DNA of 64,000 nt from contig JAPMUG010000001.1 of assembly GCA_026692725.1 (NCBI GenBank), positions 434,001-498,000 on the forward strand, in the 5' to 3' direction. The position numbers and the translations under genes are program-made. The DNA comes from Ecytonucleospora hepatopenaei. Taxonomy: Eukaryota; Microsporidia; Enterocytozoonidae. Positions 1 to 64,000 of the stretch are shown here, piece by piece (the stretch's first letter is position 1; every line of letters begins with the position of its first letter). A model generated the notes under the pieces. The model had not been told where the DNA came from. It did no database searches and was given only the letters and a program-made list of their open reading frames with translations.

Positions 1-16
1 ATAGAATGTGTTATGA

Positions 17-2068
17 TTAGAGGGCAAACTATAAACAAAAAAATTATTTATGTTTATTTTACATAAATAAACATGTATATACCAAAAATATATGTAAACT
101 AAAATATTAAAAACATTTTTAAATTCTAACAAATTCTCCTTATGCTTTAGATTATTTTAAATAAATTAATTTTATTTTTCCTTTTTATGAATCGTCGTAA
201 AGATACAATCCTTATAAAATTAAAAAAGATAATTCAAAATCATAAAGAAACATTTTAAACAACAAAAATTTAAATGTTTTTTGCAAACATTGTAAATGTG
301 TAATAAAATGCAATTCAAAATTTGCTGTTATGCAACATATAAAAAGTAAAAAACATGAAAAAAACATGTTTATTACACATTGCAACGATCAAGTTTCTTC
401 TGAAGTAAATGAAAATTTATTTAAAAAATGAAATTGCTAAAATTTTATGTAAAGGAATGTTGAGGTCTGATACACATTTACATAACATAAAAAATGTAAG
501 AATTCATAAGATTCATATTAAAATATTGTTTGTTAAAACTCATTTATTAAAACAAAAAGTAGGGTTAAAATAAACTAACAAAAAATACTGATTTTAAAGA
601 AATGGTATTTCAATTAATTGGACAAAAGGTATCTGAAACTACCGTTAGAAAACAAATCAAAATTTTATATGAATTTGAACAAAAAAATTATTAAATTAAA
701 TAAAAAATCAATCCTTTTACATTATTTTTGACAAAAGTCCTATTAAAAACATAAAATTTTGGAATGTTTTAATAGGATTTGTCAAAAATCCTGGAAAGGA
801 GTATTTACTAGGATGTTTTAGTACCGATAAAACATCAGACAGTAAACTTTTAGAGGCAACTATTAATGAATTGTTTTTAAAATATGATTTAAAATATAAA
901 AACCTGAAACTAACTAATCAGTGATGCAGTCAGGTACAACATTTTATTTTATGAAGAATTACGTAAAAAACAACCTCATGTAATGCACTTTACTTGCATC
1001 AGTCACCTTTTACACAATTGTGTGACGTTTTTATAAAAAAATTCAAAAAGGTAAATTTACTAATAAAAAAAATCAATACTCTCATAGGTTATAATAAAAG
1101 TCTCCATAGTCTGTTAAAACAACTTGGATCTTTTAAAAAACCTTGTGAAACACGATGAGGTACAACAATTGATTTTTTGATTTTTTTAAAAATAATTTTG
1201 ATCAAGTGTGCAAAATTTTAATTAATTTTAAAAACGATAGTTCTGAAACATATAAAAATTGTATGAATTTGATCAATAATAAAGCCGTTTATGATAATAT
1301 TTTATATATAGTCAAAAAATATGTTTTTTTTTGCAAAATTTATTGTTGAAAGTGAAAAAAGCAATTTTTCAAATTTAGATAGTATTGAAATGATTAAAAA
1401 AATCAGGTTTGATCATGACAAAATTAATTTAAGTAAAAATTTGGAAAAAAGAATTAGGAAACATTTTTTAAATAATTACTTTTATAATAAAAAAATGATA
1501 ACTGAAATTCAAACAAAGTTTTATTATTGCCTAGTTCAGGTTCTGAGGTAGAAAAATCATTTAACATGCTTAAAGATATGCTTAAAGACAAAAGAAATTT
1601 TAAAAAGGAAAATATCGAAATGTTTTTCTTCATTAAGTACAATAAATTTTGAAAAAAAACAATTTTTTAATAAAACATATTTTAATATAAAAAAACCGAT
1701 TTCCATTCTAAAAGCTATTAAAATGAAATTTTTTTAATCCCCTTATATACCAAACATATTTTTTTAACGTTAAATAAAATTTTATAAAAAATTTTATTTT
1801 GTTGGTCTTAAAATATATTATTTTTGAATATAGGGGTTAAAAAATTTGGCTTTTTATATTAAATTAAAATTTTTTATTCTTATTTACTATTTTTTGAAAC
1901 ATAAAAGATGTTTTTAAAAAAAATTATAAAACATGACATAATATTAACAAATAGAAATTTACATACTTATTTATTTTTAAATATTATTGTGTTAAAAAGT
2001 GTTAAAATAAAATTTCAGTAGATATAAAGCATATTAAGGATTTGTTTATTTTAAAGTTTGCCCTCTAA
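17..2068 (+). mobile_element. hAT-type DNA transposon, copy 1 (both ends present)
   Basis: Both ends carry a 14-bp terminal inverted repeat, TTAGAGGGCAAACT at 17-30 and its exact complement at 2055-2068. The subterminal sequence (AT-rich, with a TTTATTTTACATAAAT-like block) recurs beside the single terminus at 34588. Inside lies one decayed transposase reading frame with a BED-type zinc finger, followed by a non-coding AT-rich 3' region from 1660 to 2050. I could not find a convincing 8-bp target duplication at the flanks (tgttatga versus tgagtaat), so the insertion is old or the flanks have been rearranged. Confidence 0.8.
187..1652 (+). pseudogene. hAT-like transposase, frame-broken
   Basis: Translation across several frames gives a recognisable transposase. 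It starts at an ATG (residues MNRRKDTILI) and has a BED-type zinc finger near 276-362 (FCKHCKC followed by QHIKSKKHEKN). Next come a DESP-like segment near 725 (here DKSP), VLIGFVKNPGKEYLLGC near 765-815, and a dimerisation-type C-terminus (SGSEVEKSFNMLKDM near 1537-1580). Multiple single-base shifts and stops interrupt it, for instance near 670, 920 and 1030-1320. The order matches the less damaged copies at 8141 and 32518, so the family call is firm. It should be inactive. Confidence 0.8.
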
Positions 2069-2079
2069 TGAGTAATATT

Positions 2080-2640
2080 CCTCTACATAAACTAAAAATA
2101 GAGGTTTTAAGAAATACTATTAAAATTAACTACTAACATCTAAACAAATTTATGTAATACTCCAAATAAAAAATTTACATGATTTTGAACAAACTAAACT
2201 AAAAATATGATTAAAAACAATTTTTTTACATATTTATAGATGAAAGTCCAATCTAAATGTCAATAAATTGAATGTTTTGTCGGGTTAGTTTACTTTCCTG
2301 GGAAAGAATATTTGCTGGCAACTGTTTCTACCAATGAAGCTTCCAGTAGTACAGTAAGTTGTGGTATTTTAGACCAAATTATAACTAACTATAGTCTAAT
2401 ATACGAAAATTTTAAATTAGTTGTTTCTGATGCAGCAAGATATAACAGCGTGTTGCATGAACTATTATTAGAAAAAAATCAAAATATTATGCATTTTACA
2501 TCCATAACCTATTAGTTGCTTGATTGTACATTAAAAATTTTTAATAATTTTGATAATGCTATAAATTTAATAAAACTAATAAACATTTTAATAGGATTTG
2601 ATAAAAATTTTTATAAAGAAATTTTGAAAATTGAATCATT
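2080..2640 (+). pseudogene. hAT transposase fragment
   Basis: A 5'- and 3'-truncated relative of the element at 17-2068 follows its right end by only a few bases. It keeps the block corresponding to the DESP motif (FIDESPI near 2233-2256), a YFPGKEYLLA-like segment near 2291-2316, and the VSDAARYN and NIMHFTSI segments at 2420-2510. It stops where minus-strand mariner homology begins near 2640-2800. It has no intact frame and no terminal repeats. Confidence 0.6.
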
Positions 2641-2829
2641 TAAACGTCTCCTATGAAACTTAGATGGACAAATTTAGATCTTTTTAATTTAAATAAACTT
2701 TTATAAAAAATAACAATTTTAAAGACCAAAATCAAAAGTATTAAAAATTGTGCTCTATTTTTACAAAAAAAGATAATATATACATAAGTGTAACCATAAA
2801 ATTGAATAAAATAAAGATAAACTGATTTA

Positions 2830-3851
2830 ATAACGAGTATACCCGTCCTTTGCGTCATAAACTTCTTTTCTCCTTCTTTCCATACTATCAACTATACTAT
2901 CAGCCATTTTTTGAAATGTTTTCACTAATATTTAATATCATTTTTCATATACTTTTTTTAAAAGTTCGTCGTCATTTTTCGACCTAAAATCACTATTATT
3001 TCTCTTGTCGACGGCCCACAAATGCTCTATTGGGTTATAATCAGGTAATTGGGACAGCAATTTAAGCGTTGGGAACAGTCACTTTTTAGGTGACTTTTAA
3101 TTAAGGCGTGGTGTGCTTGGGATCATTATCAACTGAAAAATCAGATCAAATATTCCCAATTTATAAAACGAAACTTCCATGTTTTCCTTAAGTATCTTTA
3201 AATATTGAAAACGATCTATTTTCCATTCGATTCGCACCAGCTTCCCAACACCTGAGTATGAAAAACCTCCCCATACCATAATTTTTTATCCACCATATTT
3301 GGTGGTCCCTATTAAATTCTTGTTCATTCACAATTCATCTTGCTTCCTTCTGACATAACAAATTTTTGGGTAGTTTAATCGTTCAAACGGGCTTTCATCG
3401 GACTAGGCACATTTCTTGAATGATCTTTTGGAATGTACATCCACTCCTTAGCCTTTTGAAAACGCCTTTTCATATTTTCAGGTGTTAAATAAGGCTTTCG
3501 GAGTCCAATGTACATTTAATAACTTAATTCACACTAGATATAATAACCGTGTCTCGATAAATTGCATTATTAAATTTTTTTTCTCCGCCATCACCGCTAT
3601 CTGTTTATTATTAAATTTTTCTTTTGACCTTAATAGGCCTTCAATATATGTCTTTTGTGAAGGAGGAACGGTTGATGTATAGACAGTACCTTTTTACGTA
3701 AGGTATGGCCTCTATCTTTGTATTTTTTAACTACATAACCAATAGTAGATCTATTGATTTTTAACTCATCAGAAATTTTTTTAAGACTCCATTTTTGCTC
3801 ATAATAAGCAATAATTTTGCCTTTAGTAAATTCACTGAGGTGTTTTGACAT
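2830..3851 (-). pseudogene. Tc1/mariner transposase remnant
   Basis: The minus strand begins with an ATG at 3851 (MSKHLSEFTKGKIIAYYEQK), a helix-turn-helix of the Tc1/mariner type with the second helix at LKINRSTIGYVVKKYKDRG. The catalytic part is scattered in other frames: WGGFSYSGVGKLV near 3230-3275 and the DNDPKHT motif near 3108-3135. A C-terminal GEKKFMTQRTGILVIKSV-like end lies near 2820-2880. Frameshifts and stops are frequent. It is the same subfamily as the better preserved copy at 9415-10343. Confidence 0.7.
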
Positions 3852-3899
3852 AAAAAGGTTATAAAAAAGCAATATTTTTTTAAATTTTAGGAGGGAAAA

Positions 3900-4510
3900 C
3901 CGTTTCTTCTAGTTTTCTTTTGACACTTTGATATAAAATTATCGTCTAAATAATAAAATAAACAAAACAATGAAAAACTAGTTTTAGAAATCTCTATATA
4001 TAAAGTATGACACATTGGTGAATTGTCAACAACTTTGTTTTTGGGAAAAAACATTGAACATTAAGGTTTTCTGATTAAAAAAGACACTATTATAAGTAAT
4101 TTATCATATCTGGTGTTAAATGTTGGTCCATTGTGTTTTAATATATTTTTTGAAAAGTTTTTTTCTTGTGATGAAAATTTTATAACGAAAGTTTTTGATA
4201 AGTAATCTTAATGCTATTTTTTATAGTTATAAGCAATTTTTAAAAAACTCTATCGTATTTATAATTATTTAGTATCAGATAACAAACTACCATATCTTAG
4301 CACATTGGAATAAAAAAAAGTAATTTTTATAATTTATTGTCATTTCTTTTTCTTTCTTTTTCTCCTGTCCTTCTCCATTCTTTTTTGACCTGATGTCCAA
4401 AGGATACTTACATGTAAAGAACAACTAATAAATTAATATACCATTTGCTTTATTTTAAATATAAGGTTGAAAGAAGTTCAAAAATATTTTTAACACAGCA
4501 TTAAAACATA
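3900..4510. other. AT-rich spacer without recognisable genes
   Basis: This lies between the minus-strand mariner remnant and the outer terminal repeat at 4511. I see only AT-rich sequence with scattered stops in all frames and a short pyrimidine-rich run at 4343-4378. Nothing coding can be supported. Confidence 0.5.
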
Positions 4511-4682
4511 CAGTCCTTCGCATAAATATTAGGACAATTAAAAATAACACTTCCAAACACATTAACATATAAAATCTTATTTATATATAATAAATTTCTA
4601 ACTAAAGCATTTTTGTTCAATATTTGTTATTTGTCAACATATGGGTAATTTTTATAAAGATTAAAAATCACCTTTGCATAAG

Positions 4683-5341
4683 TGTCATAGTATACACCTG
4701 ACAAGAAAATTTTTAGTTAAAAAATTTTTTACATTTTAACCATCCCCAGAATTTTTATAAAAAAATTTATTTATATTTTTAACTTTATTATATACATTTA
4801 AAAGACAATACCAAAAACAGCAGGAAGGAAGGAAAAGAGAAGGACAGGAGGAGGTGTCGTCGACTTGAGTCCGAAGCACATAGAGTAAGGATGTCCCAAG
4901 AGGAAGAGGAAAAGTGGAACAGGAGAAGCAAGGAGATAAAAAGGGGAAAAAGATAACTGCCACGTCCTGGCATGGCGGAGGAAAAAGGGTAATTTTTAAA
5001 ATTTATTGAGTCATCATTTTCCTTCTTGTCTTGCTCTTCTTCTCTTTCCTGTTGAGCACGCTCCTCCTCTTCACGAGCCATTCTAGCTCTGTGGGCCTCT
5101 GACTCGAGGCGGCGACGCCTCCTTCTGTTTTTCTCTCTCCTTTTTTGTCCTGGTGTTTTAGGCATATATATATTTAGTAAAATTAAAATAATAATATTTA
5201 AAACTCTTTAATGATGAAATTGGTTGGGGTAAAAAGTTTAAAAAATTTTTTTAAAAAAAATTTTTATTGTCAGGTTTATACCATGACAATAACTAAAAAA
5301 TTCTAAAGATTTTTTTCTTCCCCCTGCGGTAGAACGTGGCA
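4683..5341 (+). mobile_element. TG...CA basic-peptide element (LTR-like), copy a, split by copy b
   Basis: After removal of copy b (4958-5288 plus its duplicated target 5289-5293) this is a 323-bp unit running from TGTCATAGTATA to AACGTGGCA. It is flanked on both sides by the 5-bp duplication ATAAG (4678-4682 and 5342-5346). Its plus-strand frame reads through RRLESEAHRVRMSQEEEE near 4850-4915, the same peptide as in the other copies, but with a frameshift upstream. It inserted into the 5' terminal repeat region of the mariner whose transposase starts at 5432. TG...CA ends, 5-bp duplication and size fit a solo LTR. Confidence 0.75.
4958..5288 (-). mobile_element. TG...CA basic-peptide element (LTR-like), copy b, nested in copy a
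   Basis: This 331-bp unit is in inverse orientation and inserted into copy a. It has a perfect 5-bp target duplication ATAAC (4953-4957 and 5289-5293). Read on the minus strand it starts TGTCATGGTATA and ends GGACGTGGCA. An ATG at 5165 opens a frame (MPKTPGQKRREKNRRRRRR, then LESEAHRARMAREEEE, then an acidic Gln/Glu stretch) that stays open to the element's terminus and runs on into copy a. That open end is expected if the ORF normally continues into a downstream internal region such as gag. Confidence 0.75.
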
Positions 5342-5425
5342 ATAAGTATTGTGACTTGATCGAAAAACAACAATTTAATCAATAAAATTTTTTTCCTTGA
5401 TTTTTTTACATTTTTTATCTTTTTA

Positions 5426-6676
5426 ATGGTCATGCCAACGAAGAAACAATTAAGTGAAAATGAGAAAAAAATGATCTTTAAATATAAAGATGAAAAACTG
5501 CCAATGGCCCAAACAATCAGGTTAACAGTGCTGAGAACAGGCAAAAAGGAAGGGGAAGAATATCTGGAAGAATTTATTAACTTACTATTATTACTATTAT
5601 TATCATTATTGTTATTATTATTGGTATTACACTGCTGTTGTTGTTTTCCTCTTCTCTTGCTAATCTTGCCCTATGGGCTATGTTCTCTTGCTTCTTTCTT
5701 TCTCTTCTTTCTTTTTCTCTTCTTCTTCTACCTTCTAATCTTACCATGGATTAAACGTATGGGTAAATTTTGTAAAAAGTTTTTATAAAAAAATGGAGGA
5801 GAGGGTTTTAATTAAAATCTTAATTTTAATTGATTGTCTGGTATTACCTTAAGGTAATACCATGACAAACAGGTAGATCAAAGTCTACAATACACCGTAT
5901 TTGGGCCCAAAAAGAAGTAAAACCTCCCACACCACGTCCAGGAAGACACCCATTATTAAAAGGACGATTTTTTAAAATGGTTATAAAAAAATCAAAAGGT
6001 GAAAGAAACACTTGTAAAAGAATATAAAAGAATTGAATTAAAAAATGTCCCATGTCAATGTTTCTAGGGCTCTCTGAAAAAATGCCGAAAGGATCTGGGT
6101 AAGATGAAACCTAGTTCCCGTCTTACTGAAGGGAAAAAAGATCATGTTCCAATAGGCAACTTATCACATTTTTAAAAGGAAGAATGGGAAAAGTCATTTT
6201 TTTGGATGAGAAAAAGCTTAATCTTGACGGACCTGATGGTTTGAATTAGTATTGGCATGACAAATCACTTCCCGTCAAAACTTTTGAAAGAGACAGTGTG
6301 GTGGTGATAGCGTAATGGTTTGGGCGGCATTCACAGCACAAGGAACCTTGCACCTGGTGTTCATCGAGGGTACTATGACGTCAGGTTTGTACAAGAAATT
6401 GATTGAACGGATCATAGTACCCTTTGTATTGAATTCAGATGAAAATTTAATTTATCAACAAGACAATACAAGTGTGAGTGTGAATGGAGAAATGCGAGGA
6501 TTTTTTGAAAGAAAAGGTGTACCAGTATTAGAATTGCTCTCGTTCTCACCGGACTTGAATCCGATGGAAGCTTGTAGGGGTGGATAGGTTCAAAAAGTGT
6601 ATGATCAGTGTATTTCATATAGGCCAAAAAAAGACCTGAAAAATGCAATATTGAATACTTGGAGGAACATACCCTA
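5426..6676 (+). pseudogene. Tc1/mariner transposase remnant interrupted by element copy c
   Basis: The N-terminus (MPTKKQLSENEKKMIFKYKD from 5432) is a mariner helix-turn-helix start, close to those at 12766 and 15238. The frame is interrupted at 5529-5867 by a TG...CA element and then continues in broken frames: KVIFLDEKKLNLDGPDG near 6190-6240, GGDSVMVWAAF near 6300-6335, YQQDNTSVSVNGE near 6461-6495 and SPDLNPMEA near 6548-6573. It ends near 6676 (DLKNAILNTWRNIP). The terminal repeat follows at about 6756-6776. Frameshifts make it non-functional. Confidence 0.75.
5529..5867 (-). mobile_element. TG...CA basic-peptide element (LTR-like), copy c
   Basis: A 339-bp unit with a perfect 5-bp target duplication AACAG (5524-5528 and 5868-5872) interrupts the mariner transposase frame. 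On the minus strand it begins TGTCATGG, followed by a perfect 22-nt palindrome (5840-5861), and ends CTGTTCTCAGCA. An ATG at 5747 starts MVRLEGRRRREKERRKK. A one-base shift then moves ENIAHRARLAREEEN into another frame, followed by an Asn-rich stretch and NSSRYSSPSFLPVL up to the element end. Confidence 0.8.
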
Positions 6677-6884
6677 ATTTTATTTTAAAAATATTTTGTT
6701 TCCATGCAAAAAAGATACCATGGTATTAAAAGTTTAGGAGAAGAATAAATTATTTAAGTCTTAATATTTTTACGAAGATTTAAAAATTTTTTATCAGGAT
6801 TTCTACTAACTTTCAATAGTTTAATAAGTAAAATAAAAGGTTAAAACAGATTTTTATTCAATTTATATTAATTTTTTTATAAAG

Positions 6885-7210
6885 TGCTACGACCCTATCT
6901 TGAAGGAAGAAAAAAGTGCTTTTTAAAATTTATTGATTCGTCGTGCCTGTTTTTTCATCTTCTTCTTGATTCTGCTGAGCTGCCTCTTCTTCCTCTCGGG
7001 CTACCCTTGCTCGATGCGCCTCGGACTAAAGGCGACAAAGCCTCCTACTGGCATTTTCTCTCATTTTTTGTCCTGGTATCTTTGGAATGATATATATTTT
7101 TAACTAATTTAAAAACTAAAAAAATCTTTAAAGTTTATACTTTAAAAATAGGTTGAGTAAAAAGTGAAAAAATTTTTTAAAAATTTTATTTTCAAGTCAA
7201 TATCATGGCA
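6885..7210 (-). mobile_element. TG...CA basic-peptide element (LTR-like), copy d
   Basis: A 326-bp unit ends on the minus strand at TGCCATGATATTG (7210 side) and at GGTCGTAGCA (6885 side). Flanking pentamers are TAAAG (6880-6884) and TTAAG (7211-7215), a 4/5 match. The minus frame reads IPKIPGQKMREN..RRLCRL, a stop, then SEAHRARVAREEEEAAQQNQEE. It is clearly the same peptide as in copy b, but the start codon is lost and there is one premature TAG. This is the oldest-looking member of the MPKTPGQ subfamily. Confidence 0.65.
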
Positions 7211-7319
7211 TTAAGACATTTATATACAAATCTTAACTTAATTTTTTACTTAGCTCTAAAAAAACAGTCATAATATTTTTGCAAGGGACTGTATTATTTT
7301 TACTATTAGCATTACTTAT

Positions 7320-7648
7320 TGCCGAGAACAGGCAAAAAGGAGGGAGAAGAATATCTTGAAGAGTTTTTTAAATTATTATTACTACCATTATCATTATTGT
7401 TATTATTGCTGCTGTTGTTGTTTTCTTCCTCTCTTGCTAGTCTTGCCCTGTGGGCTTGGCTTTCCAGTTGTCTTCTCTGGCGCCTCTCTTTTTCTCTACG
7501 TCTTCTTCCTGCGGATCTTACCATGATAATGAATATTGGGGGTAAATTTTGTAAAAATCTTTTATATAAAAAAATGGAGGAGAGGATTTTAATTAAAATA
7601 TTAATTTTAATCAATTGTCTTGTATTACCTAAAGGTAATACCATGACA
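7320..7648 (-). mobile_element. TG...CA basic-peptide element (LTR-like), copy e, best preserved
   Basis: A 329-bp unit has a perfect 5-bp duplication CTTAT (7315-7319 and 7649-7653). It starts on the minus strand at TGTCATGGTATTACC and ends at CTGTTCTCGGCA. The ATG at 7524 opens an uninterrupted frame of 70 codons (MVRSAGRRRREKERRQRRQ, LESQAHRARLAREEEN, an Asn-rich run, then NSSRYSSPSFLPVLG). That frame leaves the element in frame and stops eight bases later at 7312. It lies just outside the right TA of the outer mariner repeats. Role of the peptide unknown; an N-terminal gag-like segment is my preferred reading. Confidence 0.8.
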
Positions 7649-7889
7649 CTTATGTTAGTATTATTGTTAGGGGGCAAACAAAAACAAAAAAAAACTAACT
7701 TATCATCTAAAGAGCTAGAATTATGTCTAACTTTACATGTTTTGTTTTTTTAAACATTAAATTGATTTTTTTCTATTTTTAAATTTCTCCTTATATATTC
7801 ATTAATTTTTAAAAATAAAAATACAATGAAAAAATCACATTAAAAGATAAAAACTAACTTTAAAAAAATAATTAAGATTTAGAAGACAC

Positions 7890-8600
7890 ATTTGTTATAA
7901 ACTAAAATTTTAATGTTTTTTGTTTACATATCAAAGATGTTATAAAATGTAAATCAAGATTTAAACTCAATCAACACATTAAACTAAAAAAACATGAAAA
8001 AAATGCATTTAACAATATTTGTGACGATAAATAAGATTTTTTTTATATAAATAAAAAATTCAATATTTAAAAAATTGTAAAAAGGAATGTAAAGATCATA
8101 CATTCCTTCACATAAATTAAAAAATAATGATTTTAATAAAATGTTGTTTGAGTTAACTGGCACAACTGTCAGTGAAACATTTGTCAGATCACAAATTGAA
8201 ACTTTGTATGATAACGAGCAGAAAAAACTATTAAATTTAATAAAAAATGAACCTTTTTATCTTATTTTTGATGAAAGTCCTATTAAAACATACAAAATTT
8301 GGAATGTTTTAATAGGATTGATCAAAAATCTAGGTAAAGAATATTTATTAGGAAGTTTTTATACAATTAAAACATCTAATAAAAACATGGTTCATGAAGT
8401 TATTGATACTTTAATCAAAAAATACATAGTTAATTATCAAAATTTGTATCTTTTGATCGTTGATGCGGTCAAATACAATATTGCATTTTATAATGATTTA
8501 TAAAAAAATATTTACACATCATGCATTTTGCATAAACAATAACTTTTTGCATAATTGTGTGACTTAAATTATGAAAAAAGTCAATGATGTTGATCAAAAA
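7890..8600 (+). pseudogene. hAT transposase N-terminal half, relatively well preserved
   Basis: A zinc-finger remnant (KCKSRFKLNQHIKLKKHEKN) lies near 7945-8003. It is followed by an open stretch of 120 codons at 8141-8503 (ELTGTTVSETFVRSQIETLY, FDESPIKTYKIWNVLIGLIK, NLGKEYLLGSFYTIKTS, LLIVDAVKYNIAF). The conserved His-Cys region that follows in other copies is already degraded at 8515-8580, and sequence after about 8620 is unrelated. No terminal repeat is visible on either side. Confidence 0.75.
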
Positions 8601-8619
8601 ATATTTATTTTTTGAAATA

Positions 8620-8888
8620 CACTAGAGGAAAAAAAGATTGCAAAATTTTTAAAACATATCTTTTAATTAAATTTATTTGACAATTCTTACAATACACTTA
8701 TAAAATTAAATAAAAAAACAATAGTATATTTTTTATCAATCAATATAACCGAAAAAAGTATATAGAAGGGCTATAAAACTTTTGTTATAAAAAAATTGGA
8801 CGAAAGTTTGCAGAAAAATCATATAAAACCATTTAATTAATAAACTATTTCGCTATATTTTATTTTTATTATTTTTTATTATACATTA
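8620..8888. other. AT-rich spacer between transposon remnants
   Basis: No frame and no terminal repeat can be supported. The right side (8830-8885) resembles the AT-rich leader seen upstream of other mariner starts. Confidence 0.4.
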
Positions 8889-9150
8889 TGCCATGGGTAG
8901 TAAGAAAGAATGTTCTGAGGTGGCTCAAAACATTATATTAACTATGTTACGGCGGACAAAAAATCGCCGAAATAAGCAAAGATACTGGGTACTGCGAGAG
9001 TACCATATATAAAATAAAGAACAATGGCGTGGCTGTGGCACCAAAAGCACAGGTCAGGAAGACTAAAATCACTGACTACTAAAGGAAAAAATATGTGATC
9101 AAATTAGCGTTGAGAAAAAACCTGAAAGCAAAGCAATTCGCTAGATCTTA
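8889..9150 (+). pseudogene. Tc1/mariner transposase 5' fragment
   Basis: This is a degraded helix-turn-helix region: MGSKKECSEVAQNIILTM at the start, then in another frame CESTIYKIKNNGVA (compare CKSKSTVY at 12858). It is cut at a tract (TACAGTGGTGTAACTAAAC, near 9148-9167) that resembles a Tc1/mariner terminus starting at a TA. Only about 90 codons remain. Confidence 0.5.
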
Positions 9151-9414
9151 TACAGTGGTGTAACTAAACTTATAAGAATTGCTCTAAGTTCTTTAAAAAA
9201 TTATGATTTTTTAATTTAATAAAATTTTTATAAAGGTTGAGAACGTATCATTTATTTATTATTTTATTAAATTCTGAAAATTGATTTTTTATACCCTTGA
9301 TGTAAGTAAAAAATGAGAAAAATAATTTTAATATTGGTAGGACCTCCCTTTGCCTTTAAACTGCTAAAACCCTCTTTTTCATACTTAAAACCAGGTTCTA
9401 TAACACCTCAGGTT

Positions 9415-10343
9415 TTATACTGTACCAAATTCGCTCCACCTCTGTGAATAATTCCTGTTGTTTTTCGCCCTGAAACCTGATAGTTTCTTTAAAATATAGG
9501 CCCATAAATGTTCAATAGGGTTCAGGTCCGGGGATTGAGACGGCCATTCCAATGTTACGAAGTTGCAACGCTCCAAAAACCCTTTTACGAGCTTGCTTGT
9601 ATGCTTCGGATCATTATCTTGTTGGAAAATTGGTTCTGTCAGGTTCATCATATAAAAAATTCTTCAAGGTTATTCTGTAATAAGTCTAAATATTGAAATT
9701 TGTCCATATTGCTTTTGATCAGAACAAATTTACCAACGCCGTAATATGAAAAACAGCCGCAAACCTGAATTTTGCCTCCTCCGTGTTTAATTGTACCTAT
9801 TAAATTTTTTAATAAATACTTTTCGCCTTTATTTCTTCTCACAAAAGGCTTTTAAGAAAGCGTATAAAACTCAAAGGGGACTCATCTGACCATACAACCT
9901 GTTTCCAATAGTCGTCCGGTACATACATCCAATCTATTGATTTTTTATATCTAAAATCAATATTTTTCTTAGTCAAATAAGCCTTCTCAATAATGCAAAG
10001 TTAAACAATTCTAATTTATGTTGGATATTGACAACTGTTGTACGACTGAGATCACAATTAAATTCTTTATTAACTTTTTCAGTTATTTCCTTATTAGAAA
10101 TTTTTTCAAATGATTTTAATAATTAAATAATTTAATTATTGAGGCTTTTTGAAAATCAGAAACTTTGGAAGATGTTAAAACGCATTTTCGGTCTGTAGTT
10201 CTCCTTTCCATGCTGTTTTTAATGATTCTATCCACTGTCGCTAGTGGTATTTTAACTTTTTTCGAGATGTCTTTGTAAGTTAGATTTTCATCCAGTAAAG
10301 CCAAAAGTCGTCCTTTAGTTAGGTCATTAATGTGTTTAGACAT
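9415..10343 (-). pseudogene. Tc1/mariner transposase, minus strand, nearly full length
   Basis: It starts at the ATG at 10343 (MSKHINDLTKGRLLALLDEN, with helix-turn-helix YKDISKKVKIPLATVDRIIK). It continues through SDESPLSFIRFLKSLL near 9850-9900 in shifted frames, then KHGGGKIQVCGCFSYYGVG at 9730-9790. The third acidic region reads PIFQQDNDPKHTSKLVKGF followed by QSPDLNPIEHLWAYI at 9510-9640, the D-then-D/E spacing of the DDE family. At least two frameshifts separate the pieces. It is the least damaged mariner transposase of its subfamily here. Confidence 0.8.
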
Positions 10344-10584
10344 AAAAGGAACATTAAAATTTTGTTTATTATTGTTTTTTGTGGTGATAAAGTGATTTCT
10401 CATTTTTTTACTTACACTTTTTTAAAAAATTTTGATGTATGGTTTGAAAAAATAGTTTGTTTAAAAAAAACAAAAAAAAACATACCCCTAAGTGGTATAC
10501 AAACAGCACTAAAGACTGTTACGTAGAAAATGATAAGATGTTTCTAGGGGTCTAAAACATTTCTCATTTTTTACTTACAAGACT

Positions 10585-11371
10585 GCATGCCTTGGGTGTC
10601 ATATAAAACGGTCTCTAGAGTTCTGAAGAAGGATTCCAAGGCCGTTTATAAAAAACGAAAGCGCTTTCCAAACTTAAATGAAAAAAAGAAAAATGATAAG
10701 ATCGAGTTCGCAAAAAATATGCGAACTGGCGCGAGGAGTGGAAAAGAGTGGTCTTTTTTGATGTAAAAAGGTTTAAATTAGATGGACCTGACTCCATGCA
10801 GTTCTATTGGCATGCAATCGACTCCGAACCTACATGTTTTACGACCAGACAAGCTGGCGGAGGAAGAGTGTAATGGTTTGGGGAGCGTTTTCGTAAGTTG
10901 GAACCCTGCTTTAAGACGTTGTCGAGCAAACTATGGACGGAAAAGGGTATAAAAATTTGATTAAAAACAATAGTTTTGTTAATTCGGTCTAGTGATCAAA
11001 ATTTTATTTACCAACAGGATAATGCTTCCGTCCATTGTGTATATAAATGTCCAATAAATGTGGGAAAGGAAGGTGTAGATGTGATGGAATGACCTGCATG
11101 CTCACCAGACCTAAACCCTATTTATTCTTGTGTGCCTTATGCTGTACGAAAAGTATACGAAGGAGGTAAAAACTTTTTAAATTTTAAATCACTAAAAGAT
11201 GCAATTCTGGACGCATGGAAAAAATTTTCAAAAACATTGTTTGAAAATTTAACTGATTCAATGAAAAAAATGATGTTCGAAGTTGTTACTAAACAGGGAA
11301 AGACTATAAATTGTTTATTTTACAAACTTTTGTTCATTTTTTATATTATAATTTCAAAATTTTGCCGTTAA
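10585..11371 (+). pseudogene. Tc1/mariner transposase remnant
   Basis: Pieces in alternating frames include LKKDSKAVYKKRKRFPNLNE near 10620-10680, EWKRVVFFDVKRFKLDGPDSM near 10730-10800 and AGGGRVMVWGAF near 10850-10890. Further pieces are YQQDNASVHCVY near 11010-11045, SPDLNPIYSCV near 11103-11135, and an open C-terminus at 11132-11371. The N-terminal helix-turn-helix is missing. A possible degraded terminal repeat is at 11430-11465 (CCTTGCAAAATTTTG). Confidence 0.65.
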
Positions 11372-11469
11372 GGGTATTTAAAAATATTTTTTAGATAAAA
11401 ATATTTAAAACATTTTATTTATTAAAAAAGGATGTCAACCCTTGCAAAATTTTGTCTTAAATATTACTT

Positions 11470-12080
11470 AGTTTAACACTTGTTTAAAACGCAAACTTTT
11501 GTTCCCCAGTTAATAATAAAAGTTTAAATCTGTATTTTAGGAGCCTGAGCCACTTCAAAAACCTAGTAAAACACGTTAGTGGAAACGTATCGAGTTTTTG
11601 ATTTTTTTAAAGAGTTTTTCCTATAAATAACTATTTTAAATAATTTCTTAATGTAAAATCAAAAACATGCAAAGAATGTATGATTCTAGTATTTTTAAAG
11701 TATAAATTTTATGGCAGAAGGCCATTTAAAAAGGCTTAAATTTTGCCACTGGGTTAAAATTTTATTTTTACCTCTATTTTAGAGTTTTCAAAAAAACAAA
11801 ATTTTAAAAAGTTGTTGACTAAAAATTTTAGTAATTTTATTATAGATAAATGTATAAATGTAGACCAAATACTCGTTTTAAATCTTTTACTTCCTTTGGG
11901 CTAATCTGTACATGGAAATATAGTAGAAAGAAGACTTCAATTTGTTTACATTGTATTTTTAAAAGCTTTAAAAAGGAAGCAGAAGATTTGATTATATTTA
12001 TTTGAGCTATTGCTTGCTTGAATCAAATTGTGTTTTTTATCAACTTTAATGCCATATATATGCTTCAATTTTAAAAACTT
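11470..12080 (+). pseudogene. hAT transposase C-terminal remnant
   Basis: The segment PLQKPSKTR..KRIEFLIFLKSF near 11550-11620 corresponds to the PFKKPCETRWGT-IDFLIFLK region of the other hAT copies. GNIVERRLQFVYIVFLKALK near 11915-11975 corresponds to the VERSFSMLKDM dimerisation tail. No frame is intact. A Merlin fragment follows directly. Confidence 0.5.
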
Positions 12081-12089
12081 GTGTTAAAA

Positions 12090-12415
12090 ACCAATCATTA
12101 GGTAAAAAACATTGTGATAAGTTTTTGGATACAATTAATTGGTGGTGAAGGCATTATATTGAAATTGAAGAAAGCAAATTTGGCGGGCGAAAATACAACA
12201 TAGACCATAAAGTTGAAGGTGATTGGGTCTTAGGTATGGTAAAAAAAGCAGATCGAAAAATTATTTTTATACCAGTAAAAGACCTTAACTCAAATACCTT
12301 AGAAGTCTTAATAAGGAAATATGTCGAACCTAAGTCCGTTATTTTTATTGATCAATGGAAAGGGTATAGTTTTTAGCAAAATACTAAAGTCGGGTAAGTA
12401 AAAAATGGGACAGGC
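12090..12415 (+). pseudogene. Merlin (IS1595-like) transposase fragment
   Basis: It contains the central DDE core: IEIEESKFGGRKYNIDHKVE, GDWVLGMVKKADRKIIFIPV, and TLEVLIRKYVEPKSVIFIDQWKGYS (12160-12376). These align with the much better copies at 23500-23730 and 33750-33950. The zinc ribbon and C-terminus are missing, and no terminal repeats were found. It sits next to hAT sequence, like both other Merlin copies here. Confidence 0.7.
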
Positions 12416-12419
12416 CATA

Positions 12420-12765
12420 AACTTAAAAATTTTATAAAATCTTTAAAAACATTTGTAGTTTTCTAAACATAATTTTATTATAAGGATTAATCAAACAATT
12501 TTTTGTACAGTTGACAGCAAAATTTTAAACACTGTGGTATACTGCTCATAAAACAAAAACTATAGAATAATAACACACAACACACCTAAAAATTGTTTAC
12601 AAAAAATAATCTGTTTTATTTTTTTCTTACCAAATCTTTATTAATAACATAGGTTTTTTTTTCAAATCAAAAACGCAAATTTTTAGACACATAAAAAAAT
12701 AATAATCTAATCAATAAATTTTTCCCTCTTTTTTAGATAACTGTTTTTCATTAAATTTTAGCCAT
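12420..12765. other. AT-rich stretch, mariner leader
   Basis: No gene. The last ~100 bases (AATCTAATCAATAAATTTTTCCCTC and on) match the leader preceding the mariner starts at 5432 and 15238, so this is probably the 5' part of the next element. Confidence 0.4.
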
Positions 12766-13432
12766 ATGGGAGCTAAAAAGGAATTATCAGAAAAAGAAAA
12801 AAATATGATTTTTAATAGTAAATGAAAATTTAATATTCGCGATGCCTGTGTATTTTCATGTAAAAGTAAATCAACAGTTTACTGAATTTGGCGCGCGGGT
12901 GAAATTGTACCCAACAGAAAACACACAGGAAGGCCTCGAATACTATCAAAAAGGGTAGTAAAAAGTGTGATCAAAAAATCATACGAGAAAGGAGCAACTA
13001 CAACCTCAATTATTGAGAATTTAGGGTTTATAGTATCAAAAGATACTGTAAGAAGAGTAATAAAAAGAGATGCGTGTAAAAGTTTAGGAAAAAAAGCGCG
13101 AGCCAAATTTAGATCCTGAAAATATCGGGTTAGGAAAGATTGGGCAAAAAATACATTAAATTTAATGAAAAATGGCTATCGATAATCTTTTGGATGAAAA
13201 GAAAATTAATTTAGACGATCCAGATGGCATGCAATACTATTGGCATGACCTGGACAAAGAAAAAGAATATTATAACACCCGCCAATGCAAAGGAGGTGGA
13301 GTTATGGTTTGGAGAACTTTTAATTACGACGGTACAATTCACCTGGAATTTATTGACAGTACTATTGATTCAGGTAAATATAAAAAATTGATGAAAAAAG
13401 TCATTTTACCTAAAATCAATAGTAGTGATTAG
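12766..13432 (+). pseudogene. Tc1/mariner transposase, truncated
   Basis: Start MGAKKELSEKEKNMIFNSK, then IRDACVFSCKSKSTVY and GRPRILSKRVVKSVIKKSYEKGATT. SIIENLGFIVSKDTVRRVIKRDA follows, and then an open stretch at 13172-13432 (LDEKKINLDDPDGMQYYWHD, QCKGGGVMVWRTFNYDGTIHLEFID). It is cut after LPKINSSDQGS near 13440, before the second catalytic Asp, where a hAT-like element of another family begins. In-frame stops occur in the first third. Confidence 0.75.
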
Positions 13433-13619
13433 GGTAGCAAAAAAAAACGTCATGTTTTTAGTAACAACATATTTTTTGTGTTTTTTCACAAAAAAATGAC
13501 AATTTTGTTATAAAAAACAAATTGATTTTAATTATAAGCTTATAAGATCAAATTTCCCTCCCGTTTTTAAAAAAACATTATTTACCTTATTATGAGTTTT
13601 TTTGAGTTTAATAACAAAC

Positions 13620-14882
13620 ATGCCTAAAAAACGACATTGTTTAAGTGTTTAGACTCATCAAAGGATTTTATAACAAAAAATAAAGTAATTTATTGTAAAT
13701 ATTGTTTTTTTCAATTTCAAAAATTGATTTATATACAAAAAGAAAGTGTGAAAATCACACTAAAACCAATAAACATAGGAAAGAAAAGAAGTAAAAATTA
13801 GCAATGAAAAGATAAAAAAAGGCGAATTTTTTTAAAATATTTTGAATTATTTTCATCTTTTTTAAATGCTTATAAACTAACTTTTAATTGCTTTAATAAT
13901 GAAGCAACAAAAAATTTCTTTAATTTCTTAGGAAATCCTCTATATACTAAAGAATTTTATAGAGAAAATTTATTACCAGAAATTTTTGAAATTAAAAAAA
14001 GCAATATTTACAATAAATTTTTTGAAAAACCTTTTTGTTTATCTTTGGATGACTCTAACTTGCCTTATATGGGTGACGTTTTGGCAATAGACATGTCAAA
14101 ATAAAATTCAAAAAAATGTAGTAAAAAATTTTTAAGTTTAGTTTAAAGTATTTGTTACTGATGGTGCGACAGTATGTCGTAAAGTAGGCAAGATGTTTAA
14201 AGAAAAATATGGAGTAAAACATGTAATATGTCTTTGCCATAACTTACATAACCTTGCTGAAACCGTCAGAAAGGAATTAAAGACTTTAGGGCATTTTTTA
14301 GAAGTGATCAACATAAAGTGGTCAAAAGGACACCATTTTAAGCAATGTTGGAATATTTCGAAAAGTTTGCCAAAGTTTTCCAGTTATGTTACAACTATGT
14401 GGGGAACATGGATCGAGTCCGCACTTTTCTTTAAAGACCATTTTGCTGAAATTTTAGGTGTTTTTTCATAATTTCGCGAAGGGTCAGAGAGCATTAAAGT
14501 GGCTGAAAAACAGTATAAACAACTTCTTTTTGAATTTAAATTACTTGAAGAAATAAAAAGTTTGCCATCAGTTATTAAAAATTTAGAGAAAACTGATTTG
14601 ACATTAAAAGAACAATTAAATATTTTCTTTTCGGTTAAAAATAGCTTGAAAACAAAAATTTTTAGTGATCGTTTCGATCAAATAGTTGATAAAAATGTGG
14701 ATTTTAAATTTTTTATTGATGCATCAAAAAATTTACGAGATTGTAAATTTAAGCATTTTAAATACGTAAATTTAACCAATGCAAATATTGAGCGCTCATT
14801 TTCAGAGCAAAAACAATTTATATCATCCCAAGGAAATAATTTAACAGTAAAAAAACTTTTTCAAAGATTAATAGCCAAATAA
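13620..14882 (+). pseudogene. Second hAT-like transposase family, frame-broken
   Basis: It starts near MPKKRHCL (13620), with EFYRENLLPEIFEIKKSNIY and FCLSLDDSNLPYMGDVLAID near 13950-14090. After a break comes VTDGATVCRKVGKMFKEKYG, then VKHVICLCHNLHNLAETVRK (14150-14270), matching the hAT Asp plus Cys-His pattern. A 127-codon open stretch (14499-14882) ends in the dimerisation motif NANIERSFSEQKQFISSQGN. It shares little sequence with the element at 17-2068. Two or three frameshifts separate long open pieces, so decay is recent compared with the mariners. Confidence 0.75.
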
Positions 14883-14918
14883 ATTTATTTAAAATACTCT
14901 TTTTATTGTTTTTAAAAC

Positions 14919-15000
14919 ATTTTAATGTTTTTTCTAAAACAAATTATTAATTTTTTAACATTTTAATATTTTTTCTAAAACAAATTATTAATTTTTTAAC
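14919..15000. repeat. ~41-bp tandem duplication
   Basis: Two nearly identical head-to-tail units follow the second hAT-like frame: 14919-14959 and 14960-15000. Each contains TTTTTTCTAAAACAAATTA, and they differ at very few positions. It could be part of the transposon's subterminal region. Confidence 0.7.
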
Positions 15001-15237
15001 ATTTTAAAAATTTGAAAATTGTTGGTACCCCAGTTATGACCCTTTAAAATTGAATAAAATTTTCAAATTCTTTTATAGTTTGTCTTCAAATGTTGTGTTT
15101 TATAATTTAGGGGTATAAACAATAAATTTTTAAAAATCAAGTACGCAAAAGTATTAAGAATCAATCAAAAAATAATAGTTTAATCAATAAAATTTTTCCT
15201 CGTCATTTTTTAATAAATTTTTATATAAAGATTAGGC

Positions 15238-16549
15238 ATGCCATTGAAGAAACATCTAACTGAAATTGAAAAAAAACAATATCCTAAGATGTAGAGATGC
15301 AAACATGACTTCGGTTTAAGCCAAACGTATAACGGCAGATCAATATCAACCATATACTGTGTTTAGAACCAAAAGGAACCATTGGAGAGAAAGTTCGTCC
15401 AGGAAGATCTAGATTAATTTCAAAAAGGGTATTAAAATTGATTTCAAAAATCAGTTCGTGAAAAAGAAACTTGCAGCAAAATAATAAAAGAACTGAATTT
15501 AAAAGTATTGCATTGGCGTGATATTATATTAAAGTAATGCCAGACAATTAATAAAATTGCTATTTCAATTAAAATCCTTTCCTTCATTTTTTATATAAAA
15601 TTTTTTTAAAAAATTTACCCATATAGCAATTTACCATGGTAAGATCAGAAGGAAGAGAAAGAAGAGAAAAGGGAAAGAGACAAAGAAGGAGACAAGAGAG
15701 CATAGCTCACAGGACCAGACTAGCAAGAAATGAAGAAAACAACAATAATAATAACACTAATAGCAATGGCGATAAAAATAATTTAATAAATTCCTCTAGT
15801 TATTGTTCTCCTCCCTTTTTGTCTGTTCTCGGTACACATGATACTGTTATGCGTGTAATGCAAAAAATGATCCAAGGAAGTGGGGTATGAAGAAAGCTAG
15901 CCTAAACCTTGACGCATAGAAAAGAAAGATCAGGTTGGATGAAGTTTTAGAACGCATCAATTGGGACAAAGAGTGGAACAAGATTATTTTTTCTGATGAA
16001 AAAAAGTTTAATCTTGATGATTCAGAAGGCATGCAATATTATTGGTATGATAAATCACTTCATAGGGAAGTTTATTCAAAATGTCAATGTAAGGGAGGAG
16101 GTTTAATGCTCTGGGTGGATTCACGGCACATGGAACGCTGCACCTTGAGTTCATTGAAGGTACTATGACGTCAGGTTTGTACAAAAAATTATGAACGAGA
16201 TCATATTACCTTACATTTTGAATAATGATGAAGAATTTATTTATCAACGAGACAATTCAGGTATTCATGTGAAAGGTGAAATGGTAGGATTTTTGAGGAA
16301 AAAGGTATAAATGTATTAGATTGATCTTTATGCTCCTCGGATCTTAATTCAATTGAAATTTTATGGTGCTGGCTTGTCCGTAAGGTTTATGAATCAGGTA
16401 AATCTTTTAGATCAAAAAAGGACCTGAAAAAAGCAATTTTAGAAACAAAAGAAATAATTCCAGATAATTTAATAAAAAACTTAGTTAATTCAATGCCTAA
16501 TCGTTGCCTGGAAGTTATTAAAAACCTTGAAAATAAAATAAATTATTAA
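15238..16549 (+). pseudogene. Tc1/mariner transposase interrupted by element copy f
   Basis: Starts MPLKKHLTEIEKK. Before the insertion it reads SKIIKELNLKV; after it, DTVMRVMQKM continues the same helix-turn-helix region in frame. Then come EWNKIIFSDEKKFNLDDSEGM, QCKGGGLMLW, a degraded YQRDNSGIHVKGE, CSSDLNSIEILWCWLVRK, and an open end to the stop at 16547-16549. Terminal repeats are visible outside: TACGCAAAAGTATTAAGAAT near 15139-15158 and its complement near 16550-16571. It has several stops and frameshifts. Confidence 0.8.
15514..15834 (+). mobile_element. TG...CA basic-peptide element (LTR-like), copy f
   Basis: A 321-bp plus-strand unit inside the mariner transposase. The left end (TGGCGTGATATTA) is diverged, but the hairpin partner (GCCAGACAATTA) is kept. 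The right end reads CTGTTCTCGGTA. Flanking pentamers TGCAT and CACAT match at 3 of 5 positions, fitting an old insertion. The ATG at 15636 starts MVRSEGRERREKGKRQRRRQ, ESIAHRTRLARNEEN, an Asn-rich run and NSSSYCSPPFLSVLG, still open through the element end. Confidence 0.7.
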
Positions 16550-16574
16550 ATTCTCAATATTTTTGCGTAGTTAA

Positions 16575-17080
16575 AAATATAGTGATCAGGGTAACTAAAT
16601 TTTTAATATACATTTTATACTTAAAATTTTATAATAAATAGGGGAATTTAATCAATTCTAAATAAATTTTTTTAATATGTATATATTTTAAAATATATTT
16701 ATATATTTATATAAATTTTTTACCTCAAAAAGAACAGTCTCAATAATTTTGTGTATTACTCTATATTAAATAATAAAATATTATTGTTAAAACATGGTAT
16801 TTAAATTATTTTTATATAATTATAATTTACTAAAATATTTTTATATAATTATAATTTACTAAAATATATTTTGTCATAGTATTATATAAAATAACTTTAT
16901 ATCAAAAAATAAAATTTATCTTTTTTAGGCAAATAGAAAAATTTAAAATAATGTCTAATAATTTGTAAATACCTTAAACAAAATACATAAAATATAAATT
17001 ATTCATTTTATATTTTAAATTAAATATATTACAATTTATAATTAAATAATTAAATAAATATATAAAATATATTATTTAAC
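16575..17080. other. Gene-free AT-rich junction between transposon zone and gene island
   Basis: No frame can be supported. It contains a direct duplication of about 29 bp (near 16806-16863, units with ATAATTATAATTTACTAAAA) and a polymorphic-looking AT tract up to the stop codon of the next gene. Confidence 0.5.
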
Positions 17081-17488
17081 TTAATTTTCACTTTCACTGC
17101 TGCTTATTGTAAGATTTTCATGTAAATTAGTTTCTAATGAAGTATCTGAAGTATCTGAGTTATTATCATTTTTAAATTTCTTTATAAATCCACACATTAA
17201 TCCTTTTTTTCTTTTTAACATTGGTTTTTTTCCAGAAAATTGAGGCATGTCCCTACAACACTCTTCATTACTTTCTTCTTCTTCTTTACTTTTTTCATCT
17301 TTACTTTTTCCTTTACTTTCTTCTTTACTTTCTTCTTTACTTTCTTCTTTACTTTTTGTAGAAGAAGTACTAGATTCTCTTTTTCTTTTATTCTCTCTAT
17401 TTTCTTTTTTATCTATTTCTTTATCATCATTATAAAAATTACTACTAATGATAATTTTAAAAAATATTATAATTTTATAAAAATTCAT
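17081..17488 (-). CDS. Hypothetical secreted charged-repeat protein
   Basis: 135 residues, no family recognised. The N-terminus (MNFYKIIIFFKIIISSNFY) is a short basic-hydrophobic stretch that could be a signal peptide. It is followed by an acidic/basic low-complexity region with SKEESKEESKEESKGKS repeats at about residues 45-70. A Cys pair (EECC) sits near 75, a basic patch (PMLKRKKGLMCGFIKKFKND) at about 88-107, and a Ser/Asp-rich tail closes it. The array of four Lys-Glu-Glu-Ser units is a 12-bp tandem repeat in DNA, likely to vary in length. It is the first intact gene after the transposon zone. A secreted or spore-wall-type role is only inferred. Confidence 0.55.
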   Translation of the reverse strand: MNFYKIIIFFKIIISSNFYNDDKEIDKKENRENKRKRESSTSSTKSKEESKEESKEESKGKSKDEKSKEEEESNEECCRDMPQFSGKKPMLKRKKGLMCGFIKKFKNDNNSDTSDTSLETNLHENLTISSSESEN

Positions 17489-17820
17489 AAAGATTAAATT
17501 TTTTATCTTTTAATAGGTTTATAAATTATATAATTTTTTAATACTTTTTATTTATTTATAATCTTAATATATTTTTATTTATTTATGATCTAAATATATT
17601 TTAATTACTAATATATTTTATTTTATTTATAATATTCTATTAATAATATTTTATTTATTTATAATCTTAATATATTTTTATTTTAATTACTAATATATTT
17701 TTATTTATTATTATTTTATTTATTTTTATTTTTATTTATAAGGTATATATAAATATAAACAGTATAAATATAAATATTTTTTTATAAAATATAAACAGTA
17801 TAAATATAAATATTTTTTAT

Positions 17821-17828
17821 ACCCTTCC
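17821..17828 (+). promoter_or_regulatory. CCC box upstream of the CCCH gene
   Basis: ACCCTTCC lies 29 nt before the ATG at 17857, in otherwise pure AT sequence. Similar TACCCTT-like boxes precede many genes in the window. CCC- or GGG-like motifs near the start codon are a described property of microsporidian promoters. Confidence 0.45.
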
Positions 17829-17856
17829 AAAAACAGCAAAAAATATATATAACAAT

Positions 17857-18645
17857 ATGTCATACTATACTAGAGATAATAATTCAAATAATTACAATAA
17901 TAGAAATAATTCAAATAATTACAATAATTACGATAACTATAATAATAGAAATAATTCATATAATTATAATAATCCATATAATTCAAACAATAATTCAAAC
18001 AGAAATAGAGATAGAGAAAAAGATAAATTAATTTGTAGAGATTGGTTAAATGGTAGCTGTACAAGAAGTAGCTGTAGATTTGTCCACCCTGCCACCCACC
18101 CATTCTATGCCTACACCAACCCATCCTGTGACATCCACCCAGATGAAATAAGAGTGGGTGTGATGGTAAGCAGCAAGAATGAAAAAGAGGCAGATATGAT
18201 ACAAATAGCAAATTATAAAATAATATCAGAAACAATGAATTATAATAATTTAAATAACAGTAACAATTATAATAACAGTAACAATTATAATACAAATAAT
18301 TATAACAATAATACAAATAATTATAATAACAATAATAAATATATTATATTACCAAGTTATAAATCATTTAGTATACCATTTAATAAAACATTAGTATATG
18401 GAGAGATAGAAAAGTACCAGAAGGAAATGAGAGAGAAAAGAGATAATAATAGGAATAATTATAATAATTATAACAATAATTTAAATAACAGTAATAATTA
18501 TTATAACAGTAATATAAATAACAGTAATTTAAATAATTTAAATAATAGAAATAATTATAATAAAAATAATTTAAATAATAACACTAACCATAATGTTAAT
18601 GGTAATTCACCAGAATATAAAGAATATCAAGTACCATATAAATAA
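17857..18645 (+). CDS. Asn-rich CCCH zinc-finger protein
   Basis: 262 residues. An Asn/Tyr-rich N-terminus (about residues 7-50) precedes one CCCH finger, CRDWLNGSCTRSSCRFVH (C-x7-C-x4-C-x3-H, residues about 61-78). A conserved-looking block ending VGVMVSSKNEKEADMIQIANYK follows, then two more Asn/Asn-Tyr-rich stretches separated by PSYKSFSIPFNKTLVYGEIEKYQ. Single CCCH fingers usually bind RNA, so a role in mRNA processing or decay is plausible but unproven. The finger-coding region (18040-18170) is far richer in G+C than the flanking repeats, suggesting that only this block is under strong constraint. Confidence 0.75.
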   Translation: MSYYTRDNNSNNYNNRNNSNNYNNYDNYNNRNNSYNYNNPYNSNNNSNRNRDREKDKLICRDWLNGSCTRSSCRFVHPATHPFYAYTNPSCDIHPDEIRVGVMVSSKNEKEADMIQIANYKIISETMNYNNLNNSNNYNNSNNYNTNNYNNNTNNYNNNNKYIILPSYKSFSIPFNKTLVYGEIEKYQKEMREKRDNNRNNYNNYNNNLNNSNNYYNSNINNSNLNNLNNRNNYNKNNLNNNTNHNVNGNSPEYKEYQVPYK

Positions 18646-18756
18646 ATAATATAATAATAATATTATAATAAAAAAATAATAATAAATTTATATATATTTA
18701 TATTTTAAACAGTATAATATTATATTATATAGTATTATATAGTATTATTTATTTAT

Positions 18757-19737
18757 TTAATAAAATAATTCTTTTATCTCCTCCTCTGTATATACCTTAA
18801 ACTTCCCTCCTCTCAACACTCCCACTGATACGTCTTCTGGCTGTACTTCCACACCCACATGTTCTTTAATAGCATTTAGACATATTTGAATATTATCATC
18901 TAATGATACATTATTTAATATATTACTATTATATGTATTATCATTATTTAATAAATTACTATTACTATTATATGTATTATTTATTACCCTCTTTTCTACA
19001 TATGTTTTAACTGCATTATAATTATTACCAGCTGTTAATACATTTTCAGTACTAAAACTACAACTAGGATCTAAATAGAAAATCATAGGGTGTAAAATAT
19101 TGTTATTGTTTAATATATTACTGTTTGAATTATTGTTTAATATATTACTGTTTGAATTATTGTTTAATATATTACTGTTTATATTATTATATAAATTACT
19201 GTTTATATTGTTTGAATAACCCGCTATTATCATGTAACTCCCATATGGCCTATACCCTCCCTCACTGCTTACGCTTATCATCCTCTGCGCATACTCCTGC
19301 ATGAACGTCTCTATGGAGGGATAGCTGCCGTACACCTCCTTGTACTCGTGGCAGTAGGTCTGGGCGTGCTGCAGCTGCTCCATGAAGTCTGGCTGCATTC
19401 CGCTGTATGTCACTCCTATGGTGTCACATATGTTGAATACCTTATGGTAGGTGGATTTGTTAGTTAGTTTATTAAGATTTTTATAACTAACTAACACTGC
19501 ACCACTATTATTGTTGTTATATAAATTGTTGTTATTGTTATTGTTTGTATTGTTGTTATTATATAAATTTATATTACTGTTTGTATTATTATATAAATTT
19601 ATATTACTGTTATTATTATTTGATATACTACCTATACATATACTACCATTTAATGCTGCTACTAATGCATTATCATATTGACTTAAATTACCACTGCTGG
19701 TATATGTGTTAAAGTTTTTATTAGGATTGAATTGCAT
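18757..19737 (-). CDS. PSMA2: 20S proteasome subunit alpha type 2
   Basis: Core-particle structural subunit. The fold is recognisable in order: FNTYTSSGNLSQYDNALVAALNG (weak version of the alpha N-terminal motif), TYHKVFNICDTIGVTYSGMQPDF, and HAQTYCHEYKEVYGSYPSIE. These are followed by GGYRPYGSYMIIAGY (alpha2-type RPFG block), PMIFYLDPSCSF and VQPEDVSVGVLRGGKFKVYT. At 326 residues it is about 90 longer than usual. The excess is Asn-rich tracts at roughly residues 38-75, 175-215 and 250-275, which fall at surface loops in the known fold. Active-site residues are not expected in an alpha subunit. Alternative alpha types are possible but alpha2 fits best. Confidence 0.82.
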   Translation of the reverse strand: MQFNPNKNFNTYTSSGNLSQYDNALVAALNGSICIGSISNNNNSNINLYNNTNSNINLYNNNNTNNNNNNNLYNNNNSGAVLVSYKNLNKLTNKSTYHKVFNICDTIGVTYSGMQPDFMEQLQHAQTYCHEYKEVYGSYPSIETFMQEYAQRMISVSSEGGYRPYGSYMIIAGYSNNINSNLYNNINSNILNNNSNSNILNNNSNSNILNNNNILHPMIFYLDPSCSFSTENVLTAGNNYNAVKTYVEKRVINNTYNSNSNLLNNDNTYNSNILNNVSLDDNIQICLNAIKEHVGVEVQPEDVSVGVLRGGKFKVYTEEEIKELFY

Positions 19738-19826
19738 ATAAACTAATAATGTATATTATACTATATACTACGTATTATAAATATAAGTTATATTATTTGT
19801 TAGTATAAAATAAAATATAAAAATAT

Positions 19827-19834
19827 AAGGGTAT
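19827..19834 (-). promoter_or_regulatory. CCC box upstream of PSMA2
   Basis: On the minus strand this reads ATACCCTT, about 90 nt upstream of the PSMA2 start at 19737, the only G+C cluster in a long AT leader. Confidence 0.4.
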
Positions 19835-19971
19835 AAAATAAAATATATAAAAATATATTATATAACAGTAATATATAGTAAAATAATAAAATATAAAAAT
19901 ATTACTAATAAAATATAAAATATATTACTAATAAAATATTACTATTATAAAATGATAAACTTTAATTATTC

Positions 19972-20631
19972 TTATATTGCCCTGGTCTTCTTTTCCTTAT
20001 ACTCTGCTATTGGCCCTTTCTCTTTTATCACACTCACTGTTGCTCCTCTGCTTAGCAGGTGCCCTTCCTCCTTCTTCTTCTCAAACTCTGCTCGGGTCAG
20101 CCCGGTGAATCCGTGCGTCTGCGACTCCCTCACCTTCTGCTGCCCTGGCAGCTTGTTCTTGGCTCGGCGCAGGGCGTCCAGCGCTGCTGCCCTGTGCTGC
20201 GCCGTGTCCTTCGTTCTCACACTCACTATGTTCTGCCCTGAAAACACCCTGGCTGCCCTGCCGTACGGCTTGCCAAAGGAATTCCTCATTCCTGTTTGCA
20301 GCCTGTCTGCTCCGGCACAGGTCAACATCTTGTTGATCCTCAGCACGTTGAGGGGCTGCGGACATATCCTCATGTGGAAGCTTTCCTTTCCCACCACCTT
20401 TACCATGTGCTTGTTAGCAGCTATACGTGCACTTTCCAGTGCTTCGCTGGAAATGTGCTCATCTGTAAGTGAGACCAAGTTGATTCTAAGAGGGAAGCTT
20501 AGAGCATCTGCCTTTCTGTTTCCCAAGTCATGGATGGCTAATTTACTTTCAGGGACACCCCTACAAAATCTACTCTTTATGTATGCTTTTTTATTTAATG
20601 TTCTGTAACATTTAAAAGGTCTTCTTCCCAT
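19972..20631 (-). CDS. RPL10: 60S ribosomal protein L10 (uL16)
   Basis: 219 residues, the normal length. It begins [20 protein letters not shown] and contains the conserved [20 protein letters not shown], the [24 protein letters not shown] block and the loop [16 protein letters not shown]. It contacts tRNA at the large-subunit P-site region and is needed for late 60S maturation. The gene has no Asn-rich insert and is clearly richer in G+C than its neighbours, typical of a highly expressed gene. The long plus-strand frame across the same DNA is a shadow. The start is supported by the conserved first residues. Confidence 0.95.
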
Positions 20632-20810
20632 GTTTAATAGAAAATTATGTTATTTTTAATTAAATATTATATTAAATATTAAATTATTATATTATTAAAT
20701 ATATGTTACTGTTATATTAAATTAAATATATTAAATATGTTACTGTTATATATTATTATAAATAAAATATGTTAATGTTATATAGAATTATAAATAAAAT
20801 ATAAAATTAT

Positions 20811-20820
20811 AAGGGTAAAT
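20811..20820 (-). promoter_or_regulatory. CCC box upstream of RPL10
   Basis: On the minus strand it reads ATTTACCCTT, about 180 nt upstream of the RPL10 start, in an otherwise AT-only leader. Confidence 0.35.
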
Positions 20821-20909
20821 TTTTTTACAAAATATTTTATTTATTTTAGTAATATATTTTATTAGTATTTTATATTTTATTTTATATTTTATTTTATATT
20901 TTATTTTAT

Positions 20910-21230
20910 TTTATATTTATATTTATATTTATATTTATATTTATATTTATATTTATATTTATATTTATATTTATATTTATATTTATATTTATATTTATAT
21001 TTATATTTATATTTATATTTATATTTATATTTATATTTATATTTATATTTATATTTATATTTATATTTATATTTATATTTATATTTATATTTATATTTAT
21101 ATTTATATTTATATTTATATTTATATTTATATTTATATTTATATTTATATTTATATTTATATTTATATTTATATTTATATTTATATTTATATTTATATTT
21201 ATATTTATATTTATATTTATATTTATATTT
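20910..21230. repeat. (TATATT)n microsatellite, about 320 bp
   Basis: Near-perfect hexamer array of roughly fifty units between the RPL10 promoter side and the 3' end of the cyclin-like gene. It is preceded by less regular TATTTTATTT repeats from about 20850. No coding potential. Confidence 0.95.
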
Positions 21231-21275
21231 TATATCAGTGTAATATATTTATAATTTATAATTTTATATTTATAT

Positions 21276-21902
21276 TTATTTTATAAAATATTCTACTAAT
21301 ATTTTTGTATATTCTTCTTCACTTACTATTAAATTATAATTTATATTACTTAATATAATTATTTCATAATTAAAAATATCAGTATTATCTAATATATTAT
21401 TATCATTATTATTGTTGTTATCAGTAATATTATTATCTAATATATCAGTATTGTTTTCTATTATACTATCTGATAGTATTATACTATAATCTATTATATA
21501 ATCACATGTGTATTTTGATGCTATCACCATACACACCCTTAAATAATTTATAAATGATATTTTGTTAGTTAGTGGGTCTTGGTTAGTTAGTAAAAATCTA
21601 TTCATATAAATACAACCATAGATTAATGTATTAAAAGGAATATTATTTAAAATATTATTTAAAATAATATTATTACTGATTAAAATATTATCATATAAAT
21701 TATATAAAGTGTTATTTTTATTATTATCATATAATATACTATTATTTATATTATTATTATCATATAATATACTATTTATATAGTTAGTTAGTAATATTTC
21801 TTTTGATTTATTATGTGATGATCCTATACAATGGAATGGATGTAAATTATTATCTGGTGTTGATTTATTTGTTAACATTATATCATTAGAATAATAAAAC
21901 AT
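21276..21902 (-). CDS. Pho80/PCL-type cyclin-like protein
   Basis: 208 residues. The central part fits the PHO80/PCL cyclin box: [20 protein letters not shown], then [21 protein letters not shown]. After an Asn/Asp-rich insert (about residues 148-172) comes [22 protein letters not shown], corresponding to the helix that packs as NKLEREFLFLLNFNLNVS in family members. The N-terminus (HPFHCIGSS) also resembles the family's F-H-S/G start. It would partner a Pho85-like kinase, but substrates cannot be inferred. An Asn-rich tract (about residues 46-85) precedes the box. The assignment rests on pattern similarity only. Confidence 0.6.
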
Positions 21903-22114
21903 TATTAAATAATATTATATGTATATTAAATAAATTATATTTTATAAATTAAATATATTATATTAAGTATATTTTATGTTGTATGTAATTATATTATATT
22001 AAGTATATTTGTTTTTAATATTGTTTATTTTTTTGAATAATATTTTTAATTATATAACAATATATAATATTTATTTAAATAAAAATAATATAATAATAAC
22101 TAATAATAACTAAT

Positions 22115-22262
22115 AATATATTTATATAATAATATAATAATATAATAATATAATAATATAATAATATAATAATATAATAATATAATAATATAATAATATA
22201 ATAATATAATAATATAATAATATAATAATATAATAATATAATAATATAATAATATAATAATT
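22115..22262. repeat. 8-bp AT microsatellite
   Basis: A tandem array of ATAATATA-type octamers, almost uninterrupted, forms the boundary between the gene island and the gene-poor 22-38 kb zone. Confidence 0.9.
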
Positions 22263-22334
22263 TGATTATAAATTAAATAATATCACATCCCAACACGTTG
22301 TTACGTGATACAAATTTTACCTTAAATTTTAACA

Positions 22335-22487
22335 GATTTTTTTAATTTACAAATTTAATATAATAAATAAGAACCATGATTATACTTTACATTATATACA
22401 TCGGAACTGACATTAGAATAGTTTTCTCAGGAAATTAATTTCAAAATTAATTTTTGCTGCTTAAAAATTTTAAGAATAAATAAACCC
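22335..22487. repeat. Interspersed ~150-bp repeat, copy 1
   Basis: From AATTTACAAATTTAATATAA to AATAAACCC this matches 31064-31205 with many substitutions. It is non-coding and could be a MITE or a transposon subterminal piece. It lies directly upstream of the hAT copy 3 region. Confidence 0.7.
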
Positions 22488-23119
22488 ATCCTTATTATTA
22501 ATATATTATTAATTTATTATTAATATATTATTAATTTATTGTTAATATATTATTTTGATTTTTACTAAACTATTTTATTTATGAATCACCTTAGATGTGA
22601 CAAAATAAAATTGAAAAATTAGTTAATAAACAAATAGTAAAAATTTTATGCAAAGGTTTATTAAAGTTGGATATTCCTTTGCATAGACTAAAAAATGTCA
22701 ATTTTCAAAAAATGATAACTCAATTGACAGGAGAAAGGGTATCAGAAACTACCGTTAGAAAACAAATTAAAAAAATTATTTAGATGATCAAAAAAAGTTA
22801 ATGGATTTAGTTAAAGATGAAAATTTTTACATTACTTTTGATGAAAGTCCTATTAAAACATCTAAATTTTGGAATGTTTTGATTAGACTGGTCAGAAATC
22901 CAGGTAAAGAATATTTATTGGGTTGTTATAATAATGAGAAAGCATCAAATAGTAAGCTTTTGAAAGATATTTCATAATAATTTTTTATCATAATAACATA
23001 TCAGTTATAATAATTCTGTTTTAATTATAACTGATGCAGTCAGGTATAATATTGTATTTTATGAAGGCTAAAGGGGTCGTATATCGACTACAAAAGTGGG
23101 TGCCTGAAAAATTTTTTTA

Positions 23120-23930
23120 CCCCAATTTATGCAAACAAATAAAAAAGAAGAATTTTAAAAAGACCTGATAGTTGTATGGAATGATTTATTGCTAAGTAAA
23201 TGTTTGAGATGTTCTTTTTCTACTCGTTTTATCTTAAAAACTTCTTTTGACGTCATATGCACAAATAAGATGTGCAAAATGAAGAGGACAATTTTTAAAA
23301 ATAGTGTCTTTGAAAATTTTTAAAAAGGAGTAGACAAACTTTTAGAATTAGTAAATAAGCTTTTTTTAAAACTTTTCAAACAAACATATTTCATTACAAC
23401 TACCTTACGAATCAAAAAACCTTTAAAAATTTTTTAGATCAGTAAATTTTTATATTAAAAATAACTACAAAAAATTTACTGATGTTATAAGTGGCCCCGG
23501 TATTATAGTAGAGATTGATGAAGTAAGTTTGGCAGGCGAAAATATAATAGGGGCCACCATGTGGAAGGTGTTTGGGTGTTGGGACTAGTTGAGTGAACAC
23601 CAGAAAGAAGAGTTGTTTTTATACCTGTTAAAAACAGGAAAATGCAAACTCTTGCTGATATAATAATCGCTCGTGTGCATCCAAAATCAGTAATTCATAC
23701 TGATTCTTGGAAAGGTTATGAAAATTTAAAAAATTATTTTATTCATTACAAAGTTAATTATTCATTACACTATGTTGACCCATTAACCGGTATACATACA
23801 AAATCCATTGAAGGAAATTGGGCACCTTTAAAAAATATATTAGCCATAAGTGGCGAACAGAGAAAAATATTTGGTTACCATTGGCAATTGCAATGACTAA
23901 ACGAAATAGTTTTTTTACAAATAAAAACTT
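23120..23930 (+). pseudogene. Merlin (IS1595/ISXO2-type) transposase, frame-broken
   Basis: A zinc-ribbon remnant (KCLRCSFS then VICTNKMCK, 23195-23280) is followed by the IS1595-type core. Pieces include GPGIIVEIDE near 23495-23522, RGHHVEGVWVLGLVE near 23548-23595, RVVFIPVKNRKM, and an 84-codon open piece at 23642-23896. That piece contains TDSWKGYENLKNYFIHYKVN and the IHTKSIEGNWAPLK motif. It has a stop or frameshift after EIDE and another near 23595. The family is named from the combination of ribbon, TDxWxGY and ThxIEG(F/N)W signatures. Confidence 0.8.
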
Positions 23931-23957
23931 ATTTTCTACTTTTAATAATTAAATATT

Positions 23958-24125
23958 TTACCGTACGCTAAACACCTTTTCCTTAACTGTTTTACTTAAA
24001 ACCAGCCGTGCTTGTATATGGGCCCTTGCCCTACCCTACCAAAACCTGACCAGCTTTGCATCCCGTCTCCTTCGGACTCTTCTGGGGCCTTGGCTTTGAT
24101 CTTTGAAGAAATAATTGCGTTAATG
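23958..24125 (-). pseudogene. Unknown C-terminal coding remnant, copy 1
   Basis: The minus strand gives APEESEGDGMQSW, then SGFGRVGQGPIYKHGW, a break, and TVKEKVFSVR followed by a stop. The block is much richer in G+C than its surroundings. The same tail occurs at 29345-29495 and 37875-37965. It lies inside the Merlin element downstream of, and opposite to, the transposase. I do not recognise the family. Confidence 0.5.
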
Positions 24126-25154
24126 AATTTATTATAAACTTTTTAATTTAAATAGTTAGCTATTAAAATTTATTAATAATGTTTTTAATTTTGTTTGTTT
24201 AAATTCATAAATTGGGGTATAAAAAAATTTTTTAGGCACCCACTTTTGTAGTCGGTATACGACCCCCTTTGCCTTTTATGAAAATTTTAAAGTAAATCAT
24301 CCACGTATAAAGCATTTACCTGTATAAGTCACCCATTGCATTATTGTGTGACATTTATACTTAAAAATTTGAAAAAGTCAATTTATTGATTAAAAAATCA
24401 ATACTCTTATAGAAAACAGCAAAAGATTTTATGTTTTATTTAGAGAGTTTGGACCTTTTAAAAACCTTGTGAAACTCAATGGGGTACCAGTATTGATTTT
24501 TTGAATTTTTTAAAAAAATATTTTGATCAAATTTACAAAAATTTGGTGAATTTAAAAATGATTGATTTTAAACATACAAAATTTATGTAAATTTAATTAA
24601 TAACAAAACCGTTGTTAGTGATATTTTGTATTTCATAAAAAATTGTGTTTTTGGGAAAATAATTTTTTTAACAAAAAAACAATTTTTCAATTTTGAAAAG
24701 TATGCAATTGACAAAAAGACTTAAACATGATAAAATAAATTTAAATGATTTTTTAGAAAAAGAATTAGAAAACATTTTTAAACAACTTTATTTATGACGT
24801 AAATCAAATAAAAAACTTAAAAAATGTTTTAATGTTACATAGTTCAGATTCAAAAGTAGAAAGATCATTTAGTATGCTTAAAGACATGATTAGGATAAAA
24901 AACTTCAAGTTAGAAAATATTGAGATGTTTTTCTTTATATGGTACAATAAATTTTAAAATAACATTTTTTAATTCATAAATGATTTTTAAAAAGATAAGT
25001 TTAATATTAAAATACAATGAAAAAGCTTAATATTTTAATTTAAATAAAAAAATCGTGTTATTTTTATTTTGTAGAACCACAGCTAGAGCGCACAATAAAA
25101 AAATAATATGTCAAAATTATAGTTTTAAATATTAAATTTATTTAGTTTTTATAT

Positions 25155-25312
25155 GATGTATATTTCTTGACTCATAAAAAAATCTCTAAATCCATAAATT
25201 ATCCATCTCGACCCATAATTTTGAAGCCTTGTTTTCAATTAACCAAGGTAAAAAATTGGTTAAATTAATTTAATAGTTTAGAGGTTTTTTATGTGTTTAG
25301 TTGTATTTATCC
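25155..25312 (+). repeat. GGATA MITE, internally deleted copy
   Basis: Shares with copies at 31210 and 37447 the run TATTTCTTGACTCATAAAA, the ATTAACCAAGGTAAA block, the TTTAGAGGTTTTTTATG block and the end GTATTTATCC. The segment with the second and third direct sub-repeats is missing, so it is about 80 bp shorter. Confidence 0.7.
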
Positions 25313-25319
25313 ATTTTTA

Positions 25320-27235
25320 TACAAACAAATTGTATTTATAATTATAGACTTTTAGACTTAAAAATATAAAAAAAACTACATTTTTAAAGAATTTTTATTT
25401 TGTTTATTTTTTTAAAAGTAAAGAATAAAATAAGTTTTGCATAAAAAATTTTCAATTTACTTTTTATAAAAAAACAATTATTTAAATACTATTGGGTTTA
25501 TTATTTACTATATTGTTTATAGGAAATTACCTACGCGCGCGGAGTTATTTTTTATATTACATTTAATACCTTTATACACTATAAATTTTAGTTCAAACAT
25601 TTTATTTATAAAATTTTAAGTTAAACAGTACTTGATATATATATATAAAAGTTATATATATAAACAGTACAACTATTATGATTTAAGAAACTTTAGCAAA
25701 TTGTTTAAACAATAAATTTATATGCCGATTGTTATAGTTTTAAACATTAAGACTTAAATTTTTTTGTTCTTAAAATTTATATTTTCTTTAAGCAAATTTT
25801 AAGAACAAAAAATGACTGCTCAACTCAAGAACTTGAGCAAAAAAAGTCTTAAAATAGACTTTTGAACATTTGTTATGTTATTAAGTAAAAAACCAAATAT
25901 TTCAAAAAAAAAACAACAAAAAACAATAAAATTTAAATTTAATAATAAATACATCTTTATGTTCTTTAATTAATTTTTTTTGCGGTAATGCAAAAAAAGA
26001 GATTTATTTTTTTCTTGCAAACGTTTTTATTTAAAAAATGAAACAACAATAATAAAAATATATACTTTAACAAAAAAACCGAAATTTTTTTGTATAAAAA
26101 ACAACCTCTTTAAATTAAAAAAGCATTTAATTTTCTTTTGTTTACATTGTGTGCTTTAATTACAACAATAGCATATGAAAAACAGTAATTTAAAAATTTG
26201 CTTTATATTTTTAAATTTAAAAAGTTTTTTATTTTGTAAAATTTAACTTTTTTAAAATCATTTTCTAAAAAATTTTTTTAAAAATAGTTTTAAATTATTG
26301 AACTTTAAAAAAGTACATGTGGAATAAAATACACTATTATAATGCAATTTGACCAACCTAATAAAAAAATACCAACACATTTAAATTTTGGTTTGTTTAT
26401 TTTAAAGTAAGCAATAAACTTTATACATAAAAGTATATTATATAGAAAAATTTTTAAAGCTAGGTATTATATTAACAAAAAAAATTTATATACTACTTTA
26501 ATTAATAAAAAATGATATTAAAAAATTTTTAAAAGAATATTTTAGTAACTAATTTTTAACAATTGAAAGCTTTTCCCACTCTATAACACAAGTGCAAAAT
26601 CTTCTCTTGAAAGGAAAATTTTGCATTTGCGAAAAAAAAAAATTTAAAAGTTTTAAAAACACATTTTTGTTTTATGTGAATAAGTACCTGATCAAACGTC
26701 TAAAGATAAAAATATTTTTTTATTTTTTTAAATTTATAAAAATTTTGATCTAAAATTTTTTATTTTTATACTAAAAGTTGGAAAAAAGACTTTTATTGTT
26801 AAAAATACACTAAAAGTCAAAATAAATACTACTTAGAAAACAACAATTTTTTTGTTCTAAAACATGATATGTAAAAAAAACTATTATAGGTATTTTAAAT
26901 ACAAACTAAAGTTAGTACATCTTATATTGTAAATTCAAATTTGTTTATGTATGTAAAAAATTTGCTTATATAAACAAAATGAGTTAAAAAGTTTTTTTAA
27001 CAAATAATTTTTTAATTCAAAAATTTTCATATAGACAAAAGAAACTTTACATTTACTACTTTTTTATACAGAATGTTTTTAAACATAAGTTCTTATCACA
27101 CTTTAAAAAAATTGTTTTTGTTTTTTTCTTGCCTTTATAAAAAGCTTAATTATGTTTTTTCTAATGTATAAAAACAATTAAAAATATGTTTGTTCTGTAA
27201 GAACTAATTAAACTTTTTATAGAACATAAAAATGT
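25320..27235. other. AT-rich gene-free region left of the inverted repeat
   Basis: About 1.9 kb with frequent stops in all frames and no transposase motifs. An interrupted hairpin (AAGTGCAAAAT and ATTTTGCATTT, 26591-26631) is the only structure seen. Two more hairpins with the same GTG(C/T)AAA stem occur at 28567 and 30743. Confidence 0.5.
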
Positions 27236-27773
27236 TTATATATACAAAATTATTCATTACTAAACTACTCACAGAAAATTCTATAAAAAACATCATTCTA
27301 GCTTTTGCAATAAACAAGCCCTTAGGATAAAAAAATCAAGAAAAAAACTTGCGGCTTTCATCCCGCCTTGGGATCACCATACACAAACTCACACTATTCT
27401 ATAAAATACAATAATGCCCAAGTGCTTCGGTCAAAGGCTTTAATTTTAAGCCGTGTGTGAAGGGGTGTTTGATAAACAAGGTGTGTTTAAACAAACACCC
27501 CTTAAGGGTACTTGCGTAAGAGGTTTTTAGTAATATGCCTCACAAATACTCCTTTGCCCCCCTCTTTGTAAAAAATTTACTCCATTGCAAAAATTAAATT
27601 TTTTTAACTAGCAGTAAATCGCCAGTAAACATTCAAAAATAAAATTCCTTTTGGACCTCTATCTTATTATCCTATAAATCTTCATAATTCACACTTAACA
27701 CCATCTATTTCTTCCCTTTGTCTTATTCTTATGTTTGCACGAGCTCATGAAAATTTTTATTCTGGCGGGGGGG
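27236..27773 (+). repeat. Long inverted repeat, left arm
   Basis: Roughly 540 bp, near-identical to the reverse complement of 31468-32010. Landmarks shared by both arms are TAAACTACTCACAGAAAATT, CCGCCTTGGGATCACCATAC, AGCCGTGTGTGAAGGGGTG, AAACACACC/GGTGTGTTTAAAC, a run of C (27556-27564) and GCACGAGCTCATGAAAATTT. It ends at a run of ten G (27764-27773). Islands inside the arms are conspicuously G+C-rich for this genome. There is no coding frame. Confidence 0.95.
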
Positions 27774-29344
27774 GGAATGTTTCACTAAAATATAAAATTA
27801 AATAAAATGAAGCTAAAAATATTTTTAAATTTTTAAAACAATTTAAAATTTTAAAAAAAAATTGCATAAATTTTTTATTAAATAAAGACTTTTGTTTTTT
27901 TTAAAAAGCTTTTTATGTATGTCTTTAAACGATGAGTCTTCAAGTTAATTTAAAAAATTTTTACAAACAAAAATGTAAAACTATTTTTTGAATCTATAAA
28001 AGTGTATAAATTAAAAAGTTTTAATTTAAAAAATGTAATTTTTTGTAATTAATGTAGTCAAAAAATATGGTTTTTTGTTAAAAACTGTTTTAGGTTTTTA
28101 CTGTGTAATATTTTTGTTTAAAATTTTGTTTAAAAAACAAAACAAAATAAAAAAAAGAAATTTAAAAATTAAAAAAATTTTTTTAAAAAAATATCGTTAT
28201 TAAAAAAAATTTTACTTTTTAAAAATTATATAAATTGAAACTTTTTATGTTAAAATAAAAAGGATTATATTTTTTTATTTTAAAAGCTTATATTTAAAAA
28301 TATTACCATAAAAAAATTAGAAATATTTATTTCATAAGTAAAATATAATTTTCTTAAATTTATGTAAAAAAAATTTTTAATTTTTATATAAATAGTAATT
28401 GAATTTAATTTAAAAAATTTGTTTATAAAAAAATATGTTTTTGTTAAATTGTTTGTTCTATATTTTTTAGAAAAATAAAACAAAAAGAAATATTTATTTT
28501 TTTGAGGAAAAAGATAAGAAAAAAGTTTGTACAGTTTTTTAAAATAACTTTTAGAAAAATGGTACTAAGTGTAAAAATTTTTTTCGGGGGAATTTTTTAC
28601 ACTTGTTAAAAAGACAAAAAAATTTTACATTTGTGTTGCAAAAAAGGGAAATTTTTACACTTGATTCAAAAAATGCTGCTCTTTTATAGTGTTTAAATAT
28701 AAACAAGTTTAGCTCATTTTTTAAAAAAATTGTTTTAAATACCTAGTTTGATTATTTCAAAAGTACTTAAAAAAGGTTATTTAAAAATTGTTTTTAAACG
28801 TTTCTTTTTCCCTTGGTAAATAACTTTTTAAGATTTTTTTAATAAAACTTTAAGAAAAATTTCATTGTTATTCTAAAAACAAATTGCAAGTATGCATTTA
28901 AAAACTTTTTAAATTATATAAAAATTTGTGCCTATTTTGTACTTTTTTATTTTGTCACAGATTTCATAACTCTGTTGTCTATCCAATATAAATCTAATAA
29001 CTACACGCTTTAAAGTTTTTATGTTTTTTAGTATTATTTTTTCTAACAGTATATAAAAAACTATAAAAAAACGCATTATGCAACTATAATTACTCTATTT
29101 AAAAATTACAAAAACAACCAACAACTTTATATTGCTTTGTAAATACAATATTTGTTCTTATTAATTTTTATAAAAAAAGAATGCCAGATTTTCTAGTTTA
29201 TGTCTTTTTCTCTAAACCATGTGTGAAAGGGGCGCTGTTATGGGTCCTCATACAAGACAGTTTATAAACCCAATTTCTTAAAATTTTTATTTAATTTTTT
29301 TAAAAACATAATTTATTAAATAATTTTTTGTTTTTAATGATTTT

Positions 29345-29495
29345 TGGAAAGACCAAAGTTTAAGACCCAGAAAAGTCTAAAGAAAGACAGAAGCCAATAT
29401 TTTTCAAATTTTGGTAGATTAATGCAAAAATCTCTATTCAAACACAGCTGATTAATCATAAAACAGTAGAGGAAAAAGTGTCCAGCGTGCGGTGA
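29345..29495 (+). pseudogene. Unknown C-terminal coding remnant, copy 2
   Basis: The plus strand reads SQYFSNFGRLMQKSLFKHS, a stop, then KTVEEKVSSVR and TGA. The tail matches copies 1 and 3 (SSVR/SSMR at the stop), so it derives from the same gene or element ORF. It is isolated in the AT core with no transposase beside it. Confidence 0.4.
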
Positions 29496-30098
29496 AATAT
29501 TTTATTATTACAAGTATTTAAAAAATTTAGACGTAATAAAGTTTCTTTTATTATAGCAGGGTTTTTAAAGTTTATTTTTTAGTAAAAATTAAAACATTTG
29601 TTTTTACCAATTAATTATTAGTTTTAAATACAATTTTTAAAAAAATAAAATTAATAAAAAAACAGATAGTAAAGTTATTTTTTTAAATAATTTAAATAAA
29701 TTTTGTTTTATTATAACAACATTTTTACATTTTTACGATTAGTAAGACACTTTTTACTTTTGATAAAAACAAATGTTTTTTTCTACAAATAAAAAATATA
29801 TTTTCATACATTTTAGTGGTTTGAAAATTATTATTTTTTGATTAAAATTATAAGATTAAAACAAGACAATTTAAGAATAACTTTGTTTAAAAAATTTTTG
29901 TTAATATAGTTTGTACTTATAATTTTTTTGTTTTTTGTTTATAAAAAAGTATTGTATATTTTTGAAGATTTACTATTGAACCGAAAAAATTTTTTTAATT
30001 TGTCAAGCATATTCTCATATTTAAGCATAGTCGGTTTTAAAACAGTATACTTTTAATGTGCCAATGTGTGGCAAAATTTTTGATTACTTTATATGAAT

Positions 30099-30255
30099 TG
30101 ATATTTTTCGATCTATAAAAAATTTATTTGCCCATAAACTATGTCCGCCACCTATTAAATTATTTTTTTGCTTATAAATTTGAATTTTCATTTTCAATAA
30201 TTAGGGAAGATAAGTGGTTTAAATGATTTAATGGTTTATAGATTTTTATGGATTT
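30099..30255 (+). repeat. GGATA MITE, degenerate copy
   Basis: Weak match to the family: TTGATATTTTTCGATCTATA, GCCCATAAACTATGTCCGCC, TTTTCAATAATTAGGGAA and TTTAATGGTTTATAGA in the same order as in the copies at 31210 and 37447. The right end is lost. Confidence 0.5.
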
Positions 30256-31063
30256 AAAAAATTTTTTATTTGTAAAGCTATATTTAAAAAATGTTTAAAA
30301 CAGCTTTGTATTTTTTATAAATCTTGTTCAACTATTCAAAATAAATAATACAGGGAAATTTTTTAAGCATAAGTTATGTATTGTGTAAGTTTATTTATTG
30401 TTATATTTTTTTACATAATATTTACTTTAAACGATATTTTTTTTTTAAACAATTAAACTTCAAACGTAAAAAACTTTCAAATTTTATTTTGTTTTGAAAT
30501 CAACATACACAAATACACATTATTTTAAAAAAGTAAAGCATTAAAAAATTGATTTTAAAGTTTTTTGTTTATTTTTTTAATATTTATAAAACACTTTTTT
30601 CTTTTTTTGTAAATTTAAAAATTGTTCATATTTTAAATTTTCAGCAAATATTCAAGATGTTATTCTTAAATTTTTATAATCATATACTAAATTCATAAAT
30701 TTTTTATATTTATCTATAGATAAGTTTATAAAAAAATTAGAATCAAGTGCAAAGTTTTTTCCCAATACACATTAAATATTAAAGATTTGCACTTGTGTAT
30801 TACAATGGACAAATTTATTTATTTAAAAATTAAAACTATTAAGGGGGATTTGGAAAACATTTGAAAATTAAAATTTTATAAAATGATGTTTTACCTGTAA
30901 CAGCAAATTATTTTAAACATTATTCTCTATTTATCAATTAAAATTAAATTTAAACTTTTTATAATTAGTCATTAATTTTTTTTATTTTAAATAAATATTT
31001 AAAAACTATCACATAACTTAAAAAAACTTGAATAAATTAACGAAAATATAACAAATTTTTATA

Positions 31064-31205
31064 ATTTACAAATTTAATATAATAAGTAAAAATCATGATT
31101 ATATTTTATATTTTATACATTGGAACTAATATTTGAATAGGTTTTTTACAAAAACATTTTTAAATTTATTTTTTACATCTAAAAATTTTAAAAATAAATA
31201 AACCC
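31064..31205. repeat. Interspersed ~150-bp repeat, copy 2
   Basis: Matches 22335-22487 (AATTTACAAATTTAATATAA and on to AATAAACCC). It ends directly against the GGATA MITE that follows. Confidence 0.7.
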
Positions 31206-31209
31206 GGGT

Positions 31210-31448
31210 GGATATTTCTCGACCCTCAAAAAAATCTCAAAGCCCTCAAAAAAATTTGTTCACCAACAAAGTCTGTTCGACGCCCTTTAAATTAATCTCT
31301 AAACCCATAAATTATGTATCTCGACCCATAAATTAGAAGCTTTATTTTCAATTAACCAAGGTAAATATTTGGTTTAAATGAGTTAATGGTTTAGAGGTTT
31401 TTTTGAGGGCTTTAAGATTTTTTAGAGGGTGTAGCTGTATTTATCCAA
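31210..31448 (+). repeat. GGATA MITE, full-length copy
   Basis: 239 bp from GGATATTTCTCGACCC to GTAGCTGTATTTATCC. The ends are short inverted repeats (GGATA/TATCC). The interior is built from direct repeats of CCATAAATT and TCTCGACCC type. No coding capacity. It abuts the right arm of the long inverted repeat. Confidence 0.75.
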
Positions 31449-31467
31449 ATAAATTATTATCAAAAGT

Positions 31468-32010
31468 AAGAACCCCCGCCATAATAAAAATTTTCATGAG
31501 CTCGTGCAAACATAAGAATAAGACAAAGGGAAGAAATAGATGGTGTTAATTGTGAATTATGAAGATTTATAGGATAATAAGATAGAGGTCCAAAAGGAAT
31601 TTTATTTTTGAATGTTTACTGGCGATTTACTGCTAGCTAAAAAAATTTAATTTTTGCAATGGAGTAAATTTTTTACAAAGAGGGGGGGGCAAAGGGTACT
31701 TGTGAGGCATATTACTAAAAACCTCTTAAGCAAGCACCCTTAAAGGGTGTTTGTTTAAACACACCTTATTTATCAAACACCCCTTCACACACGGCTTGAA
31801 ATTAAAGCCTTTGACCGAAGCACTTCGGCATTATTGTATTTTATAGAATAGTGTGAGTTTGTGTATGGTGATCCCAAGGCGGGATGAAAGCCGCAGGTTT
31901 TTTTCTTGATTTTTTTATCCTAAGGGCTTGTTTATTGCAAAGGTTAGAATGATGTTTTTTATAGAATTTTCTGTGAGTAGTTTAGTAATGAATAAATTTG
32001 TATATATATA
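31468..32010 (-). repeat. Long inverted repeat, right arm
   Basis: Reverse-complement partner of 27236-27773, with a few substitutions and small length changes in homopolymers (for example G8 at 31682-31689). The inner boundary is CCCCCGCC at 31474-31481. The outer boundary passes into AT sequence near 32010, where hAT copy 2 begins. Confidence 0.95.
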
Positions 32011-32517
32011 AATTATTGTTTTTTTATTAAAATATTACTTCAAAAAAATTTTTGTTTTTAAAATTTATTATATTTTATAAAAAAACATTTCAATATTTTC
32101 TTGTTTAAAATTTCTTTTATATTTAAGCATATCTTTTAACATACTAAATGATCTTTCCACTGCAGAACTTGAATTGGGAAATGATAAAACTTTATTTTGA
32201 AATGCCGATATAAGATTTTAGTTAAAAAATAATTGTTTAAAAAATGTTTCTTGATTCTTTTTTCTAAATAATCATTTAAATTAACTTTATCATGATTCAA
32301 ACCTTATTTTTTAAATCATTTTAATACTTTCATAAATTGAAAAATTGTTTTTTCACTTAAAAAAATAATTTGTCAAAAAAAACCGTAATTTCTGACAATA
32401 TACACCATGTCATCATAAACGGTTTTATTATTAATTAAATTCATGCAAATTTTGTATGTTTCGGAACAATCATTTTTAAATTCTTTCAATATTTTGCAAA
32501 TTTGATCAAAAAATTTT

Positions 32518-32937
32518 TTAAAAAAAGTATAAAATCAAACTTGTTCCCCATCGTGTTTCACAAGGCTTTTTAAAAGGTCCAAGATCTCGAAACAAACCAT
32601 GGAGTCTTTTATTATAACCTATGAGAGTATTGATTTTTTTAATTAATAAATTTACATCACAAAACTTTTTTAGAATAAAAGTCACACAATTGTGTAAAAG
32701 GTGACTTATGCATGTAAAATGCACTATATGAGGTTGTTTTTTATGTAACTCCACATAGAATAAAATATTATATCTCACTGCATCAGTGATCATTAATATC
32801 AGGTTTTTATAATCTAATTGATATTTTGCAAATAAATCATCAAAAATAACATTTAAAAGCTTACTATCGGATGATTCAATTGTACTATAACATCCTAGTA
32901 AATACTCTTTACCTGGATTTTCAACAAGTCCAATCAA
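32518..32937 (-). pseudogene. hAT transposase catalytic-region fragment (longest open piece)
   Basis: 139 codons without a stop, covering the middle of the transposase: the NPGKEYLLGC block, the DAVRYN Asp region, the CISHLLHNC His/Cys pattern and the CETRWG block. It belongs to hAT copy 2. Preceding and following pieces (FDESPI near 32970-32990; tail near 32100) are in other frames, so the protein is not made as one unit. Confidence 0.75.
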
Positions 32938-33354
32938 AATATTCCAAAACTTGATATTTTTAATAGGACTTTCGTCAAAAATAAGGTAAAAAGGTTTATT
33001 TTTAATTAAATTTTTAAGATTTTTTGTTTAAAATCATATAAAAATTTAATTTTTTTTCTTACTAAAGTTTCAGAAACCGTTATTCCTGTCAATTCATATA
33101 ACATTTCCTTAAAATTTTAGTCATATCATTTTTATCAATTAAAATTTCAGTTTTTTCAGAAGAATCATTATCAACACAAGAATCAATAAATATGTTTTTA
33201 TTGTGTTTTTTGCTATTAATATGACGTAAAATTTCAAAATTTGATTTACATTTAATAACATTTTTGCAATATTTACAAAAAACATTGAAATTTTTGTTAT
33301 GTAAAAAGTGTCGCCATAATCACCTATTATCTTTTTTAATTTGTTTTGGAGCAT

Positions 33355-34374
33355 GGGTATTTTATTGAGACTAAATTTTGACAGGGTCAAAATGATTGAT
33401 TTTTTACCCTTGTTTTGACGTTTTTTGAAAAACAAACAACAATTTTCTGTTTTTAAATTATAAAAAAATATAAAATAAATTAAAAAGAACAATATTTAAT
33501 TATTTTATAGAAAATTCATTAAAAATTCTTCAAGACAACCATTCCTTTTGGCCATTACTATTGCTAGTGGTAACCAAATATTTTTTGTACGCCATTTTTT
33601 ATAAACATTTTGTTTTACATATGACCAATTACCTTCTATAGTATTGGTATGAATACCTGTTTCTTCATCAACAAACCATTTTGAATGATTTACTGTGTTA
33701 TGAACAAAATGTTTAGAAAGATTTGTATAACCTCTCCATAGATCAGTATAAATTATTGATCCTGGAGCAACATGGCGCTTTATTAATGCTAATAATGTGT
33801 TTCTGTCCCTTTTTTCTACGGGGATTAACACTAAACGTCGATCAGCGGTTCTTTCCACCATTCCTAGAACCCAAACGCCCTCGACAACATGTCCTCGATT
33901 GTATTTTCTCCTTCCAAATTTTGTTTCGTCAATTTCGACAACTATACCAGGTCCACCTATTGTATCAAGAAACCTGTTATAATTGTTTTTGACATAAAGA
34001 TTGACGTTTGACATAAATTTTTTAAATTGCGGTAATTATAATGCATTATTTTAGATATGGAACACATATTTATTGATTCAAAAACCAATTCAAAGAGTTT
34101 TATAAGATTATCTATACCTTTATTGAATTTTTTAAAGATACTATTGGAAAACACAGAACACTTTTTTTACATAAAGGACGTGTACATATAAGCTGAAAAG
34201 ATGTAAACGATACGAAACATACATTACCTTTACATTTAAAGCATTTATTCAATTTTAAACTAACTAAATTTTCTTTAATATAATTTTTTAATTGTTGTTT
34301 TTTAGAAAATTGCATAATAGGGGTAAAAAATAAAAATTTTGACCCTGTTAAAATTTAGTCTCAATAAAGTACCC
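33355..34374 (-). mobile_element. Merlin element, second subfamily
   Basis: Ends are inverted repeats of about 55 bp: GGGTATTTTATTGAGACTAA onward at 33355 and its complement ending at 34374. The element lies between codons for MSRRKETIKNK and KLKKIIGDY of the hAT copy 2 transposase. The flanks share only a loose match (ATGGCTAAA versus ATGCTCCAA read on the minus strand), so a target duplication is uncertain. The terminal repeats differ from those of the Merlin element at 23066. Confidence 0.82.
33505..34315 (-). pseudogene. Merlin (IS1595/ISXO2-type) transposase
   Basis: The ATG at 34315 starts MQFSKKQQLKNYIKENLVS, then a zinc ribbon (CFKCKGNV.. then ICTRPLCKK). Two one-base shifts near 34012 and 34112-34154 follow. 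A 169-codon open core contains GPGIVVEIDETKFGRRKYNRG, VEGVWVLGMVERTADRRLVL, IYTDLWRGYTNLSKHFVHN, THTIEG-type IHTNTIEGNWSYVK, and a C-terminus. The acidic residues in EIDE, TDLW and IEGNW correspond to the family's catalytic positions. This is the best preserved transposase core in the window, and the break in the N-terminal third is the only clear lesion. Confidence 0.82.
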
Positions 34375-34779
34375 TTTAGCCATTTGTTTTTAATAGTTTC
34401 TTTTCGACGACTCATAAAAAGGAAAAGAAAATTTTTATTAATAAAATTTAATTAATAAATAAGGAGATCGTGTTATAACAAAAAAAAGATTTTAAAATTT
34501 TATTTTACCATAACCTTTTGTTTTATATATGTTTATTTTGTATAAATAAATATATATATAATTTTTTTGTTTATACTTTGCCCTCTAATCTCAAGCATTA
34601 ATTTTTATTAGAGATTTTGTTTTTATGGGTTTTGCGAGATTGTCAGAATTTTAATTTAATTTTAAGTCACTGTTTTGATAATAATAGATGCAACTTTTAG
34701 GTTAATAATGAATGTTATATGTATTATATGTATAAAGTTAACTTTATAATGAATAAAATAAAAAATAAGGGTTAATATA

Positions 34780-36405
34780 GGGCTTTTCAATCAATTTGGT
34801 CTTTTTAAAAATTTTAATAATAAAATACCCCATGTTTTCAGGTTATATAAATAATAATGAAAACGCTTAAGTAATACTGACAATACACGTAACACTAACA
34901 CCAATAATTATAATATAAGTAATACTGATATTAATACTAATATAAGATGTACTGATAATAATGCTAATATAAGAAAAACTAACATAAGTAATACTGACAA
35001 TAATATTGTAAATAGTGGTAATACCAATACTACTATTAAATCTAATTTCTCAAAATTTTTATTTTTCCCAAATTCTTGATCATCTGTTTAGGCTATTAAA
35101 TCAGAAAATAATCTGACAGATGCGGTTAAATAAAATTTAATCCTAGGATTAGTTTCTTCGGATACTGATGATTTAGTATCCAAAGTACGCTTAAACGCGG
35201 AAAAAAGGAATTCTAATCCTAGTGCTCTAATCGCCGAAACGGTTGCTGAAAGGCAACCGCGGGCAACATGGTCGCAGGGCAAATACAAGAAAATTTCCGA
35301 AGAAACTCGGGAATTAATTTGTCACAATTTCGACAATGGAATGTCTGTTGTGCAAATTGCTTGTATTCACAAGATAAGCCCTAGTACTGCTAAAAATATA
35401 CTTAAAAGGTATTATTTAACAGGAAACGCGAATCGTCTTTCCAGAGGAGGTGACCATAAATCGCTTTTGGGTCAAGACCAAAAGAATATGATCCGCATCT
35501 GGGTCGATGAAGACCCTGAAGTGTTGTTGAAAGTGTTAGCGCATAAAGTTGCTAATACTTTTAACATACAAGTAAGTGTGTCTACCATCGATAGGGTTTT
35601 GTGTAGTTTTCACTACACCCTAAAAGACTCAACCCTGGTTCAAAGAAATCAAAATAATGAGCGTACTATTGAATTACGTTTCGAGTACGCTCAGAAATTT
35701 CATCAATTGGAATGTGAATTTCCTGATGACAACTTTGTATTTTTAGACAAAGTTGGATTTCAGGTTGTAACTCGAAAAAAAGAGCTCGCTCATTGTCCGG
35801 AACTCCAGCATGTGTAGTTGTACCTGCTGTGAAAAGCCAAAACATTTCTGTTTTTGCTGCTGTTTCGAAGAACCGAGTTTTGTTTCACAAAATTCGAAAG
35901 GGAGCTTTAACAGTGAGGCTTTCAAGGAGGGCTTAATAGCTCTTCATGAGAAACTCTTGACTACTGGTATGGTGAATCCTGTATTTTTTATGGATAATGC
36001 AAGGATTCATCATTATCAGGAATTAAGAGCAACTATTGAAAACTTAGGACTAAATATTCAGTATCTTCCTCCATATTCACCCTTTTTAAATCCTATTGAA
36101 AATGTTTTTTCAATTTGGAAAAAGAGAGTTTTGGAGAACAGGGTTTTCACAGAAACTGAACTAAATACAAAAATTAAAGAAGTTTTTTGTAGGTTTAGAA
36201 CCATCGCTCTGTGAGAACTTTTACAGGAAAATGAAAAAATATTTATTATTAGCTATAGAAAGAACAGAAATTTGGGAATAAATTTTTTAGTTTTTTTATT
36301 TTAATAAAATTTCATTTTTAAATTTTTTAAAAATTGTTTTAGATCAAATTGATTGAGAAAACCACCAATTTGATTGCAAAAAAGACCAACTAGATTGAAA
36401 AGCCC
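34780..36405 (+). mobile_element. IS630/Tc1-type element with TIRs and TA duplication
   Basis: The left end GGGCTTTTCAATCAATTTGG (34780) is preceded by TA. The right end is its near-complement, finishing at 36405 and followed by TA. Length 1626 bp. The 5' part (34860-35040) is a run of AATACTAATA-type repeats before the transposase frame. The element lies in the gene-poor zone between hAT copy 2 and a MULE-like fragment. Confidence 0.88.
35129..36214 (+). pseudogene. IS630-like transposase with two frame changes
   Basis: The open frame begins without an obvious ATG after a stop near 35126 (SSDTDDLVSKVRLNAEK). It runs through the helix-turn-helix (EETRELICHNFDNGMSVVQI, ISPSTAKNILKRYY) and the N-terminal part of the catalytic domain (FPDDNFVFLDKVGFQ). 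In a run of seven A at 35775-35781 the frame shifts. The family-like ACVVVPAVKSQNISVFAAVS segment is in that second frame, and a further shift near 35902 returns to the C-terminal frame with FFMDNARIHHYQ, YLPPYSPFLNPIENVFSIWK. The DDE triad positions are D in FLDKVGF, D in FMDNA and E in NPIENVF. I regard it as a young pseudogene. Confidence 0.8.
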
Positions 36406-36922
36406 TATATTATAAAATGGTTTTATTAGTTAAATAAAAACAAATTATACAAACACATAAATACATTTTAGAATCTTAAATATATTTATTACAAACATAC
36501 ACATTTTATTAAAACTCAAGTTTCTTATATAATTGTTGAATAATATGAAATTAACTAGTAATTTACACGTGAAAACCTGTGTGTGAATTTCATGTGTTAG
36601 ACACGCATTTCAGATTTTATTTAAAAATAATTGAAATGAGTAAAGGATTTCGATTTTAATAAATTTATAGCCTTATGAAAAGTAGTTCTAATACACACAG
36701 TAGAAAAACCAACATTTTATTTGTTTTATAGTTTAAAATAAGACTAAAAACGTTCTTAAATAAAGATATTAGGATTTTTCAAGTTAAGTTTATTAAGGAC
36801 AAAAAGTTTAAAAAATCATTTTTTAGTATACTAAGACAAACTTTAAAACATTTTAAGAATCTTTTATTTCAATTAAATTATACAAATATTTTTTTAACCT
36901 AAAAAATTTTGTCCCTTTTAAA

Positions 36923-37486
36923 ATGAACTATGAATTAGATACACGTCTTAATTTTTATTTTAATATTTCAAATGAAGATAACAAAGAATTAAATCTCGTA
37001 GATAAAGAACTTTTTTTATTAATGCTTCCATTTTTATCTCAAAAGAGAAAAAATAAGGGTAAGAAAGGAATTTTAACAACTTATTTTTATTGTAAAGAAA
37101 GAAAAACATATAACTGTAATATTTTTTGTAAAAGCATGTTTGAAAGAAGAGATTCTGTCATTTATGAAAGTTATTTTATAAAAGGAATTCATAACCACGC
37201 CCCAAATAAAATTTATTTAGAAAAAAACATTGTAAAAAATAATCACAAAATATGCAATGATCTTATAAAAAATGAACTAAAAAATAACAATCAAAATAAT
37301 GTTGCAATACTTGCTAAAATTTGTCAACTTAAAACAAATTTTTCTAATCATGCTCTAAGGTGTAAAATCACAAGACTTAAATCTTTATGTTTTAAACATG
37401 ATAGTGATGTATGTGAAGATGATATGGTAGAAAATTTAAATTTAAAGGATAAATACAACTACACCCATAAAAAACCTCAAAACTAA
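36923..37486 (+). CDS. FLYWCH/WRKY-like zinc-finger protein, probably a truncated MULE transposase
   Basis: 187 residues as read. Residues about 45-90 show an N-terminal zinc-finger pattern of Mutator-like elements: TTYFYCKERKTYNCNIFCKS, then ESYFIKGIHNHAPNK (Cys, Cys, His-x-His). The following part (NDLIKNELKNNNQNNVAILA, ALRCKITRLKSL) resembles the linker before a MULE transposase, but no catalytic domain follows. The last ~13 codons come from the GGATA MITE that begins at 37447, so the natural C-terminus has been cut. It could be a domesticated DNA-binding fragment, but decay is likelier. Confidence 0.5.
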   Translation: MNYELDTRLNFYFNISNEDNKELNLVDKELFLLMLPFLSQKRKNKGKKGILTTYFYCKERKTYNCNIFCKSMFERRDSVIYESYFIKGIHNHAPNKIYLEKNIVKNNHKICNDLIKNELKNNNQNNVAILAKICQLKTNFSNHALRCKITRLKSLCFKHDSDVCEDDMVENLNLKDKYNYTHKKPQN

Positions 37487-37665
37487 TAAAAAACCTATAA
37501 ACCATTAAATCATTTTTTTCAATTTTTTACCTTGGTTAATTGAAAATGAAGCTTCAAATTTATGGGTCGAGATGCATAATTTATGGGTTTAGAGATTAAT
37601 TTAATGGGTGGCTGACAGACTTTATGGGTTTAGAGATTTTTTTATGGGTCAAGAAATATCTATCC
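37447..37665 (-). repeat. GGATA MITE inserted in the FLYWCH-type gene
   Basis: 219 bp, minus-strand copy of the family (ends GGATA and TATCC) with CCATAAATTTGAAGCTTC, ATTAACCAAGGTAAAAAAT and AAACCCATAAAGTC blocks. It supplies the stop codon of the preceding frame. No obvious target duplication. Confidence 0.75.
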
Positions 37666-37669
37666 CAAA

Positions 37670-38256
37670 AATATAGGTTATACAAAGTTTGAATAAATTT
37701 TGCTAACACCGACACATATACAATACAGTTAATTTAATGCATTCCATGATGAAAAAATGTATTGTTGATTTTAATATTTTATCATAAGCAATAGCAAATG
37801 TTAAGTTGTAAAAAATTTTAATAAATAGATATTTTTTATTTAAATATTATTTATCACTTTTTATTATTAATTTTTTACCGCATGCTAGATATTTTTCTTT
37901 CAACTGCTTCTTCTTTAGACCAGCCTTGCTTGTATATAGGCTCTTGTCCTACCTTACCAAAACTAACAACTTTATAAAAACAGAAAATACTTGTAAAATA
38001 TCAACGTAAATTTATAACGAGTGGTTTACAGGCATTTAAAATGGTATTCTTCAAAAAACACACACCGATTTTTTAATGAAATTGTAAAACGAAAATCTAT
38101 CGAAAAAATAAGAGAAATCACTTTTAATTACTGTTTTAATATATTAATTAGTTGTATAGTTTCTATTTTAACCGCTATATACAATACTATAGACATTTTG
38201 CAAAAAATTAAAATGTTTAAAGTAAGTAACAAATATTTTTTATTATAAAAAATTAA
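37670..38256. other. Spacer between transposon zone and tRNA-Lys
   Basis: Contains one decayed coding tail (37875-37965, minus). A 75-codon frame at 38021-38248 has no ATG at its start and no recognisable domain, so I do not call it a gene. Confidence 0.45.
37875..37965 (-). pseudogene. Unknown C-terminal coding remnant, copy 3
   Basis: The minus strand reads SFGKVGQEPIYKQGWSKEEA, then VERKISSMR and stop, without any break. It is the best preserved version of the tail also seen at 23958-24125 and 29345-29495. Upstream sequence is lost. Family not recognised; not a feature of known Merlin or MULE transposases that I can name. Confidence 0.45.
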
Positions 38257-38329
38257 GCCTCGCTAGCTTAGTCGGTAGAGCATTGGGCTTTTAACCCGAG
38301 GGTCAAGGGTTCGAGCCCCTTGTGAGGTG
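38257..38329 (+). tRNA. tRNA-Lys (UUU)
   Basis: 73 nt, folds as a standard cloverleaf: acceptor GCCTCGC with GTGAGGT, D-arm with AGCTTAGTCGGTAGAGC, anticodon stem TTGGG/CCCGA around loop CTTTTAA (anticodon TTT), T-arm with GGTTCGAGCCC. No intron. A run of seven T (38330-38336) follows at once and will serve as the Pol III terminator. Confidence 0.95.
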
Positions 38330-38336
38330 TTTTTTT
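38330..38336 (+). terminator. Pol III terminator of tRNA-Lys
   Basis: T7 directly after the discriminator base. A second run of T follows at 38341-38346. Both lie within the 27 bases separating the tRNA from the RPC11 start codon. Confidence 0.7.
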
Positions 38337-38355
38337 GCAATTTTTTAAACCCTAT

Positions 38356-38661
38356 ATGCTATTTTTTTGTACAAAATGTGATAATCTTGCAACATATAAA
38401 CATGATAAACTAGTTTGCCGTGTATGTTCTTACGCATTTGATTTTATACCACCGAAAACCGTTGTTGAACATTTTAATAATTCTGTAACTTCTGATATTT
38501 TAGTCGATGATTTTTCCCAAGGTAATTTTTGTGATGTTTTATGTCCTAAATGCAGCAATAATAGAGCAGCATTTCATGAATTACAAACACGTTCTGCGGA
38601 TGAAGCAGCTACTATTTTTTATATGTGTACAAAATGTCAATACAAATGGAAGCAAAATTAA
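38356..38661 (+). CDS. RPC11: RNA polymerase III subunit C11
   Basis: 101 residues from the ATG at 38356. I chose this start over a non-ATG frame opening because MLFFCTKCDN matches the canonical N-terminus of C11. The first zinc ribbon is CTKCDN...CRVC. The C-terminal TFIIS-type ribbon is CPKCSNNRAAFHELQTRSAD, continuing EAATIFYMCTKCQYKWKQN with the catalytic-hairpin RSADE. C11 provides RNA cleavage and assists termination and reinitiation of Pol III. RPA12 of Pol I has a similar tail, but the N-terminus and the KW ending favour C11. The family's middle motif DDVLGG is weakly kept (SDILVDD). It begins 27 nt after a tRNA gene. Confidence 0.85.
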   Translation: MLFFCTKCDNLATYKHDKLVCRVCSYAFDFIPPKTVVEHFNNSVTSDILVDDFSQGNFCDVLCPKCSNNRAAFHELQTRSADEAATIFYMCTKCQYKWKQN

Positions 38662-38900
38662 ATTACCAGAATGTTACTACTTATTTTTTTAACCTCATCT
38701 TTCCTTTTCCTTTTCCTTTTTTTATTTTTTCATTTTTATTTATTAAATTTATGGTTAAATAATTAAGCATATATTTAAAATTGAAAAATCATTTTTCCAA
38801 TTTTGTGTCTGGTAACAAATCAAAACACAATATACAACAAATGTGATACAAAACAACAATATCAAAATAACATTTTTGTAATCTCTGAAGTTTTTACCCC

Positions 38901-39650
38901 ATGAAAGATAGCAACGTATTTTCTGACTTGCCTACGATCAAGCAGATTGTCGATCGAGTTGAGCGTTTGGAGGAGCAAATTGATAAATTTGGCAAAATAC
39001 TAAAAGACAACGAAAGGAAGTCAAATGATTCTTTTTTATTTTTCACCAAACGGACAGACAGTTTGTTCGAAGAGGTCCACAGTATCAAAGGAAATGGCGT
39101 AAACGAGGAATTGAACGAAATGAAACCGTTTGATAATCAGCAACATTCCAATCAAAGTGTATCATGTAATTGGCAAGAACAATCGAATGAAAACAAAATA
39201 ATGTATTCTAGCGCTACGTTACTTGAAACGTGTTCCAAGGGGTGCAAAACCAAACACGTGGTGGTGCACGTAGAAGGCCTTCCTCGCACGCGGATCAGCC
39301 AGCTTAAAAAATTTTTGACAGAAATTACAAGCGTAGAACGTGACCAAATAGCAAATATTGGGTATGTCAGTTCTGAAATAGTTGAGGCGGTAATTGAAAG
39401 AGAGGCAATTGCTAAATTTATTTTGAGTTTTAAAAAACACAAAGAATTTAGGATTTTACAAGGGACACCAATTATTTTTGCAGACAAAGCAGGCATATTG
39501 CGAAGGTTGAAAAGGGTTCTTTCAGAAAAAGTTAAAAATGAGGACCTTAAGGAATTTTACAAGTACCTGGAGTATTTGCTTACCATGACAAATTATACGG
39601 AACAAGAGGTGAGAGAAGTAACAGCAGATGCTTTTTTAAAGATGATGTAG
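38901..39650 (+). CDS. Hypothetical coiled-coil protein
   Basis: 249 residues, family not recognised. N-terminal heptads (IKQIVDRVERLEEQIDKFGK, about residues 13-40) predict a coiled coil. A Ser/Asn/Gln-rich linker follows. The C-terminal half (KTKHVVVHVEGLPRTRISQL, EIVEAVIEREAIAKFILSFK, TPIIFADKAGILRRLKRVLS) looks like an alpha/beta domain with an HV-hydrophobic strand, helix, strand pattern. Coiled coil plus RRM-like domain also occurs in LINE ORF1 proteins, but no reverse transcriptase is nearby. The frame is intact and bordered by host genes, so I call a real gene. The start codon directly follows TACCCC. Confidence 0.6.
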   Translation: MKDSNVFSDLPTIKQIVDRVERLEEQIDKFGKILKDNERKSNDSFLFFTKRTDSLFEEVHSIKGNGVNEELNEMKPFDNQQHSNQSVSCNWQEQSNENKIMYSSATLLETCSKGCKTKHVVVHVEGLPRTRISQLKKFLTEITSVERDQIANIGYVSSEIVEAVIEREAIAKFILSFKKHKEFRILQGTPIIFADKAGILRRLKRVLSEKVKNEDLKEFYKYLEYLLTMTNYTEQEVREVTADAFLKMM

Positions 39651-39917
39651 CAAAAATGCGTTTAAAAATACCATTACGATCTAAATTTCATACCATTAAA
39701 TTATATTAAAATAATTTCACACGTTTTTAAAATTTAAGCATATTTTAAACTTAAACTTAACTTTTTTATTATAGAACTATTTCTTATATTATTCTGTATT
39801 TTATATTATTTAAATATTTTCTTATATTATTCTTTATTATAACATTATTTTTTTATATACTACATTACATTAAATATATAATAATTTATTAGCAAAAAAT
39901 ATAAAATTATAAATTAT

Positions 39918-40325
39918 TTATTCAAGTTTAGCTTTGTTTTCAGTAACAGGTGCTGCTTCTTTTTTCTGTTCAGCAGGACTTGACCTTTCACCATTTTCTT
40001 TTGCTTTTTTGTCTTTATTTTGTTTATTTTCAATCATTGCTTCATTTGTTGCCCCTGGAAATCCACTTTTGCTGCTTGTTGATCTTTGTCCGCTTGTTGT
40101 TCTTCGTGTGGTCGTTGTTACTGTTCTTCTTGTGTAGACTGGTTGTGTGTATCTTCTTGTTCTTTGCACCCTATAAGAAGTTGTGTATAAATTACTTCCG
40201 AATTTATTTTTAAGCAAAATTCCTGTTGTAATTATCAATACAACTACAACAACACCCACCACTATCTTCATTATTAAACCTTTATTGGTTGTTGACTTGT
40301 TTGTCTGCTCTGCTTCTTCTGACAT
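39918..40325 (-). CDS. Hypothetical single-pass membrane protein
   Basis: 135 residues. A short polar N-terminus (MSEEAEQTNKSTTNKG) is followed by one strongly hydrophobic segment at about residues 19-42 (IMKIVVGVVVVVLIITTGIL). A Thr/Arg-rich basic stretch (RRYTQPVYTRRTVTTTTRRT) and a Lys/Glu-rich tail come next. Without a cleavable signal it would be a signal-anchored protein with a basic tail. No family recognised. Intact frame between host genes on the minus strand. Confidence 0.6.
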   Translation of the reverse strand: MSEEAEQTNKSTTNKGLIMKIVVGVVVVVLIITTGILLKNKFGSNLYTTSYRVQRTRRYTQPVYTRRTVTTTTRRTTSGQRSTSSKSGFPGATNEAMIENKQNKDKKAKENGERSSPAEQKKEAAPVTENKAKLE

Positions 40326-40565
40326 TGAGTTTCAAACCGATTTTATTTTTTATGGATCATAAAACTCTGTTTCAATAAAGTTTCATAATTTCATAAAAAA
40401 CATATTGAAACATATTCTATCTTGTTGCAGATCTCATCTAAACAATACTAATTAAAAAAAACTCTTTTTAAATAATTTGTTTGTTTTTATTTTATGCATG
40501 TATAAATAAGATTTGCATAAATACAGTAAAATTAAAAATTATCCAAAAAACTATAATTAAATAAA

Positions 40566-40988
40566 TTATTCTTCTTCAATGATTTCTAATGGTTCGTTTG
40601 ATTGTTTATTTTTGCCTTTAAATATTAAATATTCTATTTTCCCTTTTAAAAACAGTAGTTTTTTGATGTCAATTTGAACTTCAAGAAGAGCCTTTGCTAT
40701 TCCATTAGCACAGCCAACATCTGTAACCAAAATATGCAAAATCTTCATGGCATTCAATTTATTTTCTTCTTTTAAAAATTCAACTGTCATTTTTGCTAAT
40801 TTTATTTTTTCATTTTTATTGAGTGTTTTTATAGAAGAATTCTCTTCTGGTGTATTTTCAAGTCTATTTATAAAATTGCTAATATAATCAGTGTCTCCAT
40901 TTTTTATGGCCAGTTGTAACGGAGACATTTGTTTTACTTTTTTAACATGTTGTTCTTGTTTTTCTATGTTTATTTCTTTTTTAACCAT
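40566..40988 (-). CDS. Utp12-domain-like small protein (possible UTP5/WDR43 relic)
   Basis: 140 residues. The central part (SPLQLAIKNGDTDYISNFIN, then KIKLAKMTVEFLKEENKLNA, then KLLFLKGKIEYLIFKGKNK) resembles the Utp12 domain found at the C-terminus of t-UTP proteins of the SSU processome. The closest fit is UTP5/WDR43, where the domain ends in a LHGKL-type helix. The N-terminal WD40 propeller is absent, so this would be the domain alone, as microsporidian reduction sometimes produces. The match is by eye and modest. It is acidic at the C-terminus (EIIEEE). Confidence 0.4.
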   Translation of the reverse strand: MVKKEINIEKQEQHVKKVKQMSPLQLAIKNGDTDYISNFINRLENTPEENSSIKTLNKNEKIKLAKMTVEFLKEENKLNAMKILHILVTDVGCANGIAKALLEVQIDIKKLLFLKGKIEYLIFKGKNKQSNEPLEIIEEE

Positions 40989-41349
40989 CCTGGGCTAATT
41001 TACAAAAATTTTAAGCTTAGCTTAAAAAACCAAACAAACCAAACAAATATATCGATTAGGAATATAATAAACTACAAACATTTAAATTTTTATATTTGAA
41101 GTTCATTCATAATTGCAAATAAAATTATATTAAAGTTTATTCATTTTTAAACTATAAAAAGAATTCAAATAAAAAAGTATGGCTAATTTTATCTTTTAAT
41201 TTTCTTTATAAAAGCATTAGGTTACAATCATAAATACTTTAAAAATAACTATCAATCATAAATACTTTTAAAATAATTACCTAACAATAAATAACAATTT
41301 AGGAGATTTATACACAGAGACAAATAAAAACAAATGTTTATTAAGGGGA

Positions 41350-41982
41350 ATGAAATCAGACAAATTCTTACAGACTCTCATTATTTTGCTCCAATACACT
41401 TTAACATGCATTGTGGTAAGCTGCTATATAACAGGTATTTTATGCACAATACTTTTTGATTTTAGCATCATAAAGTTTTATTTTCTATCGACAAGTTTCA
41501 TTTACTATTTAATGGCACTGGTAAAATCACCAGGATCATTATTTGACGTGCACGATTCAGAAGTTAAAGGCATTTGCACAAAATGCAATAGAATACGAGG
41601 AATCAAAACAAAACACTGTTCTATTTGCAACAAATGTTATAATAAAAGAGACCACCACTGCATGTTATTAGGAAAATGCATAGCTCAGGATAACATCAAA
41701 GATTTTATTTTTATGCAAATATTCTTATGTGGATTTGTTTTTTTACGTGCTTATTGCGGTCCAGCAAGAATGCTGTGTGGATTTATAGGGATGTTATTAA
41801 TTTTAAGCATAATATGGTTTAGCTGCATTTTTGCATTTGAAAAAACATCAAGAGAAATTATTGCACTTGATAAATGGACATTTTCCCTGAAAGGATGCAA
41901 AAAAATTTTATATACACTGAAAGACTCTCCAATTAACATTTTCCTTCCATTTTTAAAACTAACAGCAACTGTAGATTTCTAA
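41350..41982 (+). CDS. DHHC-type palmitoyltransferase
   Basis: 210 residues. Two N-terminal membrane segments (about 13-35 and 38-57) precede the Cys-rich domain: CTKCNRIRGIKTKHCSICNK, CYNKRDHHCMLLGKC. Its DHHC active site (residues about 100-103) transfers palmitate to cysteines of membrane proteins at ER or Golgi. Two further hydrophobic segments follow (about 117-135 and 138-160). The usual PW and N residues after DHHC are replaced by ML and K, a divergent variant. It ends 34 nt from the convergent RRS1 stop. Confidence 0.88.
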   Translation: MKSDKFLQTLIILLQYTLTCIVVSCYITGILCTILFDFSIIKFYFLSTSFIYYLMALVKSPGSLFDVHDSEVKGICTKCNRIRGIKTKHCSICNKCYNKRDHHCMLLGKCIAQDNIKDFIFMQIFLCGFVFLRAYCGPARMLCGFIGMLLILSIIWFSCIFAFEKTSREIIALDKWTFSLKGCKKILYTLKDSPINIFLPFLKLTATVDF

Positions 41983-42016
41983 TGTTTTGGACATGCAAAA
42001 CATCTCTAAATAAACA

Positions 42017-42481
42017 TCATTTTTTATCAACATTTTTAGCTCTTTCTTTATTTTTAAGCATGGCTTTTTTGTTCTTTTCCGCTCTTTCTTTTTTCTCCTT
42101 CTTTAATTGGCTAACACTTTTTTTACCTTCAACAATACCTTCTCTAAGCTTTTGGTTTTGTATGCTGTTGCTTCCATATCTGTATTCCCATTCTTTTGTT
42201 TCTTCATTCCAAACTCGCCTTCCCTTCTTTGCGCTTTTTATTCCTTTGTCTTTTGCAAATTTTTCCCATCTAGTCATTGGTTTGTTTTCAACTGCAATCG
42301 TTGGAAATGCATCTGAATCATTTTTAGTTTCAAATATTTTTACTCCTTCAATGTATTTGCTTTTATTTTTCTTTATTTCATTTTTTACATTTGTTATTGC
42401 ATCAAACAATACTTTTTCAGCAAACATTTCATCTGTATCTACACACAAATGACTTTGAATTATTTTAAAATGGCTGCTCAT
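42017..42481 (-). CDS. RRS1: Ribosome biogenesis regulator RRS1
   Basis: 154 residues. It shows the conserved N-terminal region (CVDTDEMFAEKVLFDAITNV), the signature PMTRWEKFAKDKGIKSAKKG, and RVWNEETKEWEYRYGSN of RRS1. RRS1 with RPF2 recruits 5S RNP to pre-60S particles in the nucleolus. The C-terminus is Lys/Glu-rich coiled coil, as in the family but shorter. Length is close to other microsporidian-style reduced versions. The long plus-strand frame opposite is a shadow. Confidence 0.9.
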   Translation of the reverse strand: MSSHFKIIQSHLCVDTDEMFAEKVLFDAITNVKNEIKKNKSKYIEGVKIFETKNDSDAFPTIAVENKPMTRWEKFAKDKGIKSAKKGRRVWNEETKEWEYRYGSNSIQNQKLREGIVEGKKSVSQLKKEKKERAEKNKKAMLKNKERAKNVDKK

Positions 42482-42739
42482 TGTTAATTATTATGCCAAT
42501 ACAATAAAATTTTTTAAAATAAAGATTTTTGTATTTTTTAGAAGATGGTAAAATTTTATTATTTTATACTTTAAAATTTTATTTTCCTTGTATTATTTAC
42601 ATAAAACCATAAATTATGTTAAAACTTGTATTTTAACATTAATAAGCACCAAACAATCACAAAATGTTTGATAAAATTAAATATTGATTGCAATTGTATA
42701 TGAGTGTTTATATTATATTTTATTATCATTTTCGAATAA

Positions 42740-42810
42740 GGTTTTATGGTGTAATGGTAGCACTTTGGACTTTGAATCCAACAATCAGGGTTCGAACCCC
42801 TGTAGAACCA
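42740..42810 (+). tRNA. tRNA-Gln (UUG)
   Basis: 71 nt. Acceptor GGTTTTA with TAGAACC, D-arm TGGTGTAATGGTAGCA, anticodon stem TTGGA/TCCAA with loop CTTTGAA (anticodon TTG), T-arm AGGGTTCGAACCCCT, discriminator A. Followed by TTCTTTT. No intron. Confidence 0.95.
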
Positions 42811-42903
42811 TTCTTTTAATAACTTATTTTTTACAGTTCACAATTTTTTATTTTATTTACAAACACAAGTTTTGTTTTAAATAATTTATTAAATATAAGT
42901 TTT

Positions 42904-43764
42904 TTATTCATAAAATATTATTTCGTCCATTTTTTCGGGTGCATTCTGTAAAAAACAATTGATTATCCACATTATATTTTCTATTTCTTGTTCTTTTAAC
43001 TTAAAATAAGCATAAACACATGCATTATCATTATACTGAGAAAAAGATTTAGAATAAACAATAGAAAGTCTCTTTACCATATTTTCTACTGGTTCTTGAT
43101 CACTAAAACCAAAAATTTGTTTTATTACCGTGATATCACATGTATTATTGAGTTTTTCTATATCTTTGCCATTAAGATTTGTTGCATTTGGAAAATACTG
43201 TGCTTTGTTTTCTAAATTTTTACCTGAAAGACAAATTTCAAGAATTTGTCTATTTCCTTCATTTTCAAGAATTTCCTTAAAATATCCACTGGCATTTTTA
43301 TACATTTCATCCATAAATATTTTCATAACAATAAGCATAGTTTTTTGATTTTCGTACTTTTTAATATCTTTAAAATATTTAGATAAAAAACAATTGTTTA
43401 TACACAATTTTTGAATATCATCAAAATTATTACATAAATCAATAGCTTTTAGTTCTGGAAAATTTCCAATTATGTGTTCTTTTACGCCATCAACCTTGTT
43501 AAAAAAATTACAAATTTTATAAAATTTTACAAAATATTCAATTTTTTCTCCGTTAAATTCACTAAGTTCATAAAGAACATTTTCTACAAATTTTGTACGT
43601 AATTCGTCATAGTTCATATCTTCATTTATAAAAGAAAAGTGTTGATTTAGCTTAACAACAATTTCTTCAAGACTCTTACAATTTTTTAAAGCAGTATAAT
43701 CTTCACGTTTTAGAAGAGAATTGAATCTTCCATTTATGTCTGAAATGATAAAGTAGTCATCCAT
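42904..43764 (-). CDS. VMA6: V-type ATPase subunit d
   Basis: 286 residues against about 345 in yeast. It shows the CKSLEEIVVKLNQ motif near residue 29 (family: CKTLDDIKMHL), the FVKFYKICNFF region, and DLCNNFDDIQKLCINNCFLS. A C-terminus of ACVYAYFKLKEQEIENIMWI with INCFLQNAPEKMDEI follows, the family's most conserved block. Subunit d couples the rotor stalk to the proteolipid ring of the proton pump. No Asn-rich insert. Its starts and ends are unambiguous; the gene sits between tRNA-Gln and tRNA-Ser. Confidence 0.85.
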   Translation of the reverse strand: MDDYFIISDINGRFNSLLKREDYTALKNCKSLEEIVVKLNQHFSFINEDMNYDELRTKFVENVLYELSEFNGEKIEYFVKFYKICNFFNKVDGVKEHIIGNFPELKAIDLCNNFDDIQKLCINNCFLSKYFKDIKKYENQKTMLIVMKIFMDEMYKNASGYFKEILENEGNRQILEICLSGKNLENKAQYFPNATNLNGKDIEKLNNTCDITVIKQIFGFSDQEPVENMVKRLSIVYSKSFSQYNDNACVYAYFKLKEQEIENIMWIINCFLQNAPEKMDEIIFYE

Positions 43765-43896
43765 TTTTGTCGCTAATAAAATACTTAATGTTATATAAAT
43801 AAAAAATATTATTTACATAATGATTCCTTACAAGTAAATAATGTTTCATGATGTTATCAAAACAACAGTCAATAATTATATAAATAATTAAAATTA

Positions 43897-43978
43897 GTCA
43901 AAGTGGCCGAGTGGTTAAGGCGCTGGTTTTGAACACCAGTACGCATTGCGTGCGGGGGTTCGAATCCTCTCTTTGACG
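43897..43978 (+). tRNA. tRNA-Ser (UGA)
   Basis: 82 nt. Acceptor GTCAAAG with CTTTGAC, D-arm GGCCGAGTGGTTAAGGC, anticodon stem CTGGT/ACCAG with loop TTTGAAC (anticodon TGA). A long variable arm (TACGCATTGCGTGC) of class II type and T-arm GGGGGTTCGAATCCTC. Type II structure plus anticodon identifies serine. Confidence 0.95.
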
Positions 43979-44306
43979 TGTTTTTTAATTTTAAAATTAT
44001 TGACGTGTTTTTTAATTTTTCTTTAATTTTTAATGTATTTTTGCTTTTATAAATAAAATTTCATTAAATATACATTTTAATGATTTTTTTACTTTAAAAA
44101 TTATTATTTTAATTTTAATTTACCCCTTCTTTAAAATTATTTTTAAATTATTTATAAGTTATTTTTATATTACATTTATTATTTATTTAACTATTTGATT
44201 ATTTAGTTAGTGATTATTATATTTAGTATATTTTAATATTAATAGTTTATATATTATACATTTTTATAATTGTATTTTAGTTTAAGATAATAAAAATATT
44301 TTAGAA

Positions 44307-45587
44307 ATGGAAGATTTAGTTAGTAAAACACATGCAACTGTAAACGAACCAGAAAAAACAGGAACAATTTTTACAACCAGCTTATTATTTTGTACATCTG
44401 CATTTGGTATGGGAATGATGTTGCTGCCAGCTGCATTTAACTGCTTAGGATATGTTCTTTCCCTGGCCATTATGTTATCATTAGGTGCACTTTTATATGC
44501 CTCTCTTTATTTTTTAAATGCTGCAGATGAAAGTGAAAAAAAGACAGGGGAACACGATTATTCATATTTTGCAGCCAAAATCAGTCCAAAGTTTAAAATC
44601 GGCGTTTCTATTTCGTTTATTTGCTCAAACTTTGTGGTCGTCTATTTGTTTTTAAGAAGAGCAACAGATCTTTCTGTTTCTGTTATTAACTTGATGTTTA
44701 ACTTTAAAAACATTACCTGGTTTAGATTTTCTCTTTTGACTTTCTATGCCATTATGTCATGCCTTTTATTTTTACAGAAGGATCTGTCTGTTCTTAAGCC
44801 ATTTTCTTATGTTAGTTTGGGAGCTGCTATTTACTACTCAGTGCTTATGGTTATCATGGGATGTGGGTCCAAGGTTAAGTTTAGAGAGTTAAAGGCATTT
44901 AATTTTTACAACGGTATAAATGCGACGGTCAACATTATTTTTGCAGCACATTGCCAGTTTTCATACCTGAGCTTTAAGCGCTTGCTACGCACCCAGAACA
45001 CTTCCACGGGAAATAAACTTGCTATGGGTGGAACTGCTATGATTTATGCCATATACATTACGGTGGGATTCTTTGGCTACATGTATTTGGGCAGTGCTGT
45101 GGACACGCAGTACATCCTTGGACACTATTTAGAAAATCCAAAGGATAATGCTTTGTTTAAAATGAACAATGTTTTTCCAGAAAAGGTGTATAAGGGGATG
45201 ATAGTTACGCTAGTTGCACTGTTTGCTGTAATTTTCTTCACCAATGTTCCACTTACTGTTTTTACCTTTTTGCCTGAAATTCAGACTTTATGCGCACAGG
45301 CAGGGTTCAAAGCAAGAAGGGAGTATGTGGGAGTTGTTGTTGCTCTTTTGGTGTACGCAGCAGCAATACCACGTAAATTACCGGAAGGACTTTTTTTGAC
45401 TCTATCGGCAGCATTTTTTACCAATTTTTTAAGTTTTGGTTTTCCAGGAATATACGGAGCATATTACTGTCAAAGTAAGAGAGAAAAGTTTGTAGGCGCA
45501 TTGCTATACTTTTTTAGCGCAGTTGTTTTAATTGCACAGTTAACTTATTTGGTCTATTGCTATAGCAAATATGGAAAAATGGAATAA
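44307..45587 (+). CDS. Amino acid transporter, AAAP/AVT (SLC38-like) family
   Basis: 426 residues with about eleven hydrophobic segments. The first pair is diagnostic: TGTIFTTSLLFCTSAFGMGM with MLLPAAFNCLGYVLSLAIML, the GxGxLxLPxAF signature of the auxin/amino acid permease family. A later ATVNIIFAAHCQFSYLSFKR segment fits TM6 of the same family, and LFAVIFFTNVPLTVFTFLPE fits TM9. It would move neutral or basic amino acids across the plasma or vacuolar membrane; direction and substrate cannot be read. A ttaCCCCTTc box lies about 180 nt upstream. No Asn-rich insert. Confidence 0.82.
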   Translation: MEDLVSKTHATVNEPEKTGTIFTTSLLFCTSAFGMGMMLLPAAFNCLGYVLSLAIMLSLGALLYASLYFLNAADESEKKTGEHDYSYFAAKISPKFKIGVSISFICSNFVVVYLFLRRATDLSVSVINLMFNFKNITWFRFSLLTFYAIMSCLLFLQKDLSVLKPFSYVSLGAAIYYSVLMVIMGCGSKVKFRELKAFNFYNGINATVNIIFAAHCQFSYLSFKRLLRTQNTSTGNKLAMGGTAMIYAIYITVGFFGYMYLGSAVDTQYILGHYLENPKDNALFKMNNVFPEKVYKGMIVTLVALFAVIFFTNVPLTVFTFLPEIQTLCAQAGFKARREYVGVVVALLVYAAAIPRKLPEGLFLTLSAAFFTNFLSFGFPGIYGAYYCQSKREKFVGALLYFFSAVVLIAQLTYLVYCYSKYGKME

Positions 45588-45781
45588 TTTTTTATATTTA
45601 AAAACATTCTTATATAAATAAAATTATAACATAATACATTTAACACATATTTTTTTAAAATAATCTATTTAATATTTTTTTAATAATCTATTTAACATAT
45701 ATTTAACCTGTTAATATTATTAAATATGTAAAAACTAATCAAGTAAAGATAATAAAATTTATTTTTAAAAAAATAAAAAAT

Positions 45782-45791
45782 TTACCCTTAC
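45782..45791 (+). promoter_or_regulatory. CCC box upstream of LysRS
   Basis: TTACCCTTAC about 140 nt before the ATG at 45933, within an AT-only leader. Confidence 0.35.
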
Positions 45792-45932
45792 TTATTTTTA
45801 ATTTAACTTTAGTTTGACAGGTATTTATTACATAATATTATTTAACAATATAATACTTAAAATATTTAACATAATATTGCAATACAATACTTTAAATAAG
45901 TTAATTAATTTGCTATTTTAATTTAAACTAAA

Positions 45933-47480
45933 ATGTCTAAAAAAGAAGAAAAAGAAATTGCACCAGAAAAGTTTTTTGAACAAAGGACGGAACAAATTCT
46001 TGAAGCAACCAAAAAGGGAGTAAATGTTTATCCACACAAGTTCGAAGTAAAAAACACATTTGAACAAATTTTTGAAGTTGCAGAGAAATACGAAAATGAC
46101 AACAGATCTACAGAAGAAATGCAGGCAGCAGGAAGAATTTCCACAATTAGAGACCATTCCAAGTTTAGTTTTTATACTGTCGTGTATAATGACGAATCGC
46201 TGCAGTTGGTATTTTCAAAGGATACCGAGAAAAAGCAAGAAACAGCTGTTTTTTTAAGAAGAGGCGATCAGATTGGTTTCAGAGGATTTCCAGGAAAAAC
46301 CAGAACGGGAGAAAAGTCCCTTTTTTGTGAGGAAATTTCTGTACTTTCACCGTGTCTCAGGGTAATTCCATCGGTCAAAAATCTCCTAACTAACGCAGAA
46401 ACAATTTACAGGAACAGACACATTGACTTGCTGGTGAACAAGGAGTCTAAGAAAAGATTTTTGGACAGATCGAAAATTATTCGATTTATAAGAAATTATT
46501 TCAGTGACTTGCAATTTGTGGAAGTGGAAACACCAATGATGAATATCAAGGCAGGCGGAGCAGCAGCAAGGCCTTTCATTACCCACCACAATGAGCTTAA
46601 GATGGACCTTCACCTGCGTGTAGCACCTGAACTTTTTCTTAAGAAATTGGTGGTAGGAGGAATGGAACGAGTGTTTGAAATAGGAAAAAACTTTAGAAAC
46701 GAGGGAATTGATTTGACACACAATCCTGAATTTACAGCAATTGAATTTTACATGGCATATGCAGATTACAAGGATCTTATGATAATAGTTGAGGATTTGT
46801 TAAGTAAAATGTGTGTAGATTTGAAAGGAAGCACCAAATTTACATATGCGCCAGTTAAAAGGGACACTCTGGAGGAAATAAAAGTGGATTTGGATTTTAC
46901 AGCGCCATTCAAACGCTTAGACATTCTTGATGAATTAAACAAGGAACTCAAGGATGACCTAGAAGGAGTTGTTCTTACAGGGTTGAACATAACCGAGAAG
47001 AAAGTTCTTGAAATTTTAAAGAGGATCATAAAGAAGAGGGAAATTCAACTTTCTGAGCCACACACTCTCAATCGTATTTTGGATGCATTTATTGGAGAAT
47101 ACATTGAACCACAGTGCATCAATCCTACATTCGTGACAGGTTTCCCAACGGTGATGAGTCCCCTTGCAAAAGATGACAGAAATAGGGAGGGAATTACAGA
47201 GAGATTTGAAATGTTTGTAAACGGCAAGGAATTGGTAAATGCGTACACAGAATTGAACATTCCCGATGTACAAAGAGAGAGATTTAGGTGGCAGTCGGAG
47301 GATGCAGCAGCAGGAGACGACGAGGCAATGCCGGACGACGAAGATTTTTGTCAGGCACTTGAATTTGGTCTTCCACCAACAGGAGGTTGTGGTATAGGAA
47401 TAGACAGACTTGTAATGTACATGACCAATGCAGCTAACATAAGGGATGTTATTTTATTTCCAGCAATGAAACCAGAGTGA
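45933..47480 (+). CDS. KARS: Lysyl-tRNA synthetase, cytosolic class II
   Basis: 515 residues. An N-terminal basic-acidic extension and OB-fold anticodon-binding domain (MQAAGRISTIRDHSKFSFYT, about residues 63-150) precede the class II core. Core landmarks are YRNRHIDLLVNKESKKRFLD, motif 1 (FVEVETPMMNIKAGGAAARP), motif 2 (FEIGKNFRNEGIDLTHNPEF) and motif 3 (GLPPTGGCGIGIDRLVMYMT). It charges tRNA-Lys, one of which lies in this window. There is a short acidic insertion (GDDEAMPDDEDF) just before motif 3. The full motif set is intact. Confidence 0.96.
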   Translation: MSKKEEKEIAPEKFFEQRTEQILEATKKGVNVYPHKFEVKNTFEQIFEVAEKYENDNRSTEEMQAAGRISTIRDHSKFSFYTVVYNDESLQLVFSKDTEKKQETAVFLRRGDQIGFRGFPGKTRTGEKSLFCEEISVLSPCLRVIPSVKNLLTNAETIYRNRHIDLLVNKESKKRFLDRSKIIRFIRNYFSDLQFVEVETPMMNIKAGGAAARPFITHHNELKMDLHLRVAPELFLKKLVVGGMERVFEIGKNFRNEGIDLTHNPEFTAIEFYMAYADYKDLMIIVEDLLSKMCVDLKGSTKFTYAPVKRDTLEEIKVDLDFTAPFKRLDILDELNKELKDDLEGVVLTGLNITEKKVLEILKRIIKKREIQLSEPHTLNRILDAFIGEYIEPQCINPTFVTGFPTVMSPLAKDDRNREGITERFEMFVNGKELVNAYTELNIPDVQRERFRWQSEDAAAGDDEAMPDDEDFCQALEFGLPPTGGCGIGIDRLVMYMTNAANIRDVILFPAMKPE

Positions 47481-47571
47481 TTTAATAAAATATTATTATT
47501 TTAATATAAATTATTTATTAAATATTATTTTAATATAAATTATTTATTAAATATTATTTTATTAGTTTATT

Positions 47572-50500
47572 TTATTTTATAATCTTTCTTGTATTTTTCT
47601 TTAAATACCTTAAACCATCCTCATTAACACTATCATGCAATAAATCATATATTTTCTGATTTATTTCATTTAAATATTCCACTTCTTTTTCACTTAAAAT
47701 TTTCACATCTATAAGAGATAAATCATAAGGAACCATTGTGAAATTATTAAAGGAAATTTCTTTATCACTTGAATTTTTTACGTAGCTGCTATACACTAAA
47801 TTTTCAATTCTTATACCATATTCACCATCTAAATAATATCCTGGCTCATTTGAGAATACAAAGTTAGGTCTAATTTGTGATTCTTCTTCATTTAATGAAC
47901 TTTTAAGCATTTCTAACAATTCAAATAGAATTTTATCACAATTCTCAGAATTACTTTCAGAATTACAATTATCTTTATTATTGTTTTTATTATTAGAATT
48001 AGAATTGTTTTTGTCTTTATCATTATTCTTAGAATTATTTTCTGATTTAACTTTCCCTCTAACTATCGGAGGATGTTCATGAACATTTAAAAAATGTCCT
48101 ACACCATGGGATAAAGAATGACCATAATCTTTATTTTCCTTTAGTAAAAACTCTCTACCTCTGCTATCCACCATTTCCCACGTATCATTTTTTGAATATG
48201 ATGAAATCATCACATTTAAATGACATTTTAAAACAAGAGTGTTATCATGCACTAATTTTTCATAATATTCCGTATCCAAGAATTTATCACTCTCTTCTTT
48301 ATTTTCTTTTTTAAAATCACCAAATAAAACTGTTCTTGTTGTATCGGTTGTTCCAAACATATACTGGCTGCCTGAATCCATTAAATAACACTCATATGGA
48401 TTAATTCTATCAGAACCGGGCGTATGGTGAACTATTGCACAATTTGCACCTGTAGATGAAATTGTTTCAAAGGAAGGCTGTATGAAAAAATCTTTAAATT
48501 TCTTTTTATGCCCTAATAAAATATTGCTGCAATCAATTTCAGTAAGATTTTCTTTTTTATCCATCAAAACCCTTTCAATTTCACCAAAAGTATTACACAG
48601 AGCAATTCCATCATAAAAATACGACAAAATCATTCCTGCTATTTCAGCACTATTTTTAGTTGCTTGCATATAAATTACCTTATTGGTAAAAAACATCTTA
48701 TAATAGTCTTTTGCCTGTGATATGTTATTTAAAGATTCTTTATCAAAAATATTTGTTTTTTGCAATGTTAAATTATTATGTAACAATATTTTATCACCCA
48801 AATACGCATTTGTGTTATCGCTAATCAAGTAAACAATATTTTCTTTTCTCATTTCACTCAGTGTTACGTCAGAACTTCCTAGCAAAGATTCTTGTAAGTT
48901 TTCAAGTGAACAACAACTTATACCGCTGTCCGTTAGCATCACCTTGTTTACATAGTCATAAAATGAGGCATACGGTCTCACTTCCACCCCGCTCAAATAA
49001 ACATCTGCGTCCGTAAACAAAATAAGCTTATTTGCATAAATTATCAAATAAGCATAAAATACAGGATTATATTCAATATCACTGCCACGCAGGTTAAGTA
49101 TCCATGCAATTGTGTCAAGGGCAGACACTACAATAGCGGCACCTAAGTTTTTTTTATTTTTCTCATGAAATATTTCAGTAGGCAAGTGATATTTTTTGAT
49201 GCATTCTACAAATACTTGTAAAATATCTTTTCTAATTCTTTTAATTTTTTCCTGGTAAGAGGATCCTGTTAAATTATTTTTAGATAAATTTCTTTCCTTA
49301 CTCTCATTATTTATATTATTTATATTATTTATATTATTTATATTATTTATATTATTATAATTATTTATATTGTCATTACTTAAATTATTGTCATTATTTG
49401 AATTTTTATCATCATTATAATTTAATTTTTTTTCATTATCAGTTAATTTTTGTTTACTTATAATTTCTGTTTCTTCACTTTTCTCTCTTCCCTCAAATAC
49501 TATTTCAGATGAAATGCTCTTTTTAAGCACAGAATTTTCATTTTTAAATATTACATTTTCTCCTAAATAACTTTCTATATGTTCCAAAACCTTAGCATTT
49601 TTTACATAATCACTTAAAGAATAATTTTCTAAGTAAATTATGTCTGACAGTTTATTTGTTAGCAAAAATGTTTTAATCATATTGTTTTTGATATTTTTAA
49701 TAGTTACATCTTCATTAACAGAAATATCATTAGTATCATTTATTTTATTATTAATAGCATGTTAGTATTAGTATCATTTATTTTATTGTTTATAGCAGTG
49801 TTAGTATTAGTTTTATTTTTAATTTCACTTACTGTTTTTATTACCAAATTTTCAGGTATTTCTTTAAAACAAACAAAATCATATTTATATTTTTGATTGA
49901 TATCCTTAAAAAGATTTATAAGTGTATTATAAGATAAGTAAGGAATCATTTTTTTATCAAAAGAAATATTAAAATTATTAACATAACTATCATTACTATC
50001 ATCATTATTATGTTTAATGTTACTTTTTAAATTATTATGTTTAATGTTACTTTTTAAATTATTATTTTCTAAATTATCATAACATTTTCTAATAATTTCA
50101 CATATCTCTGTAATTATAAAGCTAATTCTCTCTTTTACTAATATATAATCAGTTTCATTATTGCACTGTATATAATACCTACTATCAGTCCATACAATTC
50201 CACCAGAATTGTCAGTCTCAACAATTTTTTTCAAACTTTTCAATATCTCAAGGGTTTTATGCGTTATATTATTTTTTTGTTTGTTTGTCTCATTTTTTAA
50301 GCTTAAATTATCATCCTCTAATACATTATCTGATAAATTGTTACTTAAATTATCATTATCTAATACATTATTATTATCTAATACATTATTTAATAAATTA
50401 ATATTATCTAATAATTTGTTTAATTTTATATTTTTTATAAATCTATTACTAAATGTTAATGTAATTCCATTAGAACCACTAAAACCAGTAAGAAGTTCAA

Positions 50501-50627
50501 TTTGTTTATCTTTATCACCCACATATTCATTAAGGTGACTATCAGACAGAAAAGTGACATAGCAATCTAAGTCATATCTGTCCATGATGTGAACCAAAGT
50601 ATCATGTATATGTTTATTAGTAATCAT
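47572..50627 (-). pseudogene. XPNPEP1: Xaa-Pro aminopeptidase (M24B), split by a one-base frameshift
   Basis: Two minus-strand frames form one gene. 49740-50627 is the creatinase-like N-terminus (YDLDCYVTFLSDSHLNEYVG, ELLTGFSGSNGITLTF, IVWTDSRYYIQ). 47572 to about 49757 is the second N-terminal and catalytic part. Catalytic landmarks are SSTGANCAIVHHTPGSDR, CYLMDSGSQY, TTDTTRT, LSHGVGHFLNVHEHPP, SNEPGYYLDGEYGIRIENL, with the two Asp, His and two Glu metal ligands all present. The frames change inside a duplicated 36-bp Asn-coding unit (49742-49815) that lost one base. Asn-rich inserts lengthen it to roughly 1000 codons against about 620 normally. Either a recent pseudogene or a sequence error; the conserved core argues for function. 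Confidence 0.8.
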
Positions 50628-50740
50628 AAACTATATTATATTATAAAGTAAATATTAAATATATTACTAATTATATTAAATAATAAATATAAACTATATT
50701 ACTAATTATATTAAATAATAAATATAAATATACTAGAAAA

Positions 50741-50750
50741 GAAGGGTTAA
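50741..50750 (-). promoter_or_regulatory. CCC box upstream of the Xaa-Pro aminopeptidase
   Basis: On the minus strand TTAACCCTTC, about 115 nt upstream of the start at 50627. Confidence 0.35.
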
Positions 50751-50812
50751 ATAACAATAATTAAAAATTTACCTTAAAAATATTTTATATTAGAAAAAGT
50801 TATATTAAATAA

Positions 50813-50890
50813 ATATATAAATATATAAATATATAAATATATAAATATATAAATATATAAATATATAAATATATAAATATATAAATATAT
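50813..50890. repeat. (AAATATAT)n microsatellite
   Basis: About ten octamer units ending at the BET2 stop codon; the 3' end of BET2 is in fact made from the array. Confidence 0.9.
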
Positions 50891-52251
50891 TATATTTCTA
50901 CCATTGATGTTATATAATCTATCTTATTTAATCCATCCATTCCTAACATACTTAAAGAAGCCAATGCAAACATTTGGTGATAAATATCAGGCATATTACC
51001 AGGTCTATCACTAAATCCACCATTAGGATGTTGGCATTTCATAATAAATTCAATAAGATTATCAGTATCATAAACATTATATAAATTATTATCATTATAT
51101 ATATTATTATCATTATATAAATTACTATTATCATTATATATATTACTATTATATATATTACTATTATTCTTTATTATCATATATGATGCATATGCCCAAT
51201 ATGAATAACATACATCTACTTTTTTATTAACTCTACCTTTAATACCACCATAATTATTTTTATTTAATATATTATCAGTATTACTTAATATATTATTAGT
51301 ATTATATACTGTATTATTAGTATTATTTAATATATACTGCTTCTCTCTTAAATATATTAATGTCTCCTCTATATTTATCTTATCTAACTTACCTAATATG
51401 CATAAACACACTAAACAACAAAATGTTTGTGCTACGTGTGATTCACCACTTTCAACCTGACCAAAACCACCATCAAAATTATAACAATTTAATAAGTGAT
51501 TAATAAAGTTATTATTTAATATATTGTTATTACTTATATTACTATTATTTAATATATTGTTATTACATATATTACTACTATATAATATATTGTTATTACA
51601 TATATTACTATTATTTAATATATTTGTTTTTTCTATTTTATCTAATATATATAATCCTACTATAATACAACAATCTATTCTTGTATCAATATCACCAAAT
51701 AAATCATTACAGTAATATAAAGTATTATTACATATATTTATATTAGTATTATATATATTAGTATTACTGTTATATAAAGTATTACTGTTATGTATGTTAC
51801 TATTTATTAAATATTCTCTTATCTTTTTTATATTAATATATTTTAATATACTACTATTTATATTATTTACTAAATATAATATTTGTATGCCTGATAGTGT
51901 TGATGTTACATTTGGTGCATATCCCACTGCTGGTGCAAATCCGCCTGTCTCACTACAGTAACACTCCTTAGTATATTCTACCACCATATCCACATATTTT
52001 ATAAAATAAGCATAATGTTTACTATTTATGTCATTGCATTTTAAAATAAACAAAGAATTTAAAGACCAAAACATAGTGGTTAATCTAACACAATTGGATT
52101 TGATAAACATGATATCATTACTTAATAATACATTGTTATTATATAAAATATTGTTATTTATATCAGTATTACATATATCATATGTATTAGTTATATGTTT
52201 TATATAATTAACATGTTTATCTATAAATATATTATTAATATTATATTTCAT
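50890..52251 (-). CDS. BET2: Rab geranylgeranyltransferase beta subunit
   Basis: 453 residues, over 100 more than usual. Prenyltransferase repeats: GGFAPAVGYAPNVTSTLSGI, YNFDGGFGQVESGESHVAQT, YGGIKGRVNKKVDVCYSYWA, HPNGGFSDRPGNMPDIYHQM. Zinc ligands Asp and Cys of VDVCYSYW and His of DIYHQM are present. DRPGN-DIYH and the GR-K-DVCYS pattern are those of the Rab enzyme rather than farnesyltransferase. It would prenylate Rab GTPases for vesicle traffic. Extra length is three Asn-rich inserts (about residues 155-185, 212-245, 305-325 and 370-395) placed between the barrel helices. Intact frame. Confidence 0.85.
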   Translation of the reverse strand: MKYNINNIFIDKHVNYIKHITNTYDICNTDINNNILYNNNVLLSNDIMFIKSNCVRLTTMFWSLNSLFILKCNDINSKHYAYFIKYVDMVVEYTKECYCSETGGFAPAVGYAPNVTSTLSGIQILYLVNNINSSILKYINIKKIREYLINSNIHNSNTLYNSNTNIYNTNINICNNTLYYCNDLFGDIDTRIDCCIIVGLYILDKIEKTNILNNSNICNNNILYSSNICNNNILNNSNISNNNILNNNFINHLLNCYNFDGGFGQVESGESHVAQTFCCLVCLCILGKLDKINIEETLIYLREKQYILNNTNNTVYNTNNILSNTDNILNKNNYGGIKGRVNKKVDVCYSYWAYASYMIIKNNSNIYNSNIYNDNSNLYNDNNIYNDNNLYNVYDTDNLIEFIMKCQHPNGGFSDRPGNMPDIYHQMFALASLSMLGMDGLNKIDYITSMVEI

Positions 52252-52255
52252 AATA

Positions 52256-52378
52256 AAAAATATTATTATATTATTATATTATTATATTATTATATTATTA
52301 TATTATTATATTATTATAATATTATTATATTATATTATTATATTATTATATTATTATATTATTATATAAATATATTAT
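52256..52378. repeat. (ATTATATT)n microsatellite
   Basis: AT octamer array in the BET2 leader, with a few phase changes. A TGGGTATA element (minus: TATACCCA) follows at 52433-52440. Confidence 0.9.
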
Positions 52379-52457
52379 AATATTATTATATAAATATATT
52401 ATTATATTATATATTATGTATTATGTATTATATGGGTATAAAATATATTATATTATT

Positions 52458-52694
52458 TTATTTATTACCTAATGTTACTTCATATGGTTTATTAGTATTA
52501 GTAGTATCAGTAGTATTGCTATTATATAAATATGTATTATTCATATCATAGTTAAAATTATCATCATATCCTATTCCACTTACATTATAACTACCATTCA
52601 TATTAGTAAATGCTATACTAATATTATATTTAACCTTATTAAATAGAGTATTACCATTAGTAGTGTTAGTGTTAGTAATATTATAATTATTCAT
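52458..52694 (-). CDS. Small Asn/Thr-rich hypothetical protein
   Basis: 78 residues, from ATG to stop in an otherwise AT-repeat region. The middle (KVKYNISIAFTNMNGSYNVS, GIGYDDNFNYDM) is more complex than the Asn/Thr-rich flanks and might be a real short domain. No family recognised. A TATACCC box lies on the 3' side, oriented for the neighbour BET2. It could be spurious. Confidence 0.35.
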   Translation of the reverse strand: MNNYNITNTNTTNGNTLFNKVKYNISIAFTNMNGSYNVSGIGYDDNFNYDMNNTYLYNSNTTDTTNTNKPYEVTLGNK

Positions 52695-53063
52695 ATTAGT
52701 GTTATATTATAATGTTATAATATTTTAAGGTTATATTATTATATTGTTTAATATTTATAATGTTATATTATATTAGTGTTATATTTTAAGGTTATATATT
52801 TTATTATAAATAAATAATATATTTATATATATGTTTCATATTGTTTATTATATAATAAAATATACTGTAATACAATATAATAAAATAATATAATATAATA
52901 AAATATTACTAATTAAATAATATAATAAAATATACTGTAATACAATATAATAAAATAATTTTTTAAAATATTTTATACCATATAATAATATTATAATATA
53001 TTACATATTATAATATAATACAGTATATTACATATTATAATATAATACAGTATATTACATATA

Positions 53064-54558
53064 ATGAAAAAAAGAATAGCTATAATATGGGGATATATTG
53101 GTAATAAATATAAAGGATCACAATATAATAAGAATATTACTAATACTAACAATATTACTGATAATAATACTAATATTACTGATAATAAGAATATTACTGA
53201 TAATAAGAATATTACTGATAATAACATATTACCATACTAACAATATTACTGATAATAACATATTACTGATAACAATACCACCCTTGAATCATTATTATTA
53301 AATATATTACATAAATGTAAATATATAACTGATGCTAATAGTATAAATGCTAATAAAGTAGGAATGAAGTCAGCAAGTAGAACAGATAAAGGAGTATCAG
53401 CAGTTATGAATGTAACAGTATGTAAGGTAACTAACACTAATAATATACATAATAATACTAATATACATAATGATAATAACAGTAACACTAATATATGTAA
53501 TGATAATAATATATGTAATAATATATGTAATAATATTATATAATCATCTTATTAAATATAACTGTATGGTATATAAAGTAGTACAAGTACCTAAAATGTT
53601 TATACCACATAAAAGTGCAAGGAGTAGAATATATAAGTATTATATACCAATGGGAATAATAAATGATAAAATACATAATAACATATTTGGTGATAATACT
53701 AATATATTAAATAATACTAATAACATATATAATGATATATTAAATAATACTAATAACATATATAATGATATATTTAATTATTATAATAATATTTATATTA
53801 ATAATACTAATATACGTAATAATATAATAGACATAAGTAATAAAATATTATATAATTATAAAAATACACATAGTTATCATAATTATACAGTAAATATTAA
53901 TAATAAAAATATATGTAATAAAAATAACAATAATATAAATAACAATAATATAAATACTAATAATAAAAATACTAACAATATATGTAATAACAATAATACA
54001 TGTAATAGAAATATTAGACATATTTATGTTAATAAACATATTATACATAATGATATTATATATATAGAAATATATATACATGGTGATAGTTTTATGATGC
54101 ATCAGATTAGAAAGATGATATTAGTATATATATTAATTATAAATAGAATATTAAATAATAGTAGTATATTAAATAATAGTAATATATTAGATAATAGTAA
54201 TATATTAAATAATATATTAAATGATAATGTTATAAATATATTTAATAATTTATTTAATATCAATAATCATTATACTATATATAAAGCACCTGGTGAATTT
54301 TTATATCTTTATAGAATATTATTTCCAGATTATAATAGAAGGACACAATATGATAAAATAGATATAGATGATATAAATAGTACTGTATGTAATAATAATG
54401 TATGTAATAATACTGTATGTAATATATGTAATACTGTATGTAATGATTATGAACATATTATTATCAATAATATACTTAATACTGATAATATAAATAAATG
54501 GTATGATGTATTTAATATAATTAAGAAATATAAACATGAATATAAATGGATAGAATAA
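53064..54558 (+). pseudogene. PUS1: tRNA pseudouridine synthase (TruA/PUS1 type), broken in Asn-rich tracts
   Basis: Start MKKRIAIIWGYIGNKYKGSQ matches the GYxGxxYxGxQ start of eukaryotic PUS1. Then KSASRTDKGVSAVMNVTVCK carries the catalytic Asp in the RTDKGV motif, and KMFIPHKSARSRIYKYYIPM and YIHGDSFMMHQIRKMILVYI are further family blocks. The frame is lost twice around 53235-53262 within an Asn/Thr-coding repeat and regained. A third shift occurs near 53541, before NHLIKYNCMVYK. All conserved blocks survive, and all breaks sit in low-complexity sequence. A sequence-quality problem, a spliced or edited repeat, or a young pseudogene are all possible. Confidence 0.7.
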
Positions 54559-54717
54559 ATAAATTATATATTTATTATAGTTTATTAGTAAAAAATATTA
54601 TTATATTATAGTTTATTAGTAAAAAATATTATTATATTATATAATTAGTATTATAGTTTATTAGTAAAATATATTAGTAAAGTATTATATAATTAGTATA
54701 TTATATAATTAGTATAT

Positions 54718-54818
54718 TATATTATTATATTATTATATTATTATATTATTATATTATTATATTATTATATTATTATATTATTATATTATTATATTATTAT
54801 ATTATTATATTATTATAT
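54718..54818. repeat. (ATTATATT)n microsatellite
   Basis: About twelve octamer units downstream of the PUS1-like gene and before the small convergent ORF. Confidence 0.9.
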
Positions 54819-54828
54819 AATTAGTATA

Positions 54829-55029
54829 TTATTTATTAGTATTACTAAATATCTTCCGTTGCTTTTCTGCAAATGCACTTATCTTTTTATACTGTTTACA
54901 TAACTTATCTATATTCTTATACATTCTTTCTGATTCTATATTTATATCTAATAAAATATTATTAGTAGTATTACTATTAGTATTATTACTATTATTACTA
55001 TTACTAATATTAGAAGAATTACTTAACAT
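54829..55029 (-). CDS. Small hypothetical protein with helical tail
   Basis: 66 residues. An Asn/Ser/Thr-rich N-terminus (about 1-25) precedes a helix-forming, charged stretch: LLDINIESERMYKNIDKLCK, QYKKISAFAEKQRKIF. Spacing of hydrophobics suggests a short coiled coil, as in small subunits of larger complexes. No family recognised. It could be real because the tail is not low-complexity. Confidence 0.4.
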   Translation of the reverse strand: MLSNSSNISNSNNSNNTNSNTTNNILLDINIESERMYKNIDKLCKQYKKISAFAEKQRKIFSNTNK

Positions 55030-55197
55030 TATAAAATATATTAAATATTATAGTATATTATATGTTAATATATATAATTAAAATAGTATATGTTAATATA
55101 TATAATTAAAATAGTATATGTTAATATATATTGTATTTTATATATTTTAACCTTATATGTTTATATTTTAAATATATTTTTATAGGGGTAATATTTT

Positions 55198-55206
55198 TAA
55201 CCCTAT
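55198..55206 (+). promoter_or_regulatory. CCC box upstream of the SPX-EXS gene
   Basis: TAACCCTAT about 185 nt before the ATG at 55388; a GGGG run at 55185-55188 precedes it. Confidence 0.3.
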
Positions 55207-55387
55207 TTAAAAAAAACTTTTAAGATTATACACAATAAATATATTAACATATAGTATAATATAATTTATATATATATTTATTTATATATATATTTATTTA
55301 TTTAATAGTATTTATTTATAATATATTATTTATTTAATAATATTTTATTTATATTAGATTATAATATATTTTATTTATAATATTCTA

Positions 55388-57751
55388 ATGGGTTATGGTA
55401 ATTATATTAAAAATAACGAAGTACATGAATGGTCTGACTATTATGTTAAATACAATAGAGTGTTAAAGAGTATAGGCAGCAAGGGATTCAATGAGAAAAT
55501 AACAAATGAAGTAAATAAGGTTAATAAGTTTTATTCCCTGCTAGAAGGAAAGGCAATAGAAGAGGGTAAAAAGATACTGATGGATATGAAGGGGGAAATA
55601 AGTGAAAAGGAATATATGGAAGGAATGGAGATATATAATATAAATTATACTAACAATAATATAAACAGTAATATAAATAACAGTAATAATATAAACAGTA
55701 ATAATATAAATAACAATAATATAAACAATAATAATGTAAATAACAATAATATAAACAATAATATAAACAACAATAATGTAAATGATACAGTTGAAAATAG
55801 TCATTTCTTAGATGAAATTGAAACATATGAACAAATGGAAAATATACATAATACTAATGAACATACTAATAATTATAGTGAGACAGAACATATTGATTAT
55901 ATGGATAGAGAATATACAGATGATAATATAACAGATATAGAAAGTGATACTAATACTATTAATACTGATATTAAAAGTAATACTAATACTAAAAATATTA
56001 CTAATACTAATATTACTGATTATAATTTTAATTATGATATACCTGATAACAAATATAATGATAATAAATATAATGATAATGATAATAACCAATTAGGTGT
56101 ATTAAGATATATTACCATGCCAAGAATGTTTGTTAGGAGGAAGAGAGAAAAACACATTACTGAATTTTTACATAGTTTAATAAAAATAAAAACATATAGG
56201 GATATTAATATAACAGCAATAACTAAATTAATAAAGAAACATGAGAGTAAAATAAAAAAGAATACACTTAATTATAACAGTAATTTGATTAATAGTAATA
56301 ATTTAATTTCTGTTGATGTTAATATTCTGCTTAAACAAAAATATTTTTATAAGAGTAAAGTCTGTGATAAAATTAAAAAATTCACTAAGAAACTTTATAA
56401 GAGCATCTTTGCCAAGAACAACCCGGGGAAGGCCAAGAGGACTTTTGCTGCCATCAGGAGGGGATTCATGGGGAATGACGCCACTTACCTGTTTGCTGGG
56501 TTGGTTATGGGGGTTAACTCTGTTTTGGCTGCCTACAAATGGCCCAATGCCCTGTTTTTTGCTGTTAACAACATTTTCTTAGGGTTTCTTTTGTTTGGAT
56601 TGTGCATTAAAATATTTAAAAGTTATAAAATAAACTACAAATTTATATTTAACTTTGATTACGATTCAAGCTTAAATAATGGAAGATACTTACTTATAAT
56701 TAGTTTATTTAATTTAGGATTTATAGTGATAAATCAGGTGGTAGTTAGTTTTGTTAGTATTAATGGAAATATTGTTACGAATAATTATATGGAGAGTGTA
56801 AATGGTGAGAATTATGCCGTTAGGTGTGTTGGTGCTATTTACCTGCTATTTTGCTTTATAATTTTATTTATGCCAATTAGAGTGTTTTTTGTGAATTCAA
56901 GGCTGTATTTAGTGAGCAGCTTGTTACGTGGACTATTCAACCCAATTTCAACAATTAGATTTAGACACTTTTATTTTTTGGATGTGCTACAATCCTTCAA
57001 TTTTACGTATGGAATACTTCTTAATGTAGTTTCAGTAAAACGTATTTTATACCACAGCATTCTACTCTCTTATTTTCCACTAATTCGTTTTTTACAGTGC
57101 ATAAAAAGATACACAAAAAGTAAGCTTATTTTTCCACACATTTTTAATGGAGGGAAATACCTTTTGGTAATTTTGGCACTAACCGTAAAGGTGGTTTACA
57201 AGGAAAGTGCAAACAAAAAGATACTGGATAATTATACAATTACGACACTCAAGTGGTCTGCATTTTGTGTGCACATGGTTTCCTCAATTTGTTCCATGAT
57301 GTGGGATGTTTTTGTGGATTTTTCAATTTTCAGAACAAGCTTTATGTTTCCAAAAATATTTTATGCTTATATTATACTTTTTGATATATTATGTAGGTTA
57401 ACATGGACATATGAATATATTCTACCAGAAAGCATATTGGGAGAGTATAAGTGGCACTATGCCCTATCTTTTGCACTCACTGAAATTCTAAGAAGATTTT
57501 TGTGGACGCTGGTTCGAGTGGAAGTGGAGCATTTGAACAACTGTGACGAGCTAAAGCAGTCCAAGGCCGTTAAATTAACAACAGGAGAATTGTTCTATAA
57601 GAAGGACCAGGAAGTGATACAAAATAAATTTGCAAATTTTAGCAAAACAAACAGTACAACAGTGGATGAAAGCAGTGCAACAACGGAAACAAAGGCATCG
57701 CATGATATACAGGAAACAACAACATTTGACACAACAACAGTAGAGGCATAA
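55388..57751 (+). CDS. SYG1: SPX-EXS domain protein, SYG1/XPR1-type phosphate transporter
   Basis: 787 residues. The N-terminus is a split SPX domain: MGYGNYIKNNEVHEWSDYYV, KYNRVLKSI, VNKVNKFYSLLEGKAIEEGK, then after a long Asn/Thr-rich insert (about 85-235) HITEFLHSLIKIKTYRDINI and LLKQKYFYKSKVCDKI. Hydrophobic segments begin near residue 375 (LFAGLVMGVNSVLAAYKW). The EXS region follows: RHFYFLDVLQSFNFTYGIL, SICSMMWDVFVDFSIFRT, ILCRLTWTYEYILPESILGE, EILRRFLWTLVRVEVEHLNN. SPX senses inositol pyrophosphates and the EXS part exports phosphate in XPR1. The C-terminus is Thr-rich. Codons 340-400 are markedly G+C-rich. Confidence 0.88.
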   Translation: MGYGNYIKNNEVHEWSDYYVKYNRVLKSIGSKGFNEKITNEVNKVNKFYSLLEGKAIEEGKKILMDMKGEISEKEYMEGMEIYNINYTNNNINSNINNSNNINSNNINNNNINNNNVNNNNINNNINNNNVNDTVENSHFLDEIETYEQMENIHNTNEHTNNYSETEHIDYMDREYTDDNITDIESDTNTINTDIKSNTNTKNITNTNITDYNFNYDIPDNKYNDNKYNDNDNNQLGVLRYITMPRMFVRRKREKHITEFLHSLIKIKTYRDINITAITKLIKKHESKIKKNTLNYNSNLINSNNLISVDVNILLKQKYFYKSKVCDKIKKFTKKLYKSIFAKNNPGKAKRTFAAIRRGFMGNDATYLFAGLVMGVNSVLAAYKWPNALFFAVNNIFLGFLLFGLCIKIFKSYKINYKFIFNFDYDSSLNNGRYLLIISLFNLGFIVINQVVVSFVSINGNIVTNNYMESVNGENYAVRCVGAIYLLFCFIILFMPIRVFFVNSRLYLVSSLLRGLFNPISTIRFRHFYFLDVLQSFNFTYGILLNVVSVKRILYHSILLSYFPLIRFLQCIKRYTKSKLIFPHIFNGGKYLLVILALTVKVVYKESANKKILDNYTITTLKWSAFCVHMVSSICSMMWDVFVDFSIFRTSFMFPKIFYAYIILFDILCRLTWTYEYILPESILGEYKWHYALSFALTEILRRFLWTLVRVEVEHLNNCDELKQSKAVKLTTGELFYKKDQEVIQNKFANFSKTNSTTVDESSATTETKASHDIQETTTFDTTTVEA

Positions 57752-57891
57752 CATTAAAAAACATTTTTTAATTAAATTTAAATTATTGATTTTTTATTAA
57801 TTACGAAATTGCTTCATTACTTTATCATTAAAGCATTTACTAATTATTTTATTTATTTTATTTAATTATTAGACAATGTTTTTTAATTATT

Positions 57892-58731
57892 ATGAAAATT
57901 ACAATTTTTAAAATTTTTTGCTTTATCTTTTTTGATCAAAATTCATCCATGATATTTCCATTTTTTATTCAAAATATTTTTTGTGCTGTTTTATACAGAT
58001 GGTTGTTTTCCAAGGATGAAAATGCTAAAGAAATCGAAACAACGTGGTATAATGACAGATGGTTACAATTTGATCTTCCAATTAACAGTGTAGAAGATTC
58101 TTATATAAGTGGTAAAATTATTTTTTATGAAAGAGGAATAGATTATCAGTTTGAAGCAGATAGATTGATATATCCACCAGGAAAGGAACCGTTTAAAGAG
58201 AGAAAATTATTTACAAAAGAAGTTTGTTATTTTGGAACAGAAAAAGAAGCAGACGTGTATGAAGATGTATTTTCAAAAATGAGTGATGAAAAACTATCAG
58301 AATATTTACACACCACCACTTTAAAAATATTGCTGTATTTAAAAGGAAATAGAAATAGGTATAATAAAAATCACAATAATTTAACAGAAGAACAAAAGAA
58401 AAAATATAATAATGGTTTAAAAGAATATTATAAGGAAATAGATAAAGTACCACAGAATTATGAAAAAATATTAAATGATCTTATAAGCACAGGTTTTACT
58501 ATATTTTCAGAAAAAGAAGAAGAAGAAGAACAGGAAGAAGTAGATGAAAGTATAAAAATATTTTTTTCCTTTGGTAATTTCTTAAAGGATATTTTAAAAG
58601 AAAAAACAGACATAAAACTTGAGATTGTCTTTAAATTTACAGATAAAAAAGGTAAAAAATACACAACAAAGAAAATTATTTACAAAGATGAAGGGGGTGA
58701 AATAGAAAAAACAATGGAAGATATTGAATAA
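57892..58731 (+). CDS. Predicted secreted protein, array member 1
   Basis: 279 residues, no family recognised. The N-terminus is hydrophobic (MKITIFKIFCFIFF, and again IFPFFIQNIFCAVLYRWLF). A start at Met20 would give a cleaner signal sequence. The mature part is charged: ETTWYNDRWLQFDLPINSVE, RLIYPPGKEPFKERKLFTKE, an acidic run (EKEEEEEQEEVDES) near residue 210, and a C-terminal IKIFFSFGNFLKDILKEKTD-type beta/helix region. First of five same-strand secreted ORFs. A host-directed role is inferred only from the signal and position. Confidence 0.6.
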   Translation: MKITIFKIFCFIFFDQNSSMIFPFFIQNIFCAVLYRWLFSKDENAKEIETTWYNDRWLQFDLPINSVEDSYISGKIIFYERGIDYQFEADRLIYPPGKEPFKERKLFTKEVCYFGTEKEADVYEDVFSKMSDEKLSEYLHTTTLKILLYLKGNRNRYNKNHNNLTEEQKKKYNNGLKEYYKEIDKVPQNYEKILNDLISTGFTIFSEKEEEEEQEEVDESIKIFFSFGNFLKDILKEKTDIKLEIVFKFTDKKGKKYTTKKIIYKDEGGEIEKTMEDIE

Positions 58732-58998
58732 AATAAAATATTTTCAAAAATTTATGTATAAAATTTATTAATCTGTAATATATTATAAAACATGTTTATT
58801 TTTTATATAATTTGATTTTTTTATTGATTATTGATTTTTTAATCAGTGATTATCAAATTTAAATAAAAATAAATAATCCCTTTATAATTTTATAAATTTA
58901 TATTTTTATTTTAAGCTTATAATTTATTTAAAAAGAATTAACATTTATTTTTATTTAAAAATAGTTAACAGTATAAAAATAATTAATAATTTATTATA

Positions 58999-59847
58999 AT
59001 GTATAATTTAATATATTTACTTATAATACTTTTATCAATTAATTGTAATAAAATATTTTCATCTATAATAAAATATGATTTAATTAGCAAAACATCAGCT
59101 TATAATCCATTTGAAAGAATAAAAGCAACATTAGAAAAAGATAAATGGATAAGTATAAATATAAAAATGAAAAATGTTAAACAAATCAAATGTATGTTAG
59201 CAATAAGATCAATAAAACCAGTAAAAATCAATTTAACAAATAATTTAAATAATAAAAATAATGATAAATTAAATAACAATATTTTAAATAATAAAAATAC
59301 TGATAAATTAAATAATAATATAAACAATATTTTAAATAATAAAAATATTGTTTGTAATTTACCATTAGATGAAATCATTACAGAATGGTATAATGTTAGT
59401 GATATTTCTAATTACATAATATTTGATAGCAATTCTATTATAAAATACTTTGAAAATGATATTTTATATAAAAAATTACAACCTGAATATGAAGGAAAAG
59501 ACAAGGCCCAGGCTTTTTTTAAATTTCAAAAAAAATTATCTAGAAAAGAACCACCCGTATATTTTATACCTTTCTTTCATAAATTAGCACAATCCCTTTA
59601 TAATGTAAATAAAATACAAAATAATATTATAAAAAGTTTAATGGATAATAATATGGTAGTGGCAATATATGACATAATACGCAAATATACAAATATACAC
59701 AATAATTATGAAATGCAAATGAGAATGGCAATTACAGATATTAAAAATAATACTTACACAACAAATATTTTACAAATAGCACAAATTGATAATGAAGTAA
59801 TTACAGATGGATTTGAAAGAAAAAATTATAACATGTGTTATGATTAA
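58999..59847 (+). CDS. Predicted secreted protein, array member 2
   Basis: 282 residues. A typical signal peptide MYNLIYLLIILLSINCNKIF opens it. The segment YNPFERIKATLEKDKWISIN is followed by an Asn/Lys/Leu insert (about residues 82-115, NNKNNDKLNNNILNNKN type), then PLDEIITEWYNVSDISNYII, RKEPPVYFIPFFHKLAQSLY, and a helical C-terminus. No family recognised. The Trp-Ile-Ser/Trp-Tyr-Asn motifs (KWISI, EWYN) recall member 1 (RWLQF, TWYN), hinting at common descent. Confidence 0.6.
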   Translation: MYNLIYLLIILLSINCNKIFSSIIKYDLISKTSAYNPFERIKATLEKDKWISINIKMKNVKQIKCMLAIRSIKPVKINLTNNLNNKNNDKLNNNILNNKNTDKLNNNINNILNNKNIVCNLPLDEIITEWYNVSDISNYIIFDSNSIIKYFENDILYKKLQPEYEGKDKAQAFFKFQKKLSRKEPPVYFIPFFHKLAQSLYNVNKIQNNIIKSLMDNNMVVAIYDIIRKYTNIHNNYEMQMRMAITDIKNNTYTTNILQIAQIDNEVITDGFERKNYNMCYD

Positions 59848-59999
59848 ATTAAAACAATTTAATAACATTTTTATATTTTAATAATATTTTTTAGAACTAT
59901 TTATTTTTTATTAAATTTTTAAAATATTTTGCCCTGCATCTTAAATTATAGTATCAATTAAAAAATTCAAAACATCATTTGTAGATTATATTAATTATT

Positions 60000-60085
60000 T
60001 ATTTAATGTATTTATAGATTATATTAATTATTTATTTAATATATTTATAGATTATATTAATTATTTATTTAATATATTTATAGAT
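60000..60085. repeat. ~31-bp tandem repeat
   Basis: About three units of TTATAGATTATATTAATTAT plus TTATTTAATAT, between array members 2 and 3. Confidence 0.75.
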
Positions 60086-60125
60086 TATATTATATTTATT
60101 TGATATATTTATTTTTGATTATTAA

Positions 60126-60524
60126 ATGTTTTTTATATATTTTCTATATATTTTTAGTGAATTATATGCTAATAGATATGTTATAAATGGAATGGTCGAT
60201 TATAAAAAAGTAGTAATAAAAAGCAACAATACTTTTACTGTAAAATTGTCTTATGATCATGTTCCAATAGAAACCAACAGTTTTATCATAGATTCTACTG
60301 ATATAAAAGAAAAACTAAAAGAATTTAATAATATAAAATATACTTTTTATCAAGAAAAAGGACATGTTATTTGCTTTAAATTTAAACAGGGAAAACTAAA
60401 AATTATAAATGCATATACAATAGAAAATATTCTATTTTTAAAAAATATTATAGAAAGCTGGGATATATACATACTTGTGTATGTAAAAGAATATAAAAGA
60501 ATGTTAATACCAAAAGATGATTAG
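60126..60524 (+). CDS. Predicted secreted protein, array member 3
   Basis: 132 residues. Signal peptide MFFIYFLYIFSELYANRYVI (cleavage likely near residue 15-17). The mature chain is rich in beta-type segments (DYKKVVIKSNNTFTVKLSYD, HVICFKFKQGKLKIINAYTI) and ends in a helix plus strand (ENILFLKNIIESWDIYILVY). Layout and the last block resemble members 4 and 5 (helix followed by G-V-N-I-type strand), so I regard them as diverged paralogs. Confidence 0.6.
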   Translation: MFFIYFLYIFSELYANRYVINGMVDYKKVVIKSNNTFTVKLSYDHVPIETNSFIIDSTDIKEKLKEFNNIKYTFYQEKGHVICFKFKQGKLKIINAYTIENILFLKNIIESWDIYILVYVKEYKRMLIPKDD

Positions 60525-60589
60525 AATAAAAAACAATAATAAATAATTAAAAAAGTACAAAAACATTTTTATCACTAATTTTGTGATCA

Positions 60590-61003
60590 ATGTTTGTTAA
60601 GTTTTACCGATCATTTTTTAAAATGTTTTTTTATTTCTTGCTTTTTATAATAAATGCATCAAGATTAGTTATATCACATAAAAATGTGGATAATAAAAGA
60701 ATTGTTAAAATAAGTCAAGAAAACAAAAAAGAAATTCCTTATGAAAGAGAAAATTGTAACTTTACTTTTTATGTTAACCCTTTAAAAATTAAGTTAAGCA
60801 ACGTTGTAGATACAATTAAAAATACTAATAAAGATGTTGTTTATACGCTAAAACTAACAGAAAACAAGAAAATACACATAAGATTTACACAAAAACTTTT
60901 AGACATACAAATTGAAGATGGTATTTTTTTAGATAATGAAAAAGCAAAGAAAGCATTTATTGATTATGCATTAGGTGTAAATATTCATTCAGAAAATATT
61001 TAA
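60590..61003 (+). CDS. Predicted secreted protein, array member 4
   Basis: 137 residues. Signal-type N-terminus; the second Met (Met12, MFFYFLLFIINASRL) is a likely true start. Mature part: RENCNFTFYVNPLKIKLSNV, DVVYTLKLTENKKIHIRFTQ, KLLDIQIEDGIFLDNEKAKK, AFIDYALGVNIHSEN. The C-terminal block shares order and residues with member 5 (KFLQVKIQEKIFDNETKV, FFNKGMGVNIYLLN). Lengths are alike, so this is a tandem-duplicated family evolving fast. Confidence 0.62.
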   Translation: MFVKFYRSFFKMFFYFLLFIINASRLVISHKNVDNKRIVKISQENKKEIPYERENCNFTFYVNPLKIKLSNVVDTIKNTNKDVVYTLKLTENKKIHIRFTQKLLDIQIEDGIFLDNEKAKKAFIDYALGVNIHSENI

Positions 61004-61231
61004 TAAAATTCTTATTCTATATTAATTTTATATTTTATATTTTATATTTTATATTTTATATTTTTAAGGTATTTTTTTTTGTTTTTTGTTTATTTTTAAA
61101 GAATTTTATTTGTAAACATAATCAAAATTAAAAATTTATAATTAATAGTTGTTTATTTAATAATATATTCATCTAAAGTACAATTTATAAAACAAATAGG
61201 TATTTATTATTAAATTTTTTTATTCACCCTA

Positions 61232-61597
61232 ATGTTTATTTTTTTATATTTCATATTTAATTATGCTATTCTATTTTTAGATTCGATTTCTGTAGATAAA
61301 AGTACACATGTTACAATACATTCAGATGATATCAAGTGTTTTAGATGGAATGGTAATATCAAAAAATACAAATCTACCATTGATATTGAGTTAAGAGAAT
61401 GTTTTGATCAAATTTTAGGAAGAAAAAAAGATACTGCGCTATATATAGAAACAAAAAATGAAGAAATTATAGCAATTCACTTTTCTTTGAAATTCCTTCA
61501 GGTTAAAATTCAAGAAAAAATATTTGATAATGAAACAAAAGTTTTAGAAACTTTTTTTAATAAAGGAATGGGTGTAAATATATACTTGTTAAATTGA
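61232..61597 (+). CDS. Predicted secreted protein, array member 5
   Basis: 121 residues. Signal peptide MFIFLYFIFNYAILFLDSIS. Mature part: THVTIHSDDIKCFRWNGNIK, DTALYIETKNEEIIAIHFSL, KFLQVKIQEKIFDNETKVLE, TFFNKGMGVNIYLLN. Closest to member 4. The ATG is preceded directly by CACCCTA, a CCC-type motif at the expected place for a microsporidian start. No enzymatic motif. Confidence 0.62.
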   Translation: MFIFLYFIFNYAILFLDSISVDKSTHVTIHSDDIKCFRWNGNIKKYKSTIDIELRECFDQILGRKKDTALYIETKNEEIIAIHFSLKFLQVKIQEKIFDNETKVLETFFNKGMGVNIYLLN

Positions 61598-61675
61598 TCA
61601 AATAAATGTGTATAATTCACAATATTTTAAATTTAAGTAAGAAAAATAAATAAAATCTGTAAAATTTATTTTTTA

Positions 61676-64000
61676 TTAAATAATTTCAATTATTTCCCTA
61701 TAAACTTTTTCTAAGTCTATTTCAAAACAACTCATAGGCAGTGATATGTTAAAAATGCTGTTTACTTTATTGCTTACAACGCCTATTACGCCTATACACG
61801 CACCATCCATAAAAACAAATGCAGATTGATTTCTTACCAGGTATTTCATATAATTTGCATATTTATAAGCAATATTACGAGAATCATCAAGGTCTACATT
61901 AATCTCATTTTGGATGCAAAATTGCCTCCCATTTTCACTCTCTAATTTTTTCTCATTTTCTACCAAAAACTCCTCATACTCTGTCATTCTTCTGTATTCA
62001 ACCTTCTTATTTATTTTTTTAAACAAAAATTTTATAACATCAATTATTTCTTCTAATTTACTGCTGTTATTTGCACAAACACCACTCATAAAACGTTTAT
62101 TTTCTGAAACTATACTGAAATGATTATTTTCATCATTATTTAAATTTATATTTTTAACTTTATTTAAAATATAATTCTTATCAGAAACATTTTCATTTTC
62201 TTTTAAATCCTTAAAATGTTTATTTTTATTTGTAATTTTTAATGCGTTAATAACCACATCAGCTATTTCAAACATTCTTATTGGTAATTTAGCATTTTGA
62301 TTACATGAAATACTTTTAAAAATACCAGGAAGTAAACTAGTTCTAACAACTTCATATTCTTTACTTTTAGCATGCATAATTTTAACAGTAGAAGAAAATA
62401 CAATATTACTATTACTTATACTATTTATATTATTGTTACTTATACTATTTATATTACTATTACTTATACTATTTCTATATTTAATTCCAGTCCTTCCAAA
62501 AATATTTTCTTTTTCACTTAATAATGTCAATGTTAATACCTCATTAAAATTTGATAATGCCAATTCTTCTCTAAATTTATCTGTAAACTTGTTTAATAAA
62601 TTTTCTTTACCAGTGGTAAAAGCATTCATCACACTCAATTTATTACTGTTAATTTCATCCTTAATTCTTTCAAAGCCATAAGCTATCAAAATGTCTTCAA
62701 TAATATCACATTTGTCCAAAATGTCCATGCGTATCCTATGTGGAATGACAGAAATATTTTCATTTTTTAAGATGACATCCATCTGCATACCCTCCAAAAA
62801 TGTTTTTATTTGTTTACCATTTAAGCTTAAACCAGTCTTTATGCGTATTTCATTAAGGGTAAAATCATAGCAAATTCTATCTTCAAGAAGAGAGTTGGAA
62901 TATTCTACAATATTACTGTTATTATCAGTATTACATAAAGTATTATTGTTATTATCAGTATTACATAAAGTATTATTGTTATTATCAGTATTACATAATC
63001 TATTATTGTTATTGCAATTATCTATTTCTACCAACTCAATTTGACCCTCACCCTTAAAATTCAATAAAATTAAGTTTAAAACCTGTTCAACCCTATTCCT
63101 ATCATTACCAGTAACTTCAACAAAAATATTCCTAGTGTTTTCTTCAATTTTACTCCAATTGCTGTTTATGACAGGAGGAACACTTAAAACCATGTCATTT
63201 AATTTAAAATAAACACATTTTTCATTACAAATGTTAGTATTATTATTATTATCAGTATTATTGTTAGTATTATTGTTAGTATTATTGTTATTGTTTAAAT
63301 TATTATCAGTATCCTTACTAAATAAATGTAAATATTTCTGTAAATTTATCTTTAAATGATCTTTAAACTCACTAACTTTTATCTTATTTATATTAGTGTT
63401 ATTTATATTACTGTTTATATTAGTGTTATTTATATTATTATCTATTCCACTATGTAATGGATCAATATAAACATTATTTATATAATCATCTTCATATAAA
63501 ATATTAATTATATTATCATTATCATTTATATTAGTATTATCATTATCATTTATATTAGTATTATTAGTATTATTAGTATTATTAGTATTATTATAATATT
63601 CTATTATCTTATCTAAATCATGTGTTCCTATTGCCACTGCCACTCTATTCCTCCCTATTGTTGCATGTAACTTATCTTGATAATTTATAAATGATTGATA
63701 ATTTATAAATGATTGATAATTTAACTTAACATTCTTTATAATACCACATGCAATATATTTTCTACTATCAGTGTATTTCTTAATAATTTTTAATTTATCA
63801 CTATATTTAATATTATTTGATTTAATATTTGATTTAATATTGATATTATTTGATTTAATATTGATATTATTTAATTTATTATTGATATTATTTGATTTAA
63901 TATTTGATTTGTTATTGATATTAGTATTTGAACTATTTATAAATGTACATATTGCATTTGTTAATCCTTCTAAACATAATAAATCATATCTATTAGCTGC
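61676..64000 (-). CDS. FARSB: Phenylalanyl-tRNA synthetase beta subunit, 5' end beyond the window
   Basis: At least 774 codons, open through the window edge. Landmarks from the N-terminal side are NRYDLLCLEGL (just inside 64000), VAVAIGTHDLD (near 63613-63647), the B3/4-type LNDMVLSVPPVINSNW with NTRNIFVEVTGNDRNR, and the B5 domain (FTLNEIRIKTGLSLNGKQIK to CDIIEDILIAYGFERI). The class II-like core follows (VVRTSLLPGIFKSISCNQNA, RMFEIADVVI), then VFMDGACIGVIGVVSNKV at the end. It pairs with the alpha subunit to charge tRNA-Phe. Asn-rich inserts lie at several loops, including three ten-codon CNTDNNNNTL-type tandem units (62930-63010). The frame has no break. Confidence 0.92.
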   Translation of the reverse strand, partial: AANRYDLLCLEGLTNAICTFINSSNTNINNKSNIKSNNINNKLNNINIKSNNINIKSNIKSNNIKYSDKLKIIKKYTDSRKYIACGIIKNVKLNYQSFINYQSFINYQDKLHATIGRNRVAVAIGTHDLDKIIEYYNNTNNTNNTNNTNINDNDNTNINDNDNIINILYEDDYINNVYIDPLHSGIDNNINNTNINSNINNTNINKIKVSEFKDHLKINLQKYLHLFSKDTDNNLNNNNNTNNNTNNNTDNNNNTNICNEKCVYFKLNDMVLSVPPVINSNWSKIEENTRNIFVEVTGNDRNRVEQVLNLILLNFKGEGQIELVEIDNCNNNNRLCNTDNNNNTLCNTDNNNNTLCNTDNNSNIVEYSNSLLEDRICYDFTLNEIRIKTGLSLNGKQIKTFLEGMQMDVILKNENISVIPHRIRMDILDKCDIIEDILIAYGFERIKDEINSNKLSVMNAFTTGKENLLNKFTDKFREELALSNFNEVLTLTLLSEKENIFGRTGIKYRNSISNSNINSISNNNINSISNSNIVFSSTVKIMHAKSKEYEVVRTSLLPGIFKSISCNQNAKLPIRMFEIADVVINALKITNKNKHFKDLKENENVSDKNYILNKVKNINLNNDENNHFSIVSENKRFMSGVCANNSSKLEEIIDVIKFLFKKINKKVEYRRMTEYEEFLVENEKKLESENGRQFCIQNEINVDLDDSRNIAYKYANYMKYLVRNQSAFVFMDGACIGVIGVVSNKVNSIFNISLPMSCFEIDLEKVYREIIEII
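62925..63010. repeat. 30-bp in-frame tandem repeat inside FARSB
   Basis: Three consecutive units (TATTATCAGTATTACATAAA core) encoding CNTDNNNN-type decapeptides on the minus strand. Length changes by whole units would keep the frame. Confidence 0.85.

Follow-up and report, generated by a model that had tools for sequence, protein, structure and literature searches.

Solo-LTR-like repeats of Ecytonucleospora hepatopenaei and a probable gag start within them

Six repeat units of 321–339 bp, one of them split, lie in the 64,000-nucleotide stretch of the E. hepatopenaei genome analysed here (the window). They are probably (about 0.8) solo LTRs left by a family of LTR retrotransposons with two subfamilies, now extinct or else unsampled, whose LTR would have held a promoter, the start codon, 66–69 Gag codons and a poly(A) signal. 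The units were inserted with a 5-bp target duplication and mostly have TG...CA ends, no pairs of them were found in the assembly, and they carry a selected reading frame, which in the three intact copies reaches the 3' end in a common phase. The initial annotation had proposed solo LTRs with a gag start inside, and this is still the best-supported reading in view of insertion, selection, phase, signals and the precedent of another element in the same genome, but the full-length element that it implied was not recovered and the link to gag is one that we infer.

The repeat units and their insertion

Sequence comparison within the window bore out the coordinates first given for all six units. 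E1, a solo-LTR-like copy of subfamily Q on the plus strand (4683..5341; ends TGTC...GGCA; duplication ATAAG/ATAAG), is interrupted by E2, so that its own pieces are 4683–4957 and 5294–5341. E2 itself (4958..5288, minus strand; ATAAC/ATAAC) also belongs to subfamily Q, as does E4 (6885..7210, minus strand; TAAAG/TTAAG, one mismatch). Subfamily N comprises E3 (5529..5867, minus strand; AACAG/AACAG), E5 (7320..7648, minus strand; CTTAT/CTTAT) and E6 (15514..15834, plus strand; TGCAT/CACAT, two mismatches), E3 and E6 lying in two different mariner transposase relics. A seventh copy, of subfamily Q, is found on contig C1 (L023 2880-4702), where a mariner inside splits it; its flanks TTATT/TTTTT differ by one mismatch, which is weak evidence in such AT-rich DNA. 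The members of subfamily N share 75–80% DNA identity and an Asn-rich peptide tail, and those of subfamily Q (E1, E2, E4 and the C1 copy) a Glu/Gln-rich tail, with 70–76% identity among E2, E4 and the C1 copy. Across the subfamilies, E2 and E5 are about 55–60% identical, varying by region.

Two general features of the units had to be amended. TG...CA ends hold for five of the six window units but not for E6 (15514-15834), which ends in TA; its TG...TA ends and the TG...AA ends of the C1 copy are read as decay. The common orientation noted earlier applies to the peptide relative to its element but not to the window, on which E1 and E6 lie on the plus strand and the other four on the minus strand.

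The perfect 5-bp duplications reported for four of the six units (ATAAG, ATAAC, AACAG, CTTAT) were confirmed, the other two being diverged by one and two mismatches. Since random pairs of 5-mers at such spacing match at a rate of 0.00526, this number is far above chance. Empty sites could be reconstructed for the two units in mariner/Tc1 transposase relics, namely the E3 recipient (5339..6879, plus strand) and the E6 recipient (15145..16674, plus strand), the extent of each being taken from its repeat match to the other. When the unit is left out and the flanks are joined, the mariner frame is restored locally both at E3 (...QTIRLTGRSKSTIHRIW) and at E6 (...LNLKVLHDTVMRV), and the restored frames match the L023 mariner (QTKRITGRSRSTIYRVW; LNLKVSHDTVLR). 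Exact duplications and restored empty sites show insertion unit by unit, and the fixed-length duplication with precise insertion that characterises a solo LTR was found, in four perfect cases of six and at two empty sites.

A reading frame that leaves the unit

The frame had been described as open at the 3' end of all units, which is true of three of the six, each with its ATG: E2 (4958-5288), with 69 codons at 4959–5165 on the minus strand, E5 (7320-7648), with 68 codons at 7321–7524 on the minus strand, and E6 (15514-15834), with 66 codons at 15636–15833. In the others it is broken: E1 has ATA at the position of the start codon and a gap of 1 nt, E3 a 14-bp insertion that shifts the frame after about 39 codons, and E4 ATT in place of ATG and an in-frame TAG. 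In the copies that keep the ATG (E2, E3, E5, E6) the frame starts 121–125 nt into the unit, and the coding part inside E2, E5 and E6 amounts to 199–208 nt, or about 62% of the unit. No stop occurs inside these three units; it follows 2 (E5), 18 (E6) and 50 (E2) codons past the 3' end. The length from ATG to end is 1 mod 3 in all three, that is, the 3' phase is the same in both subfamilies, and it is lost in E4 and the C1 copy.

Openness of the frame by itself says little. The longest plus-strand open frame was matched by 0/1000 shuffles in E5, 30/1000 in E2 and 28/1000 in E6, those of E3 and E4 are ordinary (96/1000 and 977/1000 shuffles as long), and minus-strand frames as long or longer occur in E5 (109), E3 (85) and E4 (67). 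The codon-level comparison of the copies, proposed at the outset as a check, gave substitution that is non-random by codon position in most pairs. Over the first 34 codons pS exceeds pN in 14 of 15 copy pairs, and among the nine pairs tested against null draws the in-frame pN/pS is 0.17–0.41 in eight, with 0–12 of 1000 draws as extreme in seven. The E4/C1 copy pair is reversed (pN/pS 2.21; 961/1000 null draws) and the E3/E6 pair is weak (80/1000; 0.35 in frame +2 versus 0.32 in frame). A simpler test, for a third-position share above one third, gave p < 0.05 in only 5 of the 15 pairs. The peptide was thus under purifying selection in the past, with a signal mostly confined to its own frame, and selection together with phase indicates a translated frame that begins in the unit and leaves by its 3' end.

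This outgoing frame would be gag. Pfam returned nothing above the curated cut-off for the E2 and E5 peptides, the E5 peptide used by itself in a protein search yielded two candidates, none at E <= 10, and a long frame, which admits long polyproteins as candidates, yielded 399, again none at E <= 10. With no protein relative found in these searches, the peptide is a putative Gag.

The sequence around the frame contains candidate expression signals. In subfamily N only (E3, E5, E6), AAATTTACCC stands 13–15 nt upstream of the ATG and resembles the microsporidian gene-start signals AAATTT and CCC (PMC2803860), its distance from the start being greater than the leaders of under 7 nt reported there. 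In subfamily Q such a signal is separated from the start by some 60 nt or more. AATAAA begins at length minus 49 in E2, E3, E4 and E6 (four of the five window copies scanned, E1 being left out). E5 has lost it, and in the C1 copy it begins 45 nt before the end. AATAAA is common in AT-rich DNA. The 5' ends of E3 and E5 are near-palindromes, that of E3 (5834..5867, minus strand) forming a predicted TGTC...GACA hairpin of -10.4 kcal/mol as DNA (z -6.35) and that of E5 (7616..7648, minus strand) one of -6.5 kcal/mol (z -3.74), and in each case 0/200 shuffles fold as well.

As parts of an LTR, these features would fit together as follows. Transcription would start at the microsporidian-type signal upstream of the ATG, placing the first 66–69 Gag codons inside the LTR and mostly in R; Gag would begin with an Arg-rich, probably nucleic-acid-binding head followed by the Asn- or Glu-rich tail, and its frame would continue past the primer-binding site into an internal gag-pol region. 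The AATAAA near the 3' end would act as poly(A) signal when in the downstream LTR, whereas in the upstream LTR it would have to be passed over, and homologous recombination between LTRs would have removed the internal region from all copies found.

Searches for a parent element and comparison with known elements

Paired copies around a gag-pol interior, which the initial annotation proposed to look for, did not turn up: DNA and protein searches of the organism's own 3.09-Mb assembly found seven copies, all unpaired, and neither a full-length element nor internal sequence with any of them. The lack of a full-length element in the genome was one of the two results that the initial annotation had named as counting against its reading. 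At E <= 0.1, rve and RVT_1 profile matches fall on C8 and C12 only, with none on C5 or C1; the sole rve match, and the sole RVT_1 matches that are neither LINE-like nor telomerase, belong to one element on C8. The RVT_2 profile gave 0 matches, its control being likewise silent. A terminal-pattern search returned 13 places, its reversed-pattern control 7. Of the 13, three are E2, E3 and E5 and a fourth coincides with the 5' portion of the C1 copy; seven further places showed no unit relative at E <= 1e-3, the remaining two, C5:445080 in the window itself and C7:309092, being left out of this comparison. A very permissive BLAST search gave mostly low-complexity matches among those listed, and only its lead to the C1 copy's 5' portion was used. 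Among the matches listed in the literature, which include few subscription papers, no published title or abstract opening dealt with solo LTRs of E. hepatopenaei.

The C8 element (L021 3336-6242), of Ty3/Gypsy type, is the one integrase-type LTR element found in the genome. It has 60-bp LTRs with the ends AGTTG...CAACA, a duplication GACTA of 5 (or 6) bp, TGG directly after the LTR and a purine tract before the 3' LTR, and it encodes a zinc knuckle, RT, RNase H and integrase in a frame broken by a stop and a frameshift. Its gag ATG lies inside the LTR, after a AATAAATTTTTACCC signal, so that 22 nt (7 codons) of gag are in the LTR. A search with this LTR found only its own two copies, and the search for its primer tRNA found 0 tRNA genes in four loci; the window holds 3 tRNA genes. 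The C8 element resembles the units in the duplication of 5 (or 6) bp, the 3' end ...CA and, if their frame is gag, the gag ATG within the LTR, but differs in LTR length, in a 5' AG instead of TG and in a gag head that is not Arg-rich. It shows the proposed design in miniature and provides a precedent within the genome.

Outside microsporidia, yeast Ty1 has an LTR of similar length (334 bp) with the gag AUG inside, after a 53-nt leader starting at R; its RNA runs from within the 5' LTR into the 3' LTR, and its tRNA primer site is within the GAG coding sequence (PMC5454406). By arithmetic from these figures, about 40 nt of the Ty1 LTR are coding, compared with 199–208 nt (about 62%) in the units; no pol is known for the units, and the proposed likeness is one of design. 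Microsporidian Ty3/Gypsy elements have been described from the larger genomes by Parisot et al. (2014), with a single polyprotein replacing separate gag and pol, and transposable elements are typically absent from small microsporidian genomes (PMC4202319). The main text of that paper contains neither 'hepatopenaei' nor 'solo' and has 'gag' a single time, and the passages considered do not describe a gag start inside the LTR (PMC4202319).

Alternative explanations and implications

The units could instead be self-contained miniature elements, with a promoter, a small Arg-rich ORF and a poly(A) signal, moved in trans by an integrase such as that of the C8 element and with a peptide that acts alone. 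The missing parent or interior for all seven copies in the 3.09-Mb assembly, the ends of the E5, E6 and E2 ORFs just 2, 18 and 50 codons beyond the unit and the gene order of promoter-like and AATAAA signals would all suit such elements, which we nonetheless consider unlikely. The ORF lacks a stop codon of its own and keeps the same 3' phase in three intact copies from subfamilies only about 55–60% identical, as expected if translation entered an interior. A free-standing substrate for retroviral-type integration has to be reverse-transcribed into a form that carries two LTRs. The ends of the C8 LTR (AGTTG...CAACA) differ from those of the units (TGTCA...GGCA). TRIMs, miniature LTR elements that are short and lack RT and integrase, consist of two LTRs around a short interior; the units share the shortness and the lack of RT and integrase but were unpaired in the own-genome searches.

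A non-autonomous DNA transposon, either a MITE or a Ginger-like cut-and-paste element, is very improbable. It would account for short units without RT or integrase, two of which are nested in DNA-transposon relics, but the terminal inverted repeats (TGTC/GGCA) comprise a few imperfect bases and fall short of 10 bp, and the selected ORF leaves the unit. Mariner duplicates TA and Ginger1 4 bp, neither of which agrees with duplications of 5 bp. Least credible of all is duplication of a fragment of a host gene, or of a low-complexity repeat of Arg, Glu and Asn, with flanks that match by chance: the peptide is compositionally biased and has weak matches to Asn-codon-like repeats on C9 and C13, but these span just 43–60 bp of repeat tract, and the exact duplications and restored empty sites already disfavour it.

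A solo LTR is a known kind of object; what is unusual here is the LTR. If the units are solo LTRs with a gag start, most of the repeated region of this LTR would be protein-coding, beyond what is seen in Ty1. There is a slim chance that the LTR is in itself a small gene, with about 60% of its length and nearly all of R being selected coding sequence in which the poly(A) signal also lies. Every intact solo LTR could then still make a Gag-head peptide of 70–120 aa, Arg-rich and terminated by whatever stop the flank happens to supply, and such peptides might interfere with related elements or be co-opted against them, as a copy-number control by truncated Gag that solo LTRs provide. For genome annotation, the units can be mistaken by gene finders for small Arg-rich genes. 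With a poly(A) signal and gag codons in one R, the element would provide a test case for how early termination is avoided. E. hepatopenaei would then have a second lineage of LTR retrotransposons, of which only solo LTRs are visible.

Copies, ends and insertion sites

Searches of the 3.09-Mb assembly (13 contigs), with units E3, E2 and the C1 copy as DNA queries and E5 and E2 as protein queries, recovered at least seven copies of the repeat. Six are the units E1 to E6 in the window, which spans C5:434001-498000; their positions agree with the initial annotation (4683-5341, 4958-5288, 5529-5867, 6885-7210, 7320-7648 and 15514-15834, E2 lying inside E1), and one is on contig C1, where a mariner separates its two parts (locus L023, 2880 to about 2930 and about 4404-4702) and TTATT and TTTTT flank it. 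E3, E5 and E6 form a subfamily with an Asn-rich peptide tail (N), and E1, E2, E4 and the C1 copy one with a Glu/Gln-rich tail (Q); despite a divergence that leaves about 55-60% identity between E2 and E5, depending on region, the two have AATAAA at a corresponding place, the AHR-R motif in common and a similar overall layout.

The units measure 321-339 bp (E1 without E2, 323 bp). TG...CA ends, initially ascribed to all six, are present in five, while one ends in TA; the 5-bp target duplications are perfect at four units and carry one and two mismatches at the others, against a rate of 0.00526 for a random 5-bp match at such spacing. Removal of E3 or E6 together with one duplication leaves the host mariner frame locally continuous and matching the mariner of L023, and these two independent empty sites therefore confirm both the boundaries and the duplication length. 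Insertion was mutual, of units into mariners and of a mariner into a unit. The latter (L023, about 2930-4404) has an open transposase frame of 160 aa and a 93% relative on C10.

Six of the seven copies lie at 438.7-449.8 kb of the 811-kb contig C5, close to its middle, and retroelement matches on C8 (94-110 kb of 236 kb) are also near the contig middle; in Microsporidia sp. MB, LINEs and Ty3 LTRs are described in PMC13174016 as making up central repeat regions. Against central clustering stand the C1 copy, at 32 kb of 151 kb, and mariner matches such as the one at C5:51.7 kb. Another repeat family in the window (32019-33115) has 11 matches on C5, C1, C10, C12 and C13, with identities of 72-100%; the count takes in the query itself and a short match.

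Signals and the reading frame

Subfamily N carries AAATTTACCC 13-15 nt upstream of the ATG, and subfamily Q TTTACCC or TTTACTC about 60 nt or more upstream. According to PMC2803860, microsporidian start codons have AAATTT-like and CCC-like signals nearby, 5' leaders are below 7 nt and the poly(A) signal is AAUAAA; the spacing in the units is wider than in the genes described there. AATAAA starts at unit length minus 49 in four of the five window copies scanned (E2 to E6; E5 lacks it) and 45 nt before the end of the C1 copy. A transcript starting near CCC and ending about 20 nt past AATAAA would give an R region of roughly 200 nt, mostly coding. Some units begin with a TGTC...GACA hairpin of 21-34 nt (5834-5867, 7616-7648, 5268-5288, 4683-4703), which is strong in E3 and E5 (0/200 shuffles as stable), moderate in E2 (6/200), weak in E1 (33/200) and not seen in E4 (200/200) or E6 (63/200).

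The claim that the peptide frame is open at the 3' end of every unit held for E2, E5 and E6, which are stop-free from the ATG with a length of 1 mod 3, but not for E3, where a 14-bp insertion spoils what would be the same phase, nor for E4, a dead copy with a length of 0 mod 3; the C1 copy, likewise dead, has 2 mod 3. Beyond the unit a stop follows after 2 (E5), 18 (E6) or 50 (E2) codons, as expected by chance. Minus-strand frames equal or exceed the peptide frame in length in E5, E3 and E4, and open-frame length alone is not decisive.

Codon-level conservation, proposed as a check, is borne out when the first 34 codons are compared among E2 to E6 and the C1 copy; the gap in E1 kept it out of the comparison. 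Of the 15 non-independent pairs, 14 have pS above pN, the exception being E4/C1, two dead copies. By a cruder measure, the third-position share exceeds one third at p < 0.05 in 5/15. Among nine of these 15 pairs, in-frame pN/pS is 0.17-0.41 in eight and 2.21 in E4/C1, with 0, 0, 0, 0, 0, 2, 12, 80 and 961 null draws per 1000 equally extreme. For the same eight, four of the five alternative frames give 0.35-3.22 (lowest in E3/E6, frame +2), while antisense frame 1, which shares its third codon position with the sense frame, gives 0.23-0.63, above sense in 8/8. Across the six copies, the sense frame and antisense frame 2 each contain 2 stop codons, and the remaining frames 5-12. The frame was therefore very probably translated and under selection during the family's active period, the copies decaying after insertion.

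Probable solo LTRs and a same-genome precedent

We regard the units as solo LTRs of a retrotransposon with a probability of about 0.8, a reading that does not require a surviving parent. Were they instead self-contained elements, the peptide would need its own stop, and the shared 3' phase a separate reason. The nearest described design is Ty1, which works alike (PMC5454406); none of the seven copies has a pol attached that would place the family in Ty1/Copia or Ty3/Gypsy. Protein searches returned no relative of the peptide, and a comparable Arg-rich start was seen in none of seven unnamed relatives of the C8 Pol read by eye (of 59), two of which lack the gag start. Identification of the translated frame as a putative gag thus comes from its position and phase only.

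The assembly has a single rve match, on C8, and six RVT_1 matches, two each in the C8 element, in copies that are LINE-like by reading rather than by family profile, and in a telomerase candidate on C12. The telomerase reverse transcriptase candidate lies at L022 2741-5290 (Telomerase_RBD, E 8.7e-9; RVT_1 pieces). The LINE-like stretches L020 4721-7187 and L021 6244-8710 are 99.7% identical across 2467 bp, one with an open frame of 1277 codons, and probably reflect recent activity in a small genome.

The Ty3/Gypsy-type C8 element (L021 3336-6242, G000:C8:106336-109242; 2907 bp), the sole LTR retrotransposon recovered, is inserted in a LINE-like copy, of which L020 holds an uninterrupted relative, with a GACTA duplication (5 and 6 bp are indistinguishable). 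Its 60-bp LTRs (AGTTG...CAACA) are identical, and an LTR search of the assembly returned these two only; TGGCACC immediately follows the 5' LTR and GGAGGGGGA precedes the 3' LTR. Its frame is broken by one stop and one frameshift, and its Pol matches the NCBI entry pol [Ecytonucleospora hepatopenaei] at 100% identity with 98% query coverage. The gag ATG at 3374 places 22 nt of gag within the LTR; gag beginning inside an LTR thus occurs, on a small scale, in the E. hepatopenaei genome.
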